NCBI RefSeq assembly: GCF_029889805.1
Contig: NZ_JARANT010000011.1
Location: 1 to 44,245 of the forward strand
DNA: 44,245 bases
Reading direction: 5' to 3'
Source: Halorubrum sp. Boch-26
Lineage (GTDB): Archaea > Halobacteriota > Halobacteria > Halobacteriales > Haloferacaceae
Part shown: positions 1-44,245 of the stretch, in pieces
Numbering within the stretch: the stretch's first letter is position 1
Layout of the letters: each line of letters opens with the position of its first letter
Translations under genes and position numbers: made by a program
The notes under the pieces: model-generated
The model's database searches: none
What the model was told of the DNA's origin: nothing
The model's input: the letters and a program-made list of their open reading frames with translations, nothing else

Positions 1-43
1 CGTGGGCCCGGTGAGGGGTATATGAGACTGGGACGCTTCGGGG

Positions 44-139
44 CAGCCGCGAGGCGGGCGCACGCTCGCTGCGCGCTTCGGTCGCTCGCGGTGCTCGCTC
101 CCTACAGTGCTTACGTCGCCTGCGCCCGCCTCGCGGCTG
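44..139. repeat. Long-armed inverted repeat
   Basis: CAGCCGCGAGGCGGGCGCA at 44-62 is repeated as its exact reverse complement at 121-139, with 58 nt between the arms. As RNA or single-stranded DNA this would fold into a 19-bp GC-rich stem. No transposase and no target duplication are visible, so I only call it a repeat; it may be a copy of a dispersed haloarchaeal intergenic palindrome. Confidence 0.8.
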
Positions 140-213
140 GGGCTTTGGCGGTGTTCACCGACGATCTGTCGGGGGGTGCGTATAACCGAGCGGCTGAGGC
201 TTTGGCGGTGTTC
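134..213. repeat. Direct repeat pair, 23 nt
   Basis: The 23 nt at 134-156 recur at 191-213 with a single mismatch (G140 versus A197); the shared core is GGCTTTGGCGGTGTTC. The repeat period is 57 nt. The first copy overlaps the right arm of the inverted repeat at 121-139. Confidence 0.75.
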
Positions 214-302
214 CACGCCGAGCCGGGAGCAACCACTTATAAGCGATCGACGGAGTCGTTGCCAGCGACGTGTCCGTACTCGTCGCGTTCTCCGCATGTC
301 AC

Positions 303-312
303 AGATTTAAGC
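303..312 (+). promoter_or_regulatory. Probable TATA box of ilvE
   Basis: AGATTTAAGC lies about 24-32 nt before the ATG at 335, the usual distance for a leaderless haloarchaeal transcript. No Shine-Dalgarno sequence is seen before the start, which fits leaderless initiation. Confidence 0.55.
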
Positions 313-334
313 CCGACCGCCGCAACCTCGGGGT

Positions 335-1264
335 ATGGGATTCGACGAGATGGACGTCGACACGATCTGGAAGAACGGGGAGTTCCTCGACTGGGAGGAC
401 GCGACGACCCACGTTCTGACCCACGCGCTCCACTACGGGAGCGGCGTGTTCGAAGGCGTCCGCTGTTACGACACGGAGCGGGGCCCGGCGGTGTTCCGGT
501 GGGAGGAGCACCTCGACCGGCTGTTCGACTCCGCGAAGATGTACGACATGGACATCGAGCACTCCCGCGAGGAGATCACCGAGGCCACCCTCGAACTCCT
601 CGACCGGCAGGACCTCGACTCCGCGTACATCCGCCCGATCGCCTACTACGGGTACGACTCCCTCGGCGTCTCGCCGAAGGACTGCCCGACCGACCTCGTG
701 CTCGCGGCGTGGCCGTGGGGCGCGTACCTCGGCGAGGAGGCCCTCGAAGAGGGCGTCGACGTGATGGTCTCCTCGTGGCGGAAACACGCCTCCTCGCAGG
801 TGCCGACCAACGTGAAGACCACCGGCCTGTACGTTAACTCCATGCTCGCGGGCGAGGAGGCTCGCCGGAACGGCTACGTCGAGGCCATCGTCCTCAACAA
901 GGAGGGGAACGTCGCGGAGGGGCCGGGCGAGAACATCTTCATGGTGAACGACGGCGAGATCTACACCACCGGCCCGGCGCAGTCCATCCTCGAGGGGATC
1001 ACCCGCGACACCGTCATCGCCCTCGCCGAGGAGCGCGGCTACGAGGTGCACGACGAGGCGGTCATCTCCCGCGGACAGCTGTACACCGCCGACGAACTGT
1101 TCTTCACCGGCTCCGCGGCCGAGGTCACCCCGATCCGCTCCGTCGACGACACCGAGATCGGCACCGGCACCCGCGGCCCGGTCACCGAGGAGCTGCAGCA
1201 GGCCTTCTTCGACCTCGTCGAGCGGCGGACGGACGACCACGACGAGTGGTTCACGTACCTGTGA
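335..1264 (+). CDS. ilvE: Branched-chain amino acid aminotransferase
   Basis: Class IV PLP-dependent transaminase of 309 aa, which interconverts Val, Leu and Ile with their 2-oxo acids using glutamate/2-oxoglutarate in the cytoplasm. The N-terminus has the family's WKNGEF and the HYGSGVFEGVRCY block near residues 28-46. The PLP-binding lysine is K161 in the NVKTTGLYVNSMLA context. The cofactor-binding stretch EGPGENIF and the late ILEGITRDTV block follow in the expected order. Length is normal for the family. The ATG at 335 is chosen because a TATA-like element lies just under 30 nt upstream; the Met six codons in is the alternative. It converges on the DUF502 gene with a 21-nt gap. Confidence 0.93.
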   Translation: MGFDEMDVDTIWKNGEFLDWEDATTHVLTHALHYGSGVFEGVRCYDTERGPAVFRWEEHLDRLFDSAKMYDMDIEHSREEITEATLELLDRQDLDSAYIRPIAYYGYDSLGVSPKDCPTDLVLAAWPWGAYLGEEALEEGVDVMVSSWRKHASSQVPTNVKTTGLYVNSMLAGEEARRNGYVEAIVLNKEGNVAEGPGENIFMVNDGEIYTTGPAQSILEGITRDTVIALAEERGYEVHDEAVISRGQLYTADELFFTGSAAEVTPIRSVDDTEIGTGTRGPVTEELQQAFFDLVERRTDDHDEWFTYL

Positions 1265-1285
1265 GCTGACGGGAGACCGCCCCGA

Positions 1286-1990
1286 TCAGTCGTTTCCGGC
1301 GTCCGACGACGGGCGCTCCGTCTCGCCCGGCGTGCCGTCGGTGCGAACGCCGCCGACGCCGCCCGAGCGGTGAGTACTGCCCTCCGGCGGCGACTCCTCC
1401 TCGACGGGCACCTGATGGGCCGACTCGGCGAAACCGGCCGAGAGGACGCGGGTCATCCCCTCCTCGACGCTCTCGCCGGTCTCCGTGACGCGCTCCGGTT
1501 CGACCTCGATGACGAAGCCGGTGGTGATGTTCGGAGCCGTCGGCATGAACAAGACGATCTTGCCGTCGCGGGTCTTCTTTCCGGTCCGGAACGCCGTCAT
1601 GCGGATCCCCGGCCACGTCTCGATGTAGACCGGGCTCTGGAGCTCGTCGGTCCCGGAGACGGCCGTCTCGATCGCGAGCTTGGAGGCGTTGTACACCACG
1701 CGCAGCGCGGGGATCCGGTTGATCGCGCCGTCGACGACGGACTCGGCCAGCCGCCCAAACGTCGTTCGCATGAAGTAGCCGACCGCGAGGACGACGGTCG
1801 CGAACACCGCGAGCGCGATGATAACCCGTGAGATCGGCTCTAACGGACCGGGAATGATCGCCGGCTGGAGCCCTTCGATGAGGGGTATCGAGGCGATGTA
1901 TCGGTAGATCCACTGAATGACGAGGAGGAGGACGAGGAGGGGTGCCAACACGATGAGCCCGCTGGCGAAGTCGCGTTTCCACGTGGACAT
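1286..1990 (-). CDS. DUF502 family membrane protein
   Basis: 234-aa protein with two clear hydrophobic helices near the N-terminus (about residues 10-29 and 54-74) joined by a short external or internal loop, followed by a soluble domain and a low-complexity Pro/Glu/Gly/Thr-rich tail (about 195-234). The segment NRIPALRVVYNASKLA and the following YIETWPG and FMPTAPN motifs are typical of DUF502 proteins found in bacteria and archaea. The biochemical role is unknown. The gene stands alone, tail-to-tail with ilvE. The start ATG is followed by the charged TWKRDF and then the first helix, as expected for this family. Confidence 0.8.
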   Translation of the reverse strand: MSTWKRDFASGLIVLAPLLVLLLVIQWIYRYIASIPLIEGLQPAIIPGPLEPISRVIIALAVFATVVLAVGYFMRTTFGRLAESVVDGAINRIPALRVVYNASKLAIETAVSGTDELQSPVYIETWPGIRMTAFRTGKKTRDGKIVLFMPTAPNITTGFVIEVEPERVTETGESVEEGMTRVLSAGFAESAHQVPVEEESPPEGSTHRSGGVGGVRTDGTPGETERPSSDAGND

Positions 1991-2079
1991 CTATCGAGTT
2001 GGTATGTGGTGGCGACCCTTAAGAGGGCTTCCACGTGCGGGCCCGATTCGGAGCGGGGTGACCGACCCGCGATCCTCCG

Positions 2080-2919
2080 TCACCGACCCACGACCGCCCG
2101 CAGGGCGAACGTCAGGTTCTCCTTGCGTTCGCGGACGCGCCGGGAGAAGTACGAGAGCCACTTGTCGCCGTACGGCGCGTACTGGACCACGTCGACGCCC
2201 TGCGCGGCGAGATCGCGCTGGGCGTCCTCGCGCACGCCCATCAGCATCTGGACCTCGTAGTCGGTGCCGTGTTCCAGAGCGAGCCGGTCGGCCAGCGCGA
2301 TCATCGCGGGGTCGTGGCTGCCGACGGCGACTCCCCTATCCCGGCGCTCGAAGAGGAAGCGGAGATCCTCGCGGTACGCCTCGTCGACGCGGGACTTCTC
2401 CGTATACGCGATCGACGCCGGCTCGTCGTACGCCCCCTTCACGAGGCGGAGCTTCCCGGGTACGTCGACGAGGCGCCCGAGGTCCTCGCGGGTCCGTTTG
2501 AGGTTCGACTGCACGCACTGTCCGACGCTCCACGGGTACTCGGCCGCGATCGATTCGAAGGCGTCGAGGGTGGCGTCGGTGGTGTCGGCGTCTTCCATGT
2601 CACACCAGACGAAGGCGTCGCGCTCGTGAGCGCGAGCGACGATCTCGCGGTAGTGGTCCTCGAACAGGTCCGCCGACACGCCGAGGCCGATCTGGGAGGG
2701 TTTCACCGAGAGACAGGCGTCGAGACCGCTGTCGGCGATGTCGTCCACCAGCGCGAGGTACGTATCGACGTCGGCGCGGGCGGCCGTCGGGTCGTCGTAG
2801 TGCTCGCCGAGCAGGTTGACGATGACCGAGACGCCGTCCCCGTTGCACGTTCGGACGTGGTCGAGGGCTTCCGGGACGCTCTCGCCGGCGACGAATCGCC
2901 GTGCGATCGGAGGGATCAT
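2080..2919 (-). CDS. Proline dehydrogenase
   Basis: FAD-dependent enzyme of 279 aa oxidising L-proline to pyrroline-5-carboxylate, the first step of proline catabolism. The beta/alpha-barrel motifs are visible: [72 protein letters not shown] and the substrate-binding [12 protein letters not shown] near the C-terminus. It is a stand-alone domain, without the P5C dehydrogenase fused in bacterial PutA, as is usual for haloarchaea. The open frame runs about 100 codons further upstream, but that extension crosses the carS start and promoter. I therefore choose the Met at 2919 ([13 protein letters not shown]), which matches the usual haloarchaeal N-terminus. Confidence 0.9.
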
Positions 2920-2991
2920 ATCGGATCTGGGAGCGGCGACGACTTCACTGTTGTCGAATCGAGGGGTTCGATGTCGGTCGGCGCGGATCCG

Positions 2992-3001
2992 TGATTTATA
3001 T
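2992..3001 (+). promoter_or_regulatory. TATA box of carS
   Basis: GATTTATATC sits about 25-34 nt upstream of the ATG at 3026, a textbook archaeal position for a leaderless mRNA. It also decides the carS start, since an upstream in-frame extension would place the TATA box inside the gene. Confidence 0.7.
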
Positions 3002-3025
3002 CCCCCCAACGGCTGTGGACCGCGT

Positions 3026-3568
3026 ATGATCGGTTCGCTCGTCGCGACGGCGTTCTGGGCGATGGTGCCCGCGTACGTGCCCAACAACGCCGCGGTGCTC
3101 GCCGGCGGCGGCCGCCCCATCGACGGCGGCCGCGAGTGGCGCGGGGCCCGCCTGCTCGGCGACGGGAAGACGTGGCGCGGGACGGCGGTCGGCACCCTCA
3201 CGGGCGTCGTCCTCGCGCTCGCGCTCAACCGTCTTCACGACTCGGCCAGCGCCGCCCTCGGCGTCGACCTCCCGACGTTCGCGCTCCCCGCGGCGGTCGC
3301 GCTCGCGTTCGGCGCGATGTGCGGCGACATCGGCGCCTCCTTCCTCAAGCGCCGGTCCGGCCGCGAGCGCGGCGCCGCGTTCCCCGGACTGGACCAACTC
3401 GACTTCGTCGTCGGAGCGCTGCTCGCCGTCTTCGTCGTCGACACCGACTGGGCGCTCGCGGTGTTCACCCCGTCAGTCCTCGCGGTCGTCCTCGTGATGA
3501 CGCCCGTCCTCCACGTGGTCACGAACGTCGGCGCGTACGGCCTCGGCCTGAAGAACGAGCCGTGGTAG
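3026..3568 (+). CDS. carS: CDP-archaeol synthase
   Basis: 180-aa integral membrane enzyme (former DUF46) that activates digeranylgeranylglyceryl phosphate with CTP to give CDP-archaeol, the branch point to polar ether lipid head groups. Visible features are the N-terminal helix with [17 protein letters not shown], the family signature LGDGKTWRG (residues 44-52), [18 protein letters not shown] on the next cytoplasmic loop, [12 protein letters not shown], and about five hydrophobic helices. Length is normal. The start is fixed by the TATA box at 2992-3001. A second enzyme of the same ether-lipid pathway (GGGP synthase) lies 7 kb downstream. carS converges with the small membrane gene at 3588. 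Confidence 0.93.
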
Positions 3569-3587
3569 GCGCGACGCAGGGACCGAC

Positions 3588-3863
3588 TCACCGGAGGAAC
3601 GACCGGAGTAAGACGACGAATCCGCAGGCCAGCGCGACGGACTCGGCGACGTGAACCTGCGTGAGCGTCAGGCCGGTGAGCTGGTAGAGGAACCCCTCGA
3701 TGAGAACGCCGAACGTGATGGACGCGAATCCGATCGTCGCGTCGCGAAGATAGCGCGTCTCCTCGCGAAGATAGGCGCGAAAACTGACCGCGGTCGTCGC
3801 GAGTCCCAAGGAGAGGAGGACGGCGCGGGTGAGCGTCAGGACGCTCGCCCAGTCGCCGGTCAC
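3588..3863 (-). CDS. Small DUF7521-like membrane protein (second copy)
   Basis: 91-aa protein with three predicted hydrophobic segments (about residues 7-27, 40-60 and 68-88) separated by short charged loops (RAYLREETRYLRD). It resembles the neighbouring 99-aa protein: both have a helix-Arg/Tyr loop-helix layout and the block IGF...TFG/TVGSVLEG, so the pair looks like an ancient duplication. I assign both to the haloarchaeal DUF7521 group from memory; function is unknown. The GTG start overlaps the stop of the upstream gene by 4 nt (GTGA), so the two are translationally coupled and belong to the operon headed by the HTH regulator. Confidence 0.75.
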   Translation of the reverse strand: MTGDWASVLTLTRAVLLSLGLATTAVSFRAYLREETRYLRDATIGFASITFGVLIEGFLYQLTGLTLTQVHVAESVALACGFVVLLRSFLR

Positions 3864-4159
3864 GGTGCATCACCCCCGCTCGGCCGGTCGGAGAACCGAC
3901 CGTGCAACGAGTACAGGATTACGAGCATCCCAACGGCGACGAGACCGGTCTGGATCGTCCCCGCTAAGAAGATCGACAGACCGATCACGTCGAAGAGGAC
4001 CCCTTCGAGCACCGAGCCGACAGTGATGAAGAGGAAGCCGATGGCCACGTACAGCATCGGTTCGCTTCCGTAGGCTCTGTATCCGTTGTACGCCTGTTTC
4101 GTTATTAACAGCCCTAATCCGACCGTGATGAACTTCGCGATGACGAGTTCGATGTGCAT
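3860..4159 (-). CDS. Small DUF7521-like membrane protein (first copy)
   Basis: 99-aa hydrophobic protein with three predicted helices: an N-terminal one (ELVIAKFITVGLGLLI), a middle one (MLYVAIGFLFITVGSVLEG) and a third near residues 62-84 (SIFLAGTIQTGLVAVGMLVIL), ending in a polar tail. The frame remains open further upstream, but that part overlaps the regulator gene in another frame; the ATG at 4159 follows the regulator stop by 2 nt and is the natural start. It forms an operon with the HTH gene in front and the paralogue behind. The product may form a membrane complex with its paralogue and signal to, or be controlled by, the regulator; that is inference. Confidence 0.8.
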   Translation of the reverse strand: MHIELVIAKFITVGLGLLITKQAYNGYRAYGSEPMLYVAIGFLFITVGSVLEGVLFDVIGLSIFLAGTIQTGLVAVGMLVILYSLHGRFSDRPSGGDAP

Positions 4160-4161
4160 TG

Positions 4162-4512
4162 TTATAGCTCCCTGATGTCGCTCCAGATGCGTGAAAACCG
4201 CTGTGCGGCGTCCTCGCGGATGTGGACGTTGACATCGATCGTGCCGCCGTCGACATCGATGTCGAGGTGGTCGATGTTCGCCACGAAGACGCTGTGGTGG
4301 CTCCCGTCCGGCTCGATCTGTGTCCGTTCGACCAAGAGGTCGTGGGCGACCATCTCCTCCGCTCGCCGATAGATGGTCGAGAGCGCGACATCGCACTCGT
4401 CGCTGAGCTCCTTGGCAGACAGCGGCTCGCGACTCGTCGCGGCCAGAACCTGTCGGACGCGCTCTTGGCCGAGGAGTTCGAGGAGCTCGTCGTTGCTACC
4501 GTCTGTTGACAC
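4162..4512 (-). CDS. Winged-HTH transcriptional regulator (ArsR-like)
   Basis: 116-aa DNA-binding protein. An ArsR-like helix-turn-helix occupies residues ~8-60, with the recognition part AKELSDECDVALSTIYRRAEEM, followed by a beta-rich C-terminal half (FVANIDHLDIDVDGGTIDVNV). I chose the GTG at 4512 because GGAGGT (complement of 4519-4524) lies six nt before it, a good Shine-Dalgarno, and a TATA-like element lies at 4551-4558. Longer starts (a GTG 11 codons upstream, or ATG at 4656) would remove that leader. It heads the operon with two small membrane proteins and faces the blue-copper gene, with an operator-like palindrome between them. Confidence 0.82.
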   Translation of the reverse strand: MSTDGSNDELLELLGQERVRQVLAATSREPLSAKELSDECDVALSTIYRRAEEMVAHDLLVERTQIEPDGSHHSVFVANIDHLDIDVDGGTIDVNVHIREDAAQRFSRIWSDIREL

Positions 4513-4518
4513 AGAGAT

Positions 4519-4524
4519 ACCTCC
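4519..4524 (-). promoter_or_regulatory. Shine-Dalgarno deciding the regulator start
   Basis: The minus strand reads GGAGGT here, six nt upstream of the GTG at 4512. Strong Shine-Dalgarno sequences are uncommon before first genes in this window, so this one discriminates between the competing starts of the HTH gene. Confidence 0.6.
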
Positions 4525-4549
4525 GGATACCACTAGTGACTGTCGAGTT

Positions 4550-4559
4550 GTAATATAAG
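4550..4559 (-). promoter_or_regulatory. TATA box of the HTH/DUF7521 operon
   Basis: The minus strand reads CTTATATTAC, ending about 38 nt before the chosen GTG start. This predicts a short leader of roughly 10-15 nt that carries the Shine-Dalgarno at 4519-4524. Confidence 0.55.
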
Positions 4560-4563
4560 AGCC

Positions 4564-4584
4564 GTTTTGCGTCGCGTGCAAAAC
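4564..4584. promoter_or_regulatory. Operator-like inverted repeat
   Basis: GTTTTGC (4564-4570) and its exact reverse complement GCAAAAC (4578-4584) are separated by 7 nt, centre to centre about 14 nt. The site lies immediately upstream of the TATA box of the HTH operon and in front of the divergent copper-protein gene, where a dimeric winged-HTH protein could control both directions. Binding by the adjacent regulator is inference. Confidence 0.5.
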
Positions 4585-4640
4585 AGGGAGCCCGTCTATG
4601 ATACTCCCCCCTGTACTCTCAGGTGGAGAGGTATCCGACA

Positions 4641-5276
4641 ATGACAAACCGATCACACTACACGCGTCGGCAGATTGTACAGCTGTCGAGTGCCGCTGCG
4701 GCCGTCGGCCTCGCCGGGTGTTCGGGGGTGTCGACGGGCGGCGACGGAGCGGAGTCGGAGACCGCCGACACGTCCGGAGACGACCACGACGAGGAGGGCG
4801 GCCACGACGAGGAGGGCGGCCACGAGACCGTGGGCGAGCCCACCGCGACCGCGGAGGTCGGGGTGAACACGACCGACGACGGCGAGGCGCACTTCGGCCC
4901 GCACGTCACGCGGGTCGAGGCCGATGGCACCGTCACGTGGGTGCTCGAGAGCGGGAGCCACACCGCGACGGCGTATCACCCGGACAACGACCAGCCGCAG
5001 CTCGTGCCGGACGGGACCGAGCCCTGGGACAGCGGAATGCTCTCGGAAGAGGGGGAGACGTTCGAGCACACGTTCGAGACCGAGGGCGTCTACCACTACT
5101 ACTGCGCTCCCCACGAGACCGGCGGGATGATCGGCAGCGTCATCGTCGGCGAACCGGACGCACACGAGCAGCCCGCGCTCGATGACCCACCGGAAGACAA
5201 GCCGCATGCCGTCCGCGAGAAGATAACGGAACTCAACCAGATGTGCAACGAGGCCCTCGGACAGGGGCACGACTGA
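4641..5276 (+). CDS. Halocyanin-like blue-copper lipoprotein
   Basis: 211-aa exported cupredoxin, probably a membrane-anchored electron carrier on the outer cell surface. The N-terminus has a twin-arginine signal (YTRRQIVQL), a hydrophobic core and a lipobox LAGC at about residue 28, so it should be cleaved and lipid-anchored at Cys. An acidic His-rich linker contains HDEEGG twice. The type 1 copper ligands are visible as SGSHTATAYH and, near the C-terminus, YYCAPHETGGMIG (Cys, His, Met). A 40-residue tail follows the cupredoxin fold. The ATG at 4641 is preceded by a purine-rich AGGTGGAGAGG; a Met six codons upstream is the alternative. It is divergent from the HTH operon. Confidence 0.88.
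   Translation: MTNRSHYTRRQIVQLSSAAAAVGLAGCSGVSTGGDGAESETADTSGDDHDEEGGHDEEGGHETVGEPTATAEVGVNTTDDGEAHFGPHVTRVEADGTVTWVLESGSHTATAYHPDNDQPQLVPDGTEPWDSGMLSEEGETFEHTFETEGVYHYYCAPHETGGMIGSVIVGEPDAHEQPALDDPPEDKPHAVREKITELNQMCNEALGQGHD
4784..4819 (+). repeat. 18-bp tandem repeat inside the copper-protein gene
   Basis: CACGACGAGGAGGGCGGC occurs twice in tandem and is followed by a third CACGAG, encoding HDEEGG-HDEEGG-HE. It sits in the linker between the lipobox and the cupredoxin domain and adds a His/Asp/Glu cluster that could bind metal. Confidence 0.7.
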
Positions 5277-5351
5277 GCCGAATTATCCATCTTTCGGCGA
5301 GGATATCGATCGTTCGTGCGCATCTCGGCAGCGAGATGGGAAGCGTGAGAA

Positions 5352-5361
5352 GATATTTATA
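5352..5361 (+). promoter_or_regulatory. TATA box of the 60-aa zinc-finger gene
   Basis: ATATTTATAC lies about 25-34 nt before the ATG at 5386. A shorter ATG at 5382 is closed after three codons (ATGCATGTCTAG in another frame), so the leaderless start is most likely 5386. Confidence 0.65.
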
Positions 5362-5385
5362 CTCGCGTGCCATTCACTAACATGC

Positions 5386-5568
5386 ATGTCTAGTAGTGCA
5401 CCCAGCTCGGACGACGACGTGCTCGACGAGTTCCTCTCCGACCGCGGCCACGAGACAGAGATCGCACGCTGGGAGCGATCCTATAACAAGCTCCAATGTC
5501 CGGAGTGTGGTGCACTCCATCCAGAGGGAACGGCGCGGTGTAACGTCTGCGACTGGCGCCCGACCTGA
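5386..5568 (+). CDS. Zinc-finger microprotein, HVO_0416-type
   Basis: 60-aa protein with a single zinc ribbon made of CPECG (residues ~38-42) and CNVC (~52-55), preceded by an acidic N-terminal region (DDDVLDEFLSDRGHETE) and a conserved-looking WERSYNKLQ. The order of an acidic helix, WERSYNK and then CPECG...C.VC resembles the haloarchaeal HVO_0416 family of small zinc-finger proteins, recognised from memory. The molecular function is unknown; such microproteins are often regulators or adaptor proteins. It is monocistronic, with its own TATA box. Confidence 0.82.
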   Translation: MSSSAPSSDDDVLDEFLSDRGHETEIARWERSYNKLQCPECGALHPEGTARCNVCDWRPT

Positions 5569-5622
5569 CGCCGACGACGGCGCACGGGCGGTGAGCGGTT
5601 TTCTTTCGGTGGTACTCGGCGG

Positions 5623-5632
5623 CAGTATTATG
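5623..5632 (+). promoter_or_regulatory. TATA-like element of the DUF7563 gene
   Basis: AGTATTATGT is centred about 30 nt before the ATG at 5657. This supports the shorter start (MPTCQNC) over the in-frame ATG nine codons upstream, which would overlap this element. Confidence 0.45.
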
Positions 5633-5656
5633 TGGGATCACTCGATAGTGACGATT

Positions 5657-5815
5657 ATGCCGACCTGCCAGAACTGCGGTTCGTTCGTCACGACCGATTA
5701 CGTTCGGGTGTTCACCCCGAACGAGGTCGACCGTCCCCGCGTCTGCCCCGCCTGTGAGGATCTCGTCCGCGACGGTGCCGACGTTCGAGAAGCGCGCGCG
5801 ACCCGAAGCAACTGA
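5657..5815 (+). CDS. Zinc-ribbon microprotein, DUF7563-like
   Basis: 52-aa protein with two Cys pairs: CQNC at residues 4-7 and CPAC at about 31-34, forming a compact zinc ribbon. Between them lies the block FVTTDYVRVFTPNEVDRPRV, and a basic helix ends the protein. The pattern matches the haloarchaeal DUF7563 group as I recall it. No function is known. It is the second zinc microprotein in a row, each with its own promoter-like element, and lies just before the helicase gene. Confidence 0.82.
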   Translation: MPTCQNCGSFVTTDYVRVFTPNEVDRPRVCPACEDLVRDGADVREARATRSN

Positions 5816-5885
5816 TCGGTAGACGACAGGATTGATCTGTCAGACGATGGAATCGTAGGGTTTCGACCGGATCGGCCCCGAGCCA

Positions 5886-5896
5886 CGGCGTTTAAG
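5886..5896 (+). promoter_or_regulatory. TATA-like element of the helicase operon
   Basis: GCGTTTAAGGA lies about 25-35 nt before the ATG at 5921, consistent with a leaderless or nearly leaderless helicase mRNA. Confidence 0.5.
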
Positions 5897-5920
5897 GAGA
5901 ACCGGGATCAGGGATAGATA

Positions 5921-7765
5921 ATGACCGATCCCACGGTGACGCGACTGTTCGGCGGTCCGGGCAGCGGAAAAACCACGGCGCTACTGGACCGCGTCGAGGG
6001 GATCCTCGAAGACGACGACGCGGACGTCCGCGACGTGCTCGTCGTCTCGTACACGCGCGCGGCCGCCGCCGAGATCCGCGAGCGCCTCGCGGAGCGGCTC
6101 GACGTCTCCCCCCGCAGCCTCCAGGGAAACGTCAGCACCATGCACGCGAAGGCGTACGAGCTGTTGGACCTCTCGCGGGGCGACGTGGTCGGGGAGGACG
6201 ACAAGGAGTCGTTCTGCGAGGAGTACGGCATCGAGTTCGAGGACCAGCACGGCGGCGCCGGCCGCCGGACCGCGCGGTCGACGACGATCGGGAACAAGAT
6301 CATCGCCACCTCCCAGTGGCTCCAGCGGACCGAGCGCGACGTCGCCGACTGGTACGACGTCCCCTTCCAGTGGAACGTCGAGGAGGTTCGACTGCCGCCC
6401 GAGGAGGACCCCAACGCCCAGGAAGGGAACAAGTACACCCCGACGTGGCCTTCCGACGACGACCGGATCGACATCCCCGAGACGATCCGCGCGTGGCGGG
6501 CCTACAAAGGCGACAACGATCTGGTCGGCTTCGCGGACATGCTCGAACGGGTCGCGCAGCGCTCGCTCGTGCCCAACGTCGACTACCTGATCATCGACGA
6601 GTTCCAGGACATCACGACGCTGCAGTACAACGTCTTCCAGGAGTGGCGCCCGCACATGGAGAAGGTGCTCATCGCCGGCGACGACGACCAGGTCGTCTAC
6701 GCGTGGCAGGGCGCCGATCCGGACCTCCTCCTCGACACCGAGGTCGACGAGGACGTTGTCCTCCCGAACTCCTACCGGCTCCCCTCGCAGATCCTCAACG
6801 TCGTTAACGCGGAGATCCGCCACATCGACAAGCGCCAGGAGAAGGACCTCCATCCGCGCAAGGAGGGCGGGACCGTCGAAGCGATCCAATCGCCGTCGAT
6901 GATCGAGCTCGTCCGGAACGTCCGGTACACGGTCGACGACGACGAGGGCGACGTGATGTGCCTGTTCCGGGCCCGGTACCAGATGTTCGACTTCATCGAC
7001 GAGTTCATCGACCACGGGATCCCGTTCACGATGCTGACCGACGGCCGGATGTGGACCGACCGCGTGCAGGACTACGTCAGCGCCATCGAGAAGGCAGAGG
7101 CGGGCGATCCCGTGAACGGACTGGAAGCGCGGCGGCTCGCCGATATGCTCCAAGACTCCGCGTTCGGGACCCACGAGCGCGACGAGTTCTACGACTTCCT
7201 CGACGACCGCGAGGAGGCGGCCGACGCCGACGACGTCTCCCTGATCGAGGTGGCGGCAGACAGGCTCGACGAGTTCATTCCGTTCATGCCGGACACAGCG
7301 AGCGCCGACGACATGGTCCGGAAGGTGACGAGCTTCCAGCGGAAGTCGATGGGCGCGTACTTCGACGGCGACTATCAGGGGACGGACCCCACCCGCGTCC
7401 GCGTCGGGACCATCCACTCCGCGAAGGGCCGCGAGGCCGACCACGTGTTCGTCGCGACCGACCTCACCGAAAAGGTCGTCGAGCAGATGGCGGCCTCCAT
7501 CGAGGACCCGACCGACGTGGACGGCGTCGAGGAGTTCACCAAGACCACGAGTCCGGTCCCCGTCCTCACCGACAACGAGCGCCGGGTGTTCTACGTCGGG
7601 ATGTCCCGCGCCCGCGAGCGGCTCGTGATCATGGAGAGCCTCATCAGCGGGGCGCCGACGCTCCCGATCAGCGTCCTCCTGTTCAACGAGCTCCGCGACG
7701 AGACCCCCGAGGAGCTCGTCGAGGAGGCCCAGGCCGAGCTGGCGGTCCCCGAACCGGAGCCGTGA
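5921..7765 (+). CDS. UvrD/Rep-type ATP-dependent DNA helicase
   Basis: 614-aa superfamily 1A helicase, translocating 3'-5' on single-stranded DNA and probably acting in repair or replication restart. Motif I is GGPGSGKTTAL (residues 11-21); motif Ia is near SYTRAAAAEI; motif II is IIDEFQD, with the Q-D residues typical of UvrD-type enzymes; motif III is GDDDQVVYAWQGA; motif IV is NSYRLPSQI; motif V is GTIHSAKGREADHVF; motif VI is VGMSRARERL. It is somewhat shorter than bacterial UvrD. No C-terminal PCNA-binding motif is seen (the protein ends AVPEPEP). Its TGA overlaps the GTG of the M24 gene, so the two are probably co-translated. A long antisense frame here is a shadow. Confidence 0.93.
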   Translation: MTDPTVTRLFGGPGSGKTTALLDRVEGILEDDDADVRDVLVVSYTRAAAAEIRERLAERLDVSPRSLQGNVSTMHAKAYELLDLSRGDVVGEDDKESFCEEYGIEFEDQHGGAGRRTARSTTIGNKIIATSQWLQRTERDVADWYDVPFQWNVEEVRLPPEEDPNAQEGNKYTPTWPSDDDRIDIPETIRAWRAYKGDNDLVGFADMLERVAQRSLVPNVDYLIIDEFQDITTLQYNVFQEWRPHMEKVLIAGDDDQVVYAWQGADPDLLLDTEVDEDVVLPNSYRLPSQILNVVNAEIRHIDKRQEKDLHPRKEGGTVEAIQSPSMIELVRNVRYTVDDDEGDVMCLFRARYQMFDFIDEFIDHGIPFTMLTDGRMWTDRVQDYVSAIEKAEAGDPVNGLEARRLADMLQDSAFGTHERDEFYDFLDDREEAADADDVSLIEVAADRLDEFIPFMPDTASADDMVRKVTSFQRKSMGAYFDGDYQGTDPTRVRVGTIHSAKGREADHVFVATDLTEKVVEQMAASIEDPTDVDGVEEFTKTTSPVPVLTDNERRVFYVGMSRARERLVIMESLISGAPTLPISVLLFNELRDETPEELVEEAQAELAVPEPEP

Positions 7766-9168
7766 TCGACGGGAGCGACGAGGGAATCGGCGACGGCGAA
7801 AGCGACGACACCGCGCCCGTCGGACGCGTCTCCGCGCTCCGCCCGATCGGGACCGATCTCACGCCGATCGTCGAGGCGGTCGAGGCCGCCGGCGCCGACG
7901 CGTTCGTCGCGGTCGGCGACCGATTCGACGACGACCTCCGGTATCTCACGCGCTTTTCCGGACCGGATCGGCCGTACGCGCTGGTCGTGATTCCGAACGG
8001 CGAAAGCGACGCCGAGAGCGGCGGCGAGAGCGACGGCGACCAAGACGCCGACCGCGCCGTCTGCTGTGCCCCGGGGCTGTTCGCCGAGCAGGCCGAGCGG
8101 GAGTTCGTCGCCGGCGCGAGGGCTCGGATCGACGGCGAGGGCGACGACCGCGGCGACAGCGAAGGGGACGACCGCGACGGCGTCGCCGGCTTCCGCGACG
8201 GCGTCGCCCGCGCGGTAGAGACCGAGAACGTCGGCGACCACGCGGGGGAGCGCGCGGCCGCGGCCGTCGAGGAGTTAGTTGGCGAATCTGCCGCCGAACC
8301 CACGCTCCTCGTCCCGCCGTCGATCCCCCACGACGCCGCCGTCTACCTCGAACGCGCCGGCAACCGGCTCGCGTCGACCGACGCGGTAGCGACGGCGCGA
8401 GCCGAAAAAACGGACGCCGAGATCGACCGCCTCCGCCGCGCCCAGCGCGCGGCCGCGGCCGGGATGGCGCGCGCCGAGACCGTGCTGGCGGAGAGCGAGG
8501 CCAGCGAGGATACGGAGGGAACGGTGAAGCCCGGCCTCCGCTGGGACGGCGCCTCGCTGACGACCGCGCGGCTCCGCCGCGAGATCAACGCGGTCCTCGC
8601 CGCCCGCGGGGTCCGGGACGCCGGCAACACCGTGATCGGCGCCGGCCCGTCCGCCGCGGACCTCCACTTCGTCGGCGACGAGCCGATCCGACCAGGCGAG
8701 ACGGTCCTGCTGGACGTCTCGCCCCGCGGCCCGGACGGGTACTACGGCGACATGACCCGGACGTTCGTCGTCGACGGCGACGGCGGGTGGGAGCGACGCG
8801 CGTACGTCGCGGTCGAGGCCGCGCGGGAGGCCGCGCTCGCGGAGGTCGAACCGGGCGTTCCGGCCAAGACCGTCCACGGCGAGGCGGCGGCGGAGCTGGC
8901 CGCCTACGGGTTCGATCCGAACGCCGGCGAGGGGGAGGCCGGGTTCACCCACGGCACCGGCCACGGCGTGGGCGTGAGCCTCCACGAGTCGCCGTCGCTG
9001 TCGGGCGGGGGCGAGCTGCGACCGGGCCACGTGGTGACGATCGAGCCCGGCGTCTACGACCCGGGCGTCGGCGGCGTCAGACTGGAGGACCTCGTCGTCG
9101 TCACCGGCGACGGGCACGAGATACTGGCGGAGTACCCGTTCGGGATCGTCCCCGAAAAACGCGAGTGA
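7762..9168 (+). CDS. M24 family metallopeptidase (Xaa-Pro aminopeptidase-like)
   Basis: 468-aa pita-bread-fold peptidase, likely removing N-terminal residues before proline. The two-metal centre is visible: LLDVSPRGPDGYYGDMTRTF (two Asp), FTHGTGHGVGVSLHE (His), TIEPGVYD (Glu) and GVRLEDLV (Glu). The N-terminal creatinase-like domain is interrupted by two acidic Gly/Ser/Asp-rich insertions (about residues 78-94 and 126-144), probably surface loops. The GTG at 7762 overlaps the helicase stop (GTGA); an open frame continues far upstream, but only as a shadow of the helicase gene. The first 20 residues are low complexity, so a slightly later start cannot be excluded. Coupling to a helicase looks accidental functionally. 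Confidence 0.88.
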   Translation: MIDGSDEGIGDGESDDTAPVGRVSALRPIGTDLTPIVEAVEAAGADAFVAVGDRFDDDLRYLTRFSGPDRPYALVVIPNGESDAESGGESDGDQDADRAVCCAPGLFAEQAEREFVAGARARIDGEGDDRGDSEGDDRDGVAGFRDGVARAVETENVGDHAGERAAAAVEELVGESAAEPTLLVPPSIPHDAAVYLERAGNRLASTDAVATARAEKTDAEIDRLRRAQRAAAAGMARAETVLAESEASEDTEGTVKPGLRWDGASLTTARLRREINAVLAARGVRDAGNTVIGAGPSAADLHFVGDEPIRPGETVLLDVSPRGPDGYYGDMTRTFVVDGDGGWERRAYVAVEAAREAALAEVEPGVPAKTVHGEAAAELAAYGFDPNAGEGEAGFTHGTGHGVGVSLHESPSLSGGGELRPGHVVTIEPGVYDPGVGGVRLEDLVVVTGDGHEILAEYPFGIVPEKRE

Positions 9169-9187
9169 GGCCGGCCCCGGCCACCGA

Positions 9188-9463
9188 TCACTGCTCGCCG
9201 GAATCGCTCTCGGACTCCGCGGCGACCGCCTCGTCCCCGGGGCGGAGCTGTCGCGGGAGCAGCCCCGAGACCAGCCCGCGGAGGATCCGCCCCGGATCGA
9301 GGAAGTACTGCGGGAGCGCGACCATCGCGACGGCGACGACGAGCAGTCCGGCGCCGAGCGCGAGTTCGCCGGCGAACAGCCGGATGACGGCGTAGTTCGC
9401 GAGCGGCAGCGCGAACACGAGCGACGCCGCCAGCCCGATCATGTCCATCAGCCCGAGATTCAT
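9188..9463 (-). CDS. Small haloarchaeal membrane protein, unknown function
   Basis: 91-aa protein with two hydrophobic helices (about residues 5-27 and 31-50), a short loop with YFLDPGRILRGLVSGLLP and an acidic Glu/Ser tail. It resembles the many two-helix haloarchaeal DUF proteins (possibly DUF7533), but I do not recognise it with certainty. It is convergent with the M24 gene (19-nt gap) and divergent from riboflavin synthase. The Met at 9463 is the only sensible start before the first helix. Confidence 0.7.
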   Translation of the reverse strand: MNLGLMDMIGLAASLVFALPLANYAVIRLFAGELALGAGLLVVAVAMVALPQYFLDPGRILRGLVSGLLPRQLRPGDEAVAAESESDSGEQ

Positions 9464-9625
9464 TGGACCCTGATTTGCGCCCGGCGTTCAAAAGCTGCGC
9501 GGCGGCGGTCGCTCGGGCACCGTCGACGGCGGCAGACGCTCCGCCGCGTCGAACCGCCGGCCGTCCCGGGCCGCGAGCCGCCCCGAACACCGAACCGATA
9601 TGTGTCGCGCGCGCTCAGATCGGGT
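9464..9625. other. Divergent intergenic region
   Basis: These 162 nt separate the small membrane gene from riboflavin synthase. The right end carries the TATA-like CCGATATGTG (9593-9602), 24-33 nt before the ATG at 9626. The remainder is GC-rich without a recognisable repeat or RNA gene. Confidence 0.5.
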
Positions 9626-10234
9626 ATGTTCACCGGTATCGTCGAGGACACGGGCGCGGTCCGCGAACGGACCGAGACCGCGGACGGGCTCCGGCTTCGG
9701 ATCGGCGTCGAGGGGTTCGACGACCTCCACCACGGCCAGTCGATAAGCGTCAGCGGCGTCTGTCTGACCGTCGAGGAGTACGAGACCGACGGCGACGCGG
9801 GCGGCTGGTTCGAGGTGTTCCTCGCGAGCGAGACGGTCGCGAAGACGTACCTCGGCGACGTGAAGGAGGGGGACCCGGTCAACGTCGAGCGCGCGATGCC
9901 CGCCGACGGGCGGTTCGACGGCCACGTCGTGCAGGGTCACGTCGACACCGTCGCCGAGGTGACGGGGATCGAGCGCGTCGGCGAGGACTGGCGCTTCGCG
10001 TTCGCGATCCCGGAGGGGCACGCCGACTACCTCGTCGACAAGGGGTCGGTAACGCTCGACGGCATCTCGCTGACGGTCGCCGAGAAGCGCGAGGCCGAGT
10101 TCGACGTGGCGGTCATCCCGACGACGTACGACCTCACCACGCTCTCGGAGAAGTCGGTCGGCGACCCGGTCCACCTGGAGGTCGACGTGATCGCGAAGTA
10201 CGTCGAGAACATGCTCGACGGCTACGCGGGATAG
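9626..10234 (+). CDS. ribE: Riboflavin synthase, alpha-subunit type
   Basis: 202-aa enzyme dismutating two 6,7-dimethyl-8-ribityllumazines into riboflavin and the pyrimidinedione. It shows the duplicated lumazine-binding fold: the first domain starts MFTGIVEDTGAV with SISVSGVCLTV, and the second starts FDGHVVQGHVDTVAEV with SVTLDGISLTV. This is the bacterial-type trimeric enzyme, which haloarchaea use instead of the archaeal RibC type of methanogens. Length is normal. The start at MFTG is invariant in the family; an ATG eight codons upstream (MSRALRSG) is rejected because it would overlap the TATA-like element. No other riboflavin gene is adjacent. Confidence 0.95.
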   Translation: MFTGIVEDTGAVRERTETADGLRLRIGVEGFDDLHHGQSISVSGVCLTVEEYETDGDAGGWFEVFLASETVAKTYLGDVKEGDPVNVERAMPADGRFDGHVVQGHVDTVAEVTGIERVGEDWRFAFAIPEGHADYLVDKGSVTLDGISLTVAEKREAEFDVAVIPTTYDLTTLSEKSVGDPVHLEVDVIAKYVENMLDGYAG

Positions 10235-10270
10235 GCGGACGTCGAGAGAAGCAGAGAAGCTCCGGACGCG

Positions 10271-10969
10271 TTAGGCGTCCTTCGCTCCCTGTACCGTCTC
10301 GCGGACGGCGTCGACGCCCTCGTCGTGGAGCAGGTCGCCGACGACGATCACGTCGCTGTGGGCGGCCATCTCGTTGGCGGACTCGTAGTCGCCGATCCCG
10401 CCGCCGTAAAAGAGGGTGGCGTCGTCGAGCGCATCGTGGGCGGCCGCGACTTTCTCCGTGTCGCCGAAGGTACCCGAGTACTCGACGTAGATTATCTCCT
10501 GGCCGAACATGCGCTCGGCGACCTTCGCGTACGCGCCCACGTCGTCGGCCGCGAGGTCGCAGTTCGCGTCCGTCAGCTCCGCGACCGCGGCGTCGGGGTT
10601 GAGGACGATGTACGCCTCGGTGTGCGTCCGGTCCCAGTCGAGGTCGTCGATGCGGACCCACTCCTTGTGCGCGCCCGTGATCCAGAACGGACCGCCGGCG
10701 TTGAACACCGTCGGGATCAGGTAGCCGTCGAGCGCCGGCGAGTCGACGACGACGCCCGGGTTCGACGGCTCCTGGTACAGCGGGACGTCGTACTCGGCCG
10801 CGGCGTCGACGACGCGCGTCATCTTCTCCGCGGTGATATCGAGGGTCCCGCCGATCTCGATCGCGTCGGTGCCGGTGCGGCAGACGTCCTCGAAGGTCTC
10901 GCCGTCCCGCAGTTCCTTGTCGGGATCGACCTTCAGCACGTGGTCCCAGTCGTCCCACGGGTTGCTCAT
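10271..10969 (-). CDS. Geranylgeranylglyceryl phosphate synthase
   Basis: 232-aa TIM-barrel prenyltransferase forming the first ether bond of archaeal lipids from sn-glycerol-1-phosphate and GGPP. Family features include [13 protein letters not shown] near residue 34, [45 protein letters not shown] and the phosphate-binding end [11 protein letters not shown] followed by [13 protein letters not shown]. Length and motif order fit the haloarchaeal group I enzymes. The Met at 10969 ([11 protein letters not shown]) is chosen over upstream extensions since a T-rich promoter-like element with an inverted repeat lies 22-36 nt before it. With carS in the same window, two of the core ether-lipid steps are encoded nearby. 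Confidence 0.93.
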
Positions 10970-10990
10970 CGGGAACGACTCCACCGGGCG

Positions 10991-11005
10991 GCACCAAAAA
11001 GGTGC
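10991..11005 (-). promoter_or_regulatory. Inverted repeat over the probable TATA box of GGGP synthase
   Basis: GCACC-AAAAA-GGTGC is a perfect 5-bp palindrome with an A5/T5 centre, 22-36 nt upstream of the ATG at 10969, where the TATA/BRE should be. On the coding strand the centre reads TTTTT. It could be the promoter itself or an operator that blocks it. Confidence 0.45.
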
Positions 11006-11031
11006 GGAACCTGCCTCGTCGCTCACCCCGC

Positions 11032-11081
11032 AACTGGACAATCCACAACCGGACAATCCGTAACCGGACAATCCGTAACCG
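11032..11081. repeat. 15-bp tandem repeat, three copies
   Basis: AACCGGACAATCCGT occurs exactly at 11047-11061 and 11062-11076, preceded by a variant copy at 11032-11046 (three differences) and followed by the first 5 nt of a fourth. It lies between the end of cetZ and the promoter of GGGP synthase, on no gene. There are no spacers, so it is not a CRISPR array. Confidence 0.85.
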
Positions 11082-11094
11082 TTCGACCTCCCGT

Positions 11095-12174
11095 TCAGAG
11101 CAGATCGTCGAGCTCGTCGTTCTGGAACGCCATCGCGGGGTCGACCCGTTCTTCCGGCTCGTCGCGGACCGCCTGCCGAGCCCGTTCGAGGAACGCCTCG
11201 ATCCGGCGGGAGCGCTCGACGCCGGCGAGCAGCACGAGCGCCGCGATCCGGTCGGAGTCGAGCGGGAAGTCGCCGCCGCGCACCTGCATCGAGCCGGTCT
11301 CCTCTTGGAGCCACTTACGTGCCTTCTCCGCGCCCTTCCGGGAGATGCGGTCGGGGTCGCCGGCGACGGCGACGAGAGCGGCGTCGGCGTCGGTCGCGTT
11401 CGGGAGCGACATCCCCGTCATCACCGCGCTCCGGACGGTGCTCATCACGGTCGTGACGTTCTCCTCCGGGCCCTCGGCGGCCGGCGCCGAGGCGAACCCG
11501 ATCGCCGCCATCCCGCCGGCCCGCAGCGTGTTGATCACCTCGCTCGTGTCGACGACCGACTCGCCGACGCCCTCGACCGATTCGCCGGCGGCGAGCAGGA
11601 GGCCGACGCGCCGCGCCATCGACTCGTTGATCGCGGCGAAGCCCCCCTCGACCGATTCCCCGGAAGAGCGCCACGCGTCGTTGTCGAGAAGGACCGTCGC
11701 GTCCGCCTCCCGTACCAGCGTCTTCAGCGACCGGCCCGCGTTCACCTGGTACATCGCCCCCTCGTCGCGGCCGGGGAGAATTCCGATCGCGTAGACGGGA
11801 ACGTCGTACACCCGGCTCAGCTCGCGGACGAGCACCGGCGCGCCGCCCGACCCGGTGCCGCCGCCGAGCCCGGCGACCACGAACAGCGCCTCGGCCTCCG
11901 CCGTCACCTTTGACGCGATCGCGCCTAATACCTCGACTGCGTCCTCGTTCATCACTTCGGCGCCGAGCTCGTTGTCGCCGCCGACGCCGTGACCGTTCAC
12001 CCGCGACTGACCGACGAGGACCGTCTCAAGCGGGAGCGGATCGAGGTCCGCCGCGGCCGTGTTGACCGCGAGCGCGTCGAGCACCGCGCCGTAGCCGGCA
12101 TCGGCGTCGAACTGAGCGAGGGCGGTCGTGAGCTTCCCGCCCGCCTGTCCGACGCCGAGGAGGACTGCCTTCAT
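11095..12174 (-). CDS. cetZ: CetZ, tubulin/FtsZ-like cytoskeletal GTPase
   Basis: 359-aa GTPase of the archaeal CetZ family, whose members control cell shape and motility-related morphology rather than division. Visible features are the N-terminal GVGQAGGKL nucleotide loop, [11 protein letters not shown], the tubulin signature [12 protein letters not shown] (residues 102-113, T4 loop), the segment [24 protein letters not shown] and the synergy-loop [16 protein letters not shown]. The protein ends in an acidic tail ([10 protein letters not shown]). It lacks the typical FtsZ C-terminal peptide. It is divergent from the pilus-like operon, sharing a 75-nt intergenic region. Which CetZ paralogue it is cannot be decided here. 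Confidence 0.9.
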
Positions 12175-12195
12175 GTTCGGATGATAACCGATCCG

Positions 12196-12206
12196 GCGTA
12201 TTACGC
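12196..12206 (-). promoter_or_regulatory. Palindrome at the cetZ promoter position
   Basis: GCGTATTACGC is an 11-nt palindrome (5-bp arms around one T), 22-32 nt upstream of the cetZ ATG, just where a TATA element is expected. It lies in the 75-nt region shared with the divergent pilus-like operon. Confidence 0.45.
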
Positions 12207-12218
12207 TTTCCCCCGCGG

Positions 12219-12245
12219 TTTAAGTACCAAACCGAGGCCAGTCGC
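12219..12245 (+). promoter_or_regulatory. Extended TATA promoter of the pilus-like locus, copy 1
   Basis: The element begins TTTAAGTACCAAACCG and continues to 12245, four nt before the ATG at 12250. It matches the element at 17249-17275 at 23 of 27 positions and the one at 13444-13459 over the first 16 nt. The distance from the first T to the start codon is 31 nt (30 in the other two), so spacing is conserved as well as sequence. Confidence 0.7.
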
Positions 12246-12249
12246 GGGC

Positions 12250-12873
12250 ATGTCGAACGCTACCGACGAGAGGAGTCGGACATCGGACCGCGGAGAACGG
12301 CCGCCCGGCGCCGAAGCCGGCAGACCGAGCGACGCACAGGCCGAAGACCACCTCGAGGAGCGTCTCCGCGCGGTCGAGCGTGCTCTGACCGGGTCCGACA
12401 CGGCCGTCGCGGACCTCGGTGACGACGCGGCCGCCGCGGCGGAACGCGAGGCCCTAGCGTCGCGCGTGGCCGAGCTCGAATCGCGTGTCGAAGAGCTGGA
12501 GGCCGCAACGCAGGCTATCAGAGGGTACGTGGGATCGATCCGAGCCGTCAATAGAGAGGTAGAACGGCGAGCCGATCTCGCGCTGGCGAGAGCGAACCGC
12601 GGTGAGGAGGGCGCCCATGACACGGGATCCGCAAACGAGACCGATCTCAGCGACGCGGCCCAAGGCGACGGTGAGCCCGACGACATGGCCGGCGACGACG
12701 GTCACGCCACTGCGGTGCCGAGCGAGGCGGCCCTCGACGCTGCCGTCCCAGCGGACGACGCCGGTCAGACCGACGCGCGAGCATCGGCCGATTGGGACGC
12801 CGCCGACGGGGGAAACGACGCAGACGGATCGTGGCGAGACGAGGCACTGGAGCGGCTCCGTGAGTCCCTGTAA
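12250..12873 (+). CDS. Coiled-coil protein, DUF7310-like
   Basis: 207-aa acidic, soluble protein. Residues ~33-105 form a likely coiled coil (DHLEERLRAVERALT, then AEREALASRVAELESRVEELEAATQAIRGYVG, and INREVERRADLALARAN). A disordered Ala/Asp/Gly-rich tail follows and ends with a short helix (WRDEALERLRESL). I assign it to the haloarchaeal DUF7310 coiled-coil group from memory. As the first gene of the pilus-like locus it may be a cytoplasmic adaptor of the ATPase; that is inference. The ATG at 12250 is fixed by the promoter element just upstream. A longer frame upstream lies antisense to cetZ. Confidence 0.8.
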   Translation: MSNATDERSRTSDRGERPPGAEAGRPSDAQAEDHLEERLRAVERALTGSDTAVADLGDDAAAAAEREALASRVAELESRVEELEAATQAIRGYVGSIRAVNREVERRADLALARANRGEEGAHDTGSANETDLSDAAQGDGEPDDMAGDDGHATAVPSEAALDAAVPADDAGQTDARASADWDAADGGNDADGSWRDEALERLRESL

Positions 12874-12942
12874 GCCGGACCGTACGGCGGGATCGAGAAG
12901 CGCGGCGAGGATCGGGGTCGCGACGGAGGAGGCGATCGGGCC

Positions 12943-13440
12943 GTGATCCGCGTCGTCCTCACCGTCCTCGTCGCCGTCGCCCTCCTCGCGGCCGCGGCGC
13001 CGGCGCTGGAAGACGCCCGAGCGGCCACGACCGTCGAACGGCTCGACACCGAGGCGGACCGCGTCGAGCGAGCCGTCGGCGGCCTCGTCTCGGGCTCCGT
13101 GAGCGTCGCGGACCCCGCGCTCGCCGCGCGGACGACGGTGACCGTCCGGGTCCCGAGCGGGTTCGGGGCGGCACCGGTCGAGCGCGTCGTGCTCGTGGAA
13201 ACCGAAGGCGTCGACGGAGCGGAGACCGCAGAGACGAACGCCGCCGAGGCGGACGTCGCGATCCGATACCGGATCGACGGCGGCCCCGATCGGTCGGTGC
13301 CGATCGTACCCGGAGGCGTGGGCGCAGCCGTCGCTGTCGACGGCGGCGCGATCGCGCTCCGACCGGGCGGTGAGAGCCGGCTGGTACTCCGGCTCGTCGA
13401 CGACGGCGGACCGACCGTCCGGATCGCCAGAGTGGGGTGA
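12943..13440 (+). CDS. N-terminally anchored protein, DUF7311-like
   Basis: 165-aa protein starting with a hydrophobic helix (VVLTVLVAVALLAAAAPALEDA, residues ~4-25) followed by an amphipathic helix rich in Ala/Glu/Arg (TTVERLDTEADRVERAVGGL) and a beta-rich domain with VRVPSGFGAAPVERVVLV and GGESRLVLRLVDDGGPTVRI. The layout, a helical spike and then a beta domain, recalls pseudopilins and pilin-like subunits, although no prepilin peptidase site is obvious. The GTG start at 12943 directly precedes the helix. It lies 69 nt after the coiled-coil gene and 33 nt before the ATPase gene. Family name from memory; role inferred from context. Confidence 0.78.
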   Translation: MIRVVLTVLVAVALLAAAAPALEDARAATTVERLDTEADRVERAVGGLVSGSVSVADPALAARTTVTVRVPSGFGAAPVERVVLVETEGVDGAETAETNAAEADVAIRYRIDGGPDRSVPIVPGGVGAAVAVDGGAIALRPGGESRLVLRLVDDGGPTVRIARVG

Positions 13441-13443
13441 TCG

Positions 13444-13459
13444 TTTATATACGAAGCCG
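13444..13459 (+). promoter_or_regulatory. Extended TATA promoter of the pilus-like locus, copy 2
   Basis: TTTATATACGAAGCCG starts 30 nt before the GTG of the ATPase gene. It differs from copy 3 (17249) at only two of 16 positions. An internal promoter here would let the ATPase and platform genes be expressed independently of the first two genes. Confidence 0.65.
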
Positions 13460-13473
13460 GGAGCACGCCCGCC

Positions 13474-15399
13474 GTGAACCTCGATCTCCCCTCGCTGCCA
13501 CGGATCGGCGGCGGCGATCCCCCGCTGCGATCGCTGCCGTGGACGGACGACGAGCGCGACTGTCGGTGCGAGCCGACGTTCAGAGAGCCGGTCGGCACGG
13601 GCGTCGGCGATCGTGTCGTGCTGGCGGTCGACGCCGATGACTGCTCGGGCCGCGGCGACCTCGCCGAGAGCCCGGGCTGCCTGGCGACCGTCGTCGAGGC
13701 GCTCGCCGAGCGCGACGCCGACGTGATCAGGACCCGTCACCGAGGACGAGAGCGGGCGTACACCGGGCGCGCCGCCGCGTGCTTGGTCGCAGCGGGTCGG
13801 TTCCGCGAACGCGTCGGCTTCCACGAGACGCGACTCGCCGACCGCGTGCTTCGCGATCCGGTCGGCGCCGCCCGGGAGGCCGCCGGACGCGAGGGACCGC
13901 CGAGCCGAATCGCGGCAGAGACGGGGCTGTCGACGGTCGTCGAGGGAGCCGACGAGGTCGGGGACGTGGTGCGGGCGCACACTGGGCCTCGGATCGCGGC
14001 CGCACGGGTCGCGACCGCGCCGCCGCCGAAGGCCGCGCTCGTCGATCGTTGGGAGCTCGATACCGGGGCGATCGTCCGGTTGTACGAAGGGTCGGGGGCG
14101 CTCCGGACGTACCACCTCACGCCGCCGGTTCGGGATCTCGACGACGGGGCAACCGAGCGGCTCGACGGCGCCAAGCGGCGGCTACTCGACGATCCGGCCG
14201 GTGGAGAGCGGGCTCCCGGTCGCGCGGCCCGAGCGGCCGCCGAGGACGACGACCCCGTCTCGACGCTGGCCGAGGTACTCCGTCGGTACACGCGCGGGTA
14301 CGGCGCGTTCGAGCACGTGTTCGCGGACGACCGGGTCAGCGACGCGACGCTGTCGGCGCCGGTGACCGAGAACCCGCTGCGCGTCGTCGTCGACGGCGAG
14401 CGTTGTCGGACGAACGTCAGGCTCCCCCCCGAGGGAGCCGCCACGCTCGCGTCTAGACTTCGCCGGACCAGCGGGCGGGGGTTCTCACGAGCGAGCCCCA
14501 CGCTCGACGCGACGCTGGAGACGGCCGCCGGCCGCGTCCGCGTCGCCGCGACGACCGACCCCGCCAGCGACGGGCTCTCGTTCGCCTTCCGCCGCGGCGA
14601 CCCCGACGCGTGGACCCTCGCGCGGCTCGTTGACGTCGGGACGATCACCCCGACGGCCGCCGGGCTCCTCTCCGTCGCCGTCGAGCGCGGCGTGACCGGT
14701 CTCGTGGCCGGCGGACGCGGTGCGGGGAAGACGACCGCGCTCGGCGCGCTCCTGTGGGAGCTCCCCGCGGAGACGCGGTCAATACTGATAGAGGACACCC
14801 CCGAACTCCCGGCGAGCGCACTGGCGGCCGCCGGACGAGACGCGCAGCGCCTCCGCGTCGGCGACGGGGCGGAACCGTCGCCGAGCGACGCGGTCCGGAC
14901 CGCGCTCCGACTCGGCGGCGGTGCGATCGTCGTCGGCGAGGTCCGCGGCGAGGAGGCGCAGGCGCTCTACGAGGCGATGCGCGTCGGCGCGACCGGAGAG
15001 ACGGTGCTCGGAACGATCCACGGCGAGGATCCGGCCGCCGTCAGAGAGCGAGTTGTCTCCGATCTCGGCGTGTCGTCGTCGTCGTTCGCCGCGACCGACC
15101 TGATCGTCTTGCTCGACGACCACCGTATCGACGTGATCGCCGAGGTGGTCGGTCACAACGACGGTGCCGCGTTCGATCCGCTGTTCGAACGCACGGCCGG
15201 AGGGCTGACGCCGACCGGACGGATCGACCGCGGCGAGAGTCGGCTCATCGAGCGGCTCGCGGGAACCGACGGATCGTACGCCGCAGCGAGGACGGCCGTC
15301 GAGGAACGCGGCGAGCGGATCGGCGAGGCAGTCGCCGCCGGACGAACGGAGCCGGATCGATACGCCGAGTTCGTCGGCGTGGACGGTGAGACCGGATGA
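13474..15399 (+). CDS. Secretion/pilus-assembly ATPase (TadA/GspE/PilB superfamily)
   Basis: 641-aa hexameric ATPase expected to power assembly of a pilus-like filament from the cytoplasmic face. The C-terminal half holds Walker A GGRGAGKTTALG (residues ~413-424), the Asp-containing ILIEDTPELP, the Walker B region GGAIVVGEVRGEEAQALYEAMRVG (~482-505) and the His box GTIHGE (~512). The N-terminal half contains RYTRGYGAFEHVFAD and the conserved-looking DATLSAPVTENPLRVVVDG region before the ATPase core. It is the archaeal Tad/FlaI-like type with a lineage-specific first 200 residues. The GTG at 13474 is set by the promoter at 13444. Its stop overlaps the start of the platform gene (ATGA). Confidence 0.9.
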   Translation: MNLDLPSLPRIGGGDPPLRSLPWTDDERDCRCEPTFREPVGTGVGDRVVLAVDADDCSGRGDLAESPGCLATVVEALAERDADVIRTRHRGRERAYTGRAAACLVAAGRFRERVGFHETRLADRVLRDPVGAAREAAGREGPPSRIAAETGLSTVVEGADEVGDVVRAHTGPRIAAARVATAPPPKAALVDRWELDTGAIVRLYEGSGALRTYHLTPPVRDLDDGATERLDGAKRRLLDDPAGGERAPGRAARAAAEDDDPVSTLAEVLRRYTRGYGAFEHVFADDRVSDATLSAPVTENPLRVVVDGERCRTNVRLPPEGAATLASRLRRTSGRGFSRASPTLDATLETAAGRVRVAATTDPASDGLSFAFRRGDPDAWTLARLVDVGTITPTAAGLLSVAVERGVTGLVAGGRGAGKTTALGALLWELPAETRSILIEDTPELPASALAAAGRDAQRLRVGDGAEPSPSDAVRTALRLGGGAIVVGEVRGEEAQALYEAMRVGATGETVLGTIHGEDPAAVRERVVSDLGVSSSSFAATDLIVLLDDHRIDVIAEVVGHNDGAAFDPLFERTAGGLTPTGRIDRGESRLIERLAGTDGSYAAARTAVEERGERIGEAVAAGRTEPDRYAEFVGVDGETG

Positions 15400-17222
15400 C
15401 GAAGCCGATCGACGACCCAACCGACAGCTCAACGCGTCGGCGGACAGACGCCGACACGAACGGGTCGCCCGAGCTCCGTCGCGCGATCGCGTTCCTCGGG
15501 TGGGACGCATCGGCCGAACGTGTCGTCGAGCTCGGCTATCGGGCTGGCGTCGGCGTCGGCCTCCTCTGTGCCGTCGCGCTTTCCCTCGCTATCGGCCCCG
15601 TTCCGGGAGGGCTCGCCGGGCTCGCCGGGGGACTGACAGCGACCCACGCGGTCCATCGGACACCGGTGTGGCTCGCCACGCTCCGACGGACGCGGGCGCT
15701 CGGAGCCGCGCCCGGACTCGTCGGCCGGCTCGTGTTGCGGATGCGTCTAGACCCGTCGGCGGAGCGCGCCGTCCGGTTCGCCGCCCGCACCGGAGACGGA
15801 CCGCTCGCCGACGGACTGGCGCGTCACGAGCGGGGGAGCGCGGACGGACCGACGAGCGGGCTCCGCGCGTTCGCCCGCGAGTGGCGGCCGTGGTTCCCCG
15901 CGATCGACCGCGCCGCCGCGCTGGTGCGGACGGCGGCGTCGGCGCCGGCGGAGCGGCGGGGACGCTGTCTCGACCGCGCGCTCGACGCGACGATCGCCGG
16001 AACGACCGATCGCCTCGCTGCGTTCGTCGGTGAGGTCCGCGGCCCCGTCTCGGCGCTGTACGCCTTCGGAGTGCTCCTCCCGCTGGCCCTGATAGCCCTG
16101 CTTCCCGCGGCGGCGGCGTCCGGCGTTGCGATCGGGACCGGCGTCGTCGCGGGGCTCTACCTCGGCGTGCTTCCCGCCGGACTGTTCGCCGCCTCAGCGT
16201 GGCTCCTCTCGCGCAGACCGGTCGCGTTCGCGCCGCCGTCGATCGACGGCGACCACCCGGACGTGCCGGACCGAGCGCGGCACGCGGTCGCGGCCGGCGT
16301 GATCTCCGGGATCGTCGCGGCGCTCCTGGCCCCACGGCTGGTCGCCGGATGGGCCGCACCGGTGGCCGGGATCGGCGTTGGAGCGGGGACAGCGCTTCTC
16401 GTCGGCGTTCGGAGGCGGCGGGCGGCGCTCTCGGGGATTCGCTCCGTCGAGCGCGGGCTTCCGGACGCCATGACCGTCATCGGCGGAGACGTGGCCGAAG
16501 GGGTCGCCGTCGAGACGGCGATCGCGAACGCGGGCAAGCGACTCGACGGCGCCACCGGCGAGCTGTTCGAGCGTGCCGGGCGCCGGAGCGAGACCCTCCG
16601 GGTTGGGGTTCGAGAGGCGTTTCTCGGCCGGGGCGGGCCCGCCGTTCCGGTTCCGTCGCCGCGGGTTCGGGGGGCGGTCGCCCTGCTCGCCGTCGCCGCG
16701 CGAGAGGGCCGTCCGGCGGGCGACGTGCTCCTCGAACTCGCCGACCAGCTGGAGGAGCTCCGGGCGCTCGAAACCGACGCACGGCGGCAACTCGCGACCG
16801 TGACGGGCACGCTGACGAACACCGCTGCGGTGTTCGCGCCGCTCGTCGGCGGTGCGACGGTCGCGCTCGCGACGGGGATCGACGCGGTCGACGCCGGGGG
16901 ACTGGGAGCCGGGGCGACCGCCGGTGCGGACGCGCTTGGGGTCGGTGGGACCAGTGGTACTACCGGCGTCGAGAGCGCGAGTGCGGCCGAGGCGACCGCG
17001 GGTTCCGCGGGCGACCCCGGAGCAGGAGCGCTCTCGGTTCCGGTGCTCGGCCGGATCGTCGGCGTCTACGTGCTGATTCTCGCAGCGCTACTCACTGCGC
17101 TGGCGACCGGTCTGGAGCGCGGCTTCGACCGGACGCTGGTGGCTTACCGCATCGGAATCGCGTTGCCGACCGCGACGGCGACGTACCTCGTCGCGTTCGC
17201 CGGTGCGGGGGCGCTGCTGTAG
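15396..17222 (+). CDS. Pilus platform membrane protein (TadC/GspF-like)
   Basis: 608-aa integral membrane protein, the partner of the preceding ATPase in Tad and type IV pilus machines. Two similar halves can be seen. Each has a cytoplasmic helical bundle followed by transmembrane pairs: hydrophobic segments near residues 48-80, 220-270, 300-340, 468-490 and 550-608. Cytoplasmic parts include VIGGDVAEGVAVETAIANAGKRLDG and AAREGRPAGDVLLELADQLEEL, which resemble the T2SF domain. The Gly/Ala-rich stretch at about 495-545 is low complexity. The start overlaps the ATPase stop by 4 nt, so the two are translationally coupled. It ends 56 nt before the next gene, which has its own promoter. Confidence 0.88.
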   Translation: MTKPIDDPTDSSTRRRTDADTNGSPELRRAIAFLGWDASAERVVELGYRAGVGVGLLCAVALSLAIGPVPGGLAGLAGGLTATHAVHRTPVWLATLRRTRALGAAPGLVGRLVLRMRLDPSAERAVRFAARTGDGPLADGLARHERGSADGPTSGLRAFAREWRPWFPAIDRAAALVRTAASAPAERRGRCLDRALDATIAGTTDRLAAFVGEVRGPVSALYAFGVLLPLALIALLPAAAASGVAIGTGVVAGLYLGVLPAGLFAASAWLLSRRPVAFAPPSIDGDHPDVPDRARHAVAAGVISGIVAALLAPRLVAGWAAPVAGIGVGAGTALLVGVRRRRAALSGIRSVERGLPDAMTVIGGDVAEGVAVETAIANAGKRLDGATGELFERAGRRSETLRVGVREAFLGRGGPAVPVPSPRVRGAVALLAVAAREGRPAGDVLLELADQLEELRALETDARRQLATVTGTLTNTAAVFAPLVGGATVALATGIDAVDAGGLGAGATAGADALGVGGTSGTTGVESASAAEATAGSAGDPGAGALSVPVLGRIVGVYVLILAALLTALATGLERGFDRTLVAYRIGIALPTATATYLVAFAGAGALL

Positions 17223-17248
17223 CGACCGGCTCGGGTCTGCGGCCGACA

Positions 17249-17275
17249 TTTAAATACCAAGCCGCGGCCAGCCGC
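17249..17275 (+). promoter_or_regulatory. Extended TATA promoter of the pilus-like locus, copy 3
   Basis: The element starts TTTAAATACCAAGCCG and ends three nt before the ATG at 17279; the first T is 30 nt upstream of the start codon. It is nearly identical to the element before the first gene of the locus, 5 kb upstream. It should drive the four genes from 17279 to 22122. Confidence 0.7.
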
Positions 17276-17278
17276 TCC

Positions 17279-17767
17279 ATGCTCGAGACGCACCTCGACG
17301 CGACGTACGCGTGGCTCGGCCTCGCTGTGGTGAGCGTTGCGACGGCCGGCGTCACCGCAACGCTCCCGGCGTCGCCACCACCAGACGCGGCCGGCGCCGC
17401 ACACACGATCGAGACGGTCGCCGGCGGAGAGTATCCCGCGACGGCGGAACACGGACTCGCGGCGGAGCGGGTCCGCCTCACGCCCCGGTCCGTCTCCCTC
17501 GACGGAAACGGCGGAAGCGCTCGGGCGCCGCTTTACGCCTCACGGATAACGCCGGTCCCGCCGAGCGATCGAGGCGGGGCCGACGATAACCGGCTCCGGC
17601 AAGTGCTCGACGGCGTCCCGCCGGACGCCGCGTTCGACGATCCCGATACGCTGTCGACGGCGGCGGAGCGCGCCCGGGGCGCCGACCACGGCTGGCGGCC
17701 GGCGCCGGAGCGGCTCACCGTGAGACGAGTCCACTACGGAGGAATACATGTCACGCTCGTCGGATGA
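17279..17767 (+). CDS. DUF7283-like anchored protein of the pilus-like locus
   Basis: 162-aa protein with one N-terminal hydrophobic helix (YAWLGLAVVSVATAGVTATL, residues ~10-29) after the short MLETHLDA. The rest is an extracellular-type domain with TVAGGEYPATAEHGLAAERVRL and a C-terminal strand VRRVHYGGIHVTLV. It resembles the haloarchaeal DUF7283 group (recognised from memory), usually found beside Tad-like genes. The start is fixed by the promoter element; the frame is open far upstream only as a shadow of the platform gene. It overlaps the next gene by 20 nt. Confidence 0.8.
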   Translation: MLETHLDATYAWLGLAVVSVATAGVTATLPASPPPDAAGAAHTIETVAGGEYPATAEHGLAAERVRLTPRSVSLDGNGGSARAPLYASRITPVPPSDRGGADDNRLRQVLDGVPPDAAFDDPDTLSTAAERARGADHGWRPAPERLTVRRVHYGGIHVTLVG

Positions 17768-18188
17768 GCCGTCCGACGCCCGGAATGCGGCCGTGGACCG
17801 TGCGGCGGTCGAACCGCTCGCCGCGCTCGTCGCAGTGCTGGCCGTCGGCGCGGCGCTGGGATTGTACACCGTCGCACTCGACGACGCGACGGTCGATCGA
17901 GAGCGCCCGAGCGCCGAGACGGCCCTCGACCGAGCCGAGCGGACGGCGACGGTCGGCGGTGTCGTGGAGCCGAAGCGGCTCAGCGACATTGAGACGTTTC
18001 GGTATCCGACGACAGTGACGGTGACGGCCGGCGGGAGGACGTGGCGGATCGATTCGGGTGACGACGCGCCTGGACCGGCGGCGGTCGGCGGCGACGGCAG
18101 GGCCGCGGTAACCGAGCGACCGGTGACCGTGCGAGTCGGTCCGGGCCGGAACGTGCGCGGGACGTTTCGCGTGGTGGTCCGTCGGTGA
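17748..18188 (+). CDS. DUF7285-like pilin-type protein
   Basis: 146-aa protein. After a polar, charged N-terminus (about 20 residues, SRSSDEPSDARNAAVDRAAV) there is EPLAALVAVLAVGAALGLYTVAL, a helix with a Glu near its start, reminiscent of the +5 Glu of mature type IV pilins. The following region is beta-rich (TVTVTAGGRTWRI, PVTVRVGPGRNVRGTFRVVV). I place it in the DUF7285 group from memory. The ATG at 17748 lies within the end of the preceding gene, 20 nt overlap, suggesting translational coupling. Whether it is processed by a prepilin peptidase is not decided by the sequence. Confidence 0.78.
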   Translation: MSRSSDEPSDARNAAVDRAAVEPLAALVAVLAVGAALGLYTVALDDATVDRERPSAETALDRAERTATVGGVVEPKRLSDIETFRYPTTVTVTAGGRTWRIDSGDDAPGPAAVGGDGRAAVTERPVTVRVGPGRNVRGTFRVVVRR

Positions 18189-18883
18189 CGAGCACCGTGC
18201 TCGACGTGACGGTCTTGCTTCTGTGCGTGTCGGCGAGCATCGTCGCGCTCGGCGGCGTCGGCGGCGAGGTCGGCATGAGGGGGCCGACCGCTGACGAGGC
18301 GGCCGATCGGCTGGTGACCGAGACGGTAACCGTGCGATACCGAGCGCCCGAAGCGGCGAACGGTAGCCGGACGATACACGCGACGCGCGCCGAGCTGCTC
18401 GCGCTGCTTGTCGCGCGTCCCGGAAAGACGGATGGCGGACGTAGTGCCACCAGAGATCGCGACGCCACGGATGTAAACGGGTTCGAAGCGCGAGCGGCGG
18501 CGGCGGTCGCGACGGGACTCGACGAACGGACGCGGATCGATGCGACGGTCCCGGCGCCCGAAAGCCGGGAGCGCGGAACGCAGAGGCCGACATCCGACCG
18601 ACGCGTCCCGAATCACCGCGGCGGCCGGCGAGCCGCCGGTCCGATAGCCGTGACGGGGACGCCGAACGCGCCGCGAGTCCCTCGACGAGTCGGGCCCCAC
18701 GCTGACGGCGACCCGCGGGGAGACGAAGGGCGGCGGTCGGGGGCGACCCGGAACGAGAGGACAGTCGCCGTTGGCGTCGAACCGCCGCGGAACGTCGACG
18801 TCGCGACAGCGGTCATCACGCACCCGGCGCCGAGCGCGACCGGGAGGGAGGCCTCCGTCCGCATCGTCGTGAGGAGGTGGTGA
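18185..18883 (+). CDS. DUF7284-like anchored protein
   Basis: 232-aa protein starting at a GTG that overlaps the previous stop (GTGA). The first 22 residues form a hydrophobic helix (VLDVTVLLLCVSASIVALGGVGG), followed by DEAADRLVTETVTVRYRAPE and a long, probably flexible Arg/Gly/Pro-rich centre (about residues 140-205). The end is beta-like (VATAVITHPAPSATGREASVRIVVRR) and echoes the end of the preceding protein (FRVVVRR), so these subunits may share a C-terminal strand motif. Family assignment to DUF7284 is from memory and from gene order. Function is unknown; it probably forms part of the cell-surface structure. Confidence 0.75.
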   Translation: MTSTVLDVTVLLLCVSASIVALGGVGGEVGMRGPTADEAADRLVTETVTVRYRAPEAANGSRTIHATRAELLALLVARPGKTDGGRSATRDRDATDVNGFEARAAAAVATGLDERTRIDATVPAPESRERGTQRPTSDRRVPNHRGGRRAAGPIAVTGTPNAPRVPRRVGPHADGDPRGDEGRRSGATRNERTVAVGVEPPRNVDVATAVITHPAPSATGREASVRIVVRRW

Positions 18884-18885
18884 GC

Positions 18886-21800
18886 GTGTCGAAACGCAAC
18901 GAGACGTTCGACGGCGAGAGGGTCGGGCGGCGGTTCACAGTCGACGAGCGTGCGCGCGTCCCCTTCGCGCTGATCGGCGTGCTGCTCCTCGTGACGAGCA
19001 CGGCGTACGCCGCGGGGATCGCGGACCAAGGGCTCGTCGGCGAGGACCGGAGCGTCGAGCGGGCCGTCGAGCGCGTCGACGCGGACGCCACTGCCGCGCT
19101 GCGGGCCGCAGCGCGAGAGGCGGCGCACGACGCGGCGCGCGAGCCGGTGACGCGGGCGCCCGAAGGCGGTGCCGCAGCCGAGGCGGTGCGCGAGGAATCA
19201 CCCTTCGCGGACGCGTTCCGGATCCGGCTCGGGGTCGCCGGCGCGGATGCACTTTCCGCCGTCGACACCGAGATCGGGCCGGTGACCGCGACGGTGTCGT
19301 TACCGGCAGTCGATGATCGAGAGGACCTCTCGGCGGCCCGCGACCGTGTTCGCGTCGAGCCGGCGGCGAACGGGACGGCGACGAGCGTGACTTTCGAGGA
19401 GGTCACGACGACCGCGGTCCGGAACGGACGGACGGTCGTGAACCGCACCGAGAACAGGACCGTCGTGGTGGCCGTGCCGACGCTCGCCGCTCACGAACGG
19501 ACGGAGCGGTTCGAGGAACGGCTCAACAGGGGACCGGTCGAGGGGCCGGGACTCGGTCGACAGCTCACCGCGAGCCTCTACCCGATGACTTGGGCGCGCG
19601 GTTACGCGCAGTACGCCGGGGCGCCAGTCGAGAACGTCCTCGCGAATCGACACGCGGAGCTGTCGACGAATGCTGGGCTCGTCCGGACTCAGCGGGCCGT
19701 CTTCGGGACGAGCGATCCGGACGCCCGCGGCGGGGTGGCACGGGCGACGGCGCGGACCGGCGTGAGCGATCTCCTCGCACCGACCGGCGTCCACGAAGCT
19801 TCGTGGACCGACGCGGTGCTCGGGGCGCCGACGCCGACCAGTTACGGGGAGGCCGCGCCGCGACCGAACGCCGGGACAGATCCGAACAGAGAGCCGATCG
19901 AGGACGCGGCGTTCGAGCCGAAACGAGACCGGACCGACGAAGAAACGCCGGTCCCGATCGGGCATGCAGCGGACGTCGGAGCGACCCGCATCCACGACGA
20001 TCTCGACGAAGTGATCGAGGGCGCGTACCGAGTCGAGGCCGACGTGCAGACCGCGACGGCGCAGGTCGCGGACGGCGGGCGGCTTTCGCCGCCGGCACCG
20101 GGCGGCGGATGGGACCGCGTCAGCGTGTCGCGGTCGGAGCGCCTGACGGGCATCTCCGGGAGTGACGTGCCGAGAGGGATTCCCGCGGGAACTGTCGAAC
20201 CCGGTGAGCCGGTCTCGTTCGGTGACGCGAGCCGCGAGGTGACAGTCGAGCGTACCGCGACGACGACGTGGGAGCGAGAGATCGTGGAACGGGGCCCGAA
20301 CGGGACGGTCGTTGACCGCACGGTCCACCGGAGGACCACGTACGACGAAGCGACCGACCGCTACCGTGTTCGTGTCTCGGTGACGGGCCGACACTCACCG
20401 ACCGACGGCGCGCCCGCCCGACCCGCCGCGACGTTCGGGGCGGGGAGCTCAGATGGCGGCCCGGACCTGCGGGAGACGCCGGCGGCCGCGCGCTCGGCGC
20501 TCGGCATCGACACGGCGGCTGGCGTGGACCGACTCGCCCGCGACGCCGTGCAGAGCGGTGACATCGACGACTCGACGGTCGTCCACGGATCTCGGTCGGA
20601 CACCGGGCGGGACCGCGTGGCGGCCGATGTCGCCGCGCTCGCGAGCACGGTCCGGGAGTTCGAGACGGACGCGTCGATGGAGGCGGCGGCGGTCGGCGAG
20701 GCGGAGCCGTACGCCGACCTCGCGGACGCGGTCCGGGACCGCCGCGCGGCGCTCGTCGACGCACCGACGACGTACGACGGCGCGACCGACCGGGCGCGGG
20801 TCGCCGCACGCGCGGCGTACGTCGACGCCGTCGTCGCGGAGCTGGAAGCCGCCGCGGCGGACCGCGAACGCGCGACCGACGGGTTCCTCGATCGGGTGAA
20901 CGGGGCTTTCGGCGGCCCCTCTGTCGGCGAGGCGATCGCCGCCCGCGAGGCCGCCCGAAACCCGGGCACGTACACGGTCGCCGGCGACGGTCCCGGGGGA
21001 GCGGTGACGTTCTCACCGAGAGGGTCACCGGGGTACCTGCCGCGGACGACGATCGATGGCGAACGGACTGACGGCGCGAGCGAAATCTCGACGCGGCCGC
21101 TCGTGGTCCGGAACGTGAACTACGCCACCGTCCCGTACGGCGAACTGTCGAGCGGGATCGTAGACCGGATCCTCGGCGCCGGCGACACGATCCGAGTCGG
21201 CACCGCCGGGCGCGCGCTCCTGCTCGCTGACGAGGCGCTGGCCGCGGGCGACGACCCGGAGCTCCGGACCGAGCGAGACGCGCTCGCGGAGCGGGTGGAA
21301 GGATCGCTGCGCGCCGTCGATCGTGAGCTCGAAGGCGTACTTCGGGATCGGACCTCGCTGACGCCCGAGGAGCGGCGTGAAGCGATCGACGCGGCCGCCG
21401 AGTCTTACGGTTCGGCGGGGGAACGAGCAGCCGCGGTCGGCGGCGGTGAGTACGCCGAGCGCGTCGCCGTCGAGGCCGCTGCCGCAGGAGCCCTTTCGAC
21501 CACGGGGAAGGAATCGCTGGCCGCGCATCTCCGCGTCGCGACCCGGCAGGCGGCCGGCCGAGACGACGCCCGTGTCCCGACGCGGTTCGTCGAGCCTCCG
21601 ACGAAGGGCGCGCGGCTCCTGCTCAGAGACCGCATGGAGAGCGCGATAGAGAGCGAGGCGGCGCGGGCGGGTGAGGCCGCGACTGGGGAGTTGAGCGAGA
21701 GGGCAGCCGAAGAGCTCGGTGAGGAGTGGTCGCTGAAGCCCGTTCGGAGCGTCGGTGCGGGACTGCCGGTCGCACCGGTGCCCGGCTACTGGGTGACGAC

Positions 21801-22122
21801 GGTGAACGCCTGGCGCGTGCAGGTCCGCGGGGAGTATCCCCGATTCGCGCTGCGGGCCGACGTTGGCACGCCGGGCGAACCGTTCGAGTACGTCCGACAG
21901 GAGGGCGATGTGACGCTCGATCTCGACGGGAAAACCGTGCGGCTCGGAGCCACGGAACCGGTCCGGTTCGAGACGGGAACCGTCGTCGCGGTCGCGGTGC
22001 CAGCCGGTCCGCCCGGCGTCGGCGACGTCGACGGCACCCGCGACGAGGCCTCCGCCGGGTGGCCGTGTCCGGGTCCGACGGAAGCGCCGAGTGGAGGAGA
22101 CGGGGAGTGTACGGCCGCGTAG
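18886..22122 (+). CDS. Giant membrane-anchored surface protein, DUF7286-like
   Basis: 1078-aa protein, the largest of the locus. A charged N-terminus is followed by one helix (VPFALIGVLLLVTSTAYAAGIA, residues ~26-47) and then over 1000 residues of mostly Ala/Arg/Glu-rich helical sequence, with beta segments such as VRVEPAANGTATSVTFEEVTTT and, at the end, PRFALRADVGTPGEPFEYVRQEGDVTLDLDGK. It contains segments that look like extracytoplasmic coiled or spectrin-like helices (for example YVDAVVAELEAAAADRERATD). I chose the GTG at 18886 because GGAGGT ends 8 nt before it; GTG at 18877 and 18880 overlap the previous gene. DUF7286 assignment is from memory. It could be the stalk, tip or scaffold of the machine. 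Confidence 0.78.
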   Translation: MSKRNETFDGERVGRRFTVDERARVPFALIGVLLLVTSTAYAAGIADQGLVGEDRSVERAVERVDADATAALRAAAREAAHDAAREPVTRAPEGGAAAEAVREESPFADAFRIRLGVAGADALSAVDTEIGPVTATVSLPAVDDREDLSAARDRVRVEPAANGTATSVTFEEVTTTAVRNGRTVVNRTENRTVVVAVPTLAAHERTERFEERLNRGPVEGPGLGRQLTASLYPMTWARGYAQYAGAPVENVLANRHAELSTNAGLVRTQRAVFGTSDPDARGGVARATARTGVSDLLAPTGVHEASWTDAVLGAPTPTSYGEAAPRPNAGTDPNREPIEDAAFEPKRDRTDEETPVPIGHAADVGATRIHDDLDEVIEGAYRVEADVQTATAQVADGGRLSPPAPGGGWDRVSVSRSERLTGISGSDVPRGIPAGTVEPGEPVSFGDASREVTVERTATTTWEREIVERGPNGTVVDRTVHRRTTYDEATDRYRVRVSVTGRHSPTDGAPARPAATFGAGSSDGGPDLRETPAAARSALGIDTAAGVDRLARDAVQSGDIDDSTVVHGSRSDTGRDRVAADVAALASTVREFETDASMEAAAVGEAEPYADLADAVRDRRAALVDAPTTYDGATDRARVAARAAYVDAVVAELEAAAADRERATDGFLDRVNGAFGGPSVGEAIAAREAARNPGTYTVAGDGPGGAVTFSPRGSPGYLPRTTIDGERTDGASEISTRPLVVRNVNYATVPYGELSSGIVDRILGAGDTIRVGTAGRALLLADEALAAGDDPELRTERDALAERVEGSLRAVDRELEGVLRDRTSLTPEERREAIDAAAESYGSAGERAAAVGGGEYAERVAVEAAAAGALSTTGKESLAAHLRVATRQAAGRDDARVPTRFVEPPTKGARLLLRDRMESAIESEAARAGEAATGELSERAAEELGEEWSLKPVRSVGAGLPVAPVPGYWVTTVNAWRVQVRGEYPRFALRADVGTPGEPFEYVRQEGDVTLDLDGKTVRLGATEPVRFETGTVVAVAVPAGPPGVGDVDGTRDEASAGWPCPGPTEAPSGGDGECTAA

Positions 22123-22163
22123 TCGACCGCAGTCGTTTTGAGAGACGCCGACCGAGGGCGACC

Positions 22164-22637
22164 ATGTTTCACGAGGTCGTCGAAGACGGGACGGTACCCG
22201 ATGTCTCCGGCGTCGGTGGGAGCCCCGACGCCGACGCAGACGGGGTGACCGCGAGCGCGCTCCTCGCGGCGTTCGAGACGCTGGTGAGCGGGGCGGTGGC
22301 CGAGGCCGGCCGCGATCGCATCGGTGAGGAGACCGGCGTCGACGAGTCGGCGATCGAGGCGGCCGCCGACGGCAACGTGGCCGGACTCGGCGTTACCGAC
22401 GGGGCGGCAATCGTGGCCGTGAGCGCCGATCGCGACGCCGAGACGGTCGTCGCGGAGCTTCGCGACCACCTCCTGATGGGAATGGCGACGGCGGTGCTCG
22501 ACGTCGACACACTCGCGGCGGCGATCGACGCCGACCTCACCGGGCAGGAGGTCCAGCAGGCCCTCGAGGGACGCGCCGGGATGACGCTGGGACAGCTCGC
22601 GGAGCTCATGGCGGTCATCGAGCACCGGAAGCGATGA
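22164..22637 (+). CDS. DUF5791 family protein
   Basis: 157-aa acidic, soluble, mainly helical protein. It starts MFHEVVEDG, has a HTH-like central part (IGEETGVDESAIEAAADGNVAGLGVTDGAAIVAV) and ends with LLMGMATAVLDVDTLAAAIDADLTGQEVQQALEGRAGMTLGQLAELMAVIEHRK, the most characteristic part of haloarchaeal DUF5791. Function is unknown. The gene is 41 nt after the giant surface protein and overlaps the following SDR gene by 4 nt (ATGA), so it belongs with the downstream gene and perhaps also to the end of the pilus-like transcript. The central helix pair may be DNA-binding, but that is weak. Confidence 0.82.
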   Translation: MFHEVVEDGTVPDVSGVGGSPDADADGVTASALLAAFETLVSGAVAEAGRDRIGEETGVDESAIEAAADGNVAGLGVTDGAAIVAVSADRDAETVVAELRDHLLMGMATAVLDVDTLAAAIDADLTGQEVQQALEGRAGMTLGQLAELMAVIEHRKR

Positions 22638-23569
22638 GGGTCGTCATCGTCGGCTGCGGCTACGTCGGGCTCGAACTCGCGGCGCAGCTCGCCGATCGGG
22701 GTCACGCGGTAACGGGCGTGCGGCGGTCAGACGCGGGCCTCGACGCTATCGGGGCGGTCGGGACGGAGATTACCGAGAGCGGCGGGAAAGCCGCGGGAAC
22801 CGTCGATGCGGTGCGCGCGGACGCAACCGATCCGGGGTCGCTCAACGCGCTACCCGACGCGGACGCCGTCGTCTTCGCGGCCAGTTCGGGCGGGCGGGGA
22901 GCCGACGCGGCCCGTGAGGTGTACGTCGACGGCCTTCGGAACGTGATCGAGGCGTACGACGGGCGGCCGTCGCCGCCGGACAGGCTCGTCTACACCTCCT
23001 CGACGGGCGTGTACGGCGACCACGACGGCGCGTGGGTCGACGAGGAGACGCCGATCGAGCCCACCACGGAGAAGACGCGGGTCCTCGCCGAGGCGGAACA
23101 GATCGCGCTGGAGGCGGCGGACGACGCCGGAATCGACGGGACCGTGGCCCGGTTCGCCGGACTATACGGACCCGGGCGGTATCGATTGGAGCGGTACATC
23201 GAGGGTCCCGTCACCGCGGGGTACCTCAACATGGTCCACCGGGACGACGCCGCAGGGGCGATACGGTACTTCTTCGAGGCGGACGCTGCACGCGGCGAGT
23301 CGGTTGTGGTGGTCGACGACGAACCGGTCGATAAACACTTGTTCGCCGACTGGCTCGCCGGCGAGTGCGGCGTTCCGCGGCCGGCGAAGCGGTCGAAGGC
23401 CGAGCGGATCGCCGCCGGAGACCTCTCCGCGGCCGCCGAACGGCGGATCCGAACCAGCAAGCGCTGTTCGAACGACCGGCTGCGCGCGCTCGGCTACGAG
23501 TTCGCGTATCCCACGTTCCGGGAGGGATACCACGATGCGGTGCGGTCGTTCCGCGCGGCCGAGGAGTGA
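22634..23569 (+). CDS. NAD(P)-binding epimerase/SDR family protein
   Basis: 311-aa extended short-chain dehydrogenase. The Rossmann nucleotide loop is VIVGCGYVGLELA (GxGxxG, residues 5-12), the Asp-containing strand is DADAVVFAASSGGRG, and the active-site region is VYTSSTGVYGDHDG, with Tyr but without a classical YxxxK. The fingerprint GLYGPGRYRLERYIEG and the C-terminal FREGYHDAVRSF fit the SDR_a5-like (YeeZ) group. The substrate is unknown; nucleotide-sugar or steroid-like activities cannot be inferred. It overlaps DUF5791 by 4 nt. Confidence 0.85.
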   Translation: MRVVIVGCGYVGLELAAQLADRGHAVTGVRRSDAGLDAIGAVGTEITESGGKAAGTVDAVRADATDPGSLNALPDADAVVFAASSGGRGADAAREVYVDGLRNVIEAYDGRPSPPDRLVYTSSTGVYGDHDGAWVDEETPIEPTTEKTRVLAEAEQIALEAADDAGIDGTVARFAGLYGPGRYRLERYIEGPVTAGYLNMVHRDDAAGAIRYFFEADAARGESVVVVDDEPVDKHLFADWLAGECGVPRPAKRSKAERIAAGDLSAAAERRIRTSKRCSNDRLRALGYEFAYPTFREGYHDAVRSFRAAEE

Positions 23570-23645
23570 GCCGACTCCGGTCCCGTCGTCGGTCGGTCGG
23601 AACAGTGACGAACCTTCATGTGTCGGGAGGGAGTCTCTGACACAT

Positions 23646-24821
23646 ATGTGGAGCCTGAGCGCGGCCGGCGAGCGGCTCTCGCAGGCGGAGACGCTCGTCC
23701 GGGAAAATCCGGAGGTGACGGCGGTCGCCGTCGCCATCGTGCTCGTCGCGATCATCGGTGGGTACTTCCTGTTCCGCGCCCGCTGGACGCCGGGAGTGCG
23801 ATTCAGGCGACTGCTCGCCGAACAGGACGAAATTGCGGTGCTGATGCATCCGAACCCCGATCCGGACGCGATGTCGTCCGCCCTCGGCGTCGCGTCGCTG
23901 GCGACGCAGATCGGCGTCGACGCGACGGTGCAGTACCCCGGACAGATCCGCCATCAGGAGAACCGCGCGTTCCGAACGGTGCTTGACCTGGACTTAGAGC
24001 CGATCGAGCACGTGAGCGATCTCGCCGCGGAGTCGGTGGTGTTGGTCGATCACAATGAGCCGCGGGGGTTCGCCGGCGCGGACGGCGTGCTCCCCGTGGC
24101 GGTCGTCGATCACCACCCCGGCGACGGCGCCGGTGAGCTGTTCACCGACGTCCGCACTGACTACGGCGCGACGGCGTCCGTCATCGCCGAATACTTCCAG
24201 GAGAACGACGCGACCCCGGTCCCGCCGGACAAGCACGCGAGCGAAGCCGACAGCGAGTTCACGCTTCCGACGGAGACCGCGACCGGACTGCTGTACGGGA
24301 TCCTCACCGACACGAAGCACCTCACCGTCGGCGCCAGCGATCCGGACTTCGCGGCCGCCGCGTACGTGTATCCCGGCGTCGACCAAGACCGCCTCGACCG
24401 CATCGCGAACCCCGCGGTCGACGCGGAGGTGTTGGAGGTGAAAGCGCGAGCCATCGCCGGGCGCCGAATCGAGGGGTCATTCGCGGTGGCCGACGTGGGC
24501 GGCGTGAACAACGTGGACGCGATTCCGCAGGCGGCAGACGAGCTGATCCAGCTCGAGGGGGTCAGCGCCGTCGTGGTGATCGGGGAGCGGGACGGAACGG
24601 TCCATCTCTCCGGGCGCTCCCGGGACGACCGGGTCCACATGGGTAACGCGCTCGACTCGGTACTGTCGGACGTCGAAAGCGGAGACGGCGGCGGCCACTC
24701 CCGGATGGGCGGCGGAACCATCGCGCCGCGGATCGACCCGACCAGCGACGACGGACCGGAGACGGTCGATCGGGACGAGCTCGCCGATGCGCTGTTCCGA
24801 GCCATGGCCGGCGACGTGTGA
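23646..24821 (+). CDS. Membrane-anchored DHH/DHHA1 phosphoesterase
   Basis: 391-aa protein with one transmembrane helix (residues ~24-44, VTAVAVAIVLVAIIGGYFLF) and a cytoplasmic DHH-DHHA1 pair. Metal-binding motifs are LMHPNPDPDAMSSALG (I), VLVDHNEPRG (II), VAVVDHHPGDG (III, the DHH) and GILTDTKHL (IV). The DHHA1 end shows GGGHSRMGGGTI. RecJ-type nucleases, nano-RNases and cyclic-di-AMP phosphodiesterases such as GdpP share these domains; the membrane anchor plus DHH-DHHA1 is like GdpP but without PAS or GGDEF domains. The ATG at 23646 follows a long gap and precedes the helix directly. It appears monocistronic. Confidence 0.88.
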   Translation: MWSLSAAGERLSQAETLVRENPEVTAVAVAIVLVAIIGGYFLFRARWTPGVRFRRLLAEQDEIAVLMHPNPDPDAMSSALGVASLATQIGVDATVQYPGQIRHQENRAFRTVLDLDLEPIEHVSDLAAESVVLVDHNEPRGFAGADGVLPVAVVDHHPGDGAGELFTDVRTDYGATASVIAEYFQENDATPVPPDKHASEADSEFTLPTETATGLLYGILTDTKHLTVGASDPDFAAAAYVYPGVDQDRLDRIANPAVDAEVLEVKARAIAGRRIEGSFAVADVGGVNNVDAIPQAADELIQLEGVSAVVVIGERDGTVHLSGRSRDDRVHMGNALDSVLSDVESGDGGGHSRMGGGTIAPRIDPTSDDGPETVDRDELADALFRAMAGDV

Positions 24822-24850
24822 TCGTCGCCGGACCGCGAACGAGACGCGGC

Positions 24851-24878
24851 GCTCGACGCTAGTTTTTAACTGTCGAGC
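24851..24878. promoter_or_regulatory. Inverted repeat around a T-rich TATA-like core
   Basis: GCTCGAC (24851-24857) and GTCGAGC (24872-24878) flank AGTTTTTAACT, which lies 23-34 nt before the ATG at 24894. The core could be the TATA box of the 43-aa gene with an operator-like palindrome around it, or the palindrome plus T-run could end the DHH transcript. Confidence 0.45.
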
Positions 24879-24893
24879 CGCGGAGTGGAAGGT

Positions 24894-25025
24894 ATGAACA
24901 TCGATTTCCTGACTGACGACGGCTGGCGGGCGCTCGCGGGGGTCGGCGTCGGGTACGCGCTCGCGACCGCCCTGATATTCGGTCTGCTGTTCGCGGTCCC
25001 GTACCTGATCGTGCGGGCGTTGTGA
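24894..25025 (+). CDS. 43-aa single-helix membrane microprotein
   Basis: Short gene encoding 43 residues: a polar start (MNIDFLTDDGWRALAG) and one hydrophobic helix (VGVGYALATALIFGLLFAVPYLIV), ending RAL. A TATA-like TTTTTAACT lies 25-34 nt upstream and the composition fits coding sequence, so I believe it is real. It resembles small single-pass proteins often annotated next to the proteasome ATPase or other core haloarchaeal genes, but I cannot name its family. It is convergent with pan. Confidence 0.6.
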   Translation: MNIDFLTDDGWRALAGVGVGYALATALIFGLLFAVPYLIVRAL

Positions 25026-25061
25026 CGAGGAAAAGGCGGATCTGAAGGCGGCGGGCTGGGA

Positions 25062-26279
25062 TCAGGCGAACGCGAGCGAGTCGTCGGCGCCGCCGTCGTC
25101 GTCCTGCTGGAGCTTCTCGTGAGCCTCAAGAAAGTCGTCGAGCGTGACCTCGGTGCGGTCGTCGCGGATGGCGAACATCCCGGCCTCGGTGCAGATGGCC
25201 TTGATGTCGGCGCCGGACGCCTCCGGGGTCATCTCGGCGAGCTCGTCGAAGTCGATGTCGCTCGCGAGGTTCATCTTCCGGGTGTGGATCTGGAAGATGA
25301 TCTCGCGGCCGTCGGTGTTCGGCTTGGGCACCTCGATGAGGCGGTCGAACCGACCCGGGCGGAGGATGGCGGGATCGAGCATGTCGAAGCGGTTGGTCGC
25401 GGCGATGATCCGGACCTCGCCGCGCTCGTCGAAGCCGTCCATCTCGGAGAGCAGCTGCATCATCGTCCGCTGGACCTCGGCGTCGCCCGAGGTCTTCGAG
25501 TCCGTCCGCTTCGAGGCGATCGCGTCGATCTCGTCGATGAAGAGGACGGCGGGCTGGTTCTCGCGGGCGACCTCGAATAAGTCGCGGACGAGCTTCGCGC
25601 CCTCGCCGATGAACTTGTGGACGAGTTCGGAGCCGGCCATCTTGATGAACGTCGCGTCCGTCTCGTTGGCGACGGCCTTCGCGAGCATCGTCTTGCCCGT
25701 GCCCGGCGGGCCGTACAGCAGGACGCCGCTGGGCGGCGTGATACCGACGTCCTCGAACATGTCGGGGTGTTCGAGGGGCATCTCGACGGTCTCGCGGACC
25801 TCCTGCATCTGGTCTTCGAGCCCGCCGATGTCGGCGTAGGTGACGTCGGGTGAGTGCTCGACCTGCATCACGCGAGCCCGCACGTCGGTCTCCTTCTCCA
25901 GCTTCTTCACGACGGACAGCGAGTTGTTGACCGCGACCCGGTCGTCGGGGTCGAGCTTCTCGCGCATCTCTGGGGTGATCTCCGTGAGCGCCTCTTGATT
26001 GTTGCCGTGCTGTTTGATGACGGCGCCGTCGGGCGTGATCTCTTGGACAGTCGCCACGAACAGGGGGGACTGCTTCAGCTTCTTGTTCTCGTGGGTGAGC
26101 CGTTCGAGCTTCTGCTGGTACTTGTTGTTCTCCGCGTTGGCGTCGAGGAGCTTGTCGCGCATCTCCTCGTTTTGAGACTCCAGCACGTCGAGCTCTTCCT
26201 GGAGAGACTCGATTTTCTCCTGTCTCGACGCCGCCCCCTCGTCGTAGGGCATCTCGACGTCGTCGACGGTGTCTGTCAT
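25062..26279 (-). CDS. pan: Proteasome-activating nucleotidase (PAN)
   Basis: 405-aa AAA+ ATPase that unfolds substrates and feeds them into the 20S proteasome. An N-terminal coiled coil (residues ~15-70) leads into the OB domain (FVATVQEITPDGAVIKQHGNN) and then the AAA module. Walker A is GPPGTGKTMLAKA (190-202), Walker B is VLFIDEIDAI, and the second region of homology is IIAATNRFDMLDPAILRPGRFDR. The C-terminus is DDSLAFA, so the usual HbYX tail that opens the 20S gate has Phe in place of Tyr. The Met at 26279 (MTDTVDDVEMP) is preferred over an upstream extension lacking coiled-coil character. It is divergent from the HTH gene at 26419. Confidence 0.95.
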   Translation of the reverse strand: MTDTVDDVEMPYDEGAASRQEKIESLQEELDVLESQNEEMRDKLLDANAENNKYQQKLERLTHENKKLKQSPLFVATVQEITPDGAVIKQHGNNQEALTEITPEMREKLDPDDRVAVNNSLSVVKKLEKETDVRARVMQVEHSPDVTYADIGGLEDQMQEVRETVEMPLEHPDMFEDVGITPPSGVLLYGPPGTGKTMLAKAVANETDATFIKMAGSELVHKFIGEGAKLVRDLFEVARENQPAVLFIDEIDAIASKRTDSKTSGDAEVQRTMMQLLSEMDGFDERGEVRIIAATNRFDMLDPAILRPGRFDRLIEVPKPNTDGREIIFQIHTRKMNLASDIDFDELAEMTPEASGADIKAICTEAGMFAIRDDRTEVTLDDFLEAHEKLQQDDDGGADDSLAFA

Positions 26280-26418
26280 TGTTCGTAATAAGGCGTCTCG
26301 CGCGTAAGAGGTTTCGGGTGGGGGAGAGTCGAGCGGGATGAATCGAAAAGAAATGCACAATGGTAATTAAATAGGATAGTAAATATTATCTAACAGCATG
26401 AGATAAGGGAAGGTACGC
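26280..26418. other. Divergent AT-rich promoter region
   Basis: These 139 nt separate pan from the HTH gene and contain the most AT-rich stretch of this half of the window (about 26345-26400, including AATTAAATA and GTAAATATTATC). The latter, at 26380-26391, lies 28-39 nt before the ATG at 26419 and is a good TATA candidate. For pan, the minus strand CTCTTACGCG (26304-26313) is a weaker candidate. Confidence 0.5.
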
Positions 26419-26682
26419 ATGAGCACCACCGACTCCGTCACCGCCGACGAGGACGTCACGGACCGCTGGAGCGCCGTCCGCGATCTGCCGCCGAGCGCGA
26501 AGCTCGTGGCGAAGGTCCTTGATTACAACGACACGCTGACGCAGAGCGAACTCGCCGAGGAGACGCTGCTCCCGCCCCGGACCGTCAGGTACGCGCTCTC
26601 GCGGCTGGAAGACGAGGACGTCGTCGACTCGCGGTTCTCCTTCACCGACGCCCGGAAGCGGCTGTACACGCTCGCGGTGTAG
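26419..26682 (+). CDS. Small winged-HTH transcriptional regulator (MarR/TrmB-like)
   Basis: 87-aa protein made almost only of a winged helix: LPPSAKLVAKVLDYNDTLTQSELAEETLLPPRTVRYALSRLEDEDVVDSRFSFTDARKRLYTL, in which residues ~45-65 form the recognition helix. It has an acidic N-terminus. No ligand-binding domain is present. The gene heads the cluster with the small helical gene, mre11 and rad50, and is divergent from pan; this order appears to be conserved in haloarchaea. It may regulate neighbours or itself, but no target site is evident. Confidence 0.82.
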   Translation: MSTTDSVTADEDVTDRWSAVRDLPPSAKLVAKVLDYNDTLTQSELAEETLLPPRTVRYALSRLEDEDVVDSRFSFTDARKRLYTLAV

Positions 26683-26784
26683 GTCGACGGAGTCGACGAG
26701 ACGCAGGCGAAGCGGCCACGGCGAGGGCGCACAGCCGACGGTCGGGAGGCCCCTGCTTATCCCCGATGCCGACGCAGAGACGAC

Positions 26785-27060
26785 GTGGTCTCGACTACCG
26801 CCGTCAAGCGGGCCCTGGCCGCGCTGGCGACCCGCACCGACACCGCGACTCGGCCGTACGTCGCCGTGATCGACGAGGCCGAGGCCGCGCGAACCGACCT
26901 GCGGCGCGCCGCCGCGTTCGTCGAATCCGTGGGACTGGACCGGCTGTCGGAGGCGGTCGCGGCCGCCGAGCGCGACGGCGACGAGGGCGCGGCCGAACGG
27001 GGTCGTGCGGCGCTGGCGACCTACCGAGAGTTCCGCGAAGTGGCGGCCGGCGGAGAGTGA
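26785..27060 (+). CDS. Small helical protein upstream of mre11 (DUF7118-like)
   Basis: 91-aa, Ala/Arg/Glu-rich, all-helical protein (VKRALAALATRTDTATRPYVAVIDEAEAARTDLRRAAAFVE, then DRLSEAVAAAERDGDEGAAERG). It starts at a GTG with TATA-like CTGCTTATCC (26752-26761) about 24 nt upstream. I tentatively place it in the haloarchaeal DUF7118 family because of its position in front of mre11; function is unknown. The stop lies 74 nt before mre11. Alternative starts in the first codons (GTG then GTC) are indistinguishable. Confidence 0.72.
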   Translation: MVSTTAVKRALAALATRTDTATRPYVAVIDEAEAARTDLRRAAAFVESVGLDRLSEAVAAAERDGDEGAAERGRAALATYREFREVAAGGE

Positions 27061-27134
27061 GGTGAGCGGGCCGCCGACCACTTCCGCTCCGCCCCCGGAA
27101 CCCCTAAACCCGATACCGGCCAAGAGCCGGGCAG

Positions 27135-28490
27135 ATGACACGGGTGATCCACACCGGCGACACCCACATCGGGTACGCGCAGTACCACTCGCCGGTCCGA
27201 CGCCAAGACTTCCTCGACGCCTTCGCGGCCGTGATCGACGACGCGATCGACGGCGACGTCGACGCGGTGGTCCACGCGGGGGACCTCTTTCACGACCGGC
27301 GGCCCGAGCTCGCCGACCTGATGGGGACGATATCGATTCTCCGCCGGCTCGACGACGCCGGGATCCCCTTCCTCGCGGTCGTCGGGAATCACGAGTCGAC
27401 GCGGGGCGGCCAGTGGCTCGATCTGTTCGAGCGGCTCGGACTCGCGACCCGCCTCGGCGACGAGCCGATGGTCGTCGGCGACACGGCCTTCTACGGACTC
27501 GACCACGTCCCCGTCTCCCGCCGCGACGACCTCGACTACGCGTTCGCCGACCGCGACGCCGACTACGCCGCCCTCGTCGCGCACGGCCTCTTCGAGCCGT
27601 TCGGCTACGCCGACTGGGACACGGAGGAAGTGCTCGCGGAGAGCGACGTCGCGTTCGACGCGATGCTCCTCGGCGACAACCACACGCCCGACGTCGCCGA
27701 GGTGAGCGACACGTGGGTCACCTATCCCGGCTCCACGGAACGCGCGAGCGCGAGCGAGCGCGAGGGGCGCGGCTACAACCTCGTGACCTTCGACGCCGAC
27801 GCCGCGGGCGGCGACGACCGCGTGGATATCCGGCGGCGCGCGCTCGACACGCGCCCGTTCGTCTTCGTCGAGGTCGAACTCCGCGAGGGCGAGGGCGCGG
27901 CGCGGGTGCGCGAGCGCGTCCGCCAACACGACCTCGACGACGCCGTGGTCCTCGTCGACGTGACCGGCGACGGCGACCCCGTCACCCCGGCCGCGATCGA
28001 GGAGTTCGCGACCGAGGAGGGGGCGCTCATCGCCCGGGTCACCGACCGCCGCGAGGTCGAGACCGACGCCGAGGTCGACGTGAGCTTCGCCGACCCGGAG
28101 GACGCCGTCCGCGAACGGATCGAGGAGATGAGCCTGTCCGAAGCCGCCCGCGATGTCGACGAGGCGGTCCGTGCCGACACGCTCCCCGACAGCAACGTCA
28201 GGGCGACGGTGAAGGGTCGGATCGAGGAGCGGATCGACGACCTCGACGCGTTCGATCGGGGCGCCGTCGGTGGCGAGAGTGAGCCCGGCGCGGGCGCGGA
28301 GGGCGAAAACGCCGACGGCGACGCCGGTGACGAGGATGACAGCGCCGATAACGGCGACACCGGGGTAGACGATAGCGCCGATAACGGCGACGTCGACGAG
28401 GAAACCGAGACCGACGGCGACACCGCCGACGAACGGAGCCGCGAGACCCCTGCGACCGACGGTCAAGTGTCCATGGAGGACTACCTGTGA
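27135..28490 (+). CDS. mre11: DNA double-strand-break repair nuclease Mre11
   Basis: 451-aa Mn-dependent nuclease, acting with Rad50 in processing DNA ends. Phosphoesterase motifs are GDTHIGYAQY (I), HAGDLFHDRRPE (II), GNHEST (III), HGLFEPFG (IV) and LLGDNHTPDV (V). The capping domain follows. The C-terminal ~75 residues are acidic, with a duplicated DDSADNGD, and the end is GQVSMEDYL, a PCNA-interacting-peptide-like motif (Q-x-x-M-x-x-Y-L). The stop overlaps the GTG of rad50 by 4 nt, giving coupled synthesis of the complex. Length exceeds the ~380 aa of many archaeal Mre11 proteins because of the acidic tail. Confidence 0.94.
   Translation: MTRVIHTGDTHIGYAQYHSPVRRQDFLDAFAAVIDDAIDGDVDAVVHAGDLFHDRRPELADLMGTISILRRLDDAGIPFLAVVGNHESTRGGQWLDLFERLGLATRLGDEPMVVGDTAFYGLDHVPVSRRDDLDYAFADRDADYAALVAHGLFEPFGYADWDTEEVLAESDVAFDAMLLGDNHTPDVAEVSDTWVTYPGSTERASASEREGRGYNLVTFDADAAGGDDRVDIRRRALDTRPFVFVEVELREGEGAARVRERVRQHDLDDAVVLVDVTGDGDPVTPAAIEEFATEEGALIARVTDRREVETDAEVDVSFADPEDAVRERIEEMSLSEAARDVDEAVRADTLPDSNVRATVKGRIEERIDDLDAFDRGAVGGESEPGAGAEGENADGDAGDEDDSADNGDTGVDDSADNGDVDEETETDGDTADERSRETPATDGQVSMEDYL
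28335..28391 (+). repeat. 33-bp-period repeat in the mre11 acidic tail
   Basis: AGCGCCGATAACGGCGAC occurs at 28341-28358 and 28374-28391, a period of 33 nt, so DDSADNGD is encoded twice, 11 residues apart. The tail is low complexity and probably disordered, linking the nuclease core to the C-terminal PIP-like motif. Confidence 0.65.
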
Positions 28491-31174
28491 ACTTCGACCG
28501 AATCCGCCTCTCGAACTTCAAGCCGTACGGCGACGCCGACCTCCGTCTGACGGAGGGGGTCACGGTCATCCACGGGCTCAACGGCAGCGGCAAGTCGTCG
28601 CTGTTGGAGGCCTGTTTCTTCGCGCTGTACGGGTCGAGAGCGCTCGACGGCACCCTCGACGACGTCGTCACGAAAGGCGAGGAGGAGACGGAGGTCGAAC
28701 TGTGGTTCACCCACGACGGAACGCCGTACCGCATCGAGCGACGGCTCCGGGTGTACGACGACCGAGTCGACCACCAATGCACGCTCGAATCGACCGACGA
28801 GAGCGACGTGAGTCGCGACGGCGCTCGGGCGGTGCGCGAGTTCGTCACCGAGCTGCTCCGGATGGACGCCGAGGCGTTCGTCGGCTGCGCGTACGTGCGG
28901 CAGGGGGAGGTGAACGAGCTGATCAACGCCACACCCCGGGAGCGACAGGACACGATCGACGACCTGCTCCAGCTCGGGAAGTTAGAGGAGTACCGCGAGC
29001 GCGCCGGCGACGCCCGGCTCGGCGTCGAGGACGTGTTGGAGAACCGCCGCGGGCGGCTCGACCAGCTCGACGAGCAGATCGCGGCGAAGGAGGAGCGCGA
29101 CCTCCACGAGCGGCTCAACGGGCTTGAAAGCGACCTCTCGGAGATCACCGACGAGATCGATCGCTACGAGGACCAGCGCGAGCGGGCACGGGAGACGCGC
29201 GACGACGCCGCGGAGACGCTCTCGACCCACGCGGAGAAGCGAGAGGAGCTGGAGTCGGTGAAGGCGGAGATCGGCGAGATCGAGGAGGCGATCCGCGAGG
29301 CCGAGCGCGAGCGCGACGAGCACCGGGACGCGATCCGGGAGGCCCGAGAGCGGATCGGCGAGATCGAGGCCGCGATCAGCGACGGGCTCGACGACTCCGG
29401 CCTCGAGGCGGCCGACGCGGAGGCGATCGCGGCCCGCCGCGAGGAGCTCGACGATCGGGAGGAGACGGTCCGCGAGGAGCTCGGCGACGAGCGGGTGAGC
29501 GCAGAGGCGTTCCGGAACCAGGCGACGAGCCTCGCCGGGAAGGCCGACGACCTCGCCGAGCGCGCGACGGAGCTGGAATCGGAGGCCGACGACCTCGCCG
29601 ACGAGGCCGAGACGGCCGCCGACGAGGCCGACGAGCGCGAGTCCTCGATCGAGGAGCTCCGCGGGGAGGCCGGGACCCTCCGCGAACGGTTCGCGACCGC
29701 CGACGTTGACCGCGGCGACGTCACCGACGAGCGCGAGGCGCTCCGAGAGCGACGCGGCGAGGTCCGCGAGCGGATCGCGGAGCTGTCCGCGGAGCTGAAG
29801 AACGCCCGCAAGCGCGTCGAAGAGGCCGAGGAGCTGCTCGCGGCTGGGAAGTGTCCCGAATGCGGCCAGCCGGTCGAGGACTCGCCGCACGCGACCGGGA
29901 TCGAGGAAGACCGCGAGCGCGTCGGCGAGCTGGAGTCCGAGATCGGGTCGGCCCGCGAACGCGAGGAGGACCTCGACGACCGGATCGAGAGACTGGACGG
30001 CCTCGCGGCGGCGGCGGACCGGCTCGACGAGATCGACGAGACGACCGAAATGCTCGAAGAACGGGTCGAGGAGAAGCGCGCGGAAGCAGAGGAGAAGCGC
30101 GCGGAAGCAGAGGAGAAGCGCGAGCAGGCCGAGAAAAAACGCGGGCAGGTCGAGGAGACCCGCGAGATCGCCGCGGAGAAACGCGAGCAGGCGGAGGCGG
30201 CCGGAGACCGCGTTTCGGAGCTCGAAGAATCTCTCGCGGAGGTCGACGACGCCCGGGAAGCGGTGGACGCCGTCGAAGAGCGAATGGAGGCGATCGCCGA
30301 CGCGGAAGAGGGAATCGAGCGCCGCCGCGAGAAGCGCGAGACCCTCGCGGAGCTGAACGACGAGCGGCGCGACCGGCTCGCCGACAAGCGCGAGCGGCGC
30401 GACGAGCTCGCGACCGCGGTCGACGAGGCGGCTGTCGAGGAGGCGAAGAAGCGGAAGGAGAAGGCAGAGCAGTACCTCGAACGCGTCGACGGAGAGCTGG
30501 ACCGGCTCGCGGAGCGGCGGACGGAGCTGGAGAACGCTATCGGCAGCGTGAACGGCGAAGTACGGGAGTTAGAGAATCTCCGCGGGGAGCGCGAGGGGCT
30601 TGCCGCGACCGCCGAGGCGCTGGAGGGGCTCCACGAGGAGACGAGCGACCTGGAGGCGATGTACGGTGACCTCCGCGCTGAGCTCCGGCAACGCAACGTC
30701 GCCGAGCTGGAGCGCACCCTCAACGAGACGTTCGACCTGGTGTACGGCAACGACGCCTACTCGCACATCGAGCTCGACGGCGAGTACGCGCTCACCGTCT
30801 ACCAGAAGGACGGCGAGGCGCTCGACCCCGGGCAGCTCTCCGGCGGCGAGCGCGCCCTATTCAACCTCTCGCTGCGCTGCGCGATCTACCGGCTGCTCTC
30901 CGAGGGGATCGAGGGCGCGGCGCCGACGCCGCCGCTCATCCTCGACGAGCCGACCGTCTTCCTCGACTCCGGGCACGTCTCTCGACTGGTTCGGCTCGTC
31001 GAGGAGATGCGCGGCTTCGGCGTGGAGCAGATCCTCATCGTCAGCCACGACGACGAGCTGGTGGGCGCCGCCGACGAGCTGGTCACCGTCGAGAAGGAGC
31101 CGCGCTCGAACCGCTCGACGGCCCGCCGCGCGGACGCCGCCGAGCTCGACGTCGCCTCGCTCGCGGACGACTGA
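28487..31174 (+). CDS. rad50: DNA double-strand-break repair ATPase Rad50
   Basis: 895-aa SMC-like ATPase. The N-terminal half-site starts FDRIRLSNFKPYG with Walker A HGLNGSGKSSLLEA (residues ~27-40) and the Q-loop region GCAYVRQGEVNEL. Two long coiled-coil arms flank the zinc hook CPECGQPVED (Cys at 456 and 459). The C-terminal part has the signature LSGGERALFNLSLR (~784) and Walker B LILDEPTVFLDSGH, then IVSHDDELV. A perfect 21-bp DNA repeat (three copies) in the second arm codes one heptad each (EEKRAEA). The GTG at 28487 overlaps the mre11 stop. Total length is typical for haloarchaeal Rad50. Confidence 0.95.
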   Translation: MNFDRIRLSNFKPYGDADLRLTEGVTVIHGLNGSGKSSLLEACFFALYGSRALDGTLDDVVTKGEEETEVELWFTHDGTPYRIERRLRVYDDRVDHQCTLESTDESDVSRDGARAVREFVTELLRMDAEAFVGCAYVRQGEVNELINATPRERQDTIDDLLQLGKLEEYRERAGDARLGVEDVLENRRGRLDQLDEQIAAKEERDLHERLNGLESDLSEITDEIDRYEDQRERARETRDDAAETLSTHAEKREELESVKAEIGEIEEAIREAERERDEHRDAIREARERIGEIEAAISDGLDDSGLEAADAEAIAARREELDDREETVREELGDERVSAEAFRNQATSLAGKADDLAERATELESEADDLADEAETAADEADERESSIEELRGEAGTLRERFATADVDRGDVTDEREALRERRGEVRERIAELSAELKNARKRVEEAEELLAAGKCPECGQPVEDSPHATGIEEDRERVGELESEIGSAREREEDLDDRIERLDGLAAAADRLDEIDETTEMLEERVEEKRAEAEEKRAEAEEKREQAEKKRGQVEETREIAAEKREQAEAAGDRVSELEESLAEVDDAREAVDAVEERMEAIADAEEGIERRREKRETLAELNDERRDRLADKRERRDELATAVDEAAVEEAKKRKEKAEQYLERVDGELDRLAERRTELENAIGSVNGEVRELENLRGEREGLAATAEALEGLHEETSDLEAMYGDLRAELRQRNVAELERTLNETFDLVYGNDAYSHIELDGEYALTVYQKDGEALDPGQLSGGERALFNLSLRCAIYRLLSEGIEGAAPTPPLILDEPTVFLDSGHVSRLVRLVEEMRGFGVEQILIVSHDDELVGAADELVTVEKEPRSNRSTARRADAAELDVASLADD
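30068..30123 (+). repeat. 21-bp tandem repeat coding coiled-coil heptads
   Basis: GAGGAGAAGCGCGCGGAAGC-A is present at 30068-30088 and 30089-30109 and partly at 30110-30123. The period, 21 bp or seven residues, equals one coiled-coil heptad, so slippage here lengthens the Rad50 arm without disturbing the heptad register. Confidence 0.8.
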
Positions 31175-31226
31175 TCGGGCGCGAGGCGGTGTCGCTCATC
31201 GCGTCACGGGGGAAGCACGCGACCGA

Positions 31227-31673
31227 CTACGCGTCGTTGCTCGCGTCCGGTCCGCCCCGCAGAAGTTCGAGCGCGTCGCTCGCGGGATCGGTCGCCGCGT
31301 ACCCCCGTCGTCCACCGACGTCCACCTCGTCGATGAGGTCAGCCGCGCGCAGTTCGGTGACCGTTCCGTGGAGGTCGGACTCGCACATGTCGGCCGTATC
31401 GAGCAGCTCGATCACGGCGATCGGTCCCTCGTCGACGACCACCGCGAGCAGGCCGAGCGACCGGTCGTCGTGGACCGCGCGTATCGTCCGTCGAATCGAC
31501 ACAGGGATCCCGGAGGCCGCGGTCGCGAGCGGCGACTCCCCGTCGACGACGCGGATCTCGTCGTTGTCGACGTAGCGCTCCGCGCCCGTGGCGGGGTCGC
31601 GGACCCGGCTCGACTCCGCGGAGCGCTTCACGAGGAGGTACGTGTCGCCGTCGGCGTCGCGGACCGTCTGCAT
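31227..31673 (-). CDS. Haloarchaeal HTH-like protein (DUF7346-like), unknown function
   Basis: 148-aa protein with an N-terminal strand-rich module (MQTVRDADGDTYLLVKRSAESSRVRDPATGAERYVDND), a middle segment SIRRTIRAVHDDRSLGLLAVVVDEG, and a C-terminal winged-helix-like stretch (IAVIELLDTADMCESDLHGTVTELRAADLIDEVDVGGRRGYAAT). The last part looks like an HTH domain, so it may bind DNA. I tentatively assign DUF7346. The Met at 31673 is preferred over the Met nine codons upstream because of the short gap to the next upstream gene. It is convergent with rad50 and lies in a minus-strand trio of small genes. Confidence 0.72.
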   Translation of the reverse strand: MQTVRDADGDTYLLVKRSAESSRVRDPATGAERYVDNDEIRVVDGESPLATAASGIPVSIRRTIRAVHDDRSLGLLAVVVDEGPIAVIELLDTADMCESDLHGTVTELRAADLIDEVDVGGRRGYAATDPASDALELLRGGPDASNDA

Positions 31674-31699
31674 GGGTGGAGGAGCGTGGCCCGGAGTCA

Positions 31700-32122
31700 T
31701 TACGCTTCCGGGGGTGCGACGCCGTCGCCCTCATCGCCACCTGCGGGGTCGTCGTCGCTGTCGTCGCCGTCTGCGCCCGCCTCGTCACGCGAGCGCTTCC
31801 AAGCCCGGTACGTCTGGTAGGTCCGGACGCCCGCGAGAACCCCGGCGACGAGGAGGACTGGCCCGACCCGCGACCACCCCTCGAAGTACCACACCATCGG
31901 GCCGAGGGCGACGAGGAGCACTGCGGCGTTCGCGTAGATCACGGCGACGACGAACGCGCGGAGCGTGCCGGAGTCGACGTCGCTCGCCCCCTCGAAGTCG
32001 CCGCCGTCGTCGAACGTCTTCACCGAGGGCGCCTTCGGGATATCCGGGGTCATCTCCCGCTCGGCGTCGGAACTCTCGCCGAAGGAGACCTCGCCCTCGT
32101 CGTCCTCGTCGAGACTGAACAC
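31700..32122 (-). CDS. Two-helix membrane protein (DUF7322-like), unknown function
   Basis: 140-aa protein starting at GTG 32122 (FSLDEDDEGEVSFGE). A long acidic cytoplasmic-type region is followed by two hydrophobic helices (about residues 59-80, LRAFVVAVIYANAAVLLVALG, and 88-106, VGPVLLVAGVLAGVRTY) and a charged, Asp-rich tail. A longer ORF exists upstream, but its extra 34 residues are Arg/Pro-rich and unlike a real start. It matches my memory of DUF7322. It is spaced 26 nt from the preceding minus-strand gene and 56 nt from the next one. Confidence 0.72.
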   Translation of the reverse strand: MFSLDEDDEGEVSFGESSDAEREMTPDIPKAPSVKTFDDGGDFEGASDVDSGTLRAFVVAVIYANAAVLLVALGPMVWYFEGWSRVGPVLLVAGVLAGVRTYQTYRAWKRSRDEAGADGDDSDDDPAGGDEGDGVAPPEA

Positions 32123-32178
32123 GGCCGACCTACGTGGGGGCGGGACAAAGGGGTTCCGTCGCGACCGAGCCGACCGCC

Positions 32179-32352
32179 TCAGACCGCGTCGACGAGCCGG
32201 ACCGTTCGGCTCGCCTCGACCCACGCGAGGGGGTTCGCGGCGTCGAACAACACCACGTTACCGTCGTCCTCGTACACCTCCACCTCGGCGTCGACCGCGT
32301 CGCGACCGGCCGGGCGAGCACCCTGGGGTTCCGAACGTGGGTCCGAAGACAT
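32179..32352 (-). CDS. 57-aa protein (DUF7331-like), unknown function
   Basis: Small acidic protein with a central beta motif VDAEVEVYEDDGNVVLFDAANPLAWVEASRTVRLVD. The Met at 32352 (MSSDPRSEPQ) is used since a TATA-like element lies about 20-28 nt upstream on the minus strand (CTTTAATGTG, around 32371-32380), fitting a leaderless start. The block YEDDGNVVLFDAANPLAW resembles the haloarchaeal DUF7331 family as I remember it. Unknown role. It is divergent from polB. Confidence 0.72.
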   Translation of the reverse strand: MSSDPRSEPQGARPAGRDAVDAEVEVYEDDGNVVLFDAANPLAWVEASRTVRLVDAV

Positions 32353-32419
32353 AGACCGTGGTAAGTAGTCACACATTAAAGGCCTTTCCGTGACGGGGCT
32401 CCTCGCCGGACCCGAAAGC

Positions 32420-32430
32420 CGAGTTTTTTA
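32420..32430 (+). promoter_or_regulatory. T-rich TATA-like element of polB
   Basis: CGAGTTTTTTA lies about 25-35 nt before the ATG at 32455, in the shared region with the divergent 57-aa gene. Confidence 0.5.
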
Positions 32431-32454
32431 GCCGGGTGCCGCCGAAGGACCGAT

Positions 32455-35400
32455 ATGACTCAGTCGGGGCTGTCGGACTTCTCGCCGACCGGAGACGCGG
32501 GCGGCGGGGGGGACGACGGCACGGAGGCCGAACGGGAGGACCTCGCCGCGCAGGAGGCGGCCGTCGTCGCCGGCGGCGGACGAGGGCGCGTCAGCGACGT
32601 CGTCGACGTCGACGAGGCGAAGTTCCCGGAGCCGACGGGGACCGTCGAGCTGATGATCACGCAGATCGACTACGCCGTGGAGGGGTACGGGAGCGACGAG
32701 TACCCCGTCGTCCACGTCTTCGGCCGGCGGCCGGCGGAGAACGTCGACGGCGACGTCGAGGACGACGTCCGCGAGCACGTCCGCGTGCTGGGCGTCGAGC
32801 CGTACTTCTACGTCCCCACGGCCGACCTCGACCGCGACCCCGTCGAGGCGTACGACGTCGTGATCGGGACGCGCGAGGAGGGCCCGGACGGCGAGCCGTA
32901 CGAGAGCATCCGCGGCGAGCCGCTCACTCGGATCGTGACGCGGACGCCCCGTGACGTCGGGAACATCCGCGACGACTTCGAGACCAGCTTCGAGGCTGAC
33001 ATCCTCTTCCCGAACCGCTTCCTGATCGACAACGGGCTCAACGGCGGGATGCGCGTCGAGGAGCGCCGGCTCGACGACGGCTCCGGAACGATACAGGTCC
33101 ACGAGGGGCAGTTAGAGCCCGCCGAGGTCGACGCCGACCTCCGCGTGAACACCTTCGACATCGAGGTCGACGACCGGCGCGGCTTCCCCGAGGACGGCGA
33201 GGAGCCGATCATCTGTCTCACCAGTCACGACTCCTACGACGACGAGTACGTCGTCTGGCTGTACGACGCCCCCGAGGCCGAGATTCCGCCGCCCGAGGAC
33301 CTGCCCGGCTATGAGGGGATCGTGGGCGACGGCGAGAAGCTCAATTTTAGGGTGCGCACCTTCGAGGAGGAGGCCGCGATGCTCGACGCGTTCGTCGACT
33401 ACATCCAAGACACCGACCCGGATCTCTTTACCGGGTGGAACTTCGAGGACTTCGACGCGCCGTACGTCCTCGACCGGATGGACGTGCTCGACGGCGGGAG
33501 CCAGTACGACCTCTCCGTCGACCGGCTCTCCCGGATCGGGGAGGTGTGGCGCTCCGACTGGGGCGGTCCCGATATCAAGGGTCGGGTCGTCTTCGACCTG
33601 CTGTACGCGTACAAGCGGACGATGTTCACGGAGCTGGAGTCGTACCGTCTCGACGCCGTCGGCGAGCGCGAGCTCGGCGTCGGCAAGGAGCGCTACACGG
33701 GCGACATCGGCGACCTCTGGGAACAGGATCCGGAGCGTCTGCTCGAGTACAGCATCCGCGACGTCGAGCTGTGCGTCGAGATCGACCGGAAACAGGACGT
33801 GATCGCCTTCTGGGACGAGGTGCGCACCTTCGTCGGCTGCAAGATCGAGGACGCGCCGACTCCCGGCGACACCGTCGACATGTACGTCCTCCACAAGGCG
33901 TTCGGGAAGTTCGCGCTCCCGACGAAGGGCCAGCAGGAGTCGGAGGAGTTCGAGGGCGGCGCCGTCTTCGACCCGATCACGGGCGTCAAGGAGATGGTGA
34001 CGGTCCAGGACCTGAAGAGCCTCTACCCGATGTGTATGGTGACGATCAACGCCGGCCCGGAGACGAAGGTCGACCCCGTCGAGTACGACGGCGAGACGTA
34101 CGTCGCGCCCAACGGGACGCACTTCCGGAAGGAGCCGGACGGGATCATGCGCGAGATGGTCGACGAGCTCCTCTCCGAACGCGAGGAGAAGAAGGCGCTC
34201 CGGAACGACCACGACCCCGGCACCGAACCGTACGAGCAGTACGACCGACAGCAGGGAGCCGTCAAGGTTATTATGAACTGCTTCACGCCGGACACCGAGG
34301 TCGTGACTCCCGACGGCATTCGGTCGATCACGGATCTAGAGGTCGGCGACGACGTGTACTCGCTCGATCCCGACACGGAGGAAATGGAACTCAAGACGGT
34401 CGAGGAGACACACGCGTACCCCGACTATCGAGGCGAACTCGTCGATGTCGAGACCTCGAAGATCGACTTCCGCGTGACGCCGAACCACCGGATGCTGGTC
34501 CGGAAAAACGAGACGAACGCGATCACCGAGGACGGATACAGCTTCGTGGAAGCCGGAAATCTCGATCGGGCGACCAACTACGAACTGCCCCACGACTGGG
34601 ACGGCCCGGACGGGGAGCGGGTTGACGAGGTCGACCTGACCGAACTCGTCGACGGCGAGTACGAGGTGTGGGTCCGACCGAGCGTCCACGGCCACACGTT
34701 CACCGCCGAACTCGGCTGGACGCCGCGACGCGTTCCGAAGGCGGACGTCGGCGAGACCGGCTACGTGTTCACGGCGGCGGAGTTCGAGGAACACCGCGAG
34801 TACGTCGAGTCGGTGTGCGAGCGGAGCTACGTTCACCGCGAGTCCGGGCGGAAGTGGATCCCGCGGACGTTCGACGGCGACGACGTCCTCGAACTGTTCG
34901 CGTGGTACGTCACGGAGGGGAACGTGTACACGTCCGAGGAGAAGCGGTTCGGCGGCAACCTTCGCGGCCCCGCGACCACGGTACAGATCGCACAGGACGC
35001 CGTGGCCGACGGCGGCGACTCCGACCACGAGACGATCGGGGATCTCCTCGATCGGATGGGGTTAGACTACTACGTCGACGACCGCAGCTACCAGTTCACC
35101 TCGGAGCTGCTCGGGGACCTCCTCCGGGACCGCTGCGGCGCCGGGAGCTTCGAGAAGCGGATCCCGGACCGCGTCTTCGAGGCGACGCGGGCGCAGAAAC
35201 GCGCGTTCTTGGAAACCCTGATCGACGGCGACGGCGACCGGCAGAGCGGATCGTGGCGGTACACGACATCGAGCGAGCGGCTTCGAGACGACGTGCTCCG
35301 CCTGTGTGCCCACCTCGGGCTCACCGCGAGCTACAACCGCGACAGCGGGAGCTGGCGGATTTACGTCACGGAGGACGGGAAGAACACGCTCCGGATGCAT

Positions 35401-37806
35401 CGGAGCGGGTCCCGAAGCGAGGCCGAAGACGGTGTTTACTGCGTGACCGTCGAAGACAACCACACGCTCCTCGCGGGGCGGAACGGGAAGTTCCAGTTTG
35501 TCGGCCAGTCGTTATACGGCGTGACAGGGTGGGATCGGTTCCGGCTGTACGACAAAGAGGGCGCAGCGGCCGTCACGGCGACCGGTCGCGAGGTCATCGA
35601 CTTCACCGAGGAGGCAGCCAACGAGCTCGGCCACGACGTTGCGTACGGCGACAGCGTCACGGGCGACAGACCCGTCGTCGTGCGCGATCCTGAGGGTATC
35701 GTTCGAATCTTGCCGATTGCCGATCTCTTCGAGCGCTCGGACGCGACTGCGAGCGAGGATCTGATTGTTACCGCCGACGGCGGGCCTGTCGCTTCGATGT
35801 CGGTCGAGAAGGAACGGGGTCGCGTGGACGGGTGGAAGGCTCTTTCGGTGACCGAGGACGGTGAACCGGAGTGGCAACCGATCGAGCAGGTGATCCGGCA
35901 CGAGACCGACAAGCCGGTCGTCAACCTCCAACATAAGTTCGGTGAGTCCACGACGACCAGAGACCATTCGTACGTCGTCGAAGAAAACGGCAGACTCGTC
36001 GAAACGAAGCCGGAAGACGTCGAAGAGCCGCTTCGGGTACCCAGTCTCCCCGAGGTCAAAACGGTAGAGAGGATCGACATATACGACGTGTTAGAGGGGT
36101 ACACGCGCGAGTACGAAGACGGTCGAAGCGTCGGCAGTGAGAACGCGGAGACGAAGGTCAAGCGAGTCCACGCAAACGATGATTGGGTCTGGTTTGGCCA
36201 CAAGCACCACAACACGATAGAGCGGAGTATCAAGGTACAGCGACACGTCGAGTTGGACTCGGAAGAGGGTCGGGCGCTCGTGCGGCTGCTCGCCGCGTAC
36301 GTCACCGAAGGGAGCGCGTCGACGATCGAGACGACCGATTCCAGGTTCGGCGCGAGCATCGCCGAATCCAGAACGGAGTGGCTAGAAAGCCTTCGAGACG
36401 ATTACCTCCGTCTGTTCGACGGAGCGACTGCAAGTGTCATCGCGTCAAACACGTCTGACGAGCGAACGGTCGAGTACGAAACGGACGACGGAGGTCAGTC
36501 GGTTACGTACGACGATGGCACCTACAAGCTCCAGATGATGAACGAACTCTCGGCGGTGTTCTTCCGTGAATTCGCCGGACAAACGTCGCGTGGAAAGCGT
36601 ATTCCGGGGTTCGTGTTCAATCTCCCCGAGGATCTCCAACAGCTCTTCGTCGACGTGCTCGTGGAGGGCGACGGCTCACGCGAATTCCCGCGATACTCGA
36701 CCGAATACTGCGAGCGAAACTTCGACTTCGAGACGACGAGCCGGGAACTCGCGGCGGGCCTCTCGACGCTTCTCACCCAGCGCGGGGAGAAACACTCGCT
36801 GAAGTACAGGGAAAACAAAGGAAGCTACACGATTCGAACGTGTGATTACTACCGCGGCGGACGAGACCCGGTCGTCGAGAAAGTGGATCACGACGGGTAC
36901 GTGTACGATCTCAGCGTCGCCGAGAACGAGAACTTCGTCGACGGTGTCGGCGGTATCGTCCTACATAACACCGATTCGGTCATGTTGTCCCTGGGCCAAG
37001 AAGTAGATAAGCAAGAGGCAATCGAGACCTCCTTCGAGATAGAGGATCATATCAACGAGCGCTACGACGACTTCGCGCGCGACGAGCTGAACGCCGAGTT
37101 CCATCGCTTCCAGATCGAGTTCGAGAAGCTCTACCGGCGGTTCTTTCAGGCGGGCAAGAAGAAGCGGTACGCCGGCCACATCATCTGGAAGGAAGGGAAA
37201 GACGTCGACGACATCGACATCACTGGCTTCGAGTACAAGCGCTCCGACATCGCACAGATCACGAAGGAGGTCCAGCAGAACGTCATCGAGACGATCGTGA
37301 CGGGCGACGACATCGACGAGGACATGGAGGAGGTGAAAGCGTACCTCGTGGACGTCATCGCACGCGTGCTCGACGGCGACATGGACCTCGACGAGATCGG
37401 GATCCCGGGCGGGATCGGCAAGAAGCTAGACGCCTACGACACCCCGACCGCACAGGTCCGGGGGGCGAAGTACGCGAATCTCATGCTCGGGACCAACTTC
37501 GGGAGCGGGTCGAAGCCGAAGCGGCTCTACATCGAGAAGGTTCACCCCGACTTCTGGCAGCGGATGGAAGAGGGGGAGGGGCTCGACCCGCAACGGGACC
37601 ACCTGTACGGGGAGTTCAAGCGCGATCCGGACGTGATCTGCTTCGAGTACGCCGACCAGGTTCCCGAGGAGTTCGAAGTCGACTGGGAGAAGATGCTGGA
37701 CAAGACGCTGAAAGGGCCGATAGAGCGCGTGATCGAGGCGCTCGGAATGTCTTGGGAGGAGGTCAAGACCGGACAGGAGCAGACCGGGCTCGGCTCGTTC
37801 ATGTAA
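32455..37806 (+). CDS. polB: Family B DNA polymerase with two inteins
   Basis: 1783-aa precursor; removing the two inteins leaves a 934-aa replicative polymerase. Exonuclease motifs are FDIEVDDRRG (~235), NFEDFDAPYV (~329) and YSIRDVELC (~432). Polymerase motif A is DLKSLYPM (519-526). Motif B KVIMN/SLYG is split by intein 1 and motif C YGD/TDS by intein 2, so neither active site exists until splicing. The first ~45 residues are a flexible Gly/Asp-rich extension. The protein ends QTGLGSFM, a likely PCNA-binding peptide. The gene is divergent from the 57-aa gene and lies 135 nt before sufC. The ATG at 32455 follows a TATA-like element. Confidence 0.96.
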   Translation: MTQSGLSDFSPTGDAGGGGDDGTEAEREDLAAQEAAVVAGGGRGRVSDVVDVDEAKFPEPTGTVELMITQIDYAVEGYGSDEYPVVHVFGRRPAENVDGDVEDDVREHVRVLGVEPYFYVPTADLDRDPVEAYDVVIGTREEGPDGEPYESIRGEPLTRIVTRTPRDVGNIRDDFETSFEADILFPNRFLIDNGLNGGMRVEERRLDDGSGTIQVHEGQLEPAEVDADLRVNTFDIEVDDRRGFPEDGEEPIICLTSHDSYDDEYVVWLYDAPEAEIPPPEDLPGYEGIVGDGEKLNFRVRTFEEEAAMLDAFVDYIQDTDPDLFTGWNFEDFDAPYVLDRMDVLDGGSQYDLSVDRLSRIGEVWRSDWGGPDIKGRVVFDLLYAYKRTMFTELESYRLDAVGERELGVGKERYTGDIGDLWEQDPERLLEYSIRDVELCVEIDRKQDVIAFWDEVRTFVGCKIEDAPTPGDTVDMYVLHKAFGKFALPTKGQQESEEFEGGAVFDPITGVKEMVTVQDLKSLYPMCMVTINAGPETKVDPVEYDGETYVAPNGTHFRKEPDGIMREMVDELLSEREEKKALRNDHDPGTEPYEQYDRQQGAVKVIMNCFTPDTEVVTPDGIRSITDLEVGDDVYSLDPDTEEMELKTVEETHAYPDYRGELVDVETSKIDFRVTPNHRMLVRKNETNAITEDGYSFVEAGNLDRATNYELPHDWDGPDGERVDEVDLTELVDGEYEVWVRPSVHGHTFTAELGWTPRRVPKADVGETGYVFTAAEFEEHREYVESVCERSYVHRESGRKWIPRTFDGDDVLELFAWYVTEGNVYTSEEKRFGGNLRGPATTVQIAQDAVADGGDSDHETIGDLLDRMGLDYYVDDRSYQFTSELLGDLLRDRCGAGSFEKRIPDRVFEATRAQKRAFLETLIDGDGDRQSGSWRYTTSSERLRDDVLRLCAHLGLTASYNRDSGSWRIYVTEDGKNTLRMHRSGSRSEAEDGVYCVTVEDNHTLLAGRNGKFQFVGQSLYGVTGWDRFRLYDKEGAAAVTATGREVIDFTEEAANELGHDVAYGDSVTGDRPVVVRDPEGIVRILPIADLFERSDATASEDLIVTADGGPVASMSVEKERGRVDGWKALSVTEDGEPEWQPIEQVIRHETDKPVVNLQHKFGESTTTRDHSYVVEENGRLVETKPEDVEEPLRVPSLPEVKTVERIDIYDVLEGYTREYEDGRSVGSENAETKVKRVHANDDWVWFGHKHHNTIERSIKVQRHVELDSEEGRALVRLLAAYVTEGSASTIETTDSRFGASIAESRTEWLESLRDDYLRLFDGATASVIASNTSDERTVEYETDDGGQSVTYDDGTYKLQMMNELSAVFFREFAGQTSRGKRIPGFVFNLPEDLQQLFVDVLVEGDGSREFPRYSTEYCERNFDFETTSRELAAGLSTLLTQRGEKHSLKYRENKGSYTIRTCDYYRGGRDPVVEKVDHDGYVYDLSVAENENFVDGVGGIVLHNTDSVMLSLGQEVDKQEAIETSFEIEDHINERYDDFARDELNAEFHRFQIEFEKLYRRFFQAGKKKRYAGHIIWKEGKDVDDIDITGFEYKRSDIAQITKEVQQNVIETIVTGDDIDEDMEEVKAYLVDVIARVLDGDMDLDEIGIPGGIGKKLDAYDTPTAQVRGAKYANLMLGTNFGSGSKPKRLYIEKVHPDFWQRMEEGEGLDPQRDHLYGEFKRDPDVICFEYADQVPEEFEVDWEKMLDKTLKGPIERVIEALGMSWEEVKTGQEQTGLGSFM
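34279..35508 (+). other. Intein 1 in PolB (motif B insertion), LAGLIDADG type
   Basis: 410-aa in-frame element between VIMN and SLYG. It starts CFTPDTEVVT (nucleophile Cys), block B is RVTPNHRML, and it contains two LAGLIDADG-type endonuclease motifs, LELFAWYVTEGN (about residue 205 of the intein) and FLETLIDGDG (about 309). Block F is VYCVTVEDNHTLLAG. The end is FQFVGQ followed by +1 Ser: the terminal Asn and penultimate His of most inteins are replaced by Gln and Gly. Both endonuclease motifs keep the acidic residue, so homing activity is possible. Confidence 0.93.
35653..36969 (+). other. Intein 2 in PolB (motif C insertion), LAGLIDADG type
   Basis: 439-aa in-frame element between YGD and TDSV. 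It begins SVTGDRPVVV (nucleophile Ser rather than Cys), block B contains TTTRDHSYVV, the endonuclease motifs are LVRLLAAYVTEGS and LFVDVLVEGDG, block F is YVYDLSVAENENFVDG, and the end is the canonical LHN followed by +1 Thr. The base composition is visibly more AT-rich than the surrounding polymerase, as expected for a recently acquired selfish element. Confidence 0.94.
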
Positions 37807-37941
37807 GCTGACCGTCTCGTCACGAAAGGAGTTTTTGATCATCGGAAAGATTCTTGCCAAATTTGAGAGTTTTGACGGGGAGATGCGTAACCATTAACCT
37901 CCTCAACCACTACCATCGACGTACGAGGCACGAGAATACAT
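37807..37941. other. Intergenic region before the suf operon
   Basis: These 135 nt are AT-richer than average. GTTTTTGATC (37831-37840), 25 nt after the polB stop, may be a T-rich terminator. The palindrome CAAATTTG (37858-37865) and the TATA-like TAACCATTAAC (37889-37899) may belong to the sufC promoter; the latter would give a leader of about 20 nt. No riboswitch fold is recognisable. Confidence 0.45.
37831..37840 (+). terminator. Possible T-rich terminator of polB
   Basis: GTTTTTGATC with five consecutive T residues lies 25 nt after the polB stop codon. T-runs terminate archaeal transcription; there is no strong hairpin. Confidence 0.35.
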
Positions 37942-38856
37942 ATGGCTACTCTCGAAATCAACGATCTTCACGCACGAGTGGCGGAAGAGGGCGGCGAACG
38001 AATCCTTCTCGGGGTCGACCTGACCGTCGAGTCCGGTGAGATCCACGCGCTGATGGGGCCGAACGGCTCCGGAAAGTCGACGCTCGCGAAGATCATCGCC
38101 GGTCACCCGGCGTACGAGGTCACCGACGGCGAGATTCTGCTCCACCTCGACGAGGAGGATGTCGCCGACGTCGACGCCGAGCTCAACGACGAAGACTACC
38201 GCTGGGAGCTGCTGGAGCTGGAGCCGAACGAGCGCGCCGCGCTCGGCATCTTCCTCGGCTTCCAGTACCCGGCGGAGATCGAGGGTGTCACCATGACGAA
38301 CTTCCTCCGACAGGCGCTCAACGCGAAGGCCGACGAGCGCGAGGAGCTGTTCGAGGACGAGGACGCCGAAGAGGCCGACGAGGACGACGAGGGGTACGAG
38401 ACCTCCCCGATGGAGGGGCCCGCCGACGACGGCGATATCGGCGTCGCCGAGTTCCAGCAGATCCTCTCGGAGAAGATGGAGCTGCTCGACATGGACGAGA
38501 AGTTCATGCAGCGCTACCTCAACGCCGGCTTCTCGGGCGGCGAGAAGAAGCAGAACGAGGTCCTGCAGGCCGCGATGCTGGAGCCCGCCGTCGCCGTGCT
38601 CGACGAGATCGACTCCGGGCTCGACATCGACCGGCTCCAGGACGTCTCGAAGGGGATCAACGCGCTCCGTGACGAACAGGGCACGGGCGTCCTCCAGATC
38701 ACCCACTACCAGCGCATTCTCGACTACGTCGAGCCCGACCACGTCCACGTGATGCTCGACGGCGAAGTCGTCAAGAGCGGCGGCGCGGAGCTCGCCGAGA
38801 AGCTCGAGGACAAGGGGTACGACTGGGTCCGCGAGGACGCGTTCGAGGCGGCGTAA
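37942..38856 (+). CDS. sufC: Fe-S cluster assembly ATPase SufC
   Basis: 304-aa ABC-type ATPase that powers the SufBCD scaffold. Walker A is [14 protein letters not shown] (residues ~34-47), the Q-loop lies in [15 protein letters not shown], the signature is [16 protein letters not shown], Walker B is [14 protein letters not shown], and the H-loop is ITHYQRIL. A ~40-residue acidic insertion ([16 protein letters not shown]...) enlarges the helical region relative to bacterial SufC (~250 aa), typical of haloarchaea. It is the first gene of sufC-sufB-sufD. The ATG at 37942 follows the AT-rich leader region. Confidence 0.95.
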
Positions 38857-38908
38857 CCACAAATGGTCACGCAACAGGAATAAACGGGGGACCACGTAAC
38901 ACAATACC

Positions 38909-40339
38909 ATGAGTTCACAACAAGACGACCTCAAAGAGACAGACACCGAGGCCCGCTTCGAGTTCAAGAAGGAGGAGAAGTCCGCCTTCCAGACGGAGAA
39001 GGGCCTCACCGAGGAGACGGTCCGCGTCATCTCGGAGGACAAGGACGAACCGGAGTGGATGCTGGAGCGGCGCCTGCGCGCGCTCGAGCAGTTCCAAGAG
39101 ATGCCGATGCCGACCGACTGGCCCGGGCAGCCGGACCTGAGCGAGGTCGACATCGACGAGATCATCCCGTATATCCGGCCGGACGTCGACGTCCGCGCTG
39201 GCGTCGACGACTGGACGGAGCTCCCCGACGAGATCAAGGACACCTTCGACAAGCTGGGCATCCCGGAGGCCGAGAAGAACGCGCTCTCCGGCGTCGGCGC
39301 TCAGTACGAGTCGGAGGTCGTCTACCAGAACATGCAGGAGCGCTGGGAGGAGAAGGGCGTCATCTTCTGCAACATGGACGAGGCCGTCCAGGAGCACGAG
39401 GAGCTCGTCCGCGAGCACTTCATGACGAAGTGCGTTCCCCCGAGCGACAACAAGTTCGCGGCGCTTCACGGCGCCATCTGGTCCGGCGGCTCGTTCGTCT
39501 ACATCCCCGAAAACACCACTGTCGACATGCCCGTACAGGCGTACTTCCGGATGAACTCCGAGGGGATGGGCCAGTTCGAGCACACGCTCATCATCGCCGA
39601 GGAGGGCTCCGAGGTCCACTACATTGAGGGCTGTTCTGCCCCGAAGTACTCGAAGTTCAATCTCCACTGTGGCGGCGTTGAAGTGTTCGTCGATGAGGAC
39701 GCCCACGTCCAGTACTCGACCGTACAGAACTGGTCGAAAAACACGTACAACCTGAACACCAAGCGCGCCATCGCGGAGAAGGGCGGGCGCATGGAGTGGA
39801 TCTCCGGCTCGATGGGGTCGAAGGCGACGATGCTGTACCCCTCGACGATCCTGAAGGGGCGCGGCGCCTCCGACAACCACATCACCATCGCCTTCGCGGG
39901 CGAGGGCCAAGACATCGACACGGGCGCGAAGGTGTACCACAACGCGCCGGACACCAAGTCGACCGTCGAGTCGAAGTCCATCGCGAAGGACGGCGGCCGC
40001 ACGAACTACCGCGGGCTCGTCCACATCGCCGACGGCGCCGAGAACTCCTCGACGGCCGTCGAGTGCGACGCGCTGATGTTCGACAACGAGTCCACCTCGG
40101 ACACGATGCCGTACATGGAGATCAACGAGTCGAAAGTTGACGTCGCCCACGAGGCGACCGTCGGGAAGATCGGCGACGAGGACATCTTCTACCTGCAGTC
40201 GCGCGGCCTCGACGACGACGACGCCAAGCAGATGATCGTTTCGGGCTTCATCGAGCCCATCACGGAGGAGCTTCCCATCGAGTACGCCGTCGAGCTCAAC
40301 CGGCTCGTCGAACTCGAGATGGAGGGCTCGCTCGGATAA
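38909..40339 (+). CDS. sufB: Fe-S cluster assembly scaffold SufB
   Basis: 476-aa beta-helix protein of the SufBC2D complex that holds the nascent Fe-S cluster. Characteristic parts are FRMNSEGMGQFEHTLIIAEEGSEVHYIEGCSAPKYS (with the conserved Cys and the start of the beta-helix), LHCGGVEVFV, GGRMEWISGSMGSKATMLYPS, GRTNYRGLVHIADGAENSST, and the end RGLDDDDAKQMIVSGFIEPITEELPIEYAVELNRLVELEMEG. Length is normal. It lies 52 nt after sufC; AATAAACG (38879-38886), about 30 nt upstream of the ATG, might be a weak internal promoter. One nt separates it from sufD. Confidence 0.96.
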   Translation: MSSQQDDLKETDTEARFEFKKEEKSAFQTEKGLTEETVRVISEDKDEPEWMLERRLRALEQFQEMPMPTDWPGQPDLSEVDIDEIIPYIRPDVDVRAGVDDWTELPDEIKDTFDKLGIPEAEKNALSGVGAQYESEVVYQNMQERWEEKGVIFCNMDEAVQEHEELVREHFMTKCVPPSDNKFAALHGAIWSGGSFVYIPENTTVDMPVQAYFRMNSEGMGQFEHTLIIAEEGSEVHYIEGCSAPKYSKFNLHCGGVEVFVDEDAHVQYSTVQNWSKNTYNLNTKRAIAEKGGRMEWISGSMGSKATMLYPSTILKGRGASDNHITIAFAGEGQDIDTGAKVYHNAPDTKSTVESKSIAKDGGRTNYRGLVHIADGAENSSTAVECDALMFDNESTSDTMPYMEINESKVDVAHEATVGKIGDEDIFYLQSRGLDDDDAKQMIVSGFIEPITEELPIEYAVELNRLVELEMEGSLG

Positions 40340-40340
40340 C

Positions 40341-41555
40341 ATGAGCACGCAAGCAATCGAGAGCCTCTCGGAGGACACGGTACGACGCATCGCCGACGAA
40401 CGCGACGAGCCCGAGTGGCTCTTAGAGACCCGTCTGAACGCGCTTTCAGCGCTTGAGACGGCCGAGCTGCCAGACGTCATTCAGACGCCCGGGCGCCGCT
40501 GGACCGACCTCGAGGCGCTCGACTTCGAGACGCTCGTCGACCCGCTGAACCAGTCCGACGCCACGGAGCGGACGGCCGGCGACGACGAGGTCGTCGTTCT
40601 CCCCTTCACCGAGGCGTTCGACGAGTACGGCGACGTCATCGAGGCGAACTTCGGCTCAGTGCTCGACCCCGAACACAACTACCTCACCGCGCTGTCGGTC
40701 GCGCTCTTCACGACCGGGACGTTCGTCTACGTCCCCGAGGGCGTCGATGTCGAGGACGTGACGGTGCGCGCGGAGATGAACTCCCGCTCGCTGTTCAGCC
40801 AGACGCTCGTCGTCGCCGAGGAGTCGTCGTCGGTGACGATCCTCGAATCGATCGAGTCGGGTGAGGAGGGCGTCGACGGCGACCGCTACTTCTCGAACCT
40901 CGTCGAGATCGCCGCGGGCGAGAACGCGACCGTCCAGTTCGGCTCGCTCCAGAACCTCGACGACGACTCGTACACCTACTCGCTGAAGCGCGGAGTGACG
41001 GACGCGTACGCGACGGTCGACTGGATCGAGAGCAACTTCGGCTCGAAGCTCACCCGCTCGGACGTCGAGACCGAGCTGAACGGCGACGGCTCCGAGAGCC
41101 AGATCGTCGGAACGTTCTTCGGCACCGACGACCAGCACTTCGACCTGAACGCCCGCGTCTGGCACCAAGCCGAGCACACGACGGCCGACCTCGTCACGCG
41201 CGGCGTGCTCGACGACGTGGCTCGCTCCGTCTACGAGGGCGTCCAAGACGTCGGCGAGGACGCGTGGAACACGTCCAGCTACCAGCGCGAGAACACGCTG
41301 ATGCTGTCGGACGACGCCGAGGCCGACGCGTCGCCGAAGCTGATCATCCACAACCACGACACCGAGGCGTCCCACTCCGCGACGGTCGGACAGGTCGACG
41401 CCGAGGACCTGTTCTACTTGGAGAGCCGCTCGATCGACTCCCGTACGGCGCGGAACATGCTCGTCGAGGGCTTTTTCGTGCCCGTGTTAGAGGAGATCGC
41501 GGTCGACGAGTTCCGCGACGACGTCGAAGATCTCGTCCTCGAACGGCTCCGGTAG
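40341..41555 (+). CDS. sufD: Fe-S cluster assembly protein SufD
   Basis: 404-aa paralogue of SufB completing the SufBC2D scaffold. It shares the beta-helix (AEMNSRSLFSQTLVVAEESSSVTILESIESGEEG, WHQAEHTTADLVTRGVLDDVARSVYEGVQDVGEDA) and the C-terminal block RSIDSRTARNMLVEGFFVPVLEEIAVDEFRDDVEDLVLERL, but lacks the Cys-rich region of SufB. Its N-terminus (SLSEDTVRRIADERDEPEWLLETRLNAL) is like that of SufB. The ATG follows the sufB stop by one nt, so they are co-translated. Confidence 0.94.
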   Translation: MSTQAIESLSEDTVRRIADERDEPEWLLETRLNALSALETAELPDVIQTPGRRWTDLEALDFETLVDPLNQSDATERTAGDDEVVVLPFTEAFDEYGDVIEANFGSVLDPEHNYLTALSVALFTTGTFVYVPEGVDVEDVTVRAEMNSRSLFSQTLVVAEESSSVTILESIESGEEGVDGDRYFSNLVEIAAGENATVQFGSLQNLDDDSYTYSLKRGVTDAYATVDWIESNFGSKLTRSDVETELNGDGSESQIVGTFFGTDDQHFDLNARVWHQAEHTTADLVTRGVLDDVARSVYEGVQDVGEDAWNTSSYQRENTLMLSDDAEADASPKLIIHNHDTEASHSATVGQVDAEDLFYLESRSIDSRTARNMLVEGFFVPVLEEIAVDEFRDDVEDLVLERLR

Positions 41556-41629
41556 TCGGTGCCGTTTCGAGGGTTATGTCGTCGGAGGTTCCGTTTTTTC
41601 GCGCCGACAAGTCCCGGCTGAAGGGGAAC

Positions 41630-41640
41630 TGCTTAAGTCG
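41630..41640 (+). promoter_or_regulatory. TATA-like element before the leader ORF and ferritin-like gene
   Basis: TGCTTAAGTCG, preceded by purine-rich GGGGAAC, lies about 25-35 nt before the ATG at 41663 and about 60-70 nt before the ferritin-like start. Confidence 0.5.
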
Positions 41641-41662
41641 GACTACGCCCGAGTGCGAGTGT

Positions 41663-41704
41663 ATGCGAACGGGCGTATCGAGCGGTGACGGGTGGTGGCC
41701 GTGA
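41663..41704 (+). CDS. Possible 13-codon leader ORF
   Basis: ATG at 41663 begins a 13-residue frame (MRTGVSSGDGWWP) whose TGA (41702-41704) overlaps the GTG start of the ferritin-like gene as GTGA. The ATG lies at the leaderless distance from the TATA-like element at 41630. This arrangement suggests a leader peptide that couples or attenuates translation of the ferritin-like gene. It could equally be chance in a short untranslated leader; no homologue can be asserted. Confidence 0.35.
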   Translation: MRTGVSSGDGWWP

Positions 41705-42186
41705 GCGTGAGCCAGCGGATCGCCTCCGACGATCAGCTCGCCCGGCTGTTACAGATCGGGATCGTGTTGGAGGAGGTGGTCGAAGCGCGGGCACACCATC
41801 ACTATCAGGGCGTCAACGACGAGCTTGACGACGAAATCGAGGCGTTGCTCGCGGACGCGGCCGAGGAGTCGGCCGACCACCGCGAGCGGTTGGAGTCGCT
41901 CATCGCCGGTCTCGGGGTCGACAGCGTCCCCTTCGACGAGATCGAGTCGCTCGTCGACGCCCGCTACGGGCGGACCAAGCCCGAGGACTTCGACGGGATC
42001 CTCTACGACCAACTGTGTAACGAGGAGACGGCCTACAAGTTCTACGACGACCTCATCGAGGCGATCGAGGCGTCCGACGCCGAGTTCTCCGTCGACCGAG
42101 ACGTGCTCTTAGAGACGCTTCGAACGATCCGGGAGGAGGAGGCAGAGGGCGTCAGCGAGGTCACGGAGGTCATGGAGCGACGATGA
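41701..42186 (+). CDS. Ferritin-like domain protein
   Basis: 161-aa (from GTG 41701) four-helix protein. Glu-rich helices such as LQIGIVLEEVVEARAHHHYQG (EExxxxRxHH) and LLADAAEESADHRERLESLI, then LYDQLCNEETAYKFYDDLIEAIE with another ExxxxxxYD, give the Glu/His iron-site pattern of ferritin-like (DUF892/YciE- or rubrerythrin-like) proteins. The N-terminus can also be GTG 41692, 41695 or 41707; 41701 is preferred because it overlaps the stop of the short leader ORF. The gene stands between the Suf genes and the DtxR regulator, a setting typical of iron handling. Confidence 0.85.
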   Translation: MSVSQRIASDDQLARLLQIGIVLEEVVEARAHHHYQGVNDELDDEIEALLADAAEESADHRERLESLIAGLGVDSVPFDEIESLVDARYGRTKPEDFDGILYDQLCNEETAYKFYDDLIEAIEASDAEFSVDRDVLLETLRTIREEEAEGVSEVTEVMERR

Positions 42187-42229
42187 ATCGGCGTATCAAA
42201 CCGACGACGAGCCCCGACAGAGGAGCATC

Positions 42230-42667
42230 GTGAACACCGCAGACCAGTATCTCAAGACGATATACGTCGTACAGAAACAGGAGGACGGGCCGGCCTCGAC
42301 GGGGTCGATAGCCGACGCCCTCGACGTGAGCCCGGCGAGCGCGAACGAGATGATCGGCAAGTTAGAGGAGCGCGGGCTCGCCGAACACGAGAAGTACAAG
42401 GGGGTCCAGCTCACCGACGACGGAATCATCCGGGCGCGGGACGCGCTCCAGACGTACTGTATCATCGAGCGCTTTCTCACAAACGTGCTCAGCGTCGAGG
42501 AGTTCCGCGCGGAGGCCCGCGAGCTGGAGGCCGTCATCGACGACACCGTCGCCGAGCGGCTCGACACGATCATCGACCGCCAGCCGGAGTGTCCGGACTG
42601 TTTCGACCCCGAGACCGACGCCTGCGCGTGTCTAGAGGTCGCGGTGGCACCGGTCGAGTCGGAGTGA
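42230..42667 (+). CDS. DtxR-family metal-dependent transcriptional regulator
   Basis: 145-aa iron (or manganese)-sensing repressor type. The N-terminal winged helix is TADQYLKTIYVVQKQEDGPASTGSIADALDVSPASANEMIGKLEERGLAEHEKYKGVQLTDDG, followed by the dimerisation/metal domain RARDALQTYCIIERFLTNVL. The C-terminus has a Cys-rich CPDCFDPETDACAC that may bind a second metal or Fe-S cluster, seen in haloarchaeal SirR/Idr-type proteins. It begins at GTG 42230, 43 nt after the ferritin-like gene, and probably regulates iron and Fe-S genes, though I cannot identify an operator here. Confidence 0.9.
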   Translation: MNTADQYLKTIYVVQKQEDGPASTGSIADALDVSPASANEMIGKLEERGLAEHEKYKGVQLTDDGIIRARDALQTYCIIERFLTNVLSVEEFRAEARELEAVIDDTVAERLDTIIDRQPECPDCFDPETDACACLEVAVAPVESE

Positions 42668-42703
42668 GACGAAGGGATCGATTCTCTCGGCGACAGGAGG
42701 CTC

Positions 42704-43954
42704 TTAGACGCCGGTCGAGTACCGCAGAATGCCCGCGATACCGCCGAACGCGTCCATCAGCTGTTCGCCCTTCTCGAAGTCGGTCGAGATGAACTTCGTG
42801 TCCGTGCCGCGCTGCTCGGCGATGCTCATCAGGTGTTCGATGACGTCGTCGCGCTCGTCGGCGTCCGCGGGCTCGCCGCACTCGGAACACTCGTGGTCCG
42901 GGGTCGAGTGCCGCGAGTCGATCACCTCGTACTCCTCGTGGCCGTTCGGGCACTCGTAGACGACGACGTCGGAGCGGAGGTCCTCTGAGATGAGCAGCCG
43001 GTCGACCGACCCCATGATCAGGTTCCGTCGGGTCTGCTCGAAGCCGTAGGTCGCCTCCTCGCCGGTGTTGAGCTTCTCGAAGAACTCCTCCATGTGGCGC
43101 TTATCCTCGACGATCTCCTGATCGGCGAGCGCCTCGCTCGCGTTGTCGACGAGGTCCTTCAGCCCGGACTCGTCCGTGTAGGCCACGTCGAACTTACCGA
43201 GCACCTTGTCTTGGAGCTCGTGGTGGAGGTAGTCGCCGTCGAGGAACTCGTCTTTCGTCGGCGAAGGACCGCCGACGAGGATGCCGTCGAGCTCGTGGCG
43301 CTTGTCGACGAACAGGTCGTCGGCCATCCCCGCGACCTCCTGATAGAAGTTGTCTATCGCTTCGAGCCGGAGGCGGGCGAACCGCTGGGCGGACTGCCCC
43401 CCTTTCCGCTGTTTGCCGGGGACGAGCGAGGAGGCGGACTTGACGGGTTCGATGCGCTTGCCCTTCAGCCAGCCGACGTTGGCCTCGCGGCGGTCCAAGA
43501 CGATGAGCCCGAACAGCCCGGAGTCCTCCAGCATGTGTTCGAGCGGCTCCGTGAGGAACTCGGAGTCGCAGTGGTAACGGAACGACTCGACGGGCTGTGG
43601 CGGGGACTCCAGCGTCCGGGTGACCATATCGGTCTGGCCGCCGCCGGCGTCGATCGCCCCCGAGAAGATCACGATCCCGTTCTCGGGCGGGAAGGTGTCG
43701 TAGTAGCGGAGGCGGTCTTTGATCGAGGTGAGCGCGTCTTGGACGGCCGTCCGGGTCTGCTTGGACTTGATGTTGGACGCCTCGCTGTGTTCCTGGGTGA
43801 CGTGCGCGACCACGTCGGAAACCTGCCGATCCTCGGGGATGTAGATGGTGACGAGCTGGGTGCCGGAGCCCTCGAAGTCTTTGAGCTCCTCGATGACCTT
43901 GCGGAACTCGTACTTCCGCCGGTCGTCGCTCGCCGCTTGGACGTCGCTACTCAT
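42704..43954 (-). CDS. prf1: Peptide chain release factor aRF1
   Basis: 416-aa class I release factor recognising all three stop codons. The NIKS stop-codon motif is at residues 61-64, YxCxxxF is represented by FRYHCDSEF (~125-133), and the catalytic GGQ is at 185-187 in RKGGQSAQRF. Domain 3 ends with zinc-binding Cys pairs in the haloarchaeal style (YECPNGHEEY, HECSECGEP). The Met at 43954 (MSSDVQAASDD) is chosen over the upstream Met, which would precede a TATA-like CTTACTTAC on the minus strand (about 43980-43988). It is monocistronic and convergent with the DtxR gene. Confidence 0.95.
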   Translation of the reverse strand: MSSDVQAASDDRRKYEFRKVIEELKDFEGSGTQLVTIYIPEDRQVSDVVAHVTQEHSEASNIKSKQTRTAVQDALTSIKDRLRYYDTFPPENGIVIFSGAIDAGGGQTDMVTRTLESPPQPVESFRYHCDSEFLTEPLEHMLEDSGLFGLIVLDRREANVGWLKGKRIEPVKSASSLVPGKQRKGGQSAQRFARLRLEAIDNFYQEVAGMADDLFVDKRHELDGILVGGPSPTKDEFLDGDYLHHELQDKVLGKFDVAYTDESGLKDLVDNASEALADQEIVEDKRHMEEFFEKLNTGEEATYGFEQTRRNLIMGSVDRLLISEDLRSDVVVYECPNGHEEYEVIDSRHSTPDHECSECGEPADADERDDVIEHLMSIAEQRGTDTKFISTDFEKGEQLMDAFGGIAGILRYSTGV

Positions 43955-44080
43955 TACCCGAACTACGGCGGCGTGCGTGTAAGTAAGCTTTGACCTTCCC
44001 GCCGAGACGACGGTACCGAATCGCACAGGCGGTCGTTCGCGATGTTACTTATAAACAAACTTGGTGGCGCGCGCCTCCGA

Positions 44081-44100
44081 GCGGTCGTTTAAACGACCGC
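44081..44100. repeat. 20-bp perfect palindrome
   Basis: GCGGTCGTTTAAACGACCGC reads identically on both strands. The flanks continue as an imperfect palindrome (CGCGCCTCCGA / GAGGAGCGCG). It could be a protein-binding site or hairpin. Confidence 0.85.
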
Positions 44101-44157
44101 GAGGAGCGCGTGCGAGGGAGTCGGTCGGCCGGAGCGAAGCGGAGGGCGGTCGACAGG

Positions 44158-44200
44158 GCGAGAGCTTCGCTCTCGCTTGCAACCGGCGCGTAGCGCCGGT
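44158..44200. repeat. Two adjacent perfect hairpins
   Basis: GCGAGAGC-TTC-GCTCTCGC (44158-44176) and ACCGGCGC-GTA-GCGCCGGT (44182-44200) each have an 8-bp stem and a 3-nt loop, 5 nt apart. They may be part of a dispersed haloarchaeal intergenic repeat, or of a structured RNA that continues past the window edge. Confidence 0.8.
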
Positions 44201-44245
44201 GACGAGGCTGGGGAGGCGGTCTCTTAGACACATCTGGAGCTGCCG

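Follow-up and report, generated by a model that had tools for sequence, protein, structure and literature searches.

A stretch of Halorubrum sp. Boch-26 DNA (44,245 nt, hereafter the window) carries an eight-gene locus whose extended promoter motif recurs before other genes across the genome, including those for a stand-alone pilin and a HerA-family ATPase. We interpret the locus as the assembly engine plus the minor or accessory subunits of the PilB2/PilC2 pilus, with DNA capture or import as its most likely role, a reading to which we give an even chance. A broader proposal, plausible at slightly under even odds, is that the locus supplies the pilus for natural competence in haloarchaea. In this view, a single promoter-marked regulon would unite the pilus and its major pilin with the HerA-family ATPase, a TctA-type channel, a secreted nuclease, enzymes that process DNA, and many copies of a previously undescribed pseudoknot RNA. 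The locus itself is already known, though unstudied, as pil-2, the cetZ2-pilB2/C2 regulon or subclade 4F; the shared promoter motif and its gene links are new, as far as our searches reached.

A conserved locus encoding a probable pilus assembly engine

The eight genes lie on the forward strand, closely packed and with several overlapping. The original prediction of eight co-directional genes was borne out by gene calls and Pfam annotation, and its type IV pilus-like machine is supported. It had also proposed checking whether all eight genes are co-conserved as a unit in haloarchaea, and this is the case: all eight families were present in 77 of the 83 fetched loci, well above chance. Three of the six incomplete loci (L065, L083, and L116) stop at a contig end, and the other three (L049, L109, and L113) lack genes within the fetched stretch itself. 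Of 292 Halobacteria genomes, 224 contained the last family of the unit, DUF7286. Two loci with nanohaloarchaeal PilB2/PilC2 relatives (L070 and L071) had no convincing matches to the other locus families.

The first gene encodes DUF7310 (12250–12873; Pfam PF23991, 6.8e-29), a cytoplasmic coiled-coil protein. PilB2 (13474–15399; Pfam T2SSE, 2.7e-18) is a TadA/VirB11-type assembly ATPase that matched the solved ATPases 2oap, CpaF, and FlaI using phmmer, and the sequence of its N-terminal extension contains five cysteines within about the first 105 residues. The pilC2 gene (15396–17222) is directly 3′ of pilB2 with overlapping reading frames, and the two are kept together across loci. Its product matched Pfam T2SSF under the curated cut-off (E 0.0054; 17.1 bits vs 25.2), so we assigned it as the probable TadC-like membrane platform from its position next to pilB2 and its conservation.

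The divergent neighbor on the reverse strand (11095–12174) is cetZ2, encoding an archaeal tubulin-family GTPase (Pfam CetZ_C, 6e-63); of the 77 loci with all eight genes, 67 also contained it. The top solved structure for this protein was 4b45 (E 9e-153) with 4b46 behind, which we take to be CetZ2 and CetZ1 of H. volcanii, respectively. As a regulon member cetZ2 was rejected, given a median motif score of −9.8 at its start.

Pilin-like subunits and the large protein DUF7286

Using self-made regular expressions that are looser than FlaFind, the class III motif was found at the N-terminus of DUF7285 (17748–18188; Pfam PF23956, 7.4e-27) in 78 of 81 loci, as R[GA]|x-E-P-LAALVAV, and of DUF7286 (18877–22122; Pfam PF23957, 1082 bits) in 80 of 82, as R[AG]RVPFALIGVLLLV. 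DUF7284 (18185–18883; Pfam PF23955, 1.4e-10) has a leader ending in R[GA]|xSTVLD in many haloarchaea (by the same expressions, 25/81 with and 48/81 without leader), and in the window's family its ORF begins at the mature-like position (M-TSTVLD). The same motif search was positive in 1 of 81 loci for DUF7283 (17279–17767; Pfam PF23954, 1.9e-51), which is membrane-anchored with an extracytoplasmic domain, and in 24 of 78 for DUF7311 (12943–13440; Pfam PF23993, 1.2e-35), a small protein with an N-terminal hydrophobic helix. The small anchored proteins had been predicted to be pseudopilin-like; the N-terminal motifs uphold this for DUF7285 and DUF7284, and it does not clearly extend to DUF7283 and DUF7311, which have no clear motif. 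By the same feature DUF7286, a protein of about 1080 aa with a pilin-like N-terminal helix anchor, joins the pilin-like group.

Structure prediction, proposed earlier as a way to reveal pilin folds, did not yield one for DUF7283. Its AlphaFold model (mean pLDDT of 84) is a small alpha/beta domain with no Foldseek match and no clear structural relative (best Z of 3.1), and given that the class III motif is absent as well, a pilin fold is unsupported for this protein. The model of DUF7286 was poor (mean pLDDT of 52.6, ordered at about 58–200 and 361–660) and had no Foldseek match at E ≤ 0.001; its best VIA rows, the holo-translocon model 5mg3 (Z of 5.7) and Wzc (Z of 5.0), are in the range of common arrangements. 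The alignments for both models were drawn from Halorubrum relatives, plus Halobaculum for DUF7283. A literature search on the six DUF names found nothing.

Pilins are rarely as large as DUF7286, which is also encoded last in the unit and strongly conserved. These features, along with the absence of clear pilin motifs from DUF7283 and DUF7311, would fit an apparatus for protein secretion or surface display that builds no long filament and has DUF7286 as the effector or adhesin that it exports or displays. However, the N-terminus of DUF7286 is pilin-like in nearly all loci, and a co-occurring stand-alone pilin (DUF7382) with the same promoter favors a filament; we thus regard such an apparatus as unlikely.

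An extended promoter motif shared beyond the locus

The promoters of DUF7310, pilB2, and DUF7283 have in common an extended motif, TATA followed by GAAACCGCGGCCA. All three sites are on the forward strand. P1 (12219–12241; TTTAAGTACCAAACCGAGGCCAG; E 1.7e-4) consists of a TATA box and a GAA-CCG-GGCCA extension about 30 nt 5′ of the DUF7310 start, P2 (13442–13476; E 2.8e-5) is a related site before pilB2, and P3 (17246–17281; E 4.1e-6) precedes DUF7283 and contains TTTAAATACCAAGCCGCGGCCAG (17249–17271). TTTAAGTACCAAACCGAGGCCAG and TTTAAATACCAAGCCGCGGCCAG are the sole two sites at ≤3 mismatches in the 2.76-Mb genome. Across loci, the motif was detected at all 80 DUF7283 starts, at 78 of 79 for pilB2, and at 47 or more of 57 for DUF7310.

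The whole genome was scanned with a motif model trained on the locus, and part of the matches were identified. The best three were the three locus promoters; others included a pseudoknot-RNA copy (0.002), a NucS-like gene (0.012), and a TctA gene (0.42). In the genomes compared, the motif preceded the NucS-like gene in 25 of 30 tested. It also occurred before genes for a PLD nuclease (11 genomes), TctA (seven, the window's own included, and a link by regulatory sequence only), Pilin_N pilins (n = 6), a Cas4-like protein (five genomes), and a MinD-like protein (three). No motif-bearing MinD-like gene or PLD nuclease was found for the genome of the window itself. In various genomes the motif also precedes a multicopy pseudoknot RNA. 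A tRNA or known RNA family was rejected for the non-coding matches, as they included no tRNA and the element had no Rfam match.

The promoter family had been described as dedicated to this locus. The family is real, as P1–P3 indicate, but "dedicated" is too narrow because the motif is common to a set of genes elsewhere. Exclusivity to the locus was rejected, since the NucS-like and other genes carry the motif even in genomes without the locus. The promoter class is thus wider than the pilus, given that NucS-like, TctA, PLD, and Cas4-like genes retain the motif in locus-free genomes. The NucS-like gene was also rejected as a system-specific part, being present in 37 of 39 genomes.

These gene links bear on the main alternative, in which the same PilB2/PilC2 filament would serve adhesion or biofilm formation and the promoter would mark co-expressed surface and stress genes. 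Other haloarchaeal PilB systems mediate adhesion, pilB1 and pilB2 were relatively up-regulated in attached Halobacterium salinarum (pilB2 vs flaI; PMC4292770), and ΔcetZ2 alters cell shape early in biofilms (PMC10606840). An attachment role nevertheless does not account for the occurrence of the promoter at the genes for HerA, the Cas4-like and NucS-like proteins, and the PLD nuclease, and cetZ2 itself is without the motif. We consider this alternative possible, though rather doubtful.

A candidate trans-encoded pilin and a HerA-family ATPase

The original prediction emphasized that no prepilin peptidase or major pilin is recognizable in the window. They are absent there, which is not unusual, as both kinds are encoded elsewhere in the genome: a Peptidase_A24 gene is located on another contig (C104), and several type IV pilins are encoded outside the window. 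One stand-alone class III pilin, DUF7382, was present in exactly the 30 locus-bearing genomes among the 39 compared, thus its presence agreed with that of the locus in 39/39 genomes, and in 282/292 of a wider panel, both as raw counts that ignore phylogeny. The motif is located 32–33 nt 5′ of the DUF7382 start in 28 of 29 cases, and scored E 0.043 in the scan of the window's genome. From these sequence patterns, DUF7382 is the best candidate for the subunit missing from the locus.

A gene for a HerA-family ATPase (382 aa) adjoins the DUF7382 pilin gene in 26 of the 30 locus genomes. It was detected in 27 of these 30 (absent from three) and in none of the nine others. Its promoter motif had an E of 6e-4 in the window's genome, and the promoter score exceeded 14 in just 14 of 26 cases.

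The co-occurrence of a HerA ATPase with the locus would also suit a cell-contact pilus linked to DNA damage and repair, similar to Ups plus Ced, which would exchange DNA between cells rather than take up free DNA. Ups pili act with the HerA/VirB4-like ATPases CedB and CedD (PMC11868833), and in the view of Makarova 2016 (PMC4858521) the ATPase subclade to which PilB2 belongs was acquired from crenarchaea. On the other hand, the prepilin peptidase reportedly had no effect on Haloferax mating (as cited in PMC7749143). No CedA-like gene was identified, and overall we judge such a pilus improbable.

A possible pilus for DNA uptake

To our knowledge, DNA uptake in archaea is largely unexplained: ComEC is absent from archaea and genes have been identified only in methanogens. 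Uptake by Haloferax has been reported without a known machine (PMC6759562, PMC3929857), and it is measurable in H. mediterranei devoid of exopolysaccharide (PMC6759562). We favor the DNA-uptake reading because transformation in Methanococcus requires pili, MinD, TctA, and a nuclease, the kinds of genes that share the motif in various genomes.

In the assembly order that we envisage, PilB2 would drive the insertion of the pilin-like subunits DUF7285, DUF7284, and DUF7286 on the PilC2 platform, with DUF7286 perhaps located at the tip or the base. Most of the filament would probably consist of the DUF7382 pilin, encoded alone elsewhere and presumably cleaved by the genome's PibD-type peptidase. 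The shared extended promoter may switch on the locus together with the pilin, HerA ATPase, TctA protein, and DNA-processing enzymes. The pilus would then bind DNA outside the cell, the secreted PLD-family nuclease might trim it, TctA and/or the HerA ATPase could carry it across the membrane, and the Cas4-like and NucS-like enzymes would process the imported DNA.

Should the promoter link hold, it would supply an already known haloarchaeal orphan pilus with the pilin that it lacks, a role, and a ready set of partner genes, in organisms that are genetically tractable (Haloferax). If true, it would also explain the recurrence of TctA-like proteins and pili in archaeal transformation.

Comparison with known systems

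The locus had been considered poorly described and perhaps a distinct structure, whereas it matches pil-2, pilB2-C2, and subclade 4F (PMC4292770, PMC4858521, PMC9856176). As here, small genes come after pilB2 (arCOG01818) and pilC2 in pil-2 of Halobacterium salinarum R1 (Losensky 2015, PMC4292770). That paper reports FlaFind-positive prepilin signals for three of the small genes, co-transcription of seven genes, restriction to haloarchaea, and, in contrast to our locus, an in-frame stop in pilC2; its accessible sections describe neither a shared promoter nor a trans-encoded pilin. Gene-by-gene orthology to the pil-2 OE numbers is probable.

Subclade 4F (Makarova 2016, PMC4858521) has in common with our locus the N-terminal cysteines of the ATPase, the coiled-coil partner arCOG07564, which DUF7310 fits, and an FtsZ-like neighbor. 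We found its T2SSE ATPase, cysteine extension, DUF7310 with a CetZ neighbor, class III signals, and a peptidase in the genome. A stand-alone PilA-family major pilin (arCOG02981) was predicted for this subclade by families, whereas we link DUF7382 to the locus by promoter and presence/absence.

Brown & Duggin 2023 (PMC9856176) described a cetZ2-pilB2/C2 regulon with the same neighborhood of cetZ2, pilB2/C2, the epimerase arCOG03095, and arCOG01566; its arCOG04674 apparently corresponds to DUF5791. They proposed CetZ as a scaffold, and the available portion of their work suggests no promoter motif, no pilin encoded in trans, and no connection to DNA uptake.

None of the eight genes had a Pfam match to the secretin, TadZ, Flp pilin, or TadV of Tad pili in bacteria. 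The Ups/Ced system of Sulfolobales (PMC11868833) likewise combines a pilus with a HerA/VirB4-family ATPase, and differs in its CedA, which was not identified here. Methanogens cannot be naturally transformed without their type IV-like pilus, and they also need a protein of the MinD/ParA kind, a membrane thermonuclease, and, in two species, a TctA-like protein (Fonseca 2023, PMC10133366). The pilus of Methanococcus maripaludis belongs to a different clade (clade 1) from that of our locus, whereas its transformation genes, matched by family description, are of the same kinds as those that carry the promoter here (PMC10133366).

Gene content and conservation of the pilB2 locus

All eight genes named in the original prediction were found at 12250-22122, closely spaced on the plus strand with some overlaps. 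In order, their Pfam assignments are DUF7310, DUF7311, T2SSE (PilB2, the ATPase), T2SSF (PilC2, the platform protein; a weak match), DUF7283, DUF7285, DUF7284 and DUF7286. The closest solved structure to the product of a divergent upstream CetZ gene is 4b45, with 4b46 ranking behind; we take these to be H. volcanii CetZ2 and CetZ1, respectively, and this ranking fits CetZ2. Genes for DUF5791, an epimerase and a DHH-family protein lie 3' of the eight genes. The nearest relatives found for this Halorubrum genome were H. yunnanense and Halorubrum sp. SD626R.

Conservation was profiled in 83 loci, i.e., the window, 32 named relatives and 50 stretches from genomes across Halobacteria. The complete set of eight families was detected in 77 of these, upholding the co-conservation of the DUF genes with the ATPase/platform pair that had been proposed as a check, and the neighbors were mostly kept too (cetZ2 in 67 loci, DUF5791 in 74). 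Three of the six incomplete loci stop at contig ends, and three (L049, L109 and L113) lack some genes inside the fetched stretch. DUF7286 is present in both L113 (genome G242) and L109 (G172), with pilB2/pilC2 absent within about 12.5 kb upstream in the former and DUF7310/DUF7311 absent within about 12.5 kb upstream in the latter. Across the class Halobacteria, 224 of 292 genomes carried DUF7286; in Halobaculum litoreum it is broken across several frames (L069:15455-18700), possibly a pseudogene or sequencing error. Two Nanohaloarchaea stretches (L070, SG9, 9353-13855; L071, 9383-15326) encode proteins like PilB2 (E 8e-122) and PilC2 (E 4e-60), but the other six families had no convincing counterparts there.

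The locus is already known from earlier descriptions. In Halobacterium salinarum, the pil-2 locus is transcribed as one unit of seven genes, which include pilB2 (arCOG01818), pilC2 and three genes for predicted prepilins, and it is reported from haloarchaea only (PMC4292770). Subclade 4F of Makarova et al. 2016 has an ATPase with N-terminal cysteines, an FtsZ-like neighbor, a coiled-coil partner unique to haloarchaea and a PilA-family major pilin encoded stand-alone (PMC4858521). Brown & Duggin 2023 show that the pilB2/C2 regulon adjoins cetZ2 and has this epimerase downstream (PMC9856176). The literature searched yielded no mention of the locus DUF families by name and no functional test of the PilB2 pilus.

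Pilin-like N-termini of the subunits

The DUF7285 N-terminus reads R[GA]x-E-P-LAALVAV in 78 of 81 loci, and that of DUF7286 reads R[AG][RW][VI]PFALIGVLLLV in 80 of 82; both resemble class III signal peptides with a helix behind them. In DUF7284, a very short leader precedes R[AG]-x-STVLD at 25 of 81 loci; in the window's own family, its start codon is at the mature-like position (M-TSTVLD; 48 of 81). The start codon directly precedes TSTVLD in the window (18185-18220), L063, L078 and L079, whereas R[AG]|xSTVLD is kept in other families (L096-L121), and the prepilin leader seems to have been lost in the window's family. The proposal that the small proteins are pilin-like subunits thus stands for DUF7285 and DUF7284, and extends to DUF7286, but not for DUF7283, where a class III-type motif occurs in 1 of 81 loci; the DUF7311 N-terminus is ambiguous (24/78). 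"Pilin-like" refers here to N-terminal sequence and not to fold, because no convincing structural relative was found for the confident DUF7283 model (mean pLDDT 84), and none for the poorly predicted DUF7286.

A promoter motif shared by the locus and dispersed genes

The three transcription units, starting at DUF7310, pilB2 and DUF7283, each have a TATA box about 30 nt 5' of the start codon, the spacing that leaderless haloarchaeal mRNAs would have, with a conserved 3' extension (consensus GTTTAaATaCGAaacCGCGGCCAccC). A matrix built from the DUF7283 promoters at other loci gave high scores in held-out Halorubrum loci at the PilB2 and DUF7310 starts, and none at those of CetZ2, DUF7311, PilC2, DUF7285, DUF7284, DUF7286, DUF5791, epimerase or DHH. 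The remaining above-threshold matches in 1.64 Mb of locus sequence look for the most part like DUF7310 and pilB2 starts that had been missed. When the whole genome was scanned with R1, a sequence-only motif model, the three locus promoters ranked first (E 4e-6 to 1.7e-4), and no match adjoined the other T2SSE loci.

Further R1 matches in this genome precede a HerA-family ATPase and a divergent 158-aa DUF7382 protein with the class III N-terminus SRAIEGLPVRLVIALVVGVASLSVMM. In a 39-genome panel, this stand-alone DUF7382 pilin was found in exactly the 30 DUF7286-bearing genomes and was absent from the nine others. Across the 292 genomes the two agreed in 282 (219 both, 63 neither; discordant 5 and 5) with weak DUF7382 matches included (Fisher p about 1e-51, treating genomes as unrelated and ignoring phylogeny), or in 277 with strict matches. 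In G109 and G184 (L291, L303, L283, L294, L307), DUF7382 matches strongly and the pseudoknot RNA described below is present, but DUF7286 is missing, through either locus loss or an assembly gap. Of the 29 genomes that were readable here, 28 have the motif 32-33 nt 5' of the DUF7382 start. The HerA ATPase was detected in 27 of the 30 locus-bearing genomes versus none of the nine others (counts that ignore phylogeny), is the pilin's neighbor in 26 of 30 flanks, and has a promoter motif score >14 in 14 of 26.

Other R1 matches in the window's genome precede a NucS-like zinc-ribbon protein, a TctA-family protein and one non-coding element copy. Matches from scans of 14 locus-bearing and 16 other genomes were partly fetched and inspected, and the gene-family counts come from those selected for fetching: PLD-family proteins carrying hydrophobic segments at the N-terminus (11 genomes; one of the proteins also matches a lamin-tail domain weakly), TctA (7), Pilin_N pilins (6), Cas4-like nucleases (5), MinD-like ATPases (3) and DUF7857 (3), with three TctA and some PLD assignments made by visible sequence similarity rather than separate search. 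Such a concentration on few families among the selected protein-coding matches would not be expected of a random promoter class. Of 30 genomes tested, 25 have the motif at their NucS-like gene, pilus-free ones among them. The Pilin_N-type protein, a second stand-alone pilin (L300, L304, L306, L319, L338, L348), occurs with the motif in both locus-bearing and locus-free genomes. In L302, L369 and L370 (G004, G034, G028; one family) the motif is 5' of a putative short ORF ending RMDNAYARADHARA or similar.

A multicopy non-coding pseudoknot element

Many motif matches precede no gene and are followed instead by RTG-NNN-TGA and an 80-130-nt element, in which two interleaved helices form an H-type pseudoknot. 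The second helix had its full set of six pairs in 21 of 26 copies examined, against a mean of 6.4 and a maximum of 13 when partners were permuted among copies (2000 trials); this support for covariation is strong but not final, as pair positions were searched over a window. The element has no Rfam match. Many haloarchaeal genomes contain several copies of it, which share the promoter and a covarying pseudoknot ending near CCTGTTCGC. The window's genome has one copy (G000 C39:2909-3010, equivalent to L147:2909-3010); copies elsewhere include L252:133, L254, L255, L256, L260, L261, L263, L273, L280, L283 and L303.

DNA uptake or adhesion as possible roles

Adhesion stays a serious rival as the function of the PilB2 pilus, because attached Halobacterium cells show a relative up-regulation of pilB2 (PMC4292770). 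We favor DNA uptake, to which we give about an even chance; the likeness of the motif-linked set to methanogen genes, the DNA uptake reported in Haloferax (PMC6759562), and the precedent of Sulfolobales, where the HerA-family CedB works with Ups pili (PMC11868833), all argue for this reading. To grow on DNA, H. volcanii needs a surface thermonuclease that bears a lamin-tail domain (PMC3929857). Natural transformation of Methanococcus maripaludis requires a type IV-like pilus, a MinD/ParA-like protein, an OB-fold protein, a membrane thermonuclease and a TctA-like membrane protein, the last essential in Methanoculleus thermophilus too and, given the absence of ComEC from archaea, proposed to be what transports the DNA (PMC10133366). 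The haloarchaeal motif-linked genes are of the same kind as this methanogen set.
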